Translations under genes and position numbers: made by a program | DNA from: Patella vulgata | Taxonomy: Eukaryota; Mollusca; Gastropoda; Patellidae | Direction: 5' to 3' | NCBI RefSeq assembly: GCF_932274485.2 | Contig: NC_065879.2 | Coordinates: forward strand, 34,342,436 to 34,406,435 | DNA: 64,000 nucleotides | Shown: piece by piece, positions 1-64,000 of the stretch | How the letters are laid out: each line of letters opens with the position of its first letter | How positions within the stretch are numbered: position 1 is the stretch's first letter | Notes under the pieces: generated by a model | Databases searched by the model: none | The model's input: only the letters and a program-made list of their open reading frames with translations | What the model was told of the DNA's origin: nothing

Positions 1-59
1 GAAAGGGCATTTTGTCGGGCACTCAATCATTATTAGGTTGTAACGGTGAAATATTTAAA

Positions 60-395
60 TGATTTTCAAAATCTGATAAAAATTGTGACCTATAGACGGT
101 CCACAAGCTAAAATCACGATTGTTTTTTGTACAATCAGGGGCAATAATCCTGGAAGTTACAGTCCAATATGTGCGAATATTGACAGGACCCCAGATGTTA
201 GGGACATAAACATGTTTAACTTTTCATCAAAATCGGATCAAAATTGTAACCTCTAGAGAGAGTCCATAACCATGATATTTCACGAAATTCAAACTCGATC
301 ATCATTATGGTGTAACAGTCATATTGTGGACGGACGGACAGGGGCGATGACAATAAACGTCCACATGAAAACGAAGCTGAAAGCAAGACTTTTAC
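60..395. repeat. Dispersed family A repeat, degenerate
   Basis: Two degenerate units share wording with the arrays at 9.5, 28.9 and 44 kb: a 'gacctctagag..gtccacaa' block, 'cgtacaatcaggg', 'atcaaaatcggat', then a GGACGGACGGACAGGGGCGA end motif near 340. No coding potential is visible. It is probably one end of a mollusc-type noncoding repeat. Confidence 0.6.
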
Positions 396-984
396 TTTAG
401 TCATTGTTGCTAAAAATCTTGATGTTTTTTTTTATATTTTGCCCATTATGAACCCTTTTCCGACCAATGTGGTTGAGCAAAGTGACCTTCAGTTACCCCA
501 AAACTTTCAAAACTTTTCAAGCTTGCCGAGTTGCTTGTCCCTGGGCCCAGATGTTGCTGCTGCGGCCACATATGTCAATTGATGCGCAGTTGTACAAGGA
601 ATTAGCTTGCAAAATTTAATGTTCATCATATATGAATTGGTGGAGACTTAGGATTTTTTTTGAAGAATGTCGCCCCCAGGAACAACAATAGAAAAACAAG
701 GTGAGAAGCAGTTGGGAACCAATTCCTGGTCCAAAAGCCTTAATGAACAATTCCCCCTATAACTCCTTAACTGACGATTAAAATATTCTGAAATTCGATT
801 GGGGTCACCCTTATACCCTAATAAACAAATACACTGAGTTTCAAAAATTTCATTAAAACATTTTTCCTGTCTATATACATTTGAACATAACCAGGGAAAT
901 AACACAGCAATTTGCAATTGAAAATTTTGGATTTTCATGTTTGAAGAAAATCTGTCAAGAGCTCTAACCTGTAGACTGTTGACA

Positions 985-1416
985 TTAAAGGAGCTAATTC
1001 TTTGGCACCTAGAAATGGACAAACGCATATAATAATGTAATTTACATGCATTCAATTGTTTCTATTTTTACTGTAATTTCTAATCAGTTATATTTGGCGA
1101 AATACGTGAAGAGTCCCAAATGAGTAGAACTCTTTGGCATCTGGTTATTCCAGTCTACACCAGTAGTATTCTCCCCTGGGGTATGTTTAGCCCAGTCCTT
1201 CAAGTTGTGTCATTACAAATGGCACTCAAAAGTATTCTGGCACGTGATTTGTGTGCCAATTTTAAAATGTTCACTGTGTTTTTAATATTGGATATCAGAA
1301 GCCCATCTTTTCACGGTAAGATAACATCATCAATGTTGATTTAAATTGACCAATAAGTTGTGTTTGCAATGACAAAGACTGTGGATGATACTGAGTTAAA
1401 GACTTGGCTACTTTAA
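985..1416 (+). mobile_element. TTAA-flanked MITE, family M1 (copy 1)
   Basis: TTAA at 985-988 is followed by AGGAGCTAA, and the right end reads TTAGCTACTTTAA-like with TTAA at 1413-1416. The body aligns by eye with copies at 18.8 and 41.7 kb; shared landmarks are the cgcatataataatgtaat and cccatcttttcacggtaag stretches. TTAA target duplication is the hallmark of piggyBac-type elements. There is no transposase inside, so it is non-autonomous. Short open frames across it are not genes. Confidence 0.65.
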
Positions 1417-4400
1417 ATGTAGACATATAACAATATTTACAACTAATCTGACCACATAGTAGCAGTATCGTATAATGATTGTATCATCCACACCTACATT
1501 CAAATTACCAAGTCAAGGTGAAAAATATCAAAACAGGAAGTAAGATTCAACCTTACTTAAAATATAATAACATACAGTACCGGTAATCTAATTATCAATA
1601 GCAAACTAGAACTGCAGGCAGCACCCAACATTTCACACATTACTTCTGGTCACTCTAGACATAACAGAACACTTTGCAAAATTTCTTTAACAACAGGACC
1701 CTAAGCAATTTTTAGTTAATCCTGTTTCAGTAATTAATTATCTACCCAGTTTGAGTTGGATTCGGTTGGTAGCAATGAAATGAGTAGTTTTATACCACAC
1801 TACTTCCTTCCCAAATCTTCAGGATGGTTTTAGCCAATTCTGTACACAAAAGACACCATATCCACAAACTCATAATCTCATTTAAAAGAAAAAAGTAACA
1901 AAAAATAACAAAGATACCTATATTTAAGACTCATCAATAACTTCTGAAACTTTCTGAAGTTGAGGAATCAATTTTTGTCCTTTTGTATATACATTTAGGT
2001 ATTCAATAAAATGTTATTTTCTTTATTTAATGCAAAATTTATAGATACATCCATTTTTTTTTTTACATTTTAGTCAACTTGCCATCCCTATACAATCTTC
2101 ACGTTTGAAAAATGTGTAAAAAAAACTTTTGAAAAGTTTAAAAAATAGATGGGTTACAAACACGCAAAAACTCACAAAAAATCATGGTCAATAACAATCA
2201 ATTAGGAGATCAACACTTTCTATTACAAATTTAGATTGGGTTTAACATTTATTTCACCAAGCTTTATGAGTAGTTCAATCACTGTTTCTAAATTTGGAAA
2301 TTTTAACCGCCATCTTGCAAACCTTATTGCAATCCATAAATGTAATTTGTTAACAATTGATTAAAAATTTTATTAAAAAAAAGCCAAATTTCCGAATTTC
2401 AACAACTTCCAGTATGCACAGAATTTCAAAATACCCTAACCACCACCCATTTTCACGTTAAGAAAACAAAGTTCAGATCTTCATCTGTTAAAGACTTCTA
2501 CTCATAAGCAAGACAGAAAAAAAATTATCAATGACAATAGTATTTCACAACAATATACAGCAACAATACAGCAACAATTACGATGTGGGTGTCTTATTAC
2601 AAATTAAAATAAATGTCGCAGAAACTTATCCGACGTTTTACTTATTTGTAAGATTGACTAGAAGCCAAGCATTTTAGACAAGAATAGGATGATATGATGG
2701 GTCAAATCAATTTTAATGAGTAATTTATGTCAAGAAATAAAATAAATATTTCCTGTCTGACGTAAAATAAACAACTCTTCATTCGTTTCATGGCAGAGCG
2801 AGAGATCTAATATATGCTATGTCTGTTACCCAGTCCTTATTAAGATACAAATCTGAATAAAATATTGTTTCAAAAAAACAAATGATTTCATAATGAATGT
2901 TTCATTGCACAACAATGATCAGTAACAAATCATATTTTTAGATTTTATTTTCATACTCCTATAAGATGACATTTTGTAGGTGGTGCTCAGATGAGGCCCA
3001 CGGGACAAAGATATTTTTGTTAAACATCTTTTGGTTTTCTGTTAAAGTGGTATTTGTTTTGTTTGTCTCTGTATTAGCTATTTTCTAGATGCTTAAATTT
3101 TGAAGCAGATCAGAAAGTTTTCAAAATACTATAGATAAATGATCAAATTATATATATTCAAAATTTTAAATCAATTTCATTCCAAAATAATTATTATTTG
3201 GCTGGCGTGAGATGGGGGTATTGAAATATATATATATATGGTTTTAAAAATTGAAGGATTGAATGGTGTATATGACTACATTAAAGTCACATAAATTTCA
3301 AATTTTCTCCATTTTCTTAATTCAATGAAAAAGATTTAAAAATTATCTCCCATTACACCTAAAACTGTCTGTTTTTCTGAATCTCTTTTAGAGATAAATA
3401 TAATACATATTTAATCAAAGTTCAATAAGGTAACACTATGCATTAGGTCATAGAGACCCAGAAGATATACATGTGTCTTCAGTTTATAAGAGATTTATAA
3501 TAAGCTTATCACCTTAATGTACCAAGGCTGCTTTATCAAATTGCCTTTCTAAATCTAACAATTTGTTTTGCAATATTTTATTTCCAATCCTGGGTTAAAA
3601 CGTGTAATAAATATATCTATTACTGTCTACAGTGAGGACTATTTATCAGCTTTAGTTCATTAATTGACCATATTAGAATTATTTAGGGGTTTACCCTAAT
3701 ATAAATATGTCCATATTGGTATTATTACAAAGCACAGATATCCTTAAGGTGGATAAAATAGAAAAAAATAGTTGTTTGCGTGACAAATAAAATCAACCGA
3801 GAAGTCAACCATCAAAGAAGAGAATTCTAATTATTAGCTGATGCTTTAAAATGGTAAAGTATATAAGCAACCCATACATGCTCATTGATAAATGACCGGG
3901 GTGGAAAAGGCTTTCGATGTCCAGTCTAATATGCTTATGACAAGAGCAATAACTCAAAAATAATTCAAGGGTGAATCTGAATTTAATCTGATAACTAGTC
4001 CAAGAAATCCCAAGAAACTCACAATAAAAATCTTAAGACTCTAGCTCAGTGAGTTATTACAAGGATTTGATAACAAGAGCAAGAACTCTGCAAGTAATTC
4101 TTGTACAACACAAAATATTGTTAGTGTCAACCTGATCGAACAATACCAATTTGGTATATAAATCTTCAAAACACCTGCACAGTTGTGTGATTACCAAATT
4201 TCAATGACAAGGGCAATACCTGTACAGGCAAATTGACGAAACAGGGTGTCCACATGTGGGTGTATAATTATAAATACTGGGCTATAAAATATAGAGTCTA
4301 TAACTAGTCCTGACATTCAACAAAGATATACAAATAAGTGCATGTTTCAATCAAGTTACACTTCATCTAAGAAGTTAGAGACAGCTTTCTTACCATGAAA

Positions 4401-6274
4401 TGTTGGTTAAAAACAAAATCATCAGAAAGTACCCACCCGATTAATCATTTAATAGTCGTAATATCAAACTTAAAATAAAATAAATAAGTTTCAGACAATA
4501 TTGCCACATTTTTAATAACCTATTTATAGCTTTTTCATGCAGACATCATCCTAGTTTTAGCAGAAGCCAATCCTTGCTTTCATAATCTATTTAATGTTTG
4601 TTTTTATATTGATATGGCAAGTGTATTTCTATGCATGGCAGACTTGGGTGAGATAATATGATTTCAGATTTTATCAAAACACCTTACAAGCCCTTTAGAG
4701 AATATTGTGCGATAACACTGACAGATAATATGTTCTTAATCACTTCCTGTACTATTTTATTTTTCCATAAAACTCCTTCAAATTAAACGCATATTCAATG
4801 GCAGGTAGACATGATCTTGGCAAGTATATAATGTACACATTAAAATATGGTGTATGCCTGTACGTGTATGACCTTTCGACCTTGTAGATTTCTACTCAAT
4901 GGTAATTTGTAGAATGCCATGAACATTCATGTATGTACACCTCAAGGAGAGGCGCCTGATTCATCAAGATGAATAATTTCAGTATAGAAGTTGAATAATT
5001 ATGAGTAATGTTGAAATCACACAAAAATTTAAGTGTAACTCAACCAATTTCATTCTGTATAATTATTTGCAGAATGACAAAATTGTTATTATTTCAAAAC
5101 GATTCTAAAATCTATTATCAGATCTAGAAAAAAAAGAGTGAAAATTATATACTTCTGACACCTATCTATTTTTTAAAAAAAATCTAAAATTCCATGTGAG
5201 CATTTTTGATAATATAAGCAATTTTGACAACTCTTGACTGTTAATACACCGGTTTCCACTTTCATTGGAGCAAGGGTAATAACATAATCTCTAATAGCTA
5301 GTTATGAAAACAATCTTGAAATCTTTGTGTAGGACAACAGTATGAGTACAAATCATTAGATATAACATTATAATCCTTAGATTTTGTCTTAAAATGTTTT
5401 GTTTATGAATTGGAATTAATACAGGCACTGAGGTAGCTGGGAGGGTATGAAGGGGTGAAAATTTTCCTCCCGGCTCAATAATCTATCTACCGGTATTCAA
5501 TTTCAAATATTGTGAAAAATACCAAAAAATCCCATAATTTTTTTTCTTCGAAACAATCAGACACACACTCTTTAATATGAGAGGTAGCCAAACAAACCCA
5601 GCTATTGAGAAAACATTGTTTACAACTGCCACATATCATAGCCACATGGTGATGTATCAAATATAACCAGAAGGATATTTCCCTAAGCTAAAAACAGACT
5701 GTAAAGAATGAAAAACACGGAAGCAATCATTCCATTGATAAAGATATTTATTGTTAGATTCTAGACAAATTGTGGTATTTTCCTTACAATGTGTCTAGAT
5801 ATGCGATTATGTGTTGTATATTGGCAAAACCAATTCATCCTGCTGTCATATTAATTGAACGTCCCACGCCCTCTCGTAAAGGAATGGAATAGTATGGAAT
5901 GGGGTTTACATCCCGTTGACACTTTACTTATATTATAATTAAGACTAATATAACCTATTTTTTTTTCTTCAATGTGATGTTCTAATTCCATCTACCACTA
6001 ACAATTTGTATCTTCTTTTTCATACAATATGAACTAACTGAAACCCTTTCCTTTTCAGTTCCATTGATAACACACCTCAGATATTCCAGTATCCTAACCA
6101 AACAACCATTGCTAAATTGTGTAGTTTTTTTTTTTTACACATTGTTTTATCCGAAAACTCTGAAATTCTATAGGGTTCTTCGGAAAACCCAAATGAACAA
6201 CCATTTTATAAATTTCAGAAATACTTTGTCAACCTTTCATAAGTTTGAACGTAAATGGAACAATAACACTGTAA
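1417..6274. other. Noncoding AT-rich stretch
   Basis: No coding exon is recognisable on either strand. The stretch has long A and T runs, a short (TA)n at about 3228-3238 and one degenerate tandem array (3930-4270, listed separately). It could be intronic or intergenic. Confidence 0.5.
3930..4270. repeat. Degenerate tandem array, ~132 bp units
   Basis: The phrase 'gacaagagcaa(t/g)aactc' recurs at about 3938, 4070 and 4202, a spacing near 132 bp. The block closes with a 'ccacatgtgggtgtataa' motif like the end of family A arrays. Units are strongly diverged, so the array is old. Confidence 0.45.
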
Positions 6275-6571
6275 TCAACGGTAGCTCAGTCAGTAAGATG
6301 TTGGCTCGCTGACCTGGAGGTCCCATATTCGATCCCGGTGTTGGCTGCAAAAGCTCATCAAGAGATTTTCCAGTGTGCCCCCCCCCCCCCATTGTCAGTG
6401 TGTCTGGTAATGAACAAGTATAGTTGTTTGGATGGGATGAAAAACAAATTCGATATAAGAGTAGTTGTTCTGGTGTCTGGGCAAAATTATCTTATATCAC
6501 ACTGTCCCGTCTTCATTAGTCCAGTGGGAGCAGAACAGTAGGACGCTAAACTCCATTTCATTTCATTTAAG
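6275..6571 (+). mobile_element. SINE family B, tRNA-derived
   Basis: The head contains box A-like GGTAGCTCAGTCAGTAAG and box B-like ATTCGATCCC, as in tRNA-derived SINEs. The body matches copies at 23.4 and 58.7 kb (aattcgatataagagtag, gtcttcattag..cagtggagcagaacagtagga). The tail is (ATTTC)n-like. A C run at 6378-6390 replaces part of the body. Confidence 0.75.
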
Positions 6572-7238
6572 TGATTTGCCATCTAGAATTCAGAACTTAA
6601 TCAAACCAACAAACAACCAATGCAAATTTAATAAAACAAACACAAGAACCGTAAGAAGATTATGGCATATAAAAACTGAGTGGTAAGCCTAGTCTGCTTT
6701 TTTTTAACTATTGGTCTTTTTAACCATTTCTCATAAGATCGAATAATGAAAAAGAAATTTATACAAAATAAGCTATACCCTTTCGAAAACAAAAGCAGTT
6801 CTTAACAATAAACACAATATTTTTTATTCATAAAAATTTGAACCAACAGATACCTATTTCATTTATAAAACACAGAATGCCACAAGAACATTTCTATAGA
6901 AATTAAGACGTAACCTTCATATTAAATCATATCTTAAAGGAATACTATGATTCACCAAATAATTATAGCCCTAGTTTCAGGCAAATGTAGATTATAGCGC
7001 TTTGTTCTTAAAAAAATCAATGTAAAAATTAGATTTCATTCACATGTGTCTTAATTTCTTTTTTTCTTTTTGATTCCTGAAATAGCTTTAATATACATCT
7101 AAGTGTCACTTCTTATTGTCAGGTACATGATTTTGTTTCTATTTTTAGAGCCTGTTATCCTTCTGTTTCTACATATTTACAATAAGTTTTTAATGAATAA
7201 AATATCCATTTCTTATTATGTGTAGAAAAATCAATATT
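6572..7238. other. Noncoding, nothing recognised
   Basis: AT-rich sequence without recognisable exons, repeats or terminal inverted repeats. Confidence 0.4.
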
Positions 7239-7251
7239 TCTGACAGGTATG

Positions 7252-7527
7252 GGGGGGTGGATGGCCAAATGGTTAGCATGTGCGCGCTGTATCATAAGGC
7301 CTGTCATTGAGTCAACTGGTGTGGTTTCGAATCCCCGGTTGTACGTGACAAGGAATAGGGTCGCCTGTCCAACCTCGTGGGTTTTCTCCCGGTCCTACGG
7401 TTTCCTCCCACTGCTAAAGACTCCTACGTGCAAGCGAATTATTGAAATAAAATTAAACCATATGTTAGTCCCGAAATGACCTAGTTTGTGTCGAGTGGAC
7501 GTTAAACCCCATTTCTCTTTCTCTCTC
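7252..7527 (+). mobile_element. SINE family A with 13 bp target duplication
   Basis: The tRNA-like head has box A (TGGCCAAATGGTTAGCATG) and box B (GGTTTCGAATCCCC). A conserved body follows (cctcgtgggttttctcc, gtttcctcccactgctaaag, gaattattgaaataaaatt) and then a (CT)n tail. Identical 13-mers tctgacaggtatg at 7239-7251 and 7528-7540 are the target-site duplication. This is a clean retroposition, and its perfect duplication suggests a recent insertion. Confidence 0.93.
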
Positions 7528-7994
7528 TCTGACAGGTATGATTTTTGGAATCGTATATACAATGTACCTCAAACAGTTTTCCATTATTAGCACCAACCAA
7601 AATACAATGTTTTGAACAACAAAAATTTATTATAATCTTTAAACAAGCAATGTATTGTATTCCTCAAGAAATTTTAATTTTAAAATACATATAATTCCAT
7701 AATGCATACTGTATTCCTATTGATCTATACTAGACAAATAATTAGAAAGATAGGTTGCCAGGCAACGAAACATATGGCCACAGCAGCTAAATCGTCCGGA
7801 CAGTCAACATGAAGAGTTGTCGCATATTTTTACTTTTTTCGGTAATGAAACATTTATAATACACTAAAATCTGATTAAGAGCAACAACTCACAAAGTAAT
7901 TATCAGAAAACTATTAGAATTTGTTTGTTTTTTATAAAGTTAATATCATGGATTTAACTTTTCAAGTCATAAAAATTCATTGAAAATCAATATA

Positions 7995-9530
7995 TACTCA
8001 GCCAAATTAAAAACTTGACACTCAGGATTTTTGGGACTAGATTTTTAATATTTGGTTTAAGGCAACTATTTTAGTGTTATGTTGTGCACAGACGACCTTG
8101 ACATCAACAGAAAGCAAGAATACGTCTCGCCGAAAGTCCTTGACATTGATAACGTTCGTGATGTCTCAGTACCCCCCTAAATGAAATTCACATACTTGGA
8201 GAACAATCGGAATAAAGTATTTAGTAACGGTTGTGGCCTCCTCTAGCGTCTTGTACTGCCACACAAAGTCTTCTCATGGATCTCAGAACATTAGTAAACA
8301 CTACCCGAGGAAGACGTCGCCACTGCTCAGCAAGAGCATGTTCAAGGTCCTGCAACATCAGTGGTGGATTCACTTGCTGACGAACACGTCAACCCAGTTC
8401 GTCCCAGATGTGTTCAATAGAATTAAGGTCGGGGCTAAGCGACGGCCAATCTAGGACTTGGACACCGGCATTTCTTAAAAAATTCTGGGTAGCAATTGCT
8501 GTATGGGGTCGAGCATTGTCTTGTTGAAACGTTAGTCCAGGCCCATGTCTCTGCATAAACGGAAGAAGAACAGGTTGCAAAATCTGATCTCAGTACTGGA
8601 CAGCATTTAAGTTCCCTTGGACAACAACAAGAGGAGAATGTCCATGTGCACAAAAAGAACCCCAAACCATGACGCTGCCGCCACCAAATCGGTCAACTTC
8701 TCTGACGCATACTTGAGCGTAACATTCACCTCGTCTGCGGTACACTCCGACCCTGCCATCAGCAAATCTCAAAGTGAATCGAGATTCGTCACTAAAGACA
8801 ACCGAATTCCACTTTCTTTGAGTAAATCTTATGTGTCTTGTGGCCCACACAAGTCGGTTACGGCGATGAAGAGGTGTCAATATTGGTCCATTATAGGGCC
8901 CTCGAGCTCGAAGACCAGCAGCCTGCAAGCGATTTCGAACAGTTTGTGCAGTTATCTTCCACCAAACATCTCTCTACTTGTGGAGGTTGCAGTGACAAAT
9001 CTGTTTCTAAGATGACGTAATCGTATTGCTTGATCTTCCTGGAGTGACGTCACACGTGGCGCTCCCGCCCTTGGGCAGTCGGCAATAGTTCCAGTTTGAA
9101 GCACTCTCATTCTAAGATTAATTATTGTCTGGCGTGAACAATTAAAGGCTCTTGCAACAGTGACCACAGACTGACCAGCATAGAGCCTACCTATAGCACG
9201 TAGACGTTCTACATTTGAAAGGCGCGGCATTTTCTAACAAAGATGAAAATAACAATTTTAATTTGTTTTTCCAGTTCAAGTTACGTGTGCGTGTTCAGTT
9301 TAAGCAGACTTGCATCGATTGACCTCACGAGTTTGTGTTTGCACGTGTTTTTCAGGTTTTTCATCTTTATATGCTCAAAAGTCCCGTGATCCACGTGACT
9401 TTACAATTTTATGAAATTAAAGGCTTCTTACTACTTACTATCGTTAGAAACACTTTAAAATTTATTTGACTTATCAGAAAAAATTTTTTGTTGAAATTCA
9501 TCAGTGTCAAGTTTTTAATTTGGCTGAGTA
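7995..9530 (-). mobile_element. Tc1/mariner transposon, full length but decayed
   Basis: 28 bp at both ends are perfect inverted repeats (outermost bases TACTCAGCCAAATTAAAAAC), flanked by TA at 7993-7994 and 9531-9532. The length is 1536 bp. A Tc1-type transposase lies inside on the minus strand but is broken (separate entry). The contrast between intact ends and a broken gene suggests past mobilisation in trans, or chance preservation. Confidence 0.93.
8221..9230 (-). pseudogene. Tc1-like transposase, broken
   Basis: The reading starts MPRLSNVERLRAIGRLYAG at 9230 and ends ..ARGGHNRY with a stop at 8221-8223, the usual Tc1 length of about 336 residues. Visible parts in order: an N-terminal helix-turn-helix (VARAFNCSRQTIINLR), FSDESRF with the first catalytic Asp, GGGSVMVWGSF, FQQDNARPH with the second Asp, and SPDLNSIEHIWDELG with the Glu (DD34E spacing). 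One frame change lies near 8940, and two in-frame stops lie near 8587 and 8390, so no active enzyme is expected from this copy. Confidence 0.9.
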
Positions 9531-9540
9531 TACTTGTTCG

Positions 9541-10030
9541 TCTCAAGATCTTAAACTCTGTGTCACAAGATTTTGCAAAGTGATCAAGGGCCATAATTTT
9601 GGCAGTAATTATTGGAAATCATTGAAAATCAATAGGAATCTTTGTCTCATGACATCAAACACTGTGTATAAATCTAAAGTCAATCGGATATTCACTCTAG
9701 CCTCTAGAGCATCCACAAGATTTTTTGAAGTGATCAAGGGCCATAACTCTGGCAGTAATTACCGGAAATCGCTGAAAGTCAATAGGCTTCTTCGTCTCAC
9801 GACCTTAAACACTATGTATAAATTTAAGTCAATTGGATATTAACTTTGGTCTCTAGAACGTCGACAAGATTTTTCAAAGTGATCAAGGGCCATAACTCTG
9901 GCAGTAATTATTGGAAATCGCTGAAAATCAATAGGCTTCTTTGTCTGAAGACCTTAAACACTGTGTATAAATTTAAAGTCAATCAGATATTCACTTTAGC
10001 CTCTAGAGCGTTCACAAGCAATTGTGGACG
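9541..10030. repeat. Three tandem ~150 bp units of family A
   Basis: The phrase 'gatcaagggccataa' recurs at about 9583, 9733 and 9883, giving a 150 bp period. Units also share 'ctctagag' and 'cactgtgtataaat'. The second and third units are closest to each other. Open frames spanning the units exist only because the repeat lacks stops in that phase. Confidence 0.8.
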
Positions 10031-10491
10031 CCGGACCGACGGACGGGGGCGATGACAATATACGACCACATTTCAATGTGGGCGTATAAAAATTTGAAGT
10101 TTAGGCTATACAAAACAAATATTCTGGTTCTCAGAGAGACCTTACTAAAAATTTGATGCAGAAAGGAGGTGTTTTTTTTTGTGTTTTTAACTTGTCAAAG
10201 GGTAACTACTGAGCTAAATAACCTATCATAAACATTTAAAGGCGCTGCATTTACGTTATCTTGTTTATAGTAATGTATTATTAATCAGTATCATTTATGA
10301 CCATCAATAACATTTATTCGGGTTGCATACTTTATATTTTTGAGCGTATGGCTATGTTTTAGGGTTATTCCTGTAACCGGAGTAAAATATTTATGAGATG
10401 TGTGAAATAGCTTTATTTAATGCCTGCTTCCACCGAAGTAATATTGCAGAAAATAACCAGGTCATGCAGCCCTTTTTAAGTGACACAGGAT

Positions 10492-10653
10492 AAAATTAAC
10501 ACACTTATATGGATATACTACTTCTGAATTTTATTAACATTCTATGTTTCAATACACATGCAGGTTTTGTTATCACGCTACGTTTCAATGTATTCAAATG
10601 TAGCATGTTAATAAAATTCAGAAGTAGTATATCCATATAAGTGTGTTAATTTT
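10492..10653. mobile_element. Foldback MITE with 10 bp target duplication
   Basis: A perfect 49 bp inverted repeat (outer bases AAAATTAACACACTTATATG) encloses a loop of about 64 bp that itself holds a weaker palindrome. The element is flanked by identical gacacaggat at 10482-10491 and 10654-10663. Target duplications of 9-10 bp with long arms are typical of Mutator-like (MULE) non-autonomous elements. The identical arms suggest youth or gene conversion. Confidence 0.9.
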
Positions 10654-10914
10654 GACACAGGATTATTTGAGAACCAAAACGATTTTTTTTTCAAGTGATT
10701 TTACATAGCTGACAATCTTTCATTCCATAAACAAAGTAGGACATGGTGTGCAATTTTCTATGTACGGATCAGTATTGGCTGCAAATGGCGCTATGTGAAG
10801 TGAAAGAGAAACCTAGTTTAAAGGCAGGAGTATGATGTCAACTCAACTCAAAGCATTTCGTCATAACCCTTAAAAACATATGCCGGTACATGTATGTTGA
10901 AAGAAGTAACAAAT

Positions 10915-11175
10915 AGAGAGAAAGCGAGAAATGGGGTTTAATGTCCACTCAACACAGACTAGGTCATTTCAGGACTAACATATGGTTCAATTTTATTTCA
11001 ATAATTTGCTTGCGCCTAGGTGTCTTTAGCAGTGGGAGGGACCCGGAGAACACCTATGAGGTTTAACAGGCCATCCTACTCCTTGTCATGTACAACCGGG
11101 GAATCGATAACCACGCCAGACAGACCTTATGATACAGTGCGCACATGCTAACCATTCGGACATCCAACCCCCCTT
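10915..11175 (-). mobile_element. SINE family A, minus orientation
   Basis: In reverse complement it has the tRNA-like head (GGATGTCCGAATGGTTAGCA; box B region disturbed to ATCGATTCCCC), the conserved body and a short CT/GA tail (gagagaaagcgagaaatggg). No clear target duplication was found. It is more diverged than the 7.2 or 58 kb copies. Confidence 0.88.
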
Positions 11176-11379
11176 TGTACAATTGAACTGATAGGTAGTT
11201 AACCATAAAATAATATTGACGATATTCAGCTTGCATTTAATTCTGTGGTAATTAGTCACAAAGCTGATACTTTTTCAAGGAAATATAACATGACAACTAT
11301 AAGACCCATTTTTATTAGTATACAAATAGATAAAAAGATGTGCAAGAAATTTCTGATTCTCAAGAAGTGAATTTACTAA

Positions 11380-11690
11380 AATATGCCAGAAGATATATAA
11401 CATTTCGACTGCCCACAAAACGATTATATATCTTTATTTCATTAATTCTCGACTGCATTCAGATGCAGATCTTATTGGACTGTCTGACTGCTTGTGTTCA
11501 CATTAAATCTTGATCAAAATATGCCAAAATATATACAACATTTTGACTACCCACATACCGATTGTATTGAATTTACATTTTAACTTCCCCACGTACCGAT
11601 TGTATATCTTTTTTCATTAATTCACAACAGCATTCAGATGCAGAGCTTGTGGGATTGTCTGATTGCTTGATTTCACATTAAATATGGATC
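11380..11690. repeat. Tandem duplication, ~140-170 bp units
   Basis: Two units share 'aaatatgcca.aa.atatacaaca', 'cgattgtatatctttttt', 'gcattcagatgcaga' and 'cacattaaat'. The second unit carries a further internal copy of the 'acccacataccgattgtat' stretch. No coding function is seen. Confidence 0.7.
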
Positions 11691-12176
11691 ATAAAATGTA
11701 ATATAGTCCTAATAGGGATAATATGATCATTTAAGGTAATTAAGAAATAAAAATACATCAATGCTTTCCATATTTTGAACTTTTTTTATTCCTGAAGATC
11801 AAAAATTACTTTCTTTTTTAAAATTCACAAAAATAACAACATAAAATTCTTCTTCAGATTATAATCTAAAAGATTTAACAAAAAACATTTGCAAGATACC
11901 ATCTTGAGCAAAATGGTGATTTATAGAAATGAAATATTGTTCAGACATTGGCTAACATTCTAAGAAGAGAAAAACAATTCAATAGAAAGTAATAGGAACT
12001 TTCGATGGAATGATTTGAATAATATGGGGACCAATTTGCTTTCATGATACGAGAATGTTTAAATGAAGATGGTCTGAAAATCTAGACTTGCCCTTTAGTC
12101 TGGACTATTTTGCCTTTAGTTCAATTTTAAGATATTGATAAGAAAACGATAAAACAAGAAAACTTGATAAAATGTT
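11691..12176. other. Noncoding, nothing recognised
   Basis: AT-rich DNA without exons or repeats that I can identify. Confidence 0.4.
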
Positions 12177-12336
12177 CAATCTGATTAAAACACAGATCCT
12201 ATTTCGTTTTGTTTTTTATTGTTCAAAATTTCGTTTTACTTGTCTTCACAATACTAGGATCTGGAAGAGTTGTTATATAACAGGCGAAAGTATAAAAAAA
12301 CGAAATGAAATATAGATCGGTATTTTAATCAGATTG
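12177..12336. mobile_element. Foldback MITE with 9 bp target duplication
   Basis: Imperfect inverted arms of about 42 bp (outer bases CAATCTGATTAAAA, inner 'tatttcgtttt') enclose a short loop. Identical taaaatgtt 9-mers flank it at 12168-12176 and 12337-12345. Size and duplication length match the 10.5 kb element, but the arms are unrelated. It probably belongs to another Mutator-like family and is older by arm divergence. Confidence 0.78.
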
Positions 12337-12502
12337 TAAAATGTTCAAATTACAAGAGAAATACACAAGAAAGGGGATTGTGGGTTGAGGGTATATCTTT
12401 CTATTTTCCAAGTAGCCATATTTCAACTCCCTGTATGTATTGCACGTACTTGACCTTGGTGAAAAAATAGCAATAACCACGAGTTAGTGTCAAAATCAAC
12501 AA

Positions 12503-12650
12503 AATGAAAATGAAATGAAATGGGGTTTAACGTCCTACCGTTCTGCTCCAACAGGGCTAATGAAGATGGGCATACGCCATACAGTGTGCTATGAGGGAAA
12601 TTTTGCCCCGACACCTCACAACGGCGTTATGACCTACTCTTACAAATAAA
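12503..12650 (-). mobile_element. SINE family B 3' part, minus orientation
   Basis: The (GAAAT)n-like tail is followed in reverse by ggggtttaacgtcctac, ctgctccaacagggctaatga and catacgccatacagtgtgctatgag, which mark the 3' half of family B. The tRNA-like head is absent. A second short tail fragment (aactccatttcatttcattt) lies at 12717-12737. Confidence 0.75.
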
Positions 12651-13108
12651 GCCAAAATAAATGGAAGTTGTTTTATTCAAAAAAAATATAGTCCGGGTGA
12701 AGCTGAAGTGCCATAAAACTCCATTTCATTTCATTTCCAAACAATCTGAAGATAAGTATCACATCAATAAATTTATATATGACCAATTAATTCTGGTCAT
12801 GTTGGGTAGTATTACAAGGGAGGCTACTCCTTGTATAATGAAGTTAATATTTATGGTGACAATTTGATTCTTGGCCAAAATTGATGGCTCTGTATGAACA
12901 GAGGCTAATTTTAAAAGGACTGCGGGAGGTGGGCGAACAGAGTAGGGAAAGGGGGAGGTGTACACTTGGAAATGCCCAATGATATATATTATGAGGATAA
13001 ATTGGGCCAAGCTCATCAAAAAGACTAAATAGTTATAGATTTTATCTAGAAATTCCCTGTAAAATATATTATAAAGTACTAAGATAAACCATTGAAATGT
13101 CATAAACC

Positions 13109-13134
13109 GGGGGGGGGGGGGGGGGGGGGGGGGG
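13109..13134 (+). repeat. Poly-G tract (26 G)
   Basis: Twenty-six consecutive G follow 'cataaacc'. Such a run can form G-quadruplexes and is prone to length errors in sequencing. Confidence 0.9.
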
Positions 13135-13656
13135 CAGGACAAGTCAATGGAGTGCGGGCTGAATTAAGAAAAAAAAGCATAGGAAATGAAATTAAATGAA
13201 ATATGATTTAATGGCACGTCAAAAAAGCATTGGGTTCAGAACATTTTGAAAAATAGATTCTGGGCGAGTAACACAAGTTAAATAAAATAGAAATATTAAA
13301 CATTTGTTTTATTAGAACATAAGTTTAAAACTTTAATCAAGGTATGAATCCTAGCCAATCCATTTTAAAGACAGTCACTATTACTTTCACCTAGAGAATA
13401 AATGCAATTAATTGTAAATAATATCACATTAAAATAACTTGAGTATCACCCAATTATTAAAAATTAAAGCTTTGACCTCATTGTACGGTATTTTGCATGA
13501 GCTATCGTTAAATTTAATGAAAACCACTTCCAAAAATTGTCTGACTCGTCATGAAACTTAAAAGATCTATATGGTCATTTCAGACTGCTAAATTCTGAAT
13601 GAGCGCCAATCAGGCTGGTAGCCGCTAGCTGTGGAGGGGCAATGAAGTTTTTTTTC

Positions 13657-13676
13657 GGGGGGGGGGGGGGGGGGGG
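13657..13676 (+). repeat. Poly-G tract (20 G)
   Basis: Twenty G follow a T run ending 'ttttttttc'. It is the second long G run within 600 bp. Length is uncertain for technical reasons. Confidence 0.9.
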
Positions 13677-14342
13677 ACACACGGCACAGTCTACAGTAGG
13701 TTTTTTAGAGCTATGGTCAGCAAATTGTTTTCCAGGGGATACCAAATCTGTGATACAGTACAAAGAAGAAAGATTTGGGATGAGGAACTAAAGAATGCAC
13801 GACTTTTGATATTAAAAAAAAAAAAGAGATCCTTCCATTTAAATATTTTTCAATGAATGGTGTATATGATTGTACAAAATTTAAGCCTTCAAGTGAAGCA
13901 ATTTTTATCCTTCAAGTTTTCATTAAGCTTTCAAGTTAACAAGACAAGGTACTCTAATTATTGATAGCATTATGTTGAAACGCTTCTTTCATCCCTGCTG
14001 GCAACTTTTCTAATAGATTATTAAGCGCTACATTGATGCTGTTTCTAATATAAACAAGCTTGAGCAGACTTCATAAGTGATAAACGCATGTTTTATAATA
14101 CCACTGCTGTAACTAATTCTTTTGTCAGTTTATAGCGATACTTCATAAAACAGATATTCTCACACTCTTAAAAACAAAATGGTCAGCGAGTTTTATAGTA
14201 TTAAATTAGTACCAGCCAGCCAAAATTTCCAGAAAATAAACCTGCATATTGCATTGATCTTGGGTGGTCTTATAATGACTAATTTGTTAATAAACAAAAT
14301 TACTGACCGATATTCATAAAAGAAATTATTGCTACCTATGAT
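13677..14342. other. Noncoding, nothing recognised
   Basis: No exon or repeat recognised; AT-rich. Confidence 0.4.
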
Positions 14343-14713
14343 CAGTCATTGTTGTTTGTATTTTAGAGGAGAGCTGGAAAAAGCTCCCCTTAATCAACAA
14401 ATTGAAAAATTCGCTCCCCTAAAAAAAGCTCTCCAAATTTCAATAAGAAGAATGATTTAGAAATTAAGGAAAGTGATCTGATATTAAGGAGAGTGATTAG
14501 TTGTGTGTATGGCAAATGGTTCTGAAGATCAATAACTCCATGTTAAGGGGTTATTCCTGGATTAATAAATGATAATAAGCCCCACATGACATTGTAAAGG
14601 AGAGCGATTTTCAGTTTTAAGGAGAGGGAAAAAAAACTCCCCTCGGTCGACATTCGATCAGGTGAGCGTCAGGCGCTCAAGAGCGATCGCTCGCCTTAAA
14701 AAAACAATGACTG
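14343..14713. mobile_element. MITE, CAGTCATTGTT ends, 6 bp target duplication
   Basis: The left end CAGTCATTGTTGTTTGTA and the right end (rc CAGTCATTGTTTTTTTAAGG) form imperfect inverted repeats continuing into AG/GAGC-rich inner arms. TATGAT flanks both sides at 14337-14342 and 14714-14719. The interior is noncoding. CAG..CTG ends recall hAT elements, but the family is not established. Confidence 0.72.
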
Positions 14714-15289
14714 TATGATGCAAAATAATGATTAAGGTAGCTCTGTGGTCCTATGGTCACGGAAGTTAAGCGAGTTCAATGCTCAAAATATCCTGTCCAT
14801 AATGTCATGATGAACAAGCATTAAAACACTCCAAAAATTCACAACACATTAGTTATCACTTGCAATTAATAGTCCTGTCTGCTTCTAAACACATGTTCAG
14901 TAAAACATACACTTCTTTTTATGCTGTGCTGTTTGCTTTTCAAAATTTCTGGTTTTTCAGATGAATAATGTTAAATTATTAACACATTACCAGAACATGA
15001 TTTATATTGATGAAGATTTCTACTACATGTATATGTTCATAAATATTTCAAGAAACATCCATTTACGCCTACATGCAATTCCATAATTCAAATTTATCTT
15101 ATACATTAAATTTTTAATCTTTTATTGAAACATTTTTTATTTCTCAACTTGGGCTGATCATGACATATAACTCAAACATATTGTTTATGAATACAAAAAG
15201 CAACAGACAGTTACCTAGAACTGTGTTAAGAGAAAACAAGCGGTTGCCATGCAAGATACGCCAAAATTTTACAAGAGATGGACACAGAA

Positions 15290-15500
15290 AGTGCTAAAAA
15301 CATGATTTTTCGTACAATCCTGGGCCATAAACCAAGAAGTTACGATTCGATATGAGCCAACATCGAAAGGAAACAAGATCTTTATTTCAGGTTACGTCAA
15401 AAATGGATAAAAATTGCGACCTGTAGAGTATCCACAAACAAAATGTGAAAGGTCGGACGAACAGGGGTGATGACAATATACATCTATATACCGGTACATG
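15290..15500. repeat. Family A repeat fragment
   Basis: It contains 'catgatttttcgtacaatc', 'ggccataa..aagaagttacga', 'gacctgtagagtatccacaa', 'gacgaacaggggtgatgac' and a 'tacatgaaattttgggcatat' end. This is one degenerate unit plus an end of family A. Confidence 0.65.
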
Positions 15501-15699
15501 AAATTTTGGGCATATAATAAAGATATGGATGCAGTAAGGTAGGAACAGTTAGTTTTCATTTATTACAAATTACAAAATATAACATAAGATAATGACTCAC
15601 AATTTTATTCTGCAGACATGAAGTAGAAAAAGGGGGCTTTTATAAACCTTGGCTAGATACAATTCCTACAGTTCTGTGGAAGATGCAACGATATGCCAA

Positions 15700-16240
15700 G
15701 TTTGACACCTGAACATAGAGAATGTGCAACTGTTTCGATTCACAAAGGATGGAGTAAGAGAGCTGTCGCCTGAAGGTTTGGATGCTATCACACTAATATC
15801 CTGAGACTGGTCGATTGCCAGACAGTCCCCACTACAGATCAGCCAGGGCCTGGATGGCAATGCCTAACCAATTCTGACTCAACATCATCCAAGGCCACTT
15901 TTAGCATACAGCACATCTCCATGGACTTTCTGAATCAAAACAATATGACAAAGCTGAAATGACCAGCCCTCTCTCCTGATCTCTCCCCAATTGAGAATCT
16001 GTGAGACATTAATGGATTTCTTCTCTCCCAGTGTCAACAACTGCCAAATCTGTCTACTCGAAGCAGCATTCCCCCAACTGCAAAACAAGAGGCAGCATAG
16101 CAAGGAGAGTGAAGGATCCCACAAACAGCCATTCAGGTGTTTAATCTCCATGTGGCGAATTTGCATGGTATATGTGGCTGTTAGAGGTGGAAACAGACAT
16201 AATGACTTTTGGTTTTTACATCTTGTGCTTATGTAGGGTG
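15700..16240 (+). pseudogene. Old Tc1-like transposase relic
   Basis: Across several frames the plus strand reads FLNQNN, then PALSPDLSPIENL (16-bp region around 15970-16000, the Glu-containing end of the DDE domain), and near 16145-16210 SMWRICMVYVAVRGGNRHNDF, which matches the Tc1 C-terminal pattern SM..RC...V.ARGGNT.Y. Weak helix-turn-helix-like wording (TGRLPDSP) lies near 15810. There are many stops and frame changes. No terminal repeats were found, so it is old. Confidence 0.7.
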
Positions 16241-17827
16241 TTGTTGATTTTCTAGTGTCCGTATTATGTCCAATCCAGCCTACATCACACATTATGTCCT
16301 ACTTTTTTAAATAATACTATTTCTACAAATAATTCAAGCATGCACCTAACCTTGTAAAGTTTTTATGCTAGTTTTCTTCTTCTTAATACAATATCATTAT
16401 CTTGAATATTTCATCAAAAATAAAACAAGACCGTCTGCTCTGCTGTCGATAAAAAGCAGACACGAAATTGCAAGAAAAACAATAATGTTACCTTGATAAG
16501 CACCATCTTAGACAGATAAATGGTGTGATAAAGAGATGAATCCAAGCTCTTAAATTATATAGTTATTGAAGTCACATCTGCCAAGATCTTTAATATATAA
16601 TCAAGTATGTGCCATTAACCTGGTGATCTTCAGGTATATATTATATATAGATTTTTCAAGAGCTTTTCTTTTTTGTTGGATGAGAAATGGCCAGAGTACA
16701 GACGGCACTATGCCATCAATAGCTAATTATCTAAACTATAAACCTACTGAACTACATCTACCTGTATTAAATATAAAAATAACTCTTGTCTCAACATCAC
16801 TTAAATAAATTTAAACCTCTTAAACAAATTTTGCAAAAATATATCATTAAAACTACTACAAAGCAGTTTGGATATTACAAAATCAGACTACAAAAGCCTA
16901 CTGGTATTCTTATCTTGGACTTCTGGTATATTGATTAGTATTACAAAATAATCTTCCAGATCATGTCCAATAGAAAGAAGTATTGCCAAAAAGCATATTA
17001 ATGCTACAAGTTATTTAATCGGATCAATCACATTGTGTCTTAAACAGGAATTTGCTACTGGGGATGCTCTTGTCATGTACATTTCTTATACGGAAACCTA
17101 TGGAGGGGACTCATTTGTTAGGAAATTTTGGCTTTATTTAGTTGTTTATATTCAATTTGTGTGGGCTTGTGAAAAAAAAAGATTTTGGAGATTCTGAAGT
17201 GAGGAGCTTCAGGTTTAGTCATGGCACTATGTCCACCAATATTCAACAACACTTTTCAGCCCTTGTCTTTGTTAAAATTCAATAAAGAAATTCTGTTGAA
17301 TTGTATATTTAACCATTTGATGATGAGCACCCTAGGTCACATCAAAAATCAAGGTAACAATGAAACTCAAGAGGATATTTATTGAACAAGGCCTTGAAGA
17401 ACTAGAAATTAAATAAGTTTGACCTTTATGGATCAGTATTTACTACCATTCCATACTGTTTGTGTTAGAGCATATTTGAATGCTTAGTGACTTTTCTTGC
17501 ATAGTGTAGTAACATACTCAATCTACTTATCTATACGCTGGACCTGGGTTTATCATCCCTGTCAAAAGAACTATGCATGCACCCTTAGGTGTGTATTGCA
17601 TATCTACATGTATATTTGGACATTTTGTATCAGATTTCTGTATTGTTTATATTTACAAGTAGAGTAATGGGGGAGATTGAGCTGTCTGTTATACTAATAT
17701 TTACAGGCAGTAGGAAAAGAATTATCTCATTCTTTATCAAGATGGATGTGATAGGTAAGAATATACTGACAATACCAGGTCTATATTCAGCTTCTACATG
17801 TCAAGATAAGACAAGATACATTCAGTA
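16241..17827. other. Noncoding, nothing recognised
   Basis: AT-rich sequence without identifiable exons, SINEs or inverted repeats. Confidence 0.4.
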
Positions 17828-18240
17828 CATTCTACTCATATATACCCACAACTATGTACACAACACTCATACCGTGACATAATACAAAATCTTATAAACT
17901 ATTTCAACTCATATATACCTACAAATTACTCATAATACATATCTTATAAATTATCTGAACTTATATATACCCACAACTACATAATACTCGCAATACAAAT
18001 CTTATAAACTATCTGAACTCATATATACATGTACGTACCCACAACTACATAATACTCATAATACAAATCTTATAAACTATCTGAATTTATTTATACACAT
18101 GTACCCACAACTACATAATACTCATTATACAAAAGAAAACAAAATCTTATAAACTATTCGAACTCATATATACCAACAACTACATATATAATACTCATAA
18201 TACAAAAGAAAGAAGATTTTATAAATTATTTGAATTCATG
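17828..18240. repeat. Tandem array, 53-80 bp units
   Basis: Units begin 'cttataaactat..gaactcatatatac' and continue 'ccacaactacataatactcataatacaaat'. Starts lie near 17889, 17942, 18000, 18068, 18148 and a last diverged one near 18218. Unit length grows through internal insertions such as 'atgtacgt' and 'aaagaaa'. This is a minisatellite with no coding frame. Confidence 0.85.
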
Positions 18241-18806
18241 AAAGAAGTGTACTCAGATGTTCTAGGACACCCACCATTATAAAGTGTCAGTGGGGAACCA
18301 GCGGTCCCCTAAATGACAGAATGCAAAATTTACTTATTATTCTGTGTTTATGAAACATGTAAATTTGAGCTTTTTGTTGGTTGTGGTGATGTAGCTGATG
18401 AAATTGACTGTTATATATTTGTGTCCAGATATGCTGCACACATCACCTTGACACCCCAATTTTTCAAAAGTTTCTAGGAGAACGACTCCCCCCCCCCCCA
18501 ATAAAAACCAAAAATCCTGTTACATGGCAATAGTTTGGACATGGAGCCAACACTACTTGTTCATTTATACCCCCAGGTCAAATGCTGGTTTAAATACAAA
18601 GTACAACATATTTTTCCAGCTATATGTGAACTCCTCAAATGAGAAATGTTATCAGGTGTTTAAAATGTTATTTTTAAGGCAATTAAACTAAAGACCAGAA
18701 TGTTGAAGAAACAATTTTCAAAATCAAGTTCTAGCTTGTCAAGATAACCCATATAGATTGCATACAAACTCACAAAATGCTCTATACTAGTGCAGAATGT
18801 GTAGCT

Positions 18807-19308
18807 CAAAGGAGCTAAATCGCTAATATTCGAGACCTACAAATTGACACAAATTGGTCGCAACGTATATAATAATGTAATATGAATGTAAATAAACTGA
18901 TTTACATTCAATCGTTTCCATTTTTACTCTAATTTCAACGCAGTTATGTTCGTCGAGATACCCTAGAAGTCTCAATCGAATGGCAATCTCTAACGTCTGG
19001 TTATTCAAGGCTACACCGATAGTATTTATTGCGCATGCTCTCCAGATAAGAATATGGGGTCACCATTTCACATGACTTGTGGAATATATCTAACCTCGTT
19101 CTTCCGAGTCGCTTGTATCAAATTGCGCTGTAACGCATTATGGTACACGAATCGTAAAATGTTTATTTTGTCTTAAATATTGGATATCAGAAGCCCATCT
19201 TTTCCCGGTAAGATCACAACACCAATGTTGATTAAAATTGACAAATTATACATGTTTTCATTGTCGAAAGTTTGGATGATATTGAGTTAGAGACTTAGCT
19301 ACTTTAAA
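18807..19308 (+). mobile_element. TTAA-type MITE, family M1 (copy 2)
   Basis: The left end CAAAGGAGCTAAATCGCTAA and right end 'acttagctactttaa' match copies at 985 and 41731. The left TTAA has mutated to TCAA. The body shares 'ggtcgcaacgtatataata' and 'gcccatcttttcccggtaag'. Confidence 0.7.
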
Positions 19309-19392
19309 TAAAAAATAAAAAACCTGAGGCAATAGTAAAATGATAATATGACATATTATATGTTAAAACTGGTATCAATGGAAAATCTTCCA

Positions 19393-19547
19393 ATTTTCAA
19401 TTATCTCTTCTAGAGACAGATTTGAGAAGTTTGTGAAAATCCATTAAGAGATTGCATTTGTCAAAGATCCAATTTTGAACTATTTACTCTAGAGACAGAT
19501 TGAGAAGTTTCCGAAGATCCATCAAAAGATTGCATTTGTCAAAGATT
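19393..19547. repeat. Tandem duplication, ~77 bp units
   Basis: Two copies of 'ctctagagacagatt.gagaagttt...atccat.aa.agattgcatttgtcaaagat' lie side by side with few differences. Confidence 0.75.
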
Positions 19548-21179
19548 AAGAATACCATCAATTTTAAGTTTCTTCACATTATGAACACTGACAGGGATGG
19601 TGTATAGATATAGCAATCATTCTCAATGCTCAAGATATTTTGAGTTTTTAAATTGTGGGGAAAAAAATACAACTCGCTTAACTGCAGAAACAGAGAATGA
19701 TGTCTGTTTAAATTGTAACAAGTTGCACCAAAAACTCTACGGATGTATCAATCATCAAAGACATGCACTTTCCACTAAATAAACTCGAGAAAACATAAAG
19801 GCATCTATGGCCTATAACAGATGAGTGATTTATTGTTTGAAAAGAAACCAAAATAATCCACAATTATTTGTACCTGATAGCCTCAACCACAACACATTGT
19901 ATATGTAATATAAAGATATAATTTGCACTGAGAAAATTATAGAACCTTACAGACAGCACCCTCATCCCTCTATTTCTATTCTAAGATCAAACGTGACTCC
20001 ACTTAGCACTGCAGTCGCTGAAGAGATTTCATAAGAATGGGTAATGAGTCAAAAATGATATAATTCGTATTGAGAAAATATAGATCCCTATAGAAAGCTT
20101 GCATGATTTATATTCAAAGATCTTATGCGATTGTACTGGGCACCACACTCATTGCAATGATTCCACAATGTTCAGTTACCATGCTAGTTTAACAAATAAG
20201 TCAATTATGAAAAGAATCAGTTTCAGTTTGAATATAATTTATTATACGTTACCTATATCTGCTTCCTACATAAAACAGATATTGTCAGACATAATAAATA
20301 AATAGCATTATGCAATAAAATATTCTGTCGTTTCACACATTACCTGTAAATTTCTACATTTGACTTGTCAATAGAGGTATTTTTACCTACATCTTTCATA
20401 ACATCAGGATTATTAGAATTTTGTGAATTTTATTTTTCACATTTAATAAATGGAAAATACATTTTAGTGGAGCATAAAATAATGTCCAAAGGGCGTAATT
20501 CCTTGGATCAAAAGACATTTATATTCAATACTATGTTTTGAACATTCCAAATTTTACTTGATTGAAGTGGATTTTCAAGCCTCACAATCATCTGCTGTCC
20601 CAAGGGATATGAACTACATTTTACACAATTATAATTTTTCTTTAGCAAAGTTTAGAAATGTCTCACCTTAAATGTATACACACTTACTTATTTGTTGAAA
20701 TATTAATTGTTCTGAAATTTCAAATCCACATTTCCGTTCCTTAATTGAACTTAAATTGAACTGAGACGATCTTAACAAAGGCATTTCCTGAAGTTTGTCT
20801 CAAGGTCGTAACTCATTAAACCAAATACAACATTCAGATAAACAGGTCTTAATTGTTTATTTAGTCGTACAACCACTTGACAATAATTACTCTTAGCTAA
20901 AAATTTAGTAGAGCAAACTACATAATCTGGGTGAAAATTATTGGAAACATGATTTTATAATAAACAGGGATATGCTATAAGCCAGATGAACTATATTAGG
21001 TTGTCAGTTAATAAGGATGCACAATACAAGACAGAAAGTGGGCATTGAAAATTAGAGGTTAATTATCATATAGTATGATCATTTCTACATGGACATTCGA
21101 TGTTCCATTCTTTTTACATGTATATGAGTAAACTGTTTTTGGCAAAACCAATAAAAATGTGCAGGCCTGTAGATATTGG
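19548..21179. other. Noncoding, nothing recognised
   Basis: No supported exon or repeat. Short open frames (for example at 19597 and 20099, plus) show no recognisable protein features. Confidence 0.4.
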
Positions 21180-21518
21180 ATCCAATTATAAGCATAGCAT
21201 CAACATCGACCAAAAAATAAAAATATTTGATGGGCTTTGCCCTCTTGGCCCAATGCATCTGTTAAAGACTTCCCAGCTAGGCAATATCCCATTCCGATAT
21301 CTGTGCCCCCTACCTCACAAATGCATGGCCATGAAATGTGTCCCAAAGACGCTTTTGCCACAGATGTATGTAGAAACCTTTTCCTGGATTCGGTCCTCTA
21401 GATGAACAACAGATAGTCCCAGCTGATCATGGGCAGCACATGGTGCATTATAGTCATACTGTAGTAGCTTATAACCTTTGCAATTTATTTTGATCTGAAA
21501 GATGTGACTTAAAGACAA
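21180..21518 (-). pseudogene. Possible piggyBac-like transposase relic
   Basis: The minus strand is open for 67 codons. Residues GYKLLQYDYNAP..HDQLGLSVVHLEDRIQ.KVSTYIC.. recall the piggyBac DDE region (LGLG.SVV..L.D......ADNFFTS..L), followed past a stop by GHRYRNGIL and GPRGQ. The expected D-N-F-F is replaced by G-K-S-V-F, so the catalytic site is lost. An alternative is a real exon: an acceptor-like 'atctttcag' precedes it. The assignment is by eye only. Confidence 0.35.
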
Positions 21519-21870
21519 AACTTTCAGAATATCTTCAATTTTATTTCAGCCTTTAATAGTTAACAATGAGACTTTTATATGTGTCTATAACTGTAAAGAA
21601 TGATATTAGAATCTTATTTTAGCGGGGTAAGTTCATTAGTTAAAACAGTGTTGGTACATGTATCTATATTTCAACTTCCTGGGTGCTATTAACCCATGAC
21701 ATGTTACTTCTAATTAACATCAGACAAACTGTAATTGCCTAGACTGCCAATATCAATAAAATATCTTAACAGGAAACTTTTATCTTAACTTTCAGCATAA
21801 AAAAAATGTTTTATAGGTTTGAAAGTTGGGTTGTATTACGAATTATATATTTTTTTCTAATTTGTTAATA

Positions 21871-22455
21871 TGTGACCCGTGCTGGCATAATGAGTCGTAA
21901 TAAAGGAATTTTGAAATTGAGTTAATGTTGTTTTCACATTCTCCAATTGAATACCTTCAAAATGATGTATGGTTGGTTTGATTCAGACAAAAATTGGCTG
22001 AGCTGTGTCCGTTTGAAGCTGCCCAAGTCAGAAAAATAAGTTTTGAGAAATATTGGTAAGTGCCAAAACAAAATCAGGCAATTTATATACTATTTTGTTG
22101 TTTAACTCTTAAACGACCCAGAGGTTTGACGTCATAACGTCATAAAAACCCACGTCATAATGTTCAATAGTATTAAAATATAGATATGCATTTTAAAGTC
22201 ATATCATTAATAAACAACTGTAGATAGACCCTTAATGTAAATGGATGAAATAATCTTAATTTAATGCCATTTTCATAAATGATTTATGAATGCGGTACTC
22301 TCACAAAATGCCCAAATAGTGTTTCAAAATGTTTTAACACTATTTTGATCTTTTAGCTTGATAATTTCGACCAAAATCAATAGTTTCGCCTGTTTTGTCT
22401 GTAGCTCAATATTAGTTTTTGTGTATTCCAACTAATTTAACCAGCACGGGTCACA
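21871..22455. mobile_element. MITE, TGTGACCCGTGCTGG ends, TA duplication
   Basis: The 15 bp inverted repeats TGTGACCCGTGCTGG are identical at both ends, with TA outside on each side (21869-21870, 22456-22457). The interior is AT-rich and noncoding; it includes 'gacgtcataacgtcat', a CRE-like direct repeat near 22129. Length 585 bp. Family unknown; TA duplication fits Tc1/mariner-type transposition. Confidence 0.75.
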
Positions 22456-22457
22456 TA

Positions 22458-23422
22458 TATGAAAATGAAATTTTCTTGAAAGATAACAGTGGTATGTTGT
22501 TTTTGTCAGTTTTCCAGGAATCAAGACATCTTGGACCAGTATTACCAGCTATTTCAAACATGAAAATAATTAATAGCCATATAGTACTGGGTGAACCGTT
22601 TGTATCTTTTGTGGATAGCTGCATAGATACTCTGATTTCTGTATTGTTTTATATATACTTTAAGAGTATGTAACATTGGTTTTGGATTGGGAGTGATTAA
22701 ACCGCACAGATACACCAAGGTTTTAAAATGTGATTAAATCTGCCAATCCATCACTGGGGTATATATGTTGTAACACTCATTAAAAGTCGTACACATGCTG
22801 ATACTCATATACACATGTATTATGTGCTGAGCAATCTAGGATTGTCCCTTTAATGATGAAGAGGTATGTGTTTCTGCTAGCCCACATAAACCCACACACA
22901 TACAGGTACAATATTGTGCAATAATCTATAAATAGAACTCAGTAAATCAATCATTTCTTACTAGATTGTACATTAAGCAAAATCACTGTTATTTAAAAAA
23001 CATTTTGGTCCAAATACTATTCCAAATCAAACAATTCTAACTCAAGTTATGGCTATTTCAGGTTTACATTAGTTTTTATTAATTTCACACCACCATCTTT
23101 ATCTCTCTTAGACAAATAAAGTAATAATAATTGCGCTATCTTTTTTTTGTCTACAAGATATAGCTCATTCTACATGAATATCTTTTTCAGCTCAGATGTG
23201 CTTAATGACATAATAACAATAGTCTTAACATTAAAATAGTACATTCTTTTGAATTTTAACACATACTCTAAAAGAATGATTTAGCTTGTTGCACCTTTAA
23301 CCAAAATTAATTACACAGTTTACAGAGCTGTGATAGACCACTTATAAAACAAAGTGTTAGCTTTCTGGCTAATCTCAAAGTATTATTCTGCTTCACAAGT
23401 GTAGGTGTACTGACACCAAAGA
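22458..23422. other. Noncoding, nothing recognised
   Basis: AT-rich sequence without supported features. Confidence 0.4.
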
Positions 23423-23429
23423 CTTCAAA

Positions 23430-23783
23430 GGGATCACGTGGCTAAGTGGGTAAGACGCTACCTGGAGGTCGGGTGTTCGATCCCTGCATTGGCCGAGAAA
23501 GTTCATCCAGATTTTCCGGCGTGGTTCTCCCTTGTCAGTGATGCAGGACGGAGGGGCTGACAAGGAAAGTTGTCTAGTCGTTCGGATGGGATGAAAAACC
23601 GAGGCCCCGTGTACACATTGGCGTGCATGTAAAAGATCCCTTGGCAGTTGGAATTCGATATAAGAGTAGGCCGTAGTGCCTCTGTCCGGACAAAATTTCC
23701 TTCATAGCACACTGTATGGCGTATGCCCGTCTTCATTAGCCCAGGTTAGGAGCAGAACAGTAGGACGTTAAACTCCATTTCAT
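23430..23783 (+). mobile_element. SINE family B, near full length
   Basis: The tRNA-like head has box A-like GTGGCTAAGTGGGTAAGACG and box B GGTGTTCGATCCC. The body is characteristic (agaaagttcatccagatttt, tgtacacattggcgtgcatg, cacactgtatggcgtatgcc) and the tail is tttcattt. Short flanking repeats ttcaaag (23423-23429 and 23784-23790) are probably the target duplication. Closely similar to the 58.7 kb copy. Confidence 0.9.
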
Positions 23784-24391
23784 TTCAAAGCCAACTCAAT
23801 AGGGCATAAAGAATAACACATATTTTACAATTCCTGTAGCTTTATAAAGTAATACATATATTATATATTCCTGTAAAGTCATCATTAAAAGATTTTATTA
23901 TCTGGACACCTTTATGTATACCTCTATAAACATATTATATGTATGTGTATGTGACCCGGTGTTATTTGGAGGGGTCAAAAATTCTGGCCAAATTTAACAA
24001 TGAATATAGATTGAAAATAATACTTTGGCCTGAAATATCTTTGATTACAGTCCGTTATTTTTGCCTAAAAATAGTTTTTTTTATAATCTCCAAAACTGTT
24101 TGACCGCCCCTTGACCCCTGCCTAATTACACACATCATTATATTCATTTAATTTACACTGTACTATACCTTACTTCAATCATTCAAAAGGGAATGTTTTT
24201 GATGTTCAGTAGCACAATGGATATATTTCTCTGCATATAAAACATTACTAATGGAAAAATTTTTTTTTCCTTTTTCAAGGTTTACAGATAATAAAAAATA
24301 AATAAAACAATCAAATAATATTAAATTTTTGGGGGAATAAACTTGTCAGATTTCAAAGATTTTGAATAATAATAAGTTATACACATTTTAG

Positions 24392-24600
24392 TTGTTCGGG
24401 ACATAAACCAAGGTCCTGTGTACACACTGACATGCACATAAAAAAAGGCCTTGACAGTTGGAATTGGAAATAGGAGCACCGTAGGCCTTAGTGCCACTGC
24501 TTTAGGAAAATTCCCCTCATCGATATTGCATGGTGTATAATCTATGCGAATCTGCAATAGCATTAGCCCCGATGGAGATGGAAGGTATTTCATTTTATAG
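24392..24600 (+). mobile_element. SINE family B, 5'-truncated
   Basis: It begins at 'cgggacataaaccaaggtcc' and continues through 'tgtacacactgacatgcac', 'gacagttggaattgg' and 'attgcatggtgtataatcta', ending 'ggtatttcattttat'. The head is missing and divergence is higher than at 23.4 kb. Confidence 0.75.
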
Positions 24601-24857
24601 AATTTATCAACAAACCACTTTTGACTAATGTTTTATTTCAATAATTTTAGGTTGTTCTATTTGTAGTAAATTGAAATAACAGGATTCCATATTAAAACTT
24701 GAAAATACTTAAAATGGAATTCAAATAGCAAAAATCAAGAAAGTAGATAAACTTGTGATCTACACTGCACGTGGGATTTTGCATTTAATACATGTAAGGT
24801 TGGAGGTCCTCATTTTCAATTACGGTTGACTAAAATACAATCAATATTAATTCTTAC

Positions 24858-24938
24858 CGAGTCTTCTTTGTCTGCCAATTCATTTTCCTTTGATGATAAT
24901 TTCCATCGTTTTTCTCGTATATGAATTCTTCTTGCCAT
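24858..24938 (-). CDS. Candidate first coding exon, unidentified gene
   Basis: On the minus strand ATG at 24938-24936 sits in a good context (gataaaaATGGC), with an in-frame stop 9 bases upstream. It opens 27 codons beginning MARRIHIREKRWKLSS and ending ADKEDS, directly followed by a consensus donor GTAAGAA. The segment is basic then acidic, and I do not recognise it. If real, the gene runs leftward into the 0-24 kb noncoding DNA, which would then be intronic; no later exon was identified. The case rests only on codon, start and splice wording. Confidence 0.3.
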
Positions 24939-25348
24939 TTTTATCTATAATCTTGCACTGCAGATCTGACATCAAATAGTTCTACCTGTTCTCAGTTTTT
25001 GTCAAGTTCACACAAGCTTTTCATAATTACGCCTCCTCAAAAATGGCAGACATCTACGTAACACTGATTAACGTTGTTCACTGTTTCTGACGAAAACTTT
25101 CAACTGATTAAATTAATACACTTGACTTCTGCGACTTTAAACATTTTCCCGCCTTTTTATCACTTAGCGTGCTTGAAAGAATTACTGTCCTTACAGCTGT
25201 CACTTGATCTCTGCAATATCATCACCAAATCATCTGTACCAAATACATGCGGGTGTTTTCGATCTACTCGACCCGATCGTAGGTACTACAACTCCCGATT
25301 ACAAAAACATTAATTGAAGAAGAACCATGAATGAAATTCCATATGAAG
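24939..25348. promoter_or_regulatory. Possible divergent promoter region
   Basis: It lies between the minus-strand candidate exon (ATG 24938) and a very short plus-strand candidate (ATG 25327, MNEIPYE then donor GTAAAT at 25349, with an in-frame stop just upstream). It contains 'cctcctcaaaaatggcagac', resembling a YY1-type AATGGC site, and fewer long A/T runs than its surroundings. No TATA box stands out. Speculative. Confidence 0.2.
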
Positions 25349-26569
25349 GTAAATACTTTTGCTCTGATCAAAAAGGTCAAGAAAGTTTTGTAAGGTCACC
25401 ACGGAAGGAAACTATCTCTCCGAGTTAAATCTCAATATCGCTTAAAGTCGGGTCCATTGTGAGAATTGGAGTGGTTAGGTTGAAGAACAGGTTGCCTTCC
25501 AGATAAAACGCCGTTGTTATCATATAATGTTATTAAAGCGATTATAAGATGGTTGTGAAACACATTAACATTGATTCTGTGAGAACATCAAATGTTAGTT
25601 GGGTGGCTGGCAAAGGAAATAGTTGGTCTCTCCTACGCTCAAACGGCAGCGTCTGACCTTACATCCCTCACGATAGAAAATGCAGCGATCAACTTGAGTG
25701 AAACTTGATCTGTTAGTACCGGTGTTACGAGGAACCAGTAACCTGGGTCGAAAACAATAATTCACTCCAAAAGAACGCCTGCTTTTCATTTATAGGCTAC
25801 TAGATTCTGGGCTAATTTGTCTAATTGTATCTTTAATATTCTCATCACGACAAACAAAAATAACACGCAACACACGCGCTATATAATATTGTGCCAAGAA
25901 TACCCTTAGCCTATGAACCAACCCATATTATTAAAGTACAGCCGAGGTGGGAGAGAGGCCGGATATATTTTAATCAGGACAAAGAGACTTGACAAAGAAA
26001 GTAATTTAAAAACTTATTCTTTTATAAAATTAGTAATGGTAAAGCTGGATACACAAATGTAACGAAAGGGAAGAAATGGAATCTAACATCTCGACATCAC
26101 AATTCTTCGGCCATTTTCATTCTAAGTGTGTAGAATTTCGATCGGACTGCGACTTTTCCGCCTACACATTTTTTGAATTTCGTTAATATTTTTCTTTTAC
26201 CGAGGTCCTGTTTACACATTTGCGTACACGTAAAAGCCCCCCTCCCCCTCAATAATTTGGGCGCAAGTATACCCTTTTCTCTAGGTTATTGCACGCAAGT
26301 AACTATTCAGTTAGATACAGTGACGTTACTGGAAGAGACCTGATTTTAACATAGAAGTGAGACTTCTAGAAGTAAAACGTAGACTTTCAGAAGAAAAAAT
26401 CCTGCTACGCTCTATACTGATACCTGGGTTACGAGCCCCCAGTTGCGAGGGTCGCGATTAGTTAACTTTACTGAGCAGTCGAATATTTCATTCCATCTCA
26501 TTTCCGTTGTATCTATGACAGATCCATAGCTAATTAAAACACGGTGGGATAGAGTTTTTCTAACATTCT
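25349..26569. other. No gene recognised
   Basis: Mixed-composition DNA without a supported exon. A small family B-like piece (ccgaggtcctgtttacacat) lies near 26201-26240. Confidence 0.4.
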
Positions 26570-26915
26570 ATTGCAGAAGCTCTACAATGGAAGGTCTCAC
26601 GCGTACCAAAGTGAAACTCATCCAAACATAGTTTTTATCTCATGAATCGGACAAAAAACTTCATTCATATTTCACATTTTGCGTAAAAGACATTTGGCAT
26701 AACTCTAGAACGGAAGGTCCGATGCGCACCAAACGTGAACTCACCCAACACTCATTTTAAGTTTCATCGAAATCGGATAAAAATTCTTACAATCTTGGTA
26801 TTACACACCTTACACTATTTGCGTAAAGGGGAGTGGCCATTTGACGGGAAGTTTAGGTCCGATTTTCAGGAAATTCGGACCCAACCATAATATATTGTGG
26901 TGTGACGGTGATATA

Positions 26916-28430
26916 TACTATTCAAAAAAAGTAGGGGATATTTGATTTTGGGGGCATAATACTAAAATATGCAAATGACTACGAAAAAAGTCACTATAGA
27001 ACCTAACAGAAGAAACATTTCCAGTTACATGTGACGCCCAAACGCACCAATAGCTACCGCATGGAATGCAGGCGATGCTTGGGATCATCACGGGGGTCCA
27101 ACCCAAGATTTGCACGACTCTGACTTTGAATGATACAGTCATTGTGGCATTGAATTCCAGGGTGGAAACATCAGTTTAATTGTTTTAGTGACCAGAAAAC
27201 AAATTTTGATATGCGTCGGCTTACCCAAAATGAAAGGTTACATGCCCTTGGCATGCTAGAGATCGGCACAACACAGGCGGTTGTGGCGCGGACGATGAAT
27301 GTTTCTCAGTCTGTCATAAGCAGGCTATGGTCCAGATGCCGTGATACACAATCTGTACAGGACAGACCACGCTCAGGTCGACCAAGGGCGACAACTCAAG
27401 CCCAGGATCGATTTATCCGTACCTTGGCCTTGAGAAATCGTGTCATCACAGCAAATCAGATCAGCGCTCGTCTTCAAACAGACACTGGTGTGAGAGTGAG
27501 TGGCCAGACGATTCGGAATCGACTGCATAGGGGTCACCTTCGCGCCCGACGTCCTCGCGTGATACCTTGTTTGAGAGATCATCACATTCAGGCAAGACGT
27601 CGTTGGTGTAGGGATCGTCAACACTGGGATAATCGACGCTGGAGCAATGTGATGTTTTCAGATGAGTCAAGGTTCACTGTTGATATTTTGGACAGACGTA
27701 GGAGGGTGTGGCGTCGTCGAAACGAGCGCTTCCAAGACGTTAACGTCATCAGACATGATCGATTTGGGGGTGGTTCTGTTATGGTGTGGGGAGGCATCAC
27801 TGTTGCTGGAAGAACGGCTTTACATGTTGTTGCAGGGCGTGTTACAGGCCAGTACTACCGGGACAACATCTTGGCAGTCCATGTTGTGCCGTTCGCACGA
27901 CGTCATGGCCGCCGTTTCATCTTCCAGGATGACAACGCAAGATGTCACAGGGCCAGGATCGTTACAGGTTACCTCCAACAACAGAACATCACCACATTAC
28001 CTTGGCCAGCACTGAGTCCCGACCTCTCCCCCATCGAGCATGTCTGGGACATGCTTGGACAGAGGTTACGTCAACGTCAACAACGTCCTGCCAATGTCCA
28101 AGAACTTGCTGCTGTGTTGCAACAGGAATGGGACAATCTGGACCAAAATGACCTTAGACGTCTCATTAGGAGTATGCCACGTCGGATCAATGCTTGTTTG
28201 GCAAACAGAGGAGGATTTACCCGTTACTGACTTGATTGTGATGCTGTGACCCCGGGTATCATTTTACCCTTATAATGGTCAGTCTGTGCCTTACTTAGTC
28301 TAACGATCATTTGGAATAAATCGATGAATGTGAACTTCATTTCATTTTGTCATTTGTTTCTTCGTCAGTTTCATTAGGTGACTTTAATAACACTTAAAAA
28401 TCAAATATCCCCTACTTTTTTTGAATAGTA
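26916..28430 (+). mobile_element. Tc1-type transposon, apparently complete
   Basis: 34 bp at each end are identical inverted repeats (outermost TACTATTCAAAAAAAGTAGG). TA target duplications lie at 26914-26915 and 28431-28432. Length 1515 bp. One uninterrupted transposase frame occupies the middle. Full ends plus an unbroken gene mean a recent insertion, possibly still competent to move. A related deleted copy lies at 38.7 kb. Confidence 0.96.
27211..28230 (+). CDS. Tc1-like transposase, intact (339 aa)
   Basis: It catalyses cut-and-paste excision and TA-directed integration of the flanking element. Residues about 1-60 form a paired-like helix-turn-helix (MRRLTQNERLHALGMLEIGT, then VARTMNVSQSVISRLW). 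GRPR at about 56-59 is the linker that touches DNA in this family, and a second helical DNA-binding part runs to about 120. The catalytic domain has FSDESRF (first Asp), GGGSVMVWGGI, FQDDNARCH (second Asp, in D-N) and SPIEHVWD (Glu); exactly 34 residues separate Asp and Glu (DD34E). The protein ends RRINACLANRGGFTRY, normal for Tc1. Length is typical. The first ATG has no upstream competitor. Confidence 0.97.
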   Translation: MRRLTQNERLHALGMLEIGTTQAVVARTMNVSQSVISRLWSRCRDTQSVQDRPRSGRPRATTQAQDRFIRTLALRNRVITANQISARLQTDTGVRVSGQTIRNRLHRGHLRARRPRVIPCLRDHHIQARRRWCRDRQHWDNRRWSNVMFSDESRFTVDILDRRRRVWRRRNERFQDVNVIRHDRFGGGSVMVWGGITVAGRTALHVVAGRVTGQYYRDNILAVHVVPFARRHGRRFIFQDDNARCHRARIVTGYLQQQNITTLPWPALSPDLSPIEHVWDMLGQRLRQRQQRPANVQELAAVLQQEWDNLDQNDLRRLIRSMPRRINACLANRGGFTRY

Positions 28431-28879
28431 TATGTGAACGATTTTGAAAATAAGATAAAAATTGCTACCTCTAGAGGATCCACAAGTTAAAAACGTGATT
28501 TTTCGTACAATCACGTCAATAATCCAGAAATTTACGACCCGATAAACGCAAATCGTAAATAAATTGTGACCTCCCAGCCACACCATGCGATAGAGCGCGT
28601 TCGGGATAGTTCAAGGATGGCTGAAAAGGCTAATGCATGTGTAGATTTGTCTGAATAATATAAAATTGCCGATTGCGCCAATGAGTTATTTACACCATAG
28701 ACCGTATTTCAGGGTGCAATGTAACACCCGGAAGTTAGAGAATGAGGGTTAGGGTATGGTTTATTAACAACTTTGATTTTTATTCGAGTTTTCTTGGTGA
28801 ATTTGCGTTCGGGTGCTGGTTTAGACTGTGGTCGCGACCACAGTTTACATCCGATGGTCGCCCTAAGTATTATATTCTT

Positions 28880-29165
28880 TTACATTATTTGCGTAAAGGG
28901 GAGCGACCATTTGAACTTTGAATTTGTACTCGTAATGGTGTAACTGTGATATATTTGAACGGTTTTTACAATCAATAAAAATTGTGAACTCTAGGGTGCC
29001 TACAAGCTATGAATTATGATGTGAGTTTTCGTACAATCAGGGCCATAATCAAAGAAGTTACGGTTATAAACATACATTGTAAGTTTCATCAAAATCGGAT
29101 GAAAACTGTGACATCTAGAGTGTCCACAACCATGGTAATAATATTATGTATAATATATTTGCCCG
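28880..29165. repeat. Family A repeat fragment
   Basis: Shared wording: 'catttgcgtaaaggggagcgaccattt', 'gtaactgtgatatatttgaacg', 'ttcgtacaatcagggccataatc', 'aagtttcatcaaaatcggat', 'gacatctagagtgtccacaa'. About two units. Confidence 0.7.
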
Positions 29166-29273
29166 GTTCAACATCACAGGAAATCACCATGGGCTGCAGT
29201 GCTTTCGTGGTAAGGGATTAAAAAAACCCATAAAAACTTCATTGCTGAGTAATTTTACAATCTCCGACGGTAG

Positions 29274-29290
29274 CCCCCCCCCCCCCCCCC
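29274..29290 (+). repeat. Poly-C tract (17 C)
   Basis: Seventeen consecutive C after 'cggtag'; homopolymer length may be inexact. Confidence 0.9.
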
Positions 29291-29515
29291 GCCAATCAAG
29301 AATTGCTTCCGCCGACCCTCAGAATAGTCCTTAGTTACGAGAGCACATTCATATTTCACAACGTAGCCGTCCATCTTGTATCGCGTCGATCTTAGCACCG
29401 ACCCGTCAGATAGTTGCATATAATATTTCTATAATAATAATTGTTTATTGATTATGCTTATTGTAAAGACTAGTAATTCATCTTGATTGTTATATTAAAT
29501 ATGTCGGTTTTTATA

Positions 29516-30095
29516 CGCCCATATTGAAATGTGGTCGTATATTGTCGTCGGCCCCGTCCGTCCGTCGGTCCGGCGTCCACAATTGCCTGTGGACGGACGC
29601 TCTAGAGACTAAAGTTAATTTCCGATTATGGTCATGAGACCGATTTCCGATAATTAATGCCAGAGTTATGGCCCTTGATCACTTTTAAAAATCTTCTTTT
29701 GGACGTTCTAGAGGCTAAAGTTAATATCCGATTGACTTTAAATATATACAGAGTGTTTAAGGTTAACAGGTCATGATTTTATATTTATACACCGTGTTTA
29801 CGTGTATATATATAATTTTTTCGATTGACTTAAGGACTTGAGACGAACAAATATATTCATTGTCAATGTTTTTTGATAACTTGAACAGCTAAATATTTTG
29901 TATACTAAACGTTAGCATTGGCCAAATCCAATGATTTTCTGATAATTACTTAATGAGTTGTTACTCTTTACAGATTTTAATGTATTATAAATGTTTCATT
30001 ACCGACAAAAGTAAAAATATGCGAAAACTCTTGTTGAGTGCCCGGACGATTTAGTATGTTTCGTTGCCTGGCAACGTATCTTTAATATGTTTTAT
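29516..30095 (+). repeat. Family A repeat, uninterrupted copy
   Basis: It starts 'tatacgcccatattgaaatgtgg', carries CCGTCCGTCCGTCGG, then two tandem units ('gagttatggcccttgatcac'), and ends with GTTGCCTGGCAAC (30063-30075). In opposite orientation this matches 7740-7994 plus 9531-10095, and it defines the empty-site structure of that copy. Confidence 0.78.
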
Positions 30096-30466
30096 GGCCG
30101 AGGGGGGAAATAGTTCAACTGGATTATATTGTTACCTATTACGTATTGAATAGTTACGCGTGGTATGGTCACATTTAATAGAATTACGCTGTTCAATAGT
30201 TATTGACCATTTTGTCTGTTTATAATCAATATTTTTGTTGTACATCTCAAATTATTCCTGGCCAAATTTAAGTAATCTGAAACGATAAGATCCCGACCGC
30301 AGTTGCCTTTCTCACGACACACAGTTGGCCACTACCCGGGCCCTATCACATTCCGAAATCTGCCCCCCCCCCCTCTATTATTAGTTGCCTGGGGCTCTGT
30401 CTGCTTCAATTCCAGCACAGACAAACATAATTCTGTTCATTGTTTAGATACTTGATGTTTGAAGGT

Positions 30467-30839
30467 TTAAAGATACATTATTCAAGGGCTAAATTTGCCT
30501 ATTGCAGGTCTTTCTTTAGGCCTTAAATGTTGTATAAATTATTATTTAGACATGTATGACAAGACCATAACCGAGATTTTAATTAGATTAGAACGGTTCG
30601 GCCATTTAATGACTTAATTTAAAAATGGAGAAGCAAGACTAAGCCTCGAATGTACCAGTACCGTGGTTATGATAATGCACACATCTTGTCAAAACTACAA
30701 ACAGTGATAACTTGGCTCAGAATAAAGTAATTTGAATGAAATTTTCGATATATTCATTTTGCATTATCTATTTTTGAACTGCAGTATTAAAATAAGAACG
30801 GCTAGCTCTTTATCTAAATCTTACATAATGTATCTTTAA
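30467..30839 (+). mobile_element. TTAA-flanked MITE, family M2 (copy 1)
   Basis: TTAA at 30467-30470 is followed by AGATACATTAT; the right end is ATAATGTATCT followed by TTAA at 30836-30839. The inner signature is 'ctattgcaggtctttctttaggcc', shared with copies at 38.3, 43.2, 45.9, 52.9 and 56.1 kb. There is no coding content. TTAA ends suggest mobilisation by a piggyBac-type transposase. Confidence 0.85.
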
Positions 30840-31222
30840 ATTAAGCTCCACGGGATACTGTATGTAATTGCACTATTATTCTGGGTCAAAAAATAACATA
30901 ACTTATAGTTTTACATAAATCAAAACGAAATACATGGATTTTTTTTTTTCTTTTAATGGCGAAAACGTTAAAGTAATTTAATTAACAGGTCATTTACAGA
31001 AGGTGCTTTTCGTGCAATAAATTTTAACTTTGTTCAAATTGCTGTAGTTATCGGGAATTTAGACAGTCAACAAGAAGTCTAGAACATAAATAATTTAAAG
31101 AAACGCACCACAGATGAATTTCCCCAGCAGACATAAAAAAGTGAACTGACAGAATGAGAAAGTTGAAAATCGCATCAATGCTACGGCTAGACAACCAAGG
31201 TTCACACCTGAACACCAAGAAG

Positions 31223-31393
31223 TATGGTGGCTGTTAGCGGCCATTCAAATGAATCTAAATCGTCGCCGACGAAATGAAGGCGACGATCGTCGGGTTATTT
31301 TGTCGTGTTTGCGGGTTGATTTTGTCTACTTGTCGCCTTCTTCATAAGGCGACGATTTAGATGACATTTGAATGGCCGCTAACAGCCACCATA
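31223..31393. mobile_element. MITE with ~44 bp inverted arms
   Basis: The left arm TATGGTGGCTGTTAGCGGCC.. and right arm (rc) are identical for 29 bp, then match with a small indel through 'ctaaatcgtcgcc'. The loop contains 'ggcgacgatcgtcgg'. TA may be the target duplication. A second 'agctaacagccac' piece follows at about 31394-31407. Confidence 0.85.
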
Positions 31394-31554
31394 GCTAACA
31401 GCCACAATAAAGAAGGGGTGCGTCTTCTTGCGCGTACCTCCTTGGTGGGTTTTGATTGCGTCTAAGTATATTTACCGTCGTTATATAAAATAAGTTGGAA
31501 GGGGGATAACTGGATATGCGACCACAAATATTCATGAATTAAATTTAAACCGAC

Positions 31555-31720
31555 ACACGGGACATTTTACCCCGTCAGCAGCGTTACGGCCTACTTTTAT
31601 TTCTATTTCCAACTGTCAAGAGACCTTTAACGTGATGCCAATGGGACCTCGGGTTTTGCTCCAGCCGAACGACTAGACGTTTTTTCTGCCCAGACTAAAC
31701 AATCCCCCAAGGTAAATTAC
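31555..31720 (-). mobile_element. SINE family B fragment, minus orientation
   Basis: In reverse complement it carries 'gaggtcccattggcatcacg', 'ccaactgtcaag'-type and 'gtaggccgtaacgctgctg' motifs of the family B body. Head and tail are missing. Confidence 0.6.
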
Positions 31721-33323
31721 TCGGCCAAACCGACCTACCGTGGCTTCCTCAAAAATACTATACATTCACGTAAATATTCCATGCGTTCCTATTGGCCTCG
31801 ATGATCTCTGTGACCACACAGCTTGATCTGTAGGAGAAATTAGACAAGAGGTTTGTTAGAAATTCGGAAACTATGTGTTCAGGGATGAATCATCATTAAT
31901 TTCCTATTGAATAAAATAGACGCACAACACCCCCTGTGGCGTTAACCCTCTTTACTTTAAACATGTTGAACCACACCATAATCTACAGACACTATCTCCT
32001 TACAATTTTCCTTTCAAATGCTATTTTTTTAAATGATTTTTCCCTTTCAGTTAAATTGATGATTCATGCATGAAGATTTGTGTTTAGTCTGTGATAGAAT
32101 TTTAACGGTACCAGCCTAATTAGTGACAAACCAGCGCCATATTATATTCAATGCAGGTTGTTATGATGGCGGTAGTTCAAAGAAACTATAATTTAGAAAA
32201 CAAGTCCTAATGCGTGCCAGTAATTAGGTGTATTAAATGCTGGAAGTCTCGACAGGTTGTTTTAATTTTGGGAGATATTTGTGATAAAAGGAAGTTTACT
32301 TTTTCTTAAACCCCTAATAAATACTAGCAGACGCGAACAAGCACCCAATAACCAATGATATAAAGGGTAAATCTAACAAATAAAATTTCGTTTGTTATTG
32401 TTTGCTGCTTTGAGAAATTAAAATATCAAAATATAAACCTAAGTTGGTGACTTACTGTAAAAGTTTGAATACTAATATCTATATATGAAAACAAACATTC
32501 CAGTTTCAAACGTTTTTCTCCTTTGTAGCATACTGGGTAATTGGGTGGTCCTTGTGCCATGGGTGTATATGGCAAGATTGTTATACAGTAATAATAGTTC
32601 GATTGATCCACCCTTTCCACACCGCCATCGGATTAAATCCTTCTTTTGTTCAGACTTGTTCTAAATTCCCATCGATTTCACACTACGAGAAAGGGGTGTG
32701 CCGTAAATTTGTCCTTCAGACCAGGATGGACAGCGAGCTTTATCTGCATGTGCGCCTCCAGAAAGTCGATGTCATCCGATCTGTTACTTATTTACCTGTA
32801 CTCGATTTAAAAAAAAAAGTTTGTCTACGATATCACCCTAGGTGGAAGTGGACGTAAAACTCTAGAAACGAACGAATGAATTTAAAAAAGTTGATGTAAA
32901 ATATGTTATAATTGTGAAATACCGCATAGGATAAACCGACGTTGTGATGGCTAAGGAGTTATCCGTTGCGTATATAAGTTAATTGGAAAATGACACCACG
33001 ACCTCATCAGCATGTATCACTCTTAAGTATATTGGTAGCAGATAAAACAGCATTATCAGGGTCGATCCATGATCATTTTATCATGATCAGCCTCAACTGA
33101 AAGATATGTCAGATTTAGAATGTTTATAATAATTCACACCTGTTAGATTTACGTCATCTTGATTGTAAAAAGTTGCAAACTTAATTCATAGAAAAACCTG
33201 ATGGCACGGGGCTATACTTTGGCCATTATAGGTATCATCATGGGGCTTAGTAGAATCATTAGCGATGATAAATAACAAAGATGTCGTTAATTGTTATGGC
33301 ATCTAGATAAAAAAAAAATCATA
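31721..33323. other. No gene recognised
   Basis: No exon with convincing borders. A 101-codon plus-strand open frame near 32552 has no recognisable features. Confidence 0.4.
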
Positions 33324-33686
33324 ATTCTACGGTGGTTGATTTAGGACATGCACGAAAAAAAAATAATATCTCGAGCGCTCGCGATACTATGTCGAGCGCT
33401 TGATATACTAAGTCGGGCGCTCAAGATATTACAATCGAACACGTCTCAGTCGATGTTTTAAGCTGTATAATTTTGTGCATTATTTAATGGCAAACTTGCA
33501 GATTAAAGATATTCATTTGTTCGTTTTTATACCCATCCAAAGCTGAAGTGACGGAGCGGATACCCACTCCATCCCATGCTCATCACCACCACTAAATATT
33601 TCCCATTATATCTACCCCCTTAGTATCTCGAACGCTCGAGATATTATTATTATTTTTGCATGTCATAAATCAGCCACCGTATAATT
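33324..33686. mobile_element. MITE with ~55 bp inverted arms rich in GAGCGCTCG
   Basis: The left arm 'tacggtggttgatttaggac..aataatatctcgagcgctcg' pairs with the right arm 'cgaacgctcgagatattatt..gtcataaatcagccaccgta'. ATAATT lies just outside both ends and may be the duplicated target. The left inner region repeats GAGCGC three times. Noncoding. Confidence 0.8.
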
Positions 33687-33743
33687 TACACGATGATCGT
33701 GCATGTTGCCTTGGGAAATCCAGTTTAAAGAAAATATGTATTA

Positions 33744-34013
33744 AATGTAACTTTTTTTCCATGACGCATAAAAACACCCGGGAAAAGGCTTGATTATGTC
33801 ATGGCCTTTGAGGCTGCTCCACAGGACCCCAAGAGATTAAGTGAAGTTGATGAAGGTCTAATGATTGGTTTTACACCCTTGCTTCAGAATAAACAAATTG
33901 TCCACTAAATGTAACCTCTTTTCCCTTGAAGCAAACTTCTGGGATAATGTGAGTTATAACATGGACTTTGAGAGCTGCTTCCCAGGATCTCCAGAGATTA
34001 AGTGAAAGGTTGT
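33744..34013. repeat. Tandem duplication, ~170 bp units
   Basis: 'aaatgtaac.t.ttttcc' .. 'tatgtcatggcctttgag.gctgct' .. 'agagattaagtgaa' occurs twice (about 33744-33855 and 33906-34005), moderately diverged. Confidence 0.65.
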
Positions 34014-34254
34014 TTTATTTGTGAATGCTGAATCAAAGTTTACCAGTAAAAATGGGGCGGTCGCAAGATGTAGTTGTAGGACGGTCGCAGCAAGGGGCAA
34101 GATTTTGTAACGATTTTTCAGTGTTGACTACTGTAACTCCCATCTGCAGCACCAATCCAAGGGACCGTTGGTCGGAAGGATGCGAGTAAACCAGTTGGTG
34201 AAAGGGTGGGGGGCGTTTGAAAGCGGATCAGATCGGGGTTCTGGACATATAAAT

Positions 34255-34440
34255 CAAATCAGATATAACGTCCTACTTTTCTGCTCCAACAGTGCCAGTG
34301 AAGACGGGCATACCAATAAAAAAATGATCCCAGACATCGGCATTTCTGCCTATACTCTCCATGGAATTCAACTGTCAAGTATTCTGTTACGTACCCGACA
34401 CCAATGTCCAAGGAGAAACACGGCTAGAAAAACACCAGGA
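34255..34440 (-). mobile_element. SINE family B fragment, minus orientation
   Basis: Reading in reverse, 'ataacgtcctacttttctgc' and 'gtgaagacgggcatacc' mark the 3' end of family B, and 'aattcaactgtcaag' the middle. The head is absent. Confidence 0.6.
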
Positions 34441-35699
34441 TCAATTTTCTAGGGGTCCCAGTCGATAAATAAAAGCTAACAGGCGCCATGTGACACCACC
34501 ACTCTGGTTATCACGCCAATGATATGTAATTCAAAGAAAGGGTTCAATTAATATATGTAGCAATATCGTCGTTGCGACATTGTTTGAAATTTATAGACAA
34601 GGAATAGAGGAATAAGATGGTTTAAACAACATGTTTATCTTTACAAATTATTCTCTATTGTCAGTATATTAGCTATGGTATGAGTTTATTTAAAACGCAA
34701 ATTAATTGTTTATGTAATTGTGTGAGAATAATAGGTAAGAGGGTCTGATTTCAAGGATAGATTGTGTCGAAAAACATGTGACGGAAAATTACGATTGCAT
34801 CATTAATTGGCTTGTTTGACCAATCTCTATACTTATTTACATGATATTTGACCAATTAGATACTTGAACGTCCAAACCCCACAGCTACAAAACTATCATA
34901 CTTGTGAGAATTCGTTAGACAGCAGCTTGGTTCTAGAAAGGAAAAGATGTAGAAGTTTCTATTCAGCGGACTCGCCCAAATCGAGTCTGGCTGGCTAGGG
35001 TTTCAAAATGACTTTATTCTATTATGCTTGTATCCATGTAAGCAGCTATATATCTAAAACGTAAAAGCGAACTGTTGCATTGTTATTCCTGGTAAGACAA
35101 ACGTCTTCAGAAAACAGTAAGAAGTAAATACACAACGTGAAGCTGAAACAAAGACAGCTAGAGACTAATTCTAGACGATCACAAGGCTACTAAGATATGT
35201 AGTAAGAAAAGATGCATGGGTCATACGTAGGATGTGGCGATCGGTTTTTGGTATCCCCGCTTTCAATGTCAGACAGAAAGGCCCGTGGTGCTACATCCAT
35301 GACACACTAGCGCGCAAATCTCCATTAAAGATAGGTTCCCAGAAAAGTGGTTATTTCCAATAAAAGTATGTCAATTTTGGTATATATGGAAAGTAGAAAT
35401 GTCCAATCTTACTAGAAAAATAGTGGATGCCCTGAGAACACTCATGGAGCGCATACAGGACAAAACTGTAAGGGTTTCCCTAATCGAAAACCCGACGATT
35501 AGGAGTGTCTGCACGTGTGACGTCAAAGGTCGCACGAGGAGATTGAGCGCTTGATGTAGCCTACATATTGATAAACTTTATGAAGAGTTAGGCGTACAAC
35601 AGTTTCTGAGTTGAAAACCACGGAAAAAAACTTGGGCAGTGGATAATCCGAGAATTTAATTAGGCTTCGATATTGAATAGTCAGCGATTAAAGATAACA
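34441..35699. other. No gene recognised
   Basis: No supported exon. Near 35515-35530 'cgtgtgacgtcaaagg' contains a TGACGTCA-type CRE, which may belong to a promoter for the candidate exon at 35716. Confidence 0.35.
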
Positions 35700-35715
35700 T
35701 CGTCTTGTGTATGCA

Positions 35716-35761
35716 ATGAATTCTCCTCCGACTTCGCCCCCGTTGCTAGGTACCGAGAGAG
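35716..35761 (+). CDS. Candidate first coding exon (MNSPPTSPPLLGTER)
   Basis: ATG at 35716 opens MNSPPTSPPLLGTER and is followed after one extra base by the perfect donor GTAAGT (35762-35767), leaving phase 1. An out-of-frame ATG (35711, stopping after two codons) precedes it. An acidic or proline dileucine-like PPLLG near the N terminus is common in lysosomal membrane proteins, but 15 residues prove nothing. No further exon was found between here and COPS6. Function unknown. Confidence 0.28.
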
Positions 35762-35765
35762 GTAA

Positions 35766-35775
35766 GTCACGTGAC
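35766..35775. promoter_or_regulatory. Palindromic GTCACGTGAC (CLEAR-type E-box)
   Basis: The perfect 10 bp palindrome GTCACGTGAC matches the consensus bound by MiT/TFE factors. It overlaps the donor side of the candidate exon at 35716. A CRE-like site lies about 240 bp upstream. A function is inference. Confidence 0.35.
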
Positions 35776-36989
35776 ATAAACATGACCTCTTTTGATCGAT
35801 TTTTTTATGGTAAGGGTATTTCTTGGAAATTGCAATATTTTAAGAAGGATTTGAAGCAAAGTTATGATAAATTAATTAGTTTGAATATGTTTTTAGTCCA
35901 AATATATCATCAATTCACCCAGTTTGTACGCGGGAATGTATCTTTAAAGCATGGCCTTGGAAAGACAATTGTAAGGTCATTATACGAAAAGGTACCAGTT
36001 TCTGTGTTGATGTAGAGGACAAATCTTGTAATAAGCCTAATTTGTCATCATATAAGTAAACAGGAGACAGCATGTATTAAGCATGATTTGTCATCATTAA
36101 AATAAGTCTACTATGTGTCTTCCTATCTACGTTATCATCAGAGCACAGCGTGATAACAATATGAAGCATCACTTTGTTAAAATCGTAGATGGAAAATTCC
36201 ATTAAGCTGGTGCTAAGTATTTGGAATATTATTTATCGTATTGCGTTCATATTCATCAGTCAGATAATCAAATTTAGGGACAAATTACTCATTTGGGAAA
36301 GCCCACCCAACCACTCTTGCAGCACAGATAGGAGGAAAAGCTTTCAATTGACGGTAAAGGCATAAACCGGGAACCGGGCATGGAGCCGTTACAGCCAGTT
36401 TATCAAAGAATCCAAGTCCGTTCATCGGTGCGTGATTGTCCAAGGAACGAACATGCTAATTTTTATGTCGATAGTACTTGAATCGGCGGAGCGTTATTGC
36501 CTCGAAGTTGAACAAGAAGATGTGTGCCTGATAGTAGTAAGTGCGGGGGACTGCACCACACATATATACACAAAACAAATCTACGGACAAGACACAATAC
36601 GCAGAAATCACAAACAAACGTACATATCAAAATACATGTAAGTGAATGGATCCGGGGGCTAGTCGTAACGTCCACTGCGATGTACAATCCCGGGCCTGTA
36701 TCTCATGAGAATCAGTTCCTGGCCCTGGCCCAAAAATCACATTGTCAGGTATGTTCACTCTATTCAATTCATGGACATATTTGAGCAAACCATTATATAA
36801 ATCATACGTGATGTAAACAGGGCTAACCGTAACCCTGGATCTAGGCCTAATTTTAACCCTAACTTACAATCTCGCCAACAATTACGTGCCCAAACCTTAT
36901 TTACATCTCAGTGACCTTGAAGAAAATTGAGCTGGCCTTAACAAATAGATTTAGCCGTGTCATTCCTGCGCAACTCTTATCCGGAGAGT

Positions 36990-37040
36990 ACTTTGATTGG
37001 CTGTTGTACACGACGACCCGCCTTCATGACGTCAAAGATG
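36990..37040. promoter_or_regulatory. CCAAT box plus full CRE
   Basis: GATTGGC (inverted CCAAT, 36995-37001) lies 25 bp from a complete TGACGTCA (37027-37034), a pairing typical of animal promoters. No supported exon starts nearby; the plus-strand ATG at 37052 opens only 27 codons. It may be an orphan promoter or chance. Confidence 0.3.
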
Positions 37041-37924
37041 CCAAATTTAAAATGCCGGAGAGCATTGTCTACTCTTATACGTATAGTATACAGTTGAGTA
37101 AAAATCTTACCAACAGCAACAATTCGAAAAAATGAACTTGAATATTATATTTGTATAGCTCGTAAGTGACGAATTTGTGCTCGTATTAGCTTACTGTATA
37201 TAAACACTCAGATAACCCTATAACAATGTTAAATGAAAAAGTCTGAAATAACGAAATTAGAGTATATTCTTATCTCTGTCATAAAACTATTTAAGTTTAT
37301 TTTTAAAATCTATTATGTTGATGAAGTGTCGTTAATTAACCTTCATGCTTAGACCGAAATATACATTAGGACTTTTTTTTCTTAATTATTATTCTTAGTT
37401 ATTAATCAGTCTATTACATGTCTGTAGGCCCCTATAACTGATGATATATATAATAATTAGAACGGATCATTAACGAATCCATTACCAGTAATATGATGGA
37501 AGGGAAATGTGGTTTATTTCAGCCGAACGACACATTGCCGGTAAACCAATCGGCAGTTCTTCATTTTATTTGTGCGCTTCACAACAGGCTGTTGATCTGA
37601 TGTTGGACGATCAACATCGATCGATTTTTTGCCAAAATAAATTTCTTCTTCGCCAAAACTTATATTAAAATTATGTTCATAATTTCATATTTATAGATGC
37701 ATGAGTCGGGGTCAAATTACAGTCGCATCTGTAACGTCGGTAGTGTCTCGCCAAATGCTTCGCCATTATTTTGGAATCCACAGTATTTATACAAGTCTTA
37801 GCATTGCAAGGTTTATTTGACGAAATTAAAACGAAACGAAATACTTATGATATCTCTAAGAACTGCACACAGTATAATAGCTGCCAGGCCCACATTAAAA
37901 GTTGAGATTTCAAGGTCGTTGTCT

Positions 37925-38325
37925 TGCTTATCAAATAGGACGGAGTCTAAAAAACCCAATTATTAACACGTCAATAGTGTTCAAAGAAACCTAATTATTA
38001 AGACGACCCGTGTTCAATAAAAAAACCCAACTTAATTAAAACGGCCGATGTTAAAAAATCAAGACGACCAGTATTAAAAAAAAAAAAAAAAAAAATTAAG
38101 TCAGTAAGTGCTTATCAAATGGGACGGAGTCTAAAAACCCTAATTATTAACACGGCACTAGTATTCAAAGAAACCTATAATTATTAAGACGACCCGTGTT
38201 CATAAAAGCCTAAATAAGACGGCATGTGTTAAAATAAAAACCTAATTAAGACGACCGATGTTAAAACAAAAACTCCTTCAGACGGCGAGTATTAAAAAAA
38301 ATAAATAAATAAATTAAGACGACTT
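37925..38325. repeat. Direct duplication of ~185 bp with internal ~30 bp repeats
   Basis: 'cttatcaaat.ggacggagtctaaaaa.ccc.aattattaacacg' begins both copies (37929 and 38111). Each continues with short units 'aattaagacgaccngtgttaaaa', broken in copy 1 by an A run of 20 (38075-38094). Noncoding. Confidence 0.8.
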
Positions 38326-38336
38326 CACATATAAAC

Positions 38337-38525
38337 ATACATTATGCAAGAGCTAAATCTGTCTATTGCAGGTCTTTCTTTAGGCCTGAAATATTATCTA
38401 AATTATTAATTAGACATTAATTAACTTATCCAGACCATAATCAACTCTAGATGGCATCGCTAGCCTGCGATCTTAAGTGGATTGTGAACCGATTTACTGC
38501 ATAACTTTCCTTCTCGGTTAGTGTT
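38337..38525 (+). mobile_element. MITE family M2, 3'-truncated
   Basis: The left end 'aaacatacattatgcaagagctaaatc', the signature 'ctattgcaggtctttctttaggcc' and 'ccagaccataatcaactct' are present. The right TTAA end is missing. Confidence 0.75.
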
Positions 38526-38722
38526 TCGAACGTAGCACTAGTATAATAGGGGCTAAAGGACAATGTCGTTGTCAACAAGTATGACGTGATAGAATTGGTT
38601 AAACACATTCCAAATATAGTTTTGTCACAGAGATCATTGCTACGGTAGATGGGTATCGAAGGTTTGAAGAAACGGCAAGTAACGCAAATAATAGAAATCA
38701 CGAGTTATCTTTATTTTTTATA

Positions 38723-39439
38723 TACTCTTCAAAAAAAGGTAGGGGATATTGAAATGCAATTACCTATGCAGGTTGCGATATGATAAATAGTCATGGACAT
38801 TTGACTTGCTTTGAGAGTATGTTCACAGATAAAGAACTTGTCGCCCCAACTGAACCACTGAGCTGCACATGCGACACGCAATAGCGCCATACGCGTTGGA
38901 GGGGTTCATTGTCAAATTTGACACTTCAAGGAAGGGTTGATGAAAACCGCCGCGTGCTGGTTTATCTATCCATGTTTGCTTTCTTATCGGTTCTTGCATA
39001 AGATTTACTGTTTAGCGTATCTTTGCTTAAGTGTGTTCCGTTTAATTTGATCTGGAGACGTGTTCGTCGACGTCAACGTCAACCGACAACACTGCAAGAA
39101 TTGGCCATGACACTGCAAGAGGAGTGGGTCAGATTGCACCAAATCGTGATTATACGATTGATTAGGAGCATGCCACGACGAATTGCTGGATGTCTGAATA
39201 TTGGTGGAGCAATTACTCATTATTAAGACAAAAAAAAAACGTCCATTTTCACCTTTGACGGTGTATCTCTTTGCGTGTGAAATGGGGCCGTCAGATAAGC
39301 CTCCCATATGAACTGTTTATGTTCATGTGTAGGCAATTGGCCTGTTATTAACATACACTGGTTACCTCTAATAAAAACAGCAGTGCATTTCTGCAGTTTT
39401 GTATTGTTTCTGAATATCCCCTACTTTTTTTGAAGAGTA
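38723..39439 (+). mobile_element. Internally deleted Tc1 element related to the 26.9 kb copy
   Basis: The ends TACTCTTCAAAAAAAGGTAG and (rc) TACTCTTCAAAAAAAGTAGG are near-identical inverted repeats, flanked by TA (38721-38722, 39440-39441). They resemble the 26.9 kb element's ends with one base different near the tip. Length is 717 bp, about half of a full element. Only the C-terminal coding part is left, so it is non-autonomous. Confidence 0.92.
39053..39226 (+). pseudogene. Tc1 transposase C-terminal remnant
   Basis: RRVRRRQRQPTTLQELAMTL..EEWVRL....IRLIRSMPRRIAGCLNIGGAITHY aligns without gaps with the last ~58 residues of the intact 27.2-28.2 kb transposase (QRLRQRQQRPANVQEL..LIRSMPRRINACLANRGGFTRY). 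The DNA-binding and catalytic domains are gone. Confidence 0.9.
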
Positions 39440-39664
39440 TATAACTGACTGAAGGAACGAGCGATAACAGATACACAATCGAATTTCAGCTCACTAATAA
39501 TTACGTTGAAGACGAAAAGTTGTTATATGGGACCAGTTCTATCACATATGTGATATCGGTGGACAGCAACATTGTCCTTTAACCTCAGCTTGCACATACA
39601 TGGCGCGAAGTCGAGGGTAAAAGTATGGTGCTTCTAAAGTTATCATTCATCCCCAATTTTTTGT

Positions 39665-39807
39665 AACTTGGTGGGTTTTCTCCGGGTCCCCTTGTTTCCT
39701 CCCACTGCTAAAGACCCCTACGCGCAAGCGAATTGAAATAAAATTGAACCATATGTTAGTCCCGAAATGACCTAGTTGTGTCGAGTGGACGTTACCCCCC
39801 CCCCCCC
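39665..39807 (+). mobile_element. SINE family A, 5'-truncated
   Basis: It starts inside the conserved body (ttggtgggttttctccggg) and runs through 'cctacgcgcaagcgaattg' and 'gtcgagtggacgtta' to a C run in place of the usual tail. The tRNA-like head is missing. Confidence 0.88.
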
Positions 39808-40904
39808 TATTATTTTTAATAAATGAGCTGTGTGGGAATAAAATTCTTTTGATTGTGTTACAGTATTTCCTCCACTTCAAAATATGCTTATTTACCGTTA
39901 TGTTGGCATATTTTTTTTTCGCCTCACCGGATGCCAGATGCGACGGTGCTTGAAACGTAGGCCTGTACAACCTATGCCTGCCTAACATACCCCTAGCTAA
40001 GCGTATGTCAGCAGGTGATATGTTTTAACGCTAGCATACGCTAGTACGATACGCCATGGGATCATAGAACTGTAGGCTACGATCTATGATGGGATTATCC
40101 GATGAGAAGCTTTGCGTAGCTAGTAATTATTAACAATCGTATGTACATATAAAGGGAAGTAAGTCAGAGAAATACTAATGGGGTGTAGACCACAACTAAT
40201 TTCTCCATTGACGGCCAACATAACCGTGTTCGAAATATCTTACCCTCGCGGGCCCCGACAAGTTCTTCGACATGACTACCATCCGTTGCGCGAGTTTTCG
40301 CCAATTTTGAGACAAGACAGGCCGTCTACTACACTTATTTAAAATTTAAATTGTCATTTTGTATTTACTAGCCTGTGGACTGTTTGATTTCCCAAGGTTT
40401 GGCCTGAAACGGACAAACTTACAAAAAAATGAATGCACAAAAAAATTGAAGAACTGTTTTGACGTTTACAATAACTAATTAACAATGACATATCAGGTGT
40501 CATGGTGAATGAAATAATTAACATTTTAACTGTTAATTAACTAGACGTGTTGATAAGGTTATATTGGGGTAAATAAACAATTTTCTTCTTTTTAAAAATA
40601 TGATATAAATGTTGATTTATCCGATATAAAAAAATTGTTTGGAAAATGAATTGGCAATTTCCTTGTTCATTAAAGCGTATATATGCTATACTGCAGAAGG
40701 GAATTAGATATTTCTTCGTTTATTGTACAAGCAACAGATCAATAGGCCTACTCTTACAGGTGTCTTTATCAAGGCATTATTGATAAAGATACATAAGTGT
40801 ACTGAAACATTGCATGTATTAAACTAAGAATTAGCCTATTAAATCTATAAAGTAACAGCTTTGTTATTAATTATTAATGCTTACAACACCATGCTATTTA
40901 TAAT
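39808..40904. other. No gene recognised
   Basis: No supported exon or repeat boundary. Confidence 0.4.
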
Positions 40905-41730
40905 TGCAGGGCCGGCGGAAGCTCTGTTTAGCTTTAATGGGATATACTAATCATTGAATTCAGTCAAGACATTCGCCTAATGAACATCTATACCTTAATT
41001 AAAAGCAGAGTTGTTATGTTTCAGTCTTGACCAATCCAATTGCTTATCGCTACTTAGCCTAAGCAAAGCAGTTAATTCTCATCATCGAACTTAGTCAATG
41101 TATTGATGTAATGAATCTATACTTAGCCTTAGTGGAAAATGCGCATGAACGAACTATGTCAAGGCATTCACCTACCGGCAATAGATACCTACACCAATTT
41201 TTAACATTCTACCTCACTTAGAAGGAGCGTTATTGTGTTCCAAAGTCTCGATGAATCAGATTGAAGTCTCTACTTTGCCTAAGCAGAAAATGCTCAGCAT
41301 CGAACCTTGCTACGGTATTTATTTAAAAACACTATAAACACAGAATCAAAGTTATCAGCCAATCAAATTGCTTATCTTCGAATTCCATCATCGCATTCAC
41401 CTATAATCAACGCCTACATCGATTTTGATCATCATATTGTGTTCCAAAGTCTCGACCAATCAAAATGCTTATGCTGCTTACCCTGAGCAGAAAATGCTCA
41501 TTATCGAATTTAGTCAAGGTATTGATGTAATGAAACTACTGTATACACTACATTTCACCACTTTCACTTATTAATTGCAACTAAAGTTATCGTGTCCCAA
41601 AGTATCAACCAATCAAATTGAATAGTCCCCCTATATCTCTGCTTACCTAAACAGAAAATGCTCACCTTCGAATTCCCAAAAAGTGTGACGGGCAGGCGGA
41701 CGGACGGACAGACAGACGGACGAACCCATT
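40905..41730 (-). repeat. Family B' tandem array (~150-200 bp units)
   Basis: Recurring phrases are 'aa.tattgatgtaatgaa', 'ccaaagtctcgaccaatcaaattgctta' and 'cctaagcagaaaatgctcatcatcgaa', in about four degenerate units. The array ends with 'agtgtgacgggcaggcggacggacgg' (41685-41710). It is the inverted counterpart of 55.3-56.7 kb. The M1 element at 41731 abuts its CGGAC-rich end. Confidence 0.8.
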
Positions 41731-42197
41731 TTAAAGGAGCTAAATCGCTAACATTTGGGACCTAGAAATTCACAAAAGTGGGTCGCAACGCATATAATAC
41801 TGTAATATGAATGTATATAAACTGATTTACATTTAATGGTTTCCGTTTTTACTCCAATTTCAAATCAGTTATGTTCGGCGAAATAAGTCAGCAATCTCAA
41901 TCGAGTGCAAATTTCTAGCGTCTAGTTATTCTAGTCTACATAACTCCATTTGATTTGGTGCAATGTGTCTAGCCTCGTCCCTCGAGTCTCTCAATACAAC
42001 TGGGACTGAAGCGCATTATGGTACACGATTCGTGTACCAATGTTAAAAAAAATATTTTATCTTAAATATCGGATATCAGAAGCTCATCTTTTCCCGGTAA
42101 GTTTACATCATCAATGTTGATTTAAATTGACCAATACCTCGTGTTTTCGATGTCGAAGATTTTGGAGGATTTTGAGTTACGGACATAGGTCCTTTAA
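41731..42197 (+). mobile_element. TTAA-flanked MITE, family M1 (copy 3)
   Basis: TTAA 41731-41734 then AGGAGCTAAATCGCTAA; the right end is TAGGTCCT then TTAA 42194-42197. This is the best-preserved M1 copy in the window and defines the family ends. Interior noncoding. It lies about 300 bp upstream of the COPS6 start. Confidence 0.85.
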
Positions 42198-42491
42198 TAG
42201 TCCCCTGCTTTATTTGAAAGGCGTGGGACAAAAATAGCAATAGGCCTATATATTATTATTATTGTAGGTAGTAGGACTATATATACTGAGTAAATTTTAT
42301 GCCAACTTAATAATTAGGCAACTAGCAGAAATATAAATAAATTTAATCTGACAAAAACCGGTAACTTTCGCAAAGTTATCTCCCTTAATCTTGGTTTATA
42401 GAGTTATATCCCTTCCGCAATATGGTCGAATGATATTGATAAAAAGCAGTGTGAAAGTATTGTGTCTATTTTTGAAGAAAAATACCCTATA

Positions 42492-45400
42492 ATGGCAGAT
42501 AAAATGGAGGTTGACAATCCTGGTCCTTCTGGGGGCGTAATGGCTTCAGCTGGTGCTTCAGGAAGTGTTTCTGTTGCTCTACATCCTCTTGTCATCATGA
42601 ATATTTCGGAACATTGGACAAGAGTCAAAGCGCAGGAAGGACAGCCAGTTCAAGGTAGGTCTGGCGTTAATTCAGCTCTGAAGTCTAAACGTATTCACGT
42701 ATTGGCTCGTTGTCGTAAGTTTTATACTTCCTTTAAAATTTTACTGGAAACTTTTTACTGCTAAAAAAAGGTCACGTGTCACTGTCAGTGTCAGTCCAAG
42801 TGAACATTGTACAATGTCAATGGACAGGAATGCCAGTTAACTTGTCCATAATAAACAAACTCAAACTCGTCAGTCGTCCACACAAAAATTCTAGTCAAGT
42901 CGTCCACAAATATCAAAACTTGTTGATCAAGTCGTCCACACGGTAAATTTGCTTTATGTCAGTTGGCAGATTATCACCAAGCTAGAGTGGATTCATTTTA
43001 ACAACCACTTACATTGTAATTGTAGGCCTTGTATTTACTATGAGTTTTGTTTTTATTTTATAGTTCTTGGTGCATTGATTGGTAAACAGAAAGGTCGTAA
43101 TATTGAGGTTATGAACTCTTTTGAACTGGTTATTGATCATGTTGATGGTGGTATTGTTATAAACATGGAATATTATAATACAAAAGAAGAACAGTGTAAG
43201 TTATTATAAATAAAACTTTGAAATATATGCATTTTATTCTTTAAACATGCATTTATTATGTAAGATTTAGATACAGAGCTGGCCGTTCTTGCCATAATCG
43301 TTCAAATATAGATAATGCAAAATGAATGTATTGAAAATTTCATTCAAATTAATTTATTCTGGGTGAAGTTATCACTGTTCAGAGGTTTGGTAATATGTGG
43401 CATTGATTGTTTATTATCGTAACAACGGTAGGGCCTTGTTGTTATTCGAGACTTAGCCTTGCTTCTCCACTTTTAAATTAAATCATTAAATGGTTGATGC
43501 ATTCTAATCAACTTAAAATCAGAGCCATCCAGTGTCCTAGAAAGTTAATTATGGGCTTGTCATGTGAATAAATGTATAATCAATAATTTATATAACATTA
43601 GAAGCCAAAATAAAGACCTGCAATAGGCATATTTAGCTCTTACATAATGCATCTTGAAACAGTGTAAATTTTCTGTTATAGCTGTTATAATTATTTATTA
43701 ATCATGGTAGTTTATTACATAATATAAATTTAGTAGTTTGTGTCAATGAATACAATATTTAAATTTCTTTTATCCCTTTTAATTAGTTAAACAAGTGTTT
43801 AGTGATATGGATTTTCTGGGTTGGTATACGACTGGTGATACTGTCAATGAGGCAGATATTAAAGTTCACAAACAGGTAAATCAAATCAATCCTTCATTCT
43901 GCGTTTCACAACTACATGTATATGTACAACTGTATATGAAGCCTTTTTTATACGCCCACATTTTCATGTGGAGGTATTATGCTGTTGCCCCTGTCCGTCC
44001 GGACGTACGTCCATCTACAATTTATTTGTGGACATTCCACCGGTCACAATTTTTTTCCGATTTTGACGAAAATTGAAATATAGGTCTATCTCCCAAAGAT
44101 CTAGGTTCCTTTTGATATTGGCATGTATCAGACCATAACTTCATGGATTATGGCCCCTGAGTAGGAAGAATCACGTTTTTGGCTTGTGGACACTCTAGTG
44201 GGCACAGTTTTCATCTGATTAACCCAAAGATTTTGGTTCCTTTCGATATTCGCACATATCCCATCGTAACTTCCTGAATTATGTCCTCTGATTGTACAAA
44301 AAATTGTGTTTTTAGCTTGTGGTCCCTCTAGAGGTCAAAATTATTATCTGATTTAAAAAAAACGTTCGAATATATCACCATTGCACCGTAAAGTCTGTTT
44401 GGTTCAAATGTCGTGAAAATCAGACCAAAACTACTAGACCAAATAGCTGCCCCTCTTATGCAAATAGTGAAAAAATGTGGACCATCTAGAAGTCACAATT
44501 TTGATCGGATTTTGGTGAAACTTTAAATGCATGTTTATAACCCAAAGATCTTGGTTCCTGTCGATATTCACACATATCGGATCATAACTTCTTGAATTAT
44601 GACCCCTGAATGTACGAAAAATCATGTTTTTAGCTTGTGGTCCCACTGCAGTCACAATTTTTATCCGATTTAAAAAAACTTTCGAATGTATCACCGTTAC
44701 ACCATAATGTCAGTTGAGTTTGAATTTCGTGAAAATCGGGCCGAAACTGCTGGCCAAAATTTGCCACTCCTTGTACACAAATAGTGTAAAAGTATGTAAT
44801 ATGAAGGTTGCAGACCCTCTAGAGATCACAGTTTATATCTAATTTTGATGAAACTTAAAATATATCTTTTTATCCAAAAGATCTCAGTCACTTTCCATAT
44901 TTGCACATTTCAGACCATAACTTTCTGAATTATAACCCCTGATTGTATGAAAAATCACTTTTGTTTTTAGATTGTTTTCTATCCATTTCTTGCAAAATGT
45001 GGGTGTATCTTGCCTGGCAACCTCTGGTCTATATAATAAATCTTATAATTTTAATCAAATAAATACACTTTATATAGGCCTATTGATCTGTGTTGTAGAC
45101 CATTTTTACTGCGATCTGTGTATTGTGATCTATGTTGCCTTTAATTGTTGGGGGTTGGATGGCTGAATGGTTGGCATGTGTGCGATGTATCTTGAGGTCT
45201 GTCATTGAGTCAACTGGTGTGCTTTCGATTCACTGGTTGTACGTGACATGAGTAGGGTCGCCTGTCCAACCTCGTGGGTTTTCTCCAGGTCCTCTGGTCT
45301 CCTCCCACTGCTAAAGACCTATGCTCAAGCAAATAATTGAAATAAAATTGAACCATATGTTAGTTCCGAAATGACCTAGTTTGTGTGAGTTAAACCCCAT

Positions 45401-48400
45401 TCTCTCTCCCTCTCCCTTTAATTGTTATCCAACCTCGTGGGTTTTCTCTGCGTCCTCCAGTTTCCTCCCCCTGCTAAAGATCCCTACTCACAAGTGAAAT
45501 ATTAAAATAAAATTGAACCATGTGTTAGTACCGAAATGACATAGTTTGTGTCAAGTTGACATTAAACCCTCTCTCTCTCTTTAATTGTTATCTCCCTTTA
45601 ATTTTTCCTGTCAATTTTAATAATCTGAAAGTCTGTTGTTGCGGTGACTTCAAATTAGGAACTGAACCAAGGGGAAAATTTTTAGTCAAAATCTCCACTT
45701 TTGTTAATGAGCTGATAAAGCTTGTAAACAATGCTTCAGACATATAAGATTTTATTGTGTGAATTCAAACTAATTACAAATCTTAAATGTACTGGTATAC
45801 ATAATTCATTGCTGTCCATTATTGTACTTCTTCTTGACTTGTTACAATGATTTCGTTGATGCATACATTATGGAAGAGCAAAATTGGCCTATTGTAGGTC
45901 TTTCTTTAGGCCTAAAAACTATTAATTAGACATTAATTACATGTAACTTATCCAGACCATAATCAGCTCTCGATGTCAAGGCTTGCCTGCGATATTTGTT
46001 GGATTACAGTCCGATTTGCTGCAAAACTTTCCTTCTTGATTAACGATTAAATGGATAATCAAGACTACTAGTTTTGTCTTATCGACTTCAGTAATGATGA
46101 TCGAGGCTAAGCGGAACTTTCATCCGCTTAGTTCTCGGTTCATAGTGGATCAATTTGACTGAAATTTTCAGCAAGTTGCCTTTACATTATGTAGTTTTTA
46201 ACTATTATAGTGAGAACTGCCAACTCGTTATCTAATCTCCCATGATGTTTCTTTAAATTATCACAACTTTCTAGGTTTGTAAGTTCAATTTACCAATACT
46301 TTATGTCTATTAATGTTTCTTTCAGGTGTGTCAGATAAATGAAAGTCCACTATTTCTAAAGATGAACCCAATAACAAGACATTCAGAATCAGTACCAGTA
46401 AGTATATGAAGCATGTGCAGGCTATTGTCAGTGGATAGTCAGAAATAAATATTTGTGATCCTATCCAATTTAAACCTGGCTAGATTTTTGTGACTTCGTC
46501 AAATAACCAATTATAATAATAATAATAAAAACTTTATTTAATGAGGCAACTTATTTAGTTTGCAAAAAACTAATCTTCCATAATCAGTTTTCATAGGCAT
46601 ATGTCAATGGCAGATGTTTATTACTAATACATCTCAATTATCTATGTGTTAGGTGGCTAATACATTATGGTTTTTTTATTTTAGTTACCTATATCTATAT
46701 ATGAATCAGTTATTGATTTAGTTAATGGAGAGGTAAGATTCTTTGTATAACATTACATTTATTTGTGCCAGAAGTTAGCGAAAAATTGAAAATGACCTGT
46801 TCATATAAATATTCTGATGTATTCAGCTTTGTGTAGCCCATTTACCTGAAAATGTATGTTATGTTACATTCAGCAGTACTTTGGTTATTGCACATTAAAT
46901 AAACCTATCTTCAGATACAATAAGAGAATGCAATAAAGGCTTTCATATAAACTACTTGTAATTTCATGAAGGATAGGATTTGTTTCATTTGTATGAAAAG
47001 TTTTCTAAAGTAAAATGACATAATTACTTTTGTCAGTTTGTGTAGTTATTTGTTTTTAAGGTTTTAATCTTATTAATATTAATGCTACATATTTTTATTG
47101 AATTGTTTTTATCAGGCCACTATCTTATTTGTTGAATTGACATATACAGTGGCAACAGAAGAAGCTGAAAGAATAGGTGTAAATCATGTAGCTAGAATGT
47201 CTACTAATGAAACTGGTGATAGTTCTTCAGGTATGTGTATGGAAATATTGAGTGCATATTTTGGATGAAATACTCACTGCTCATGCAGTAATTAGCTTTC
47301 ATTAAATTATATGGCTCACATAAATACAACTAATGATAGGATAGGATATATATTAATATATTGATTCAATGAAATTAACATATATTTCCCAAAAGATTAA
47401 ACATAAATAATATATGGAGAATATGTTGCTTTAAAAATGTTCACAATTTCTAGAAATCTGAAAATGCTCCCCAAAGAATTTGAACAAAAAACAAAACGGA
47501 TCAGATTCCTGTAATTGATTATTTGAGAGGCATTTGAATAAAGACGTACAATATTTAAATAGCAAAATCGTCAATCGGTGTGACTGCAGTTTTATTTCAT
47601 TTCGTCTGGTAGTGGTAGGCTTAAAACTAAGTCTGTAATGGGCGTTCTCGCTGAAGGAATTCCCACCAGGTGTCGCTAGTAAAAACTCGGTTCCATGTGA
47701 CCTTATTGATGGTAAGAGAACCGTATCGGTATTAAATTCCATATTAACGACAAAAACTAATGTTTGTCAACACACGAGTTCGTAATGAATGTACTGCGGT
47801 ATAAGTTAAGGTAAACAATGAGGTCACGTGGGACCGCCTCGCCTATAAATTATGTCCCTTTATCTCTAGCGAGGACCCCCTTTGACATCTTTTTACTTTA
47901 AAACAAGGATGGAATGCAGTTGGACTTCTTGTCTATACAATTCTGGACTATTTTTATTTGAAGTGGGGTGGGGGTGATGGCTGAATGGTTAGCTTGTGCG
48001 CGCTGTATCATAAGGTCTGTCATTGAGTCAACTGACTTGGTTTTAATTCCCCGGTTGTACGTGACAAGGTGTAGAGTTGACTGTCCACCCTTGTGGGTTT
48101 TCTCTAAGTCCTCCAGTTTCCTCTCACTGCTAAAGATCCATATACGCAAGCGAATTATTGAAATAAAATTGAACCATATGTTAGTCCCAAAATGACATAG
48201 TTTGTGTTGAGTGGAAGTTAAACCCCATTTCACTCTCTCTTTTTTGAAGGGTTACATGTGCAGTGTGAGGGACAAAGAATCTAGCCATATAATTCTTAAT
48301 GGTTCTTTTATGCTTGTGTGTACGCAGGTGGTCCATCGTTTATTCATCAGATGATTAGGCAGATCTTCCCTGTGACTCCACCCCTGACAAGTAGGAACAA

Positions 48401-51400
48401 GTAGGAAGGTTTTTTGCTATTGGACAATCAAACTACTTGACTACCACACTACTACAGACCTTGTGAAACACCAACTTTTTGTATCATAATTTTATTGCAG
48501 ATTGTTATATGTGCTGGACAAAAATATTCCATCAAATTATTTTTGGTGTTGTATTTTATATGATTTATTTGTTTTTTCTTTGTAGTGGCCCAACATTTAA
48601 TAGCCCAACACAGTTCTATAAAGATGTTACATAGTCGAGTTAAAATTATATTGGAATATATCAAAGCTGTACAAGCCGGTTAGTACTATCTTATATTTAT
48701 TAATTTATACATACATAACCATAGATAGAAAACTCAGATCGGACCTTACCAAGATAACATCAGCGCTCGAAATAAACCACGGCAAACGGCAAAACCGGGG
48801 TAAAAGCCAACGCAACCCCCGTCAGCCACGGCATAATTCATATTTTTTTGCCGTGGTAGATCTTATGATCCTAATAATGACTAAATGTACCGGTTATAGT
48901 ACAGTACCAGGAGGATGTCGTCTGACCGTGCAATAATGTCATATATTTGTTTATCATTTTGACGAACGTCTGACAAATATATTGTAATTATCGAATACCG
49001 GTACACTTTTAACCCATGTGCTGTAGGCATATCCATGCTTTACCGTTACAGTGGTGTTATTTTCAACGATTATAAACTAAAATATACATAGAGTGCACGG
49101 ACTGTTGCCTAGTTACTCTGGCTAATGCATGGACAATGTTACCATTCTCGTCATTTGTATTTTTAACTGTATATCGTTTGTCACATACGAAGGACCTGGA
49201 TCGATTCACACCCTTTGTTTATAATTACTACGCCCTATGTAACGGATCGTATAAATTCAAAATATTTATTTTCTTGCTATTCTTTCAAACCAAAATTACA
49301 TAAAATAGATCTGTTTTAGCGTTGTAACAACAATATGCCAAACAAACAATAAATTTTAAATTCATTTCACGAACTTTTTGCGCGTATGGATACACATAGC
49401 TTACTTCCTCCACTCTTTTTGACACTCGTCTGGCATTGATGCCGTCTCACTCTTAATTCTCATCAGTTTTTATTCCATAAATAATGGGGATTAGAAAAAA
49501 AAATCGTCGATAACTGGAAACTAGATAGCATTGGTTGTGAGTTAGAATCCAACAACAGTAATGTTGTTAAACGTATTTACTGTAAGGTATGCTGTGAAGT
49601 ATATGGCAGTCCGGAATCCGTTATGAATGCCAGTGCCACAGATGGGCCTGTACCGGCGTATTTTCCACATCAACGTATTCGTGGAAATGTAATGAGAAGA
49701 ATCGATAAATGGGTTACAGGTACTACTGTAATAAAGAAATGTAATGCCAAAGACCATGTTAATATATTAAAGTACACCAGGATGCATTACTTAGACACTG
49801 TAGTGAAAACCCCCCTGCGTCAAGTTGGCTCTAGTACTAGTACCGGTAGCTGCGATTTGACAGTTGAAGAAAATAATATGTTGAAGTCAAGCCAGATTAC
49901 TATTACCGAATCACGTAGAAAACTGTATGTTTCACACAAAAAACAATTGGTTAAAAAATTCCAACTTGCCCATTTTGTTGCTGCAAATACCCGGCTATTT
50001 ACCGACTAGCAAATTTTGAAAAAAATATTCATGGTGTTGATTTGGGAGGTGGGTATCTCTCAGACAAATCTGGGCGTGAAATGGTCTCAGTATTAGCACA
50101 CTGCATAAGAAAACAGGAAGTTACAGAACCCTTAAATGATAAACAAAGAATTTATTATTCACTTTTCTATGATGGGTCTAGTAGTGCCAAAACAATGGAT
50201 GAAAAAGAATTGTATGTAAACAAAACTTGCAAAGATGGAAGCCCAAGTTCCAAATACTGTTATTAGAAGAACCAGAAAACTCAGATGCAGAGGGCCTTAA
50301 GGTGGCTTTGACAACTTGCATGAACAAACAAGGATTTGTCTTCAATAGAAGTGAACGACAGATAGGCAATGGTAGCGATGGAGCTGCTGTGAACAATAAA
50401 CTTTTTGAAATGGAAAAAAATGATATAGGTGATCATCTTATACAAGGATGGTGTGCGAATCATAAAAATGAACTAGGAATAAAGGACAGTTTAAGGGATT
50501 GCAACTTAATTCTGAATGTCAGGAACTGCTAGACAGCGTTTTTTATTTCTTCAAACGTGCTAATTTGAAGTTCAGGTTACTGAAAAGACAGGCATTGTTC
50601 ATAAATCAAAAACTATATAAATATAAAAGACCTAATGGAACTAGGTGGGTGTCTCATTAAGTGGATTCCTCCGACAGTTTTATCAAAAACCTTCCTATTT
50701 TTTTGCCTTTTGTAATCAACAAATCCATTCGCCACACAAAAAAACTATGAAAGATTCTCGTCTAAAGCTTCAGGGGTTGTTAAAAAATTCATCAAAACTA
50801 CCTACTTTGATTTTTCTTTGTGCTCGGAAAGATATTCTTTCATATATGACACCGTTTTCAAATATTTTACAAAAGCACGAATTGCTTGTGCCTGAAGGAG
50901 TTACATCGATGAAAGCACTCATTCAAACACTAGAAAAGTTAAAGGACTTGGTCCATGAAAAAGGTTCAGATGCATTGTACATGGAAGAGTACTTCCCCAC
51001 ATTAGCCAAGTTATGCTGGCCTTTCTTAAAGGAAGACATTCCAGATCAACTTTTAACTGCACGCAACTCGTGGGAATCCCGGTTTTGCTGTGCACTCAGT
51101 TGGGGATTCTAACAAAAAGTCATTCCATGGGTATGCTATGACAACTACCTTGGAGGAAGCTCTGTCGTTGGTCATAAGAAATTTAGAAGCTATTCTTGAA
51201 AATTTATGTGTTAACATAAAACAGAGATTTTCCAATTTTACTGATAACCCTATTTATTTGGCTGTAGCCAATCTTTTGGACACGAAGGGGTACCAATTTA
51301 AGAATAAAGCAGATATTAAGCAATCGATACAACTATTAACTGAACATTTTTCACCAGTGTTAGCGGCAAATGGCTGTGACACTTTGAAAATACAACAATA

Positions 51401-54400
51401 ATTTGATACGGTGCATCTCAATGTTAAAACATTTAAAAAAAATTCATCAAGTCACAATGTTTGGCCGCAACGTTTTCAGTCAAGACTTGATTTAGTTATT
51501 GATAATTTTTTGCATTTAGCAGAAATCGCAATAGTTGTACCGATAAGTAGTGCTGAGGTTGAGAGAGTATTCAGCAAATTTGTAAAAAAATTTAACAAAA
51601 GACAGACAATCTTTAAAAAATCAGACAAATGAAGATTTGTTAATAATTAGCAGTTATAGTGTCAGTTTCAATAATTGTGAAGAGCTGTACAATAAAGCCG
51701 TTGAACACTTTCTCCAAACAAATCCTGATGGCGGTGTCGCCAAAAGAAAGAAATAGACGTCCCTGGGGGTATAAACTAAAACGTAAATTGACAGTATCTT
51801 CAGATAGTGCTACATGTAGAAAGAGGAATTGTTTATTTTTGCCATCAGACTCCAATGACACTGATCCCCCACTGACTGATAGTGAAAGTGGCAATGATTA
51901 TGCAGATATAAATAATGTGGATGTAGCCGAAATATCTGTTATTTCTACATCAGATTCAGAATCTGATTCATTTTAAGTTTAATCTTGAATGGATGCATCA
52001 GTTACGTGTAGGACTATGATAAAAAGACTATGAAAGGCTTTTTGAACAGTTGTTTTCGTTTTTAGTAAATTAATTAGCAGAATTTTCATTATTGTAAAAC
52101 TACAGTAAATAACTACAATGGTATATGTAATACCACTTATATTAGTTTTGTTATCATGTGTATAATAAATAAATTTTATCCATCTTGAAAAGTTAAGAAA
52201 AGTAGTGATTTTGATATACAAAAAATGCTGTGGTGCCGTAGCAGTACCATTCTGCCACGGCATTTTTCATTTTTTTGTGCCGTGGTAGAAAATTCTTAAT
52301 TTCGAGGACTGTAACATTGTTACTTTGTTTTGCTTTTCAACTTTTGATGGATTTTTGGTTCACTGAAAAAATTCTCACTTCATTGGTTAGAGAAATTGTG
52401 TTTTCTTTCAGGAAAAATACCTAAAAATCATGATGTTCTTCGAGAAGCTTACAGTCTGTGTTACCGGTTACCAGTTTTAAATACTCACACATTTAAAGAA
52501 GATTTTTATAATGTAAGTTAAAGATGCTGATCGTCATTTGAAGAATTTCGAATCCCTTGTAAACTACAATATTGTAAAAATTGAATCTCTAATATCCAAA
52601 TTATTCAATTCCATTCAACATTTATAATGATATGATGAATTGAACATAAATATTAGTGAATTAGCAGTATGGGATTTTATTTAGATGTTTGTCATGGTAG
52701 AAGGACACCTGACTCTCAACCAGAATCAACCCTGTATAAATCCTAGCATAAATTGTGAAGAACAATAATTATACTGACATCTCCAGGACACTTTTCTGCA
52801 ACATATTTATCATATGTCAGTCCCAACATGACCTAGTTGTGTAGAGTGAAATTTAAATTAATATGTTTAATAGTTGATATTTAAACATTATGCAAGAGCT
52901 AAATCTGCAGGTCTTTCTTTAGGTCTGAAATGTTATCTAAATTATTAATTCGACATTAATTAACTTATCCAGACCATAATCAACTCTCAATGTCTTCGCT
53001 AGCCTGCGATGTTTATTGGATTAGGTTCCAATTTGCTGTTAGACTTCCATTCATTATTTAATCATGAAATGGATAATCAAGACTTATGTTTTTTATCGTA
53101 CTGACTTTAGTAATGATGATCGAGGCTAGTCCGAAAATTCAATCGCTAAAATCTTGGTTCAGAGTAGAACAATTTAACTGAAATTTTCAGCAAATTCCCT
53201 TTACATTATCTAATTTTTAACTGTTATTATGAGAACTGCCAGCTATTTATCTAATCTCCCATAATGTATCTTTAATATATTTTTAGCAATGTAATGATGT
53301 TGGGTTAATGGCATATCTTGGAGCAATGACAAAAGGATGTAATACAATGAACCAGGTAGGTGAATTTATATTAAACATGACAAATACGTATTTTGAACTG
53401 CTGACATATGCTTTTTGCAACGTGAACATTGAAATAATATTGGCAACATGATCCTTCCATAAGCAACCCCGCCTAACTCGTTGGAGGTAGCTCGACCTGT
53501 CTATTGCTAGGGACGGTAGAGATTGATTCTTGAATTCAAAATTATTCAGTGGTTTTGAATTATGAAACTTACTGAAACTTGCTGAAAAATTGTCAAGATT
53601 TGTAAAAGTATGAATTTGAATGATTGCTTTCTTATCTTTACAGATACATTATAAATGTCATATTAACTACGTTAAACTTTGGATAAGTCGGATTCATAAA
53701 AGTCGGATTTTCACTCAACTCAGATAAAATCGTTTGGACCCTTTGATCCTGCACATTTTTCTTATTAAATTTCTAGGTGTAAGTCAGATTTTCTAAGTCG
53801 GCTCTTTGCTCAACTCGGATTGAAATGTTCGATCCATTTGATCTAATTCCGGCTTTTTTCCTTCACCTAAGTCGGATCGCCAGTATCTTCAGAATTTGAC
53901 TTAGTCAGTTTCGTCTCGATGGTCTAAAACACGGTTAGGTATTCCACGAACAGAGCCCCAAAATATTTTCCCCAATCAAATCAGCCTATTTGTCGCAACG
54001 CAATAACGGGAAAATTCGAAACTTGCTGTTTGCTGTATGAGACACTTTCCTGGAAAATTTAGGACATTTTTCAAAGATGGCGACAAAACGAAAGTTATCT
54101 ACTTGCACCAAAATGGAAGTTATCTACTCGCACTTACAAACAAAACCTTTAAATGTGCCTTTGAATCAACTATTTTTCGGCTCTTGCAGTTTATTTCTAA
54201 TCGAGCTAAGATTGAATTTCGGTCTTCGGCTAACTCGGATCTTCGCTTAACACAGGGGGGTTGGATGGCTGAATGGTTAGCGTGCGCGCGCTGTATCATA
54301 AAGTCTGTCATTGAGTCGACTGGCGTGGTTTCGAATCCCCGGTTGTACATGACAAGGAGCAGGGTCGCCTGTCTAACCTCGTGGGTTTTCTCCAGGTCCT

Positions 54401-54512
54401 CCGGTTTCCTCCCACTGCTAAAGACCCCTATGCGCAAGCGAATTCTTGAAATAAAATTAAACCATATGTTAGTCCCGAAATGACCTAGTTTGTGTCGAGT
54501 GGAGTTAAACCC

Positions 54513-54557
<45 letters not shown>

Positions 54558-54749
54558 TAACACAGATAAAATTGGTTAGTCCACTTAGATTCGACTTATG
54601 CAAAGTTTACTGTACAATTAAATGCTGATCTGTGCTATCGAATTATATAGAAATTAATGTGTTCATTTCAATTTCAGTTTATTACCAAATTTAATGTTTT
54701 ATATGACAGACAAGGTATGGGAAGAAGAATGAGAGGGTTATTCTTTTAG
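42492..54749 (+). CDS. COPS6: COP9 signalosome subunit 6, ten coding exons
   Basis: Subunit of the nuclear and cytoplasmic COP9 signalosome, which removes NEDD8 from cullin-RING ligases; CSN6 is the non-catalytic MPN partner of CSN5. Coding exons: 42492-42654, 43064-43195, 43787-43875, 46326-46397, 46685-46732, 47116-47230, 48586-48678, 52412-52512, 53287-53355, 54678-54749. All borders are AG/GT with matching phases, giving 954 nt and 317 residues (human 327). It reads [112 protein letters not shown] and ends GRRMRGLFF, matching animal CSN6 throughout. The JAMM HxH motif is absent (GWYTTG), normal for CSN6. A GTG at 42462 is in frame but ATG 42492 fits the family. Introns are packed with transposons. 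Confidence 0.97.
43241..43660 (-). mobile_element. MITE family M2 in COPS6 intron 2
   Basis: Reverse orientation: TTAA at 43241-43244, the signature rc 'aaataaagacctgcaatagg' near 43610-43630, and the end 'gctcttacataatgcatctt'. The right TTAA is mutated (TTGAA). It fills most of intron 2. Confidence 0.75.
43948..45040. repeat. Family A array, about six ~155 bp units (COPS6 intron 3)
   Basis: It opens with 'tatacgcccacattttcatgtgg' and CTGTCCGTCCGGACGTACG. Then 'gtgga/gtggtc..ctctag..gtcacaatttt' recurs near 44030, 44186, 44319, 44478, 44637 and 44806. It closes with 'ttgcctggcaacc' (about 45010). This is the longest family A copy in the window. Confidence 0.85.
45150..45578 (+). mobile_element. 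SINE family A, full copy plus head-to-tail partial copy
   Basis: A full SINE (45150-45415) is followed by a headless second body (45427-45578). The 11-mer ctttaattgtt occurs three times: before the first copy (45139-45149), between them (45416-45426) and after the second (45579-45589). Either a second truncated insertion used the same target, or unequal exchange duplicated SINE plus flank. COPS6 intron 3. Confidence 0.88.
45858..46256 (+). mobile_element. MITE family M2 in COPS6 intron 3
   Basis: The left end 'gcatacattatggaagagc' has lost its TTAA; 'ctattgtaggtctttctttaggcc' is present; the right end 'atgatgtttcTTTAA' has TTAA 46253-46256. It ends about 70 bp before exon 4. Confidence 0.8.
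47966..48242 (+). mobile_element. SINE family A in COPS6 intron 6
   Basis: The head TGGCTGAATGGTTAGCTTG is followed by a weakened box B (GGTTTTAATTCCCC), a complete body and a short CT tail. Flanking tttgaag at 47957-47963 and 48243-48249 is probably the rest of the target duplication. Confidence 0.9.
48761..52311 (+). mobile_element. hAT-type DNA transposon in COPS6 intron 7
   Basis: Terminal inverted repeats CAGCGCTCGAAATAA (left) and CAGTCCTCGAAATTAAG (rc of right) fit the hAT CAG..TCGAAAT style. TAACAT flanks both sides (48755-48760, 52312-52317). Subterminal CCACGGCA/TGCCGTGG words cluster just inside each end. Length about 3.55 kb with a decayed transposase. It makes up most of the 3.7 kb intron. 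Confidence 0.9.
49490..51750 (+). pseudogene. hAT transposase (ZNF862/KIAA1586-like), decayed
   Basis: The plus-strand reading, scattered over several frames, shows a zinc-finger-like start ([10 protein letters not shown], then [16 protein letters not shown]), a RNase-H-like middle (NGTRWVSH near 50630-50658; [15 protein letters not shown] near 49960), and the hAT dimerisation signature [14 protein letters not shown] (about 51540-51580). The likely end is about 51746 (..GGVAKRKK). At least six frame changes or stops separate the parts. The finger plus NGTRW recall hAT lineages that gave rise to vertebrate ZNF862-like genes. Confidence 0.85.
52881..53275 (+). mobile_element. MITE family M2 abutting COPS6 exon 9
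   Basis: TTAA 52881-52884 and 53272-53275, inner signature 'gcaggtctttctttagg', right end 'cataatgtatc'. Only 11 bases (tatatttttag) separate it from exon 9, so the branch point of intron 8 must lie within the element. Confidence 0.88.
53670..54612. mobile_element. pogo/Tigger-like non-autonomous element (COPS6 intron 9)
   Basis: The left end CGTTAAACTTTGGATAAGTC and right end (rc CAGTAAACTTTGCATAAGTC) are inverted repeats, flanked by TA (53668-53669, 54613-54614). The 'aagtcggattt..ctcaactcgga' word recurs inside both ends. TA duplication and AAACTTxGxATAAGTCG ends suit pogo-like elements. No transposase; a SINE sits inside. Confidence 0.65.
54256..54550 (+). mobile_element. SINE family A nested in the pogo-like element
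   Basis: Complete head (TGGCTGAATGGTTAGCGTG, GGTTTCGAATCCCC), body and a 40-base (CT)n tail. A perfect 13 bp target duplication tcgcttaacacag lies at 54243-54255 and 54551-54563. Younger than its host element. Confidence 0.95.
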
Positions 54750-55030
54750 TTTATAAAACCTAAAGACTGTTTTTTGAATGTGATGTATTTTGTTTTGTAT
54801 GTTCTGTTTCTGATTAATGTGGCCCATAGCATAAAACAAGACCATAGTTAAAGAGACCTGTACAGTGAATCTTACTGAAATAATCTGTAGGTTTACTAAC
54901 TTCATTCTGCTTTATGCATGGACCTGTCATTTTATAAACAGTCCTAAGTGACAAAGAATATTTCTTTGTTATGTGAAAAGAAAGATGGAAAAATAATAAG
55001 ATTGTATATTTGTATTATTATTATAAGAGA

Positions 55031-55036
55031 AATAAA
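55031..55036 (+). promoter_or_regulatory. Candidate COPS6 polyadenylation signal
   Basis: AATAAA lies 282 bases after the COPS6 stop in AT-rich sequence. It is the first canonical hexamer I noticed downstream. Confidence 0.5.
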
Positions 55037-55620
55037 ATGAATGTCCACCATATGATGGTCATATGATTGAACACAGAACCTATTTGGTTTCCCAATTTAA
55101 TATTTAAAGTTTCCTTCTCCATATGGTTGTGAAATACCCAGAAAAGTGAAATACTCTGTTGAATCGAGCTTCACATAAATGCTACAATAACGCTGGGAAA
55201 TACTGGGAGGAGTAGAGTCAGTTTACTGGATAGCCGATGTCTCCGGAGAATGAATTTAAGTTGACTGTGCTATGATGGAAATATTTGCTCGGACAGTGAC
55301 ATCAGGCCTTCTCTTATTGTCCCCCGCCTTTCAAAGAAAGCAGGAGTCTGTCTGTCCGTCACACTTTTTGGGGGACATAACTATCCTAATTGAAGTAGAA
55401 TGTTCAAACTTTGTGTAGGTGTTTATTAGGTCAATGCCTTGATAGAGTTCGAAGATGAGCATTTTCTGCTTAGGGTAAGCAGAGATAAGCAGTTTGATTG
55501 GTTGATGCTTTGGGACACGATAACTTTAGTTCTAATTAAGTGCCTGTGATGAAACTTGGTGTATAGTTTCATTACATCAATACCTTGACTAAGTTCCATA
55601 ATGAGCATTTTCTGCTGAGG

Positions 55621-55922
55621 ATTGGGGGACTGGATGGCCAAATGGTTAGCGCGTGCATGTCGTATTATAAGGTCTGTTATGAGTCAACTGGCGTGGTTTC
55701 AATTCCCGGGTTGTAGGTGATAAAGAGTAGGGTTGCCTGTCCAACCTCATGGGTTTTCTCCGAGTCCTCTGAGTTCCTCCCACTGCTAAAGACCCCTATG
55801 CGCAAGCGAATTATTGAAATAAAATTGAACCATATGTTAGTCCTGAAATGACCTGGTTTGTGTTGAGTTAAACCCCATTTTTCACCTCCCTCCCTCCCTC
55901 TCTCTCTCTCTCTCTCTCTGTC
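55621..55922 (+). mobile_element. SINE family A nested in family B' array
   Basis: tRNA-like head (TGGCCAAATGGTTAGCGCG), body and a CT-rich tail. tctgctgagg flanks at 55611-55620 and 55923-55932 as the target duplication. The array phrase 'ttttctgctgaggg' is restored if the SINE is removed. Confidence 0.93.
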
Positions 55923-56112
55923 TCTGCTGAGGGTAAGCATTCTGATTGGTGAGACTTTGGAACAAAATAACAGAATGTTCACACCTGGTGTAGGTGTTTA
56001 TTAGTTAAATGCCTTGATGGAGTTAAAAGATGAGAATTTTTTGCTAAAGGTAAGCAGATATATAAGCCATTAGATTGGTTAATGCTTTGGGACGCGATAA
56101 CTTTAGTTCTGA

Positions 56113-56471
56113 TTAAAGGAGCATTATAGGATATTAGATAAAGAGTTAAAAGTTCTCACTATAATAGTTTTAAAAAACAGATAACGTAAATAGAATATGC
56201 TGAAAATTGCAGCACTCTGAACCGAGATATTAGCTTTTGAATTTTAGGATAGTCGACCATCAATAAACAAAGTCTTGATTATCCATTTTTATGTTAAATT
56301 TTATTTTACAAAAAATGTATTCCAATCTGCTAAATATCGCAGGTCAGAGATGGCATCGAGAGTTGATTATGGTTTGGATAATTAATGTCTAATTAATGAT
56401 TTAGATAACATTTCATGCCTAAAGAAAGACCTGCAATAGGCAGATTTAGCTCTTGCATAATGTATGTTTAA
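56113..56471 (-). mobile_element. MITE family M2 nested in family B' array
   Basis: TTAA 56113-56116 and 56468-56471; the inner signature is rc (cctaaagaaagacctgcaatagg). Its left tip 'aggagcattatagg' resembles the M1 tip, suggesting M1 and M2 share a transposase source. Confidence 0.85.
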
Positions 56472-56844
56472 GTGAGAGTGATGTAGTTTCATAACATAAT
56501 ACCTTGACTAAGTTCAATAATGAACATTTTCTGCACAGGGCAAGCAGAGCGATAAGCAATTTGATTGGCTGAGACTTTGGAAGGAACACAATAACTCTCC
56601 TAATTGAGGTAGAATGTTCAAACTTGGCCCAGATTTAAGTTCATCCACGACCTTTTGTCATTATTGCTGCCCCCGTTGTTGTTCCATATATATTTGCTAG
56701 CTGTATATTCGGATATTAGGTCCTCGCGCATTTCGAACTGAAGATGTTACAACAGTTTTCTCGTCCAGGCAAACAGAAAAGGCTTGACATAACTTGCTAT
56801 AGGTAGATCTTTTATTCGCTGGAGAATTTTGTCATTTTTATACG

Positions 56845-57110
56845 CCAACATGTTTAACTTTGTTGAATCTTGTGAACGCTTGAATGACAAAAGTTATCAC
56901 CGAATCTGTATGAAATTATATGCATCATTTAAATTAGTGAAATGAAGAATCCTATTGAATGTTAGCAATTTCCGTCAATTACTTCTAGAGTTATGGCACT
57001 TGTTTTACTTTGTTGAACCTTGTGAACGTTCAAACGACAAAAGTTATCATCCGATCTGTATGAAATTTATATGCATTATTTGAATTAGTAAAACGAAAGA
57101 GCCTGTCGAT
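56845..57110. repeat. Two tandem ~150 bp units (family C)
   Basis: 'ttaactttgttgaa.cttgtgaacg.t..a.gacaaaagttatca.c.gatctgtatgaaat' occurs at about 56850 and 57007, with the shared continuation 'tatatgca..atttgaattagt.aaa'. It precedes 'tttcggcgggggacatcag'. Confidence 0.75.
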
Positions 57111-57399
57111 CTATTTATTTTGGGATTTCGGCGGGGGACATCAGTCTCACTGTTGGCTTGTTTTAATTTCAAACTGTCATTAGATTTTTAACAAGCTAGC
57201 AATGTTATACATTGAACCTCAGTGTTTCGTTCGTACCATCCAAAATGTTAGACGCTTTGCCTTGACATGACCGCGTCCTGGGTCACTAACAAAGAGAATC
57301 CAGGCTGGGAGGCAAATCCCAGAGACTTTCTTGGCCAACACCTGGGTTTCCTAGTTAGCGAGCCAGCATCATTCTTATGAAGGCTATCTCTTAATGTAG

Positions 57400-57709
57400 A
57401 ACTAATAAGACGTTGGTCGCCAACCTGGTTGTCCTGTGTTCGATCCCCGTGTTGGTCGAGAAAGTTCATCGGATTTATTTTTGCGTCCTTCCCTATTGTT
57501 AGTGGTGCATGAAGGAGGGTCTGTCATGGAACAATGTAGGCTATAGTTGTTCAGATGGTACATAAAACTGAGGTCCATTGTGCACATTGGCGTGCAGGTA
57601 ACCCTTGACAGTTGGAATTGGAAATAACAGTAGGCCGCAGCAGTGTATGCCCGTCTTGACTATGCCCCAGTCGTTGCAGAAAAGTGGGACTTTAAACCCC
57701 ATTTAATTC
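57400..57709 (+). mobile_element. SINE family B, diverged
   Basis: Box B-like GTGTTCGATCCC, 'ttggtcgagaaagttcatc', 'tgtgcacattggcgtgcagg', 'ttgacagttggaattgg' and 'tatgcccgtcttgac' are present. The first part of the head is damaged. An inverted family B-like piece lies just before it (about 57310-57370). Confidence 0.8.
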
Positions 57710-57916
57710 CCTTGCTAAATACTTTGTTCCTTATCCTAGGAAATAGTGTTGAATTAATCAATTTGTGTCAGATATGGCGAGAGATGTTCATTTTGACGAA
57801 CAAAGAAGAATCACGGTGAAAAATAGACAGTGCCAAAGGTAAATCCGCACTGGAAGCGAGAAGTTGGTATATGAATATGTATGTGATTAACCCAACAGAT
57901 TTGATAATAAATCGGG

Positions 57917-58195
57917 GGGGGGGGGATGGCCGAATGGTTAGCACATGCGCGCTGCGCTGTATCATACGGTCTGTCATTTAGTCAACTGGCGGGGTTTCGA
58001 TTCCCCGGTTGTACGTGACAAGGAGTAGGGTCGCCTGTCCAGCCTCGTGGGTTTTCTCCGGGTCCTCCGGTTTCCTCCCACTGCTAAAGAACCCTACGCG
58101 CAAGCGAATTATTGAAATAAAATTGAACCATGTGTTAGTCCCGAAATGACCTAATTTGTGTCGAGTGGACGTTAAACCCCGTTTCTCTCTCTCTC
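57917..58195 (+). mobile_element. SINE family A with 14 bp target duplication
   Basis: The head TGGCCGAATGGTTAGCACA has a 5-base duplication (gctgcgctg). Box B is GGTTTCGATTCCCC; body complete. gataataaatcggg at 57903-57916 and 58196-58209 is a perfect duplication. A recent insertion. Confidence 0.95.
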
Positions 58196-58708
58196 GATAA
58201 TAAATCGGGCTGTCAGCCCAAAATAGCTTTTATGCTATCTCTGAATTACTGACCCCATCCCCCACTTACCGCACCAAGACCACCTTTAATTTATCAACCA
58301 GCGGTTTTTGATCAATCGTGAACCACAATCCACTCTATGTAATTAACTAGATAATTAACACTGCAGTATTTAAATCTAGATTTAGATGACCTTTAGTGAA
58401 CCCGAGGCAGGATCTACTTTAGGATTTAATAGGCCTATAATCAAAGACAGGCTTATTATAGTTATTAATGGACAGAGAAAGCGTCACATTATGACGAAAA
58501 CAACAGCAAAAGTCAAAATATTGCGAAATGAATTACCTGTCATTATCTACCGAATTCTTAGTTGTAAAATGTTAATGAATACTTTAGAAGTATATTTTAA
58601 CCAACTTGGTTTCTATGTTCGGTACCTAACGTCAATTATATATCACAAAGATAGACAAACACGTTGTTGTTACAGATTTTTACACTTATTTCAATTTAAG
58701 TTGTATTC

Positions 58709-59070
58709 AGCTTGGCTAGGTGGTTAAGACGCTGGCTCGCTAGCCTGGAGGTCGGGTGTTCGATCCCTGCATTGGTCGAGAAAGTTCATCCAGATTTTCC
58801 GGCGTGGTTCCCCCTTGTCAGTGATGCAGGACGGAGGGCCTGACAAGAACAGTTGTCTAGTCCTTCGGATGAGACGAAAAATCGAGGTCCCGTGTATACA
58901 TTGGAATGCACGTCAAAGATCCCTTGGCAGTTGGTATTCGATATAAGAGTAGGTGATAGTGCCGCTGCCTGGGCAAAATTTCCCTCATAGCACACTGTAT
59001 GGCGTATGTCCGTCTTCATTAGCCCAGTATAGGAGCAGAACAGTAGGACGTTAAACCCCATTTCATTTCA
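58709..59070 (+). mobile_element. SINE family B, best-preserved copy
   Basis: The head GGCTAGGTGGTTAAGACGCT has the arm 'ggctcgctagcctggag' and box B GGTGTTCGATCCC, giving a nearly intact tRNA-like start. Body as at 23.4 kb; tail tttcatttca. A further degenerate scrap of family B follows near 59180-59235. Confidence 0.92.
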
Positions 59071-59354
59071 TGTCTTAATATAGCATACTATATATAGCGG
59101 TTTTATCTGTTAAGAGTCGTATAAACATTCAGTAGTGGACCGAGAAGTTTGGTTTTCACTTGTATGGGGATGCAAGGAGTTGTATGTACTAAGTTGGCAA
59201 TGCACATGAAAGATCCATTGGATCAGTTCCTGGACAAGTGTTTAGGAAAGATTAAATTCTTGTAATACATGGCGTAACACGTTCAGGCTGTTGTCCATAG
59301 GTCCATCCACTAATAACATTACCCTAACAACAAAATAGAAAAACAAACAAAATT

Positions 59355-59360
59355 TTTATT
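59355..59360 (-). promoter_or_regulatory. Candidate polyadenylation signal of the FYKR precursor
   Basis: On the minus strand AATAAA lies about 160 bases after the stop codon of the precursor, a normal 3' UTR distance. Confidence 0.55.
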
Positions 59361-59520
59361 TGACCAACGAATATTGTGAGTAATCAGACAGATATTACCA
59401 ACTTAATTAATCTTGACATCTGTGTTGAATATTGCTGCAAAAACAAGGCGGTAGGGAGTTTTCAGTCCTTGTTGATTTGTTTTGGCGAATGCATTTCTAT
59501 TGATGCACTTAGCGGACGGT

Positions 59521-61319
59521 TTACTCCTCGCTTGAATTGTTCCCGACACTCGCTGCTGTATCACGTTTGTAGAAAGATTTCACATTTCCTTTTTGCTGAT
59601 GGTCAGTAGCCCGTTTGTAGAAACTGTTTAATTTTTCGCCATTTCGTTTGTAAAAACTTTGTTGGTTACCGTCTGACCTTTTATAGAAACTAGCAAGACC
59701 ATTATTAGTTGATCGTTTGTAAAAGTTGTTCAAGTCATGTTCGCCTACAGTTCTTTTATAGAACGAACTCATGTTCTCGCCAGATCTTTTATAGAAGTTA
59801 GATATGTGGTCATTCATTGATCTTTTGTAGAAATTCGATATTCTTCTCTTGTAAAAATTGGAAAGTTCTGAACTTGGGGATCGTTTATAAAAATGAGCCA
59901 TGTCGTCGTTCCTAGCTTTTTTGTAGAATCTGTGAGGATCACGTTTGTAGAAATTCAATAACTCACCGGAGCCAGGTGTGCGTTTGTAAAAGTTGGATAG
60001 ATCGTCAGAACGTTTGTAAAAGTTGGATAGATTGTCGGAACGTTTGTAGAAGTTGGATAGATCGTCGGAGCGTTTGTAGAAGTTAGATGAATCGCCCGAA
60101 CGTTTATAGAAGTTGGACAAATCGTTAGAACGTTTATAGAAACCGGACAGATCACCCGAATGTTTATAGAAGTTTGACAGATCGTCTGAACGTTTGTAGA
60201 AGCTAGACAGATCAGCTGAGTTAAGTGCTCGTTTATAAAAGCTAGACTGAGCTCCAGAGCGTTTATAAAAGCTGGACTTGTCACCAGAGCGTTTATAGAA
60301 ACTGGACAGATCATCGGTGTCGGGTGTACGTTTATAGAAACTAGACAGATCATTGGCGTCGGGTGTACGTTTATAGAAACTGGACAGATCATTGGCATCG
60401 GGTGTACGTTTATAGAAACTGGACAGATCATTGGCGTCGGGTGTACGTTTATAGAAACTGGACAGATCCTCCGTGTCGGGTGTACGTTTATAGAAACTGG
60501 ACATATCATCAGTATCGGGTGTACGTTTATAGAAGTTGGATAAATCATTAGCGCGTTTATAAAAGCTGGACAGATCGCCAGAATTTGGAGCGCGTTTATA
60601 AAAACTGGATAGATCGCCAGAGCGTTTATAGAAGCTGGACATATCGTCAGTATCAGGTGTACGTTTATAGAAGTTGGATAAATCATTAGCGCGTTTATAA
60701 AAGCTGGACAGATCGCCAGAATTTGGAGCGCGTTTATAAAAACTGGATAGATCGCCAGATCGTTTATAGAAGCTGGACATATCATCAGAAACCGGTGCAC
60801 GTTTATAGAAGTTGGATAAATCATTAGCGCGTTTATAAAAGTTTGACTGACCTTCAGAGTCTGGTGCGCGTTTATAAAATCTGGATAGATCGCCAGAGCG
60901 CTTGTAAAAGCTAGATACCGGTGAACGTTTATAAAAACCGGAGATGGCTGAACCGGGTACTCGTTTATAGAAACTTTCAACTTCAGTATTTAACGGCGAT
61001 CGTTTGTAAAAGCTTGATGCTGGACCAGCTCGCTTATAGAACGAACTCTGTCCATTGTTTCCAGCTCTTTTGTAAAATCCACTAACACCATTGCTAGATC
61101 GCTTATAGAAACTTTGCACTCTTCCCAAATCACGCTTATAGAATGAACTCGTATGCTCGTTTGGCGACCTTTTATAAAATGAATTTACTGGGAATCGCTT
61201 GTAAAAAGACATTTTGTTATTGTCCCCTCTTTTATAGAAGGCATCCATTATACCGAAACGGTCTCTCTTATAAAAATGACTCAATCCATTGTCTCTTTTA
61301 TCCATTATATCTCCAGTAC
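59521..61319 (-). CDS. Multi-copy 'FYKR' secreted peptide precursor, main exon
   Basis: One 1.8 kb coding exon encodes 51 consecutive short units of 8-16 residues, 49 ending FYKR, one FYKH and one FYKK. The commonest unit forms are TPDANDLSSFYKR and SDDLSNFYKR. Dibasic KR after every unit is the cleavage pattern of prohormone convertases; processing would release about 50 peptides ending in free Phe-Tyr (no Gly before KR, so no amidation). The tail DTAASVGNNSSEE is acidic. An acceptor tatcatttcag ends at 61320 and the exon starts in phase 1 with GTGDIMDKR, so the signal peptide must come from an upstream exon, which I could not find. No spacers separate units. I do not recognise the family; a neuropeptide or other secreted peptide role is inferred from architecture. 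Confidence 0.88.
59980..60189 (-). repeat. Seven 30 bp S-[DGN]-[DN]-L/S-S-x-FYK repeats
   Basis: Units 33-39 are each 10 residues (SDDLSNFYKR type). Unit 33 ends FYKH, losing its dibasic site, so units 33 and 34 may remain joined. Confidence 0.9.
60289..60483 (-). repeat. Five 39 bp TPDxxDLSSFYKR repeats
   Basis: Units 25-29 are each 13 residues; three consecutive ones are identical (TPDANDLSSFYKR) and nearly identical in DNA. This is the most recently expanded part of the gene. Confidence 0.93.
60484..60897 (-). repeat. Three-copy higher-order repeat inside the precursor
   Basis: Peptide units 13-16, 17-20 and 21-24 each have lengths 10-13-10-13 residues (46 aa, 138 bp). The second and third copies are identical in protein (SGDLSSFYKR, APNSGDLSSFYKR, ANDLSNFYKR, TPDTDDMSSFYKR); the first is diverged. 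This shows expansion by unequal exchange of four-peptide blocks. Confidence 0.93.
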
Positions 61320-62370
61320 CTGAAATGATAAACAAACTTTCATAAAAGATACAAATTAGTAAGCTACCGGTATCATAAAAACATTTCTAATATTCGAACG
61401 GATATGTAGGAGCCTGCACTCTGTAATTATGATTTCTTACATTCAAGAAATTTAAGGGTCACATAATATGTCTGTGAATGTTTCATGGTAATTCACTCGG
61501 TCTATTTATATGTTTTTTTATAATTCTGGCGGGTGCCACACACAGAGTAAGCACATGATACTACTTGCACAATTGGATACTACTGTTTCACATTTAGAAA
61601 GTAGATACTATTTACAACATTTTTGTCTTTCGTTTTATGGACTCTTTGTCTTTAATTACCCCTCAAGATTGATCACGGACGGTATTATTTCTATTAAACT
61701 GGCATTTAAAAAGGTGGAAAATATGTTGTTGGACATACGCACACCCACAACCAGGTTATGTCGTGCGACATTTTATAAAGTAATGAAATAAACTAAAGTT
61801 CAGTTTAGAAGTAGATAATGAATTTAATAACATCTAGGAAAGAAAAATTCGTGTATGGTTGAAATCCGGAAATGAATTCGTGATTTTTTAAGGATCTTTA
61901 TGCAATTTAAAGCGTTGTCAAAGATAATATCAAATATTAGATTTCGTGCTTGATTGTAATTTACTTGTCAAACAATGACGTATGGTGGACATTTAATACA
62001 GGACTAGACAATGGGTATTTTTGTTTAACCATTCGATAACATTGGTTTCTTTCTGATCGAGGGGTAGAGGCACGTAAATCTGTACTGGTTGTGCCATGTC
62101 AAATTTACAATCTAAAATTGTTTCAAACTGTTTTACAGTCGTAATATGAAAGCCTTATTTAGCTGATCAGTTTGGAGTGGTTTATTGAATCACGAGTAAA
62201 TCTAATGCCAGGTTCCCACTGGCACGATTCGTGCTACGATTGAAATCGTGATTATAATCGTATCAGGTCTTATTATATTACGATGTCAGTCGTAGCAATC
62301 GTGTTGATTGTATCGAAACCACAGGCACTTGAAGGGATTAAAATGAAACTTCTTACTACTGTTTGATTAT
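61320..62370. other. No supported gene; likely intron upstream of the precursor
   Basis: Just past the acceptor of the peptide exon. I checked minus-strand ATGs here for a hydrophobic leader ending in phase 1 and found none convincing. Near 62205-62310 'ggttcccactggcacgattcgtgctacgatt' looks like one end of a DNA transposon, without a partner. Confidence 0.4.
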
Positions 62371-62610
62371 GGGGGTTGGATGGCCGAATGGTTAGCATGT
62401 GCGCGCTGTATCATAAGGCATGTCATTGAGTCAACTGGCGCGGTACGTGACAAGGAGTAGGGTCGCCTGTCCAACCTCGTGGGTTTTCTCCGGGTCCTCC
62501 GGTTTCCTCCCACTGCTAAAGACCCCTACGCGCAAGCGAATTATTGAAATAAAATTAAACCATATGTCAGTCCCGAAATGGCCTAGTTTGTGTCGAGTGG
62601 ACGTTAAACC

Positions 62611-62651
<41 letters not shown>
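62371..62651 (+). mobile_element. SINE family A, box B region deleted
   Basis: The head TGGCCGAATGGTTAGCATG is intact, but about 20 bases containing box B (tttcgaatccccggttg) are missing between 'actggcgcgg' and 'tacgtgac'. Body complete; (CT)n tail of over 30 bases. Confidence 0.93.
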
Positions 62652-62654
<3 letters not shown>

Positions 62655-63071
62655 TCTGAATGCTAATTTTAGTTTTAGTAACACGTCTCGACCAATCAAA
62701 AATAAGGACTTTCCCAACGCGACGTCATTGACCTCATTTCGTGTCCAACGAAGTTGATAATCGCCAAGTGATAGCGCTTTGGGTTTGATTTGTAATTAAT
62801 AACGCTGCAAAACGACCAATATAATTACATTGTAAGCTGCGTAATAATCAAATAAAGCCATTGGCAATTAAACCAACGGGAAGTGGTAAAACTAGTGAGT
62901 ATTGTGAGATGATAGCAGACGAAATGTCATCAACAAGTCAAAACAATATGGCGGAAGATATAACTTGTTAATACTGTAATACATAGTCAAGCAGTAGCAA
63001 GAAGTTTTATTTTAAAACCTGTGATCGAAACGTATCCGAACGTATTTGCACGTACCAGATCGTCGACTCAA

Positions 63072-63765
63072 TAGAGACTTTTGGCAAGCGGAATTTTCCC
63101 ATCCGTGTCACGTATCTGTATCGTATACGTGATACGTTGCGTCAATGTAGTTTTAGAGTTTTGGCAAATTTTCGCGCCGCGTACGTGTGCGTCGATCAGC
63201 TGAACTTAGTTCTATTACAGCATGATGGCAGATATCTACCAAGATCACCATCAGTACAGTCAAGTGCCTATTAGAGCCGACAATTTCCCGGAGGAAATGA
63301 AGTCGCCCGACAGTCGCTGAGCTATTAAAAAAAAATAATGTCGAATCTTATTAAAAATCTTCGACTTCGACTCGACTGCAATTTTTGGTTCACTAATGTA
63401 TCATTTCAGAAAGTTTATACCCCTTTACCACAGAATAAAATCATTTACAGAATTGCAATTTAGCACGTAGATCAACCATCATGGTTAACATCGCGTCAAA
63501 TATACACCTTCGTGTTCTAGAATATACAAAGATTCATAAAAACGCTACGATACAACAATTCCGCGTCTAAAAGTAGTAAAAAAGACGGTAAAAGGACACG
63601 ACAATGTAATACGGACCTTTTCCGTTTGAAAGCTGTTCGATACGTGCTGCCGTATCCGTGTGACGTATCTCGTATGAGAAATGCACACACATTGATGACG
63701 TCACACGCAAAATCCATACGGATACGCGATACGGGCCAGAAATTTACGCTTGCCAAAAGTCTCTA
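63072..63765. mobile_element. MITE with GAGACTTTTGGCAAGCG ends
   Basis: 17 bp identical inverted repeats GAGACTTTTGGCAAGCG lie inside TA on both sides (63072-63073 and 63764-63765). The inner arms repeat 'cgtatc.gt..cacgtatc' words in both orientations. A 33-codon frame (MMADIYQDHHQYSQ..) lies within but has no support. About 690 bp. Family uncertain (TA or 3 bp duplication: Tc1-like or Harbinger-like). Confidence 0.75.
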
Positions 63766-64000
63766 ATATCTATCGTAATGTAACGCATCGCACGACAGTG
63801 TAACCTGACCTAGCATTAGTTACGGTCCATCGTACAGTTATAAATGATATTCTTTCCAAAATTAATATTAAATGTCCCGTCCATGCTCGCTCGACAACGC
63901 GTCACAGGCAGGGTTGGTTTATTTTATGCAAATCTACACTTGACCGCGTGCACTTTAAAACCTACAACTAGTTTTGAATGAAAATGAAGTATTATGCGTT

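Follow-up and report, generated by a model that had tools for sequence, protein, structure and literature searches.

The classical pedal peptide of Aplysia is PLDSVYGTHGMSGFA. Pedal peptide transcripts number three (A, B, and C) in Haliotis discus hannai, four in Aplysia, and three in Lottia (PMC6523705); a study of brachiopods and nemerteans groups pedal peptides as 1, 2, and 3 (PMC8557429). The abalone PP-A peptide is PFDSIASGRGIAGFA, and three peptides assigned to "pedal peptide B" (PP-B), SPENDLSSFY, SNEDLSGFY, and SRGDGLSNFY, were detected by mass spectrometry in the ganglion peptidome of H. discus hannai (Table 3 of PMC6523705). The PP-B peptides were more abundant in the pleuro-pedal ganglia of mature females, with no marked difference in the mRNA (PMC6523705); these levels hint, at most, that the peptides take part in reproduction or locomotion.

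We analyzed a 64,000-nucleotide stretch of the Patella vulgata genome (the window), the minus strand of which carries, at 61319..59521, what is very probably the terminal exon, large and bearing the repeat array, of a multi-copy proneuropeptide of the PP-B type, with the proviso that its orthology rests on short peptides. The open frame of this exon spans 599 residues from the splice acceptor to a TAA stop at 59523-59521 and 621 residues from stop to stop, in place of the 604 stop-free codons counted in an earlier sequence-only reading of this DNA. The other structural claims of that reading were borne out. By sequence inspection, a good putative acceptor with a pyrimidine-rich tract is present at 61320..61333 (minus strand; tttatcatttcag/gtactgg), which makes 61319 the first base of the exon, in phase 1, and an AATAAA polyadenylation signal lies on the same strand at approximately 59355..59360, about 160 nt past the stop. 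A recount gave exactly 51 FYK(R/H/K) units, after which the precursor ends with the C-terminal tail DTAASVGNNSSEE. The exon encodes no Cys. The repeat also gives rise, as a by-product, to an open stretch of 344 residues in a different minus-strand frame.

The copies are separated by dibasic sites, as in a secreted precursor, the pair after FY being KR in 49 units, KK in one, and KH in one. Most of the peptides encoded by the units have 8 (16 units) or 11 (15 units) residues, and there are 42 distinct sequences among them; LSSFY (10 units) and LSNFY (9) are the most frequent endings, and MSSFY (4), LSGFY (1), and close variants also occur. Tandem Repeats Finder resolved three parts of the array, all on the minus strand: a higher-order repeat with a 138-bp period at 60485..60912 (3.1 copies, 92% matches), in which each block consists of four units (30+39+30+39 bp) and which is a recently amplified core; a run of 39-bp units (TPDxxDLSSFYKR) at 60290..60548 (6.6 copies, 91% matches); and a run of 30-bp units of the SDDLSNFYKR type at 59981..60213 (7.8 copies, 81% matches), inside which the sole FYKH unit is located.

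The abalone PP-B peptides, at 9 to 10 residues and with S in the first position and a (D/G)LS(S/G/N)FY end, resemble the exon units closely, and the LS(S/N/G)FY terminus characteristic of them is present in the units. A C-anchored profile was built from the exon's own units. SPENDLSSFY, SNEDLSGFY, and SRGDGLSNFY scored 21.6, 20.3, and 19.7, respectively; the best of 10^6 random 8-mers reached 18.9, below all three, and the next-best known peptide compared reached 8.3. None of these three short abalone peptides (0/3) is found letter for letter in the exon. The sequence-only reading had been unable to match the gene to a known mollusc family, a statement that no longer stands, since the abalone PP-B peptides are of the same kind (PMC6523705). 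A literature search for LSSFY, LSNFY, or LSGFY peptides led to PMC6523705, a narrower one yielded no further paper, and text searches with FYKR strings and "SFY" names returned nothing relevant.

The C terminus is predicted to be non-amidated in the exon's peptides, as it is in the abalone. Gly precedes the basic pair in 0 of the 51 units, in agreement with the earlier expectation of about 50 related non-amidated FY peptides released by cleavage at KR. The published masses of SNEDLSGFY (1030.42) and SRGDGLSNFY (1114.50) equal those computed for the free acids (1030.424 and 1114.504, respectively), and therefore the abalone FY end is also non-amidated, as judged from these two peptides. Such an end had been called unusual in the sequence-only reading; it is in fact the norm for pedal peptides, which are termed nonamidated (PMC4200219). 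The mass printed for SPENDLSSFY in Table 3 of PMC6523705, 1044.45 Da, conflicts with that of its sequence, 1157.49 Da, probably because of a mistake in that table.

The relation to the classical pedal peptide is less close. The classical peptide and PP-A share with the exon units a multi-copy precursor, a non-amidated end, and a similar C-terminal xLSGF plus one residue, but the exon units are shorter, end in Y rather than in A, V, or M, and are devoid of the N-terminal (P/S)(F/L)DS(I/V) half. The corresponding half of the pedal peptide/orcokinin type, (hydrophobic)-(D/E/N)-(S/P)-(I/L/V), was found in 0 of the 51 units, while the C-terminal feature of that type, a non-amidated xLS(G)F plus one residue, is present; the looser pattern [LMIV]S[GSNA]Fx fits 29 of 51 units, and the strict [LMI]SGFx fits 2. 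Since the C terminus is shared but the N-terminal half is missing, we filed the exon as PP-B type and do not regard its membership of the pedal peptide/orcokinin family as proven, and its kinship to the classical pedal peptides appears to be partial only. One could go further and regard the FY peptides as a separate mollusc neuropeptide family with a receptor of its own, the same processing, and 51 copies in this precursor, for which "pedal peptide B" would be a name of convenience. We consider this possible but not likely: the lack of any unit with a classical N-terminal half such as PFDSI, the unit length of mostly 8 to 11 residues against 15, and the two strict [LMI]SGFx endings speak for it, whereas the shared non-amidated xLS(G/S/N)F plus one residue speaks against it, as do the PP-A peptides, which averaged 5.0 on the unit profile, while permuting their ends gave -11.1 and none of 20,000 permutations scored as high. 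A separate family would refine the PP-B-type assignment rather than oppose it.

Starfish SMP and arthropod orcokinin, of the pedal peptide/orcokinin type, are likewise non-amidated peptides made in multiple copies, but their ends differ from those of the exon units and their profile scores were low. FxRIamide (S-Iamide) precursors are multi-copy too and have an SSF core in common with the exon, and the LSSF and MSSF cores also found in the scallop peptides (PMC5996578) could suggest an FxRIamide-type precursor (xSSFxRIamide). That this is the identity of the exon is extremely improbable, as these peptides carry an amidated RI end, not found in the exon, where all units end in FY with no Gly ahead of the basic residues, and they score about -20 on the unit profile. 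Two further candidates were rejected: clionin, which is cysteine-rich by description (PMC8398477) in contrast to the Cys-free exon, and scallop FYFY, a long peptide with ten cysteines, unlike the exon units. Searches of Pfam, NCBIfam, and PDB gave low-complexity matches only, those in Pfam and NCBIfam being under the curated cut-offs, and no relatives were found in collections of viral and prokaryote genomes, as expected for an animal gene.

We asked whether the array could have arisen by chance or as a plain DNA repeat. In 50 first-order simulations of the window, the longest open frame did not exceed 201 codons and FYK[RHK] occurred at most once in any frame. In the exon, all 51 copies of the minus-strand TTYTAYAAR share one frame, and their spacings (24 to 48 nt) are without exception divisible by three. 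Variation in the codons for F, Y, and K is confined to third positions (45 of 153 across the 51 units, against 0 of 306 for the other two positions) and is entirely silent; the 24 divergent units outside the amplified core gave the same picture (30 of 72 versus 0 of 144). Fisher P values for these counts are not strict, because the FYK motif served to select the units and these derive from one another by duplication. The silent-only variation indicates that the repeat is kept as protein, and a tandem repeat at the DNA level alone would not explain it. The fourth codon points the same way: its only two departures from Arg are those in the KH and KK units, while Arg itself is encoded by a mixture of CGN and AGR codons (CGT, CGC, CGA, CGG, AGA, and AGG), in line with selection on the protein. 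The frame and the units of the exon thus exceed both chance and a plain DNA repeat.

A rival reading is a structural or secreted repeat protein, such as a matrix, silk, or adhesive protein, with FYKR left uncleaved. The length of the tandem array and the exclusively low-complexity matches in Pfam and PDB are compatible with such a product, which is nevertheless very unlikely, since the basic pair is retained while the segment preceding it varies, and the abalone ganglion peptides of the same kind end, by mass spectrometry, exactly at FY with the basic pair gone.

The minus strand upstream of the exon, 61320-64000 (2.68 kb up to the window end), contains no convincing signal-peptide exon. The upstream hydrophobic reading LLICIFYESLFIIS was rejected as a signal peptide, as this stretch corresponds to the acceptor's pyrimidine tract, the translation of which looks hydrophobic (SLLICIFYESLFIIS) and has no in-frame ATG. 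An ATG at 61486 (MKHSQTYYVTLKFLE), followed by a phase 1 donor GTAAGA at 61441, would splice in frame; its product has too little hydrophobicity for a signal peptide. Molluscs commonly have introns of more than 2.7 kb, and one of that size would hide the signal-peptide exon beyond the window end at 64000. The lack of a signal-peptide exon in these 2.7 kb, together with the dispersed repeats that flank the exon on both sides, could alternatively mark this repeat exon as a relic, left behind by a former gene, severed from its signal-peptide exon and no longer expressed. This we regard as unlikely, given the 599 stop-free codons, a frame held through every change of unit length, the silent-only variation of the F, Y, and K codons, the intact polyadenylation signal, and a window that stops within the range of common intron lengths.

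Prohormones are processed by convertases, which cut after KR pairs, and by a carboxypeptidase, which trims off K and R. On the PP-B-type assignment, an upstream exon outside the window would supply the signal peptide, a prohormone convertase in secretory granules would cut after the KR pairs, and carboxypeptidase would then remove K and R from the peptide ends, both steps by analogy with this established processing. The FYKH junction would probably be left uncut or be cut poorly. The predicted output is about 50 peptides, mostly of 8 to 11 residues, with the consensus S/A/T-x-(D)-D-L-S-S/N-F-Y and a free C-terminal Tyr, which may act on a receptor, most likely a G-protein-coupled one. For four of them, the masses computed for the free acids are 874.371 (SGDLSSFY), 959.387 (SDDLSNFY), 942.408 (ANDLSNFY), and 1228.525 (TPDANDLSSFY). 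The copy number would have risen as 30- and 39-bp units, and also the 138-bp four-unit block, were duplicated in tandem and in frame, and the 51 copies illustrate the growth of a precursor by this route. The exon provides a genomic locus for a peptide type otherwise represented, in the literature searched, by three short peptides from one abalone, and it would let the FY peptides be looked for and synthesized for receptor tests. It opens no new kind of system; what is new here is another case of a known kind of peptide, at a high copy number (51).

The window also contains transposon-derived and repetitive sequences. An apparently unbroken 358-residue open frame at 27154-28230 (plus strand) has the Tc1/mariner-type transposase domains HTH_Tnp_Tc3_2 and DDE_3, and a fragment of a second Tc1-type transposase (HTH_Tnp_Tc3_2) lies at 8590-8970 (minus strand). 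Frames at 49485-51976 (plus strand) resemble, by eye, a broken hAT-type transposase-derived gene; pieces of this region gave no match in Pfam. A dispersed repeat of about 280 bp is present in about nine copies or parts (79 to 91% identity), starting at approximately 7252, 10915, 39665, 45149, 47969, 54256, 55625, 57917, and 62371, with one copy on either side of the peptide exon. Another dispersed repeat, roughly 350 bp in length, occurs at 23439-23787 and, just downstream of the peptide exon, at 58713-59070 (89% identical); one end of it resembles, by eye, the head of a tRNA-derived SINE. Finally, a 149-bp tandem repeat at 9564-10018 (three copies, 85%) contains AAGGGCCATAACTCTGG, which is common in mollusc repeats.
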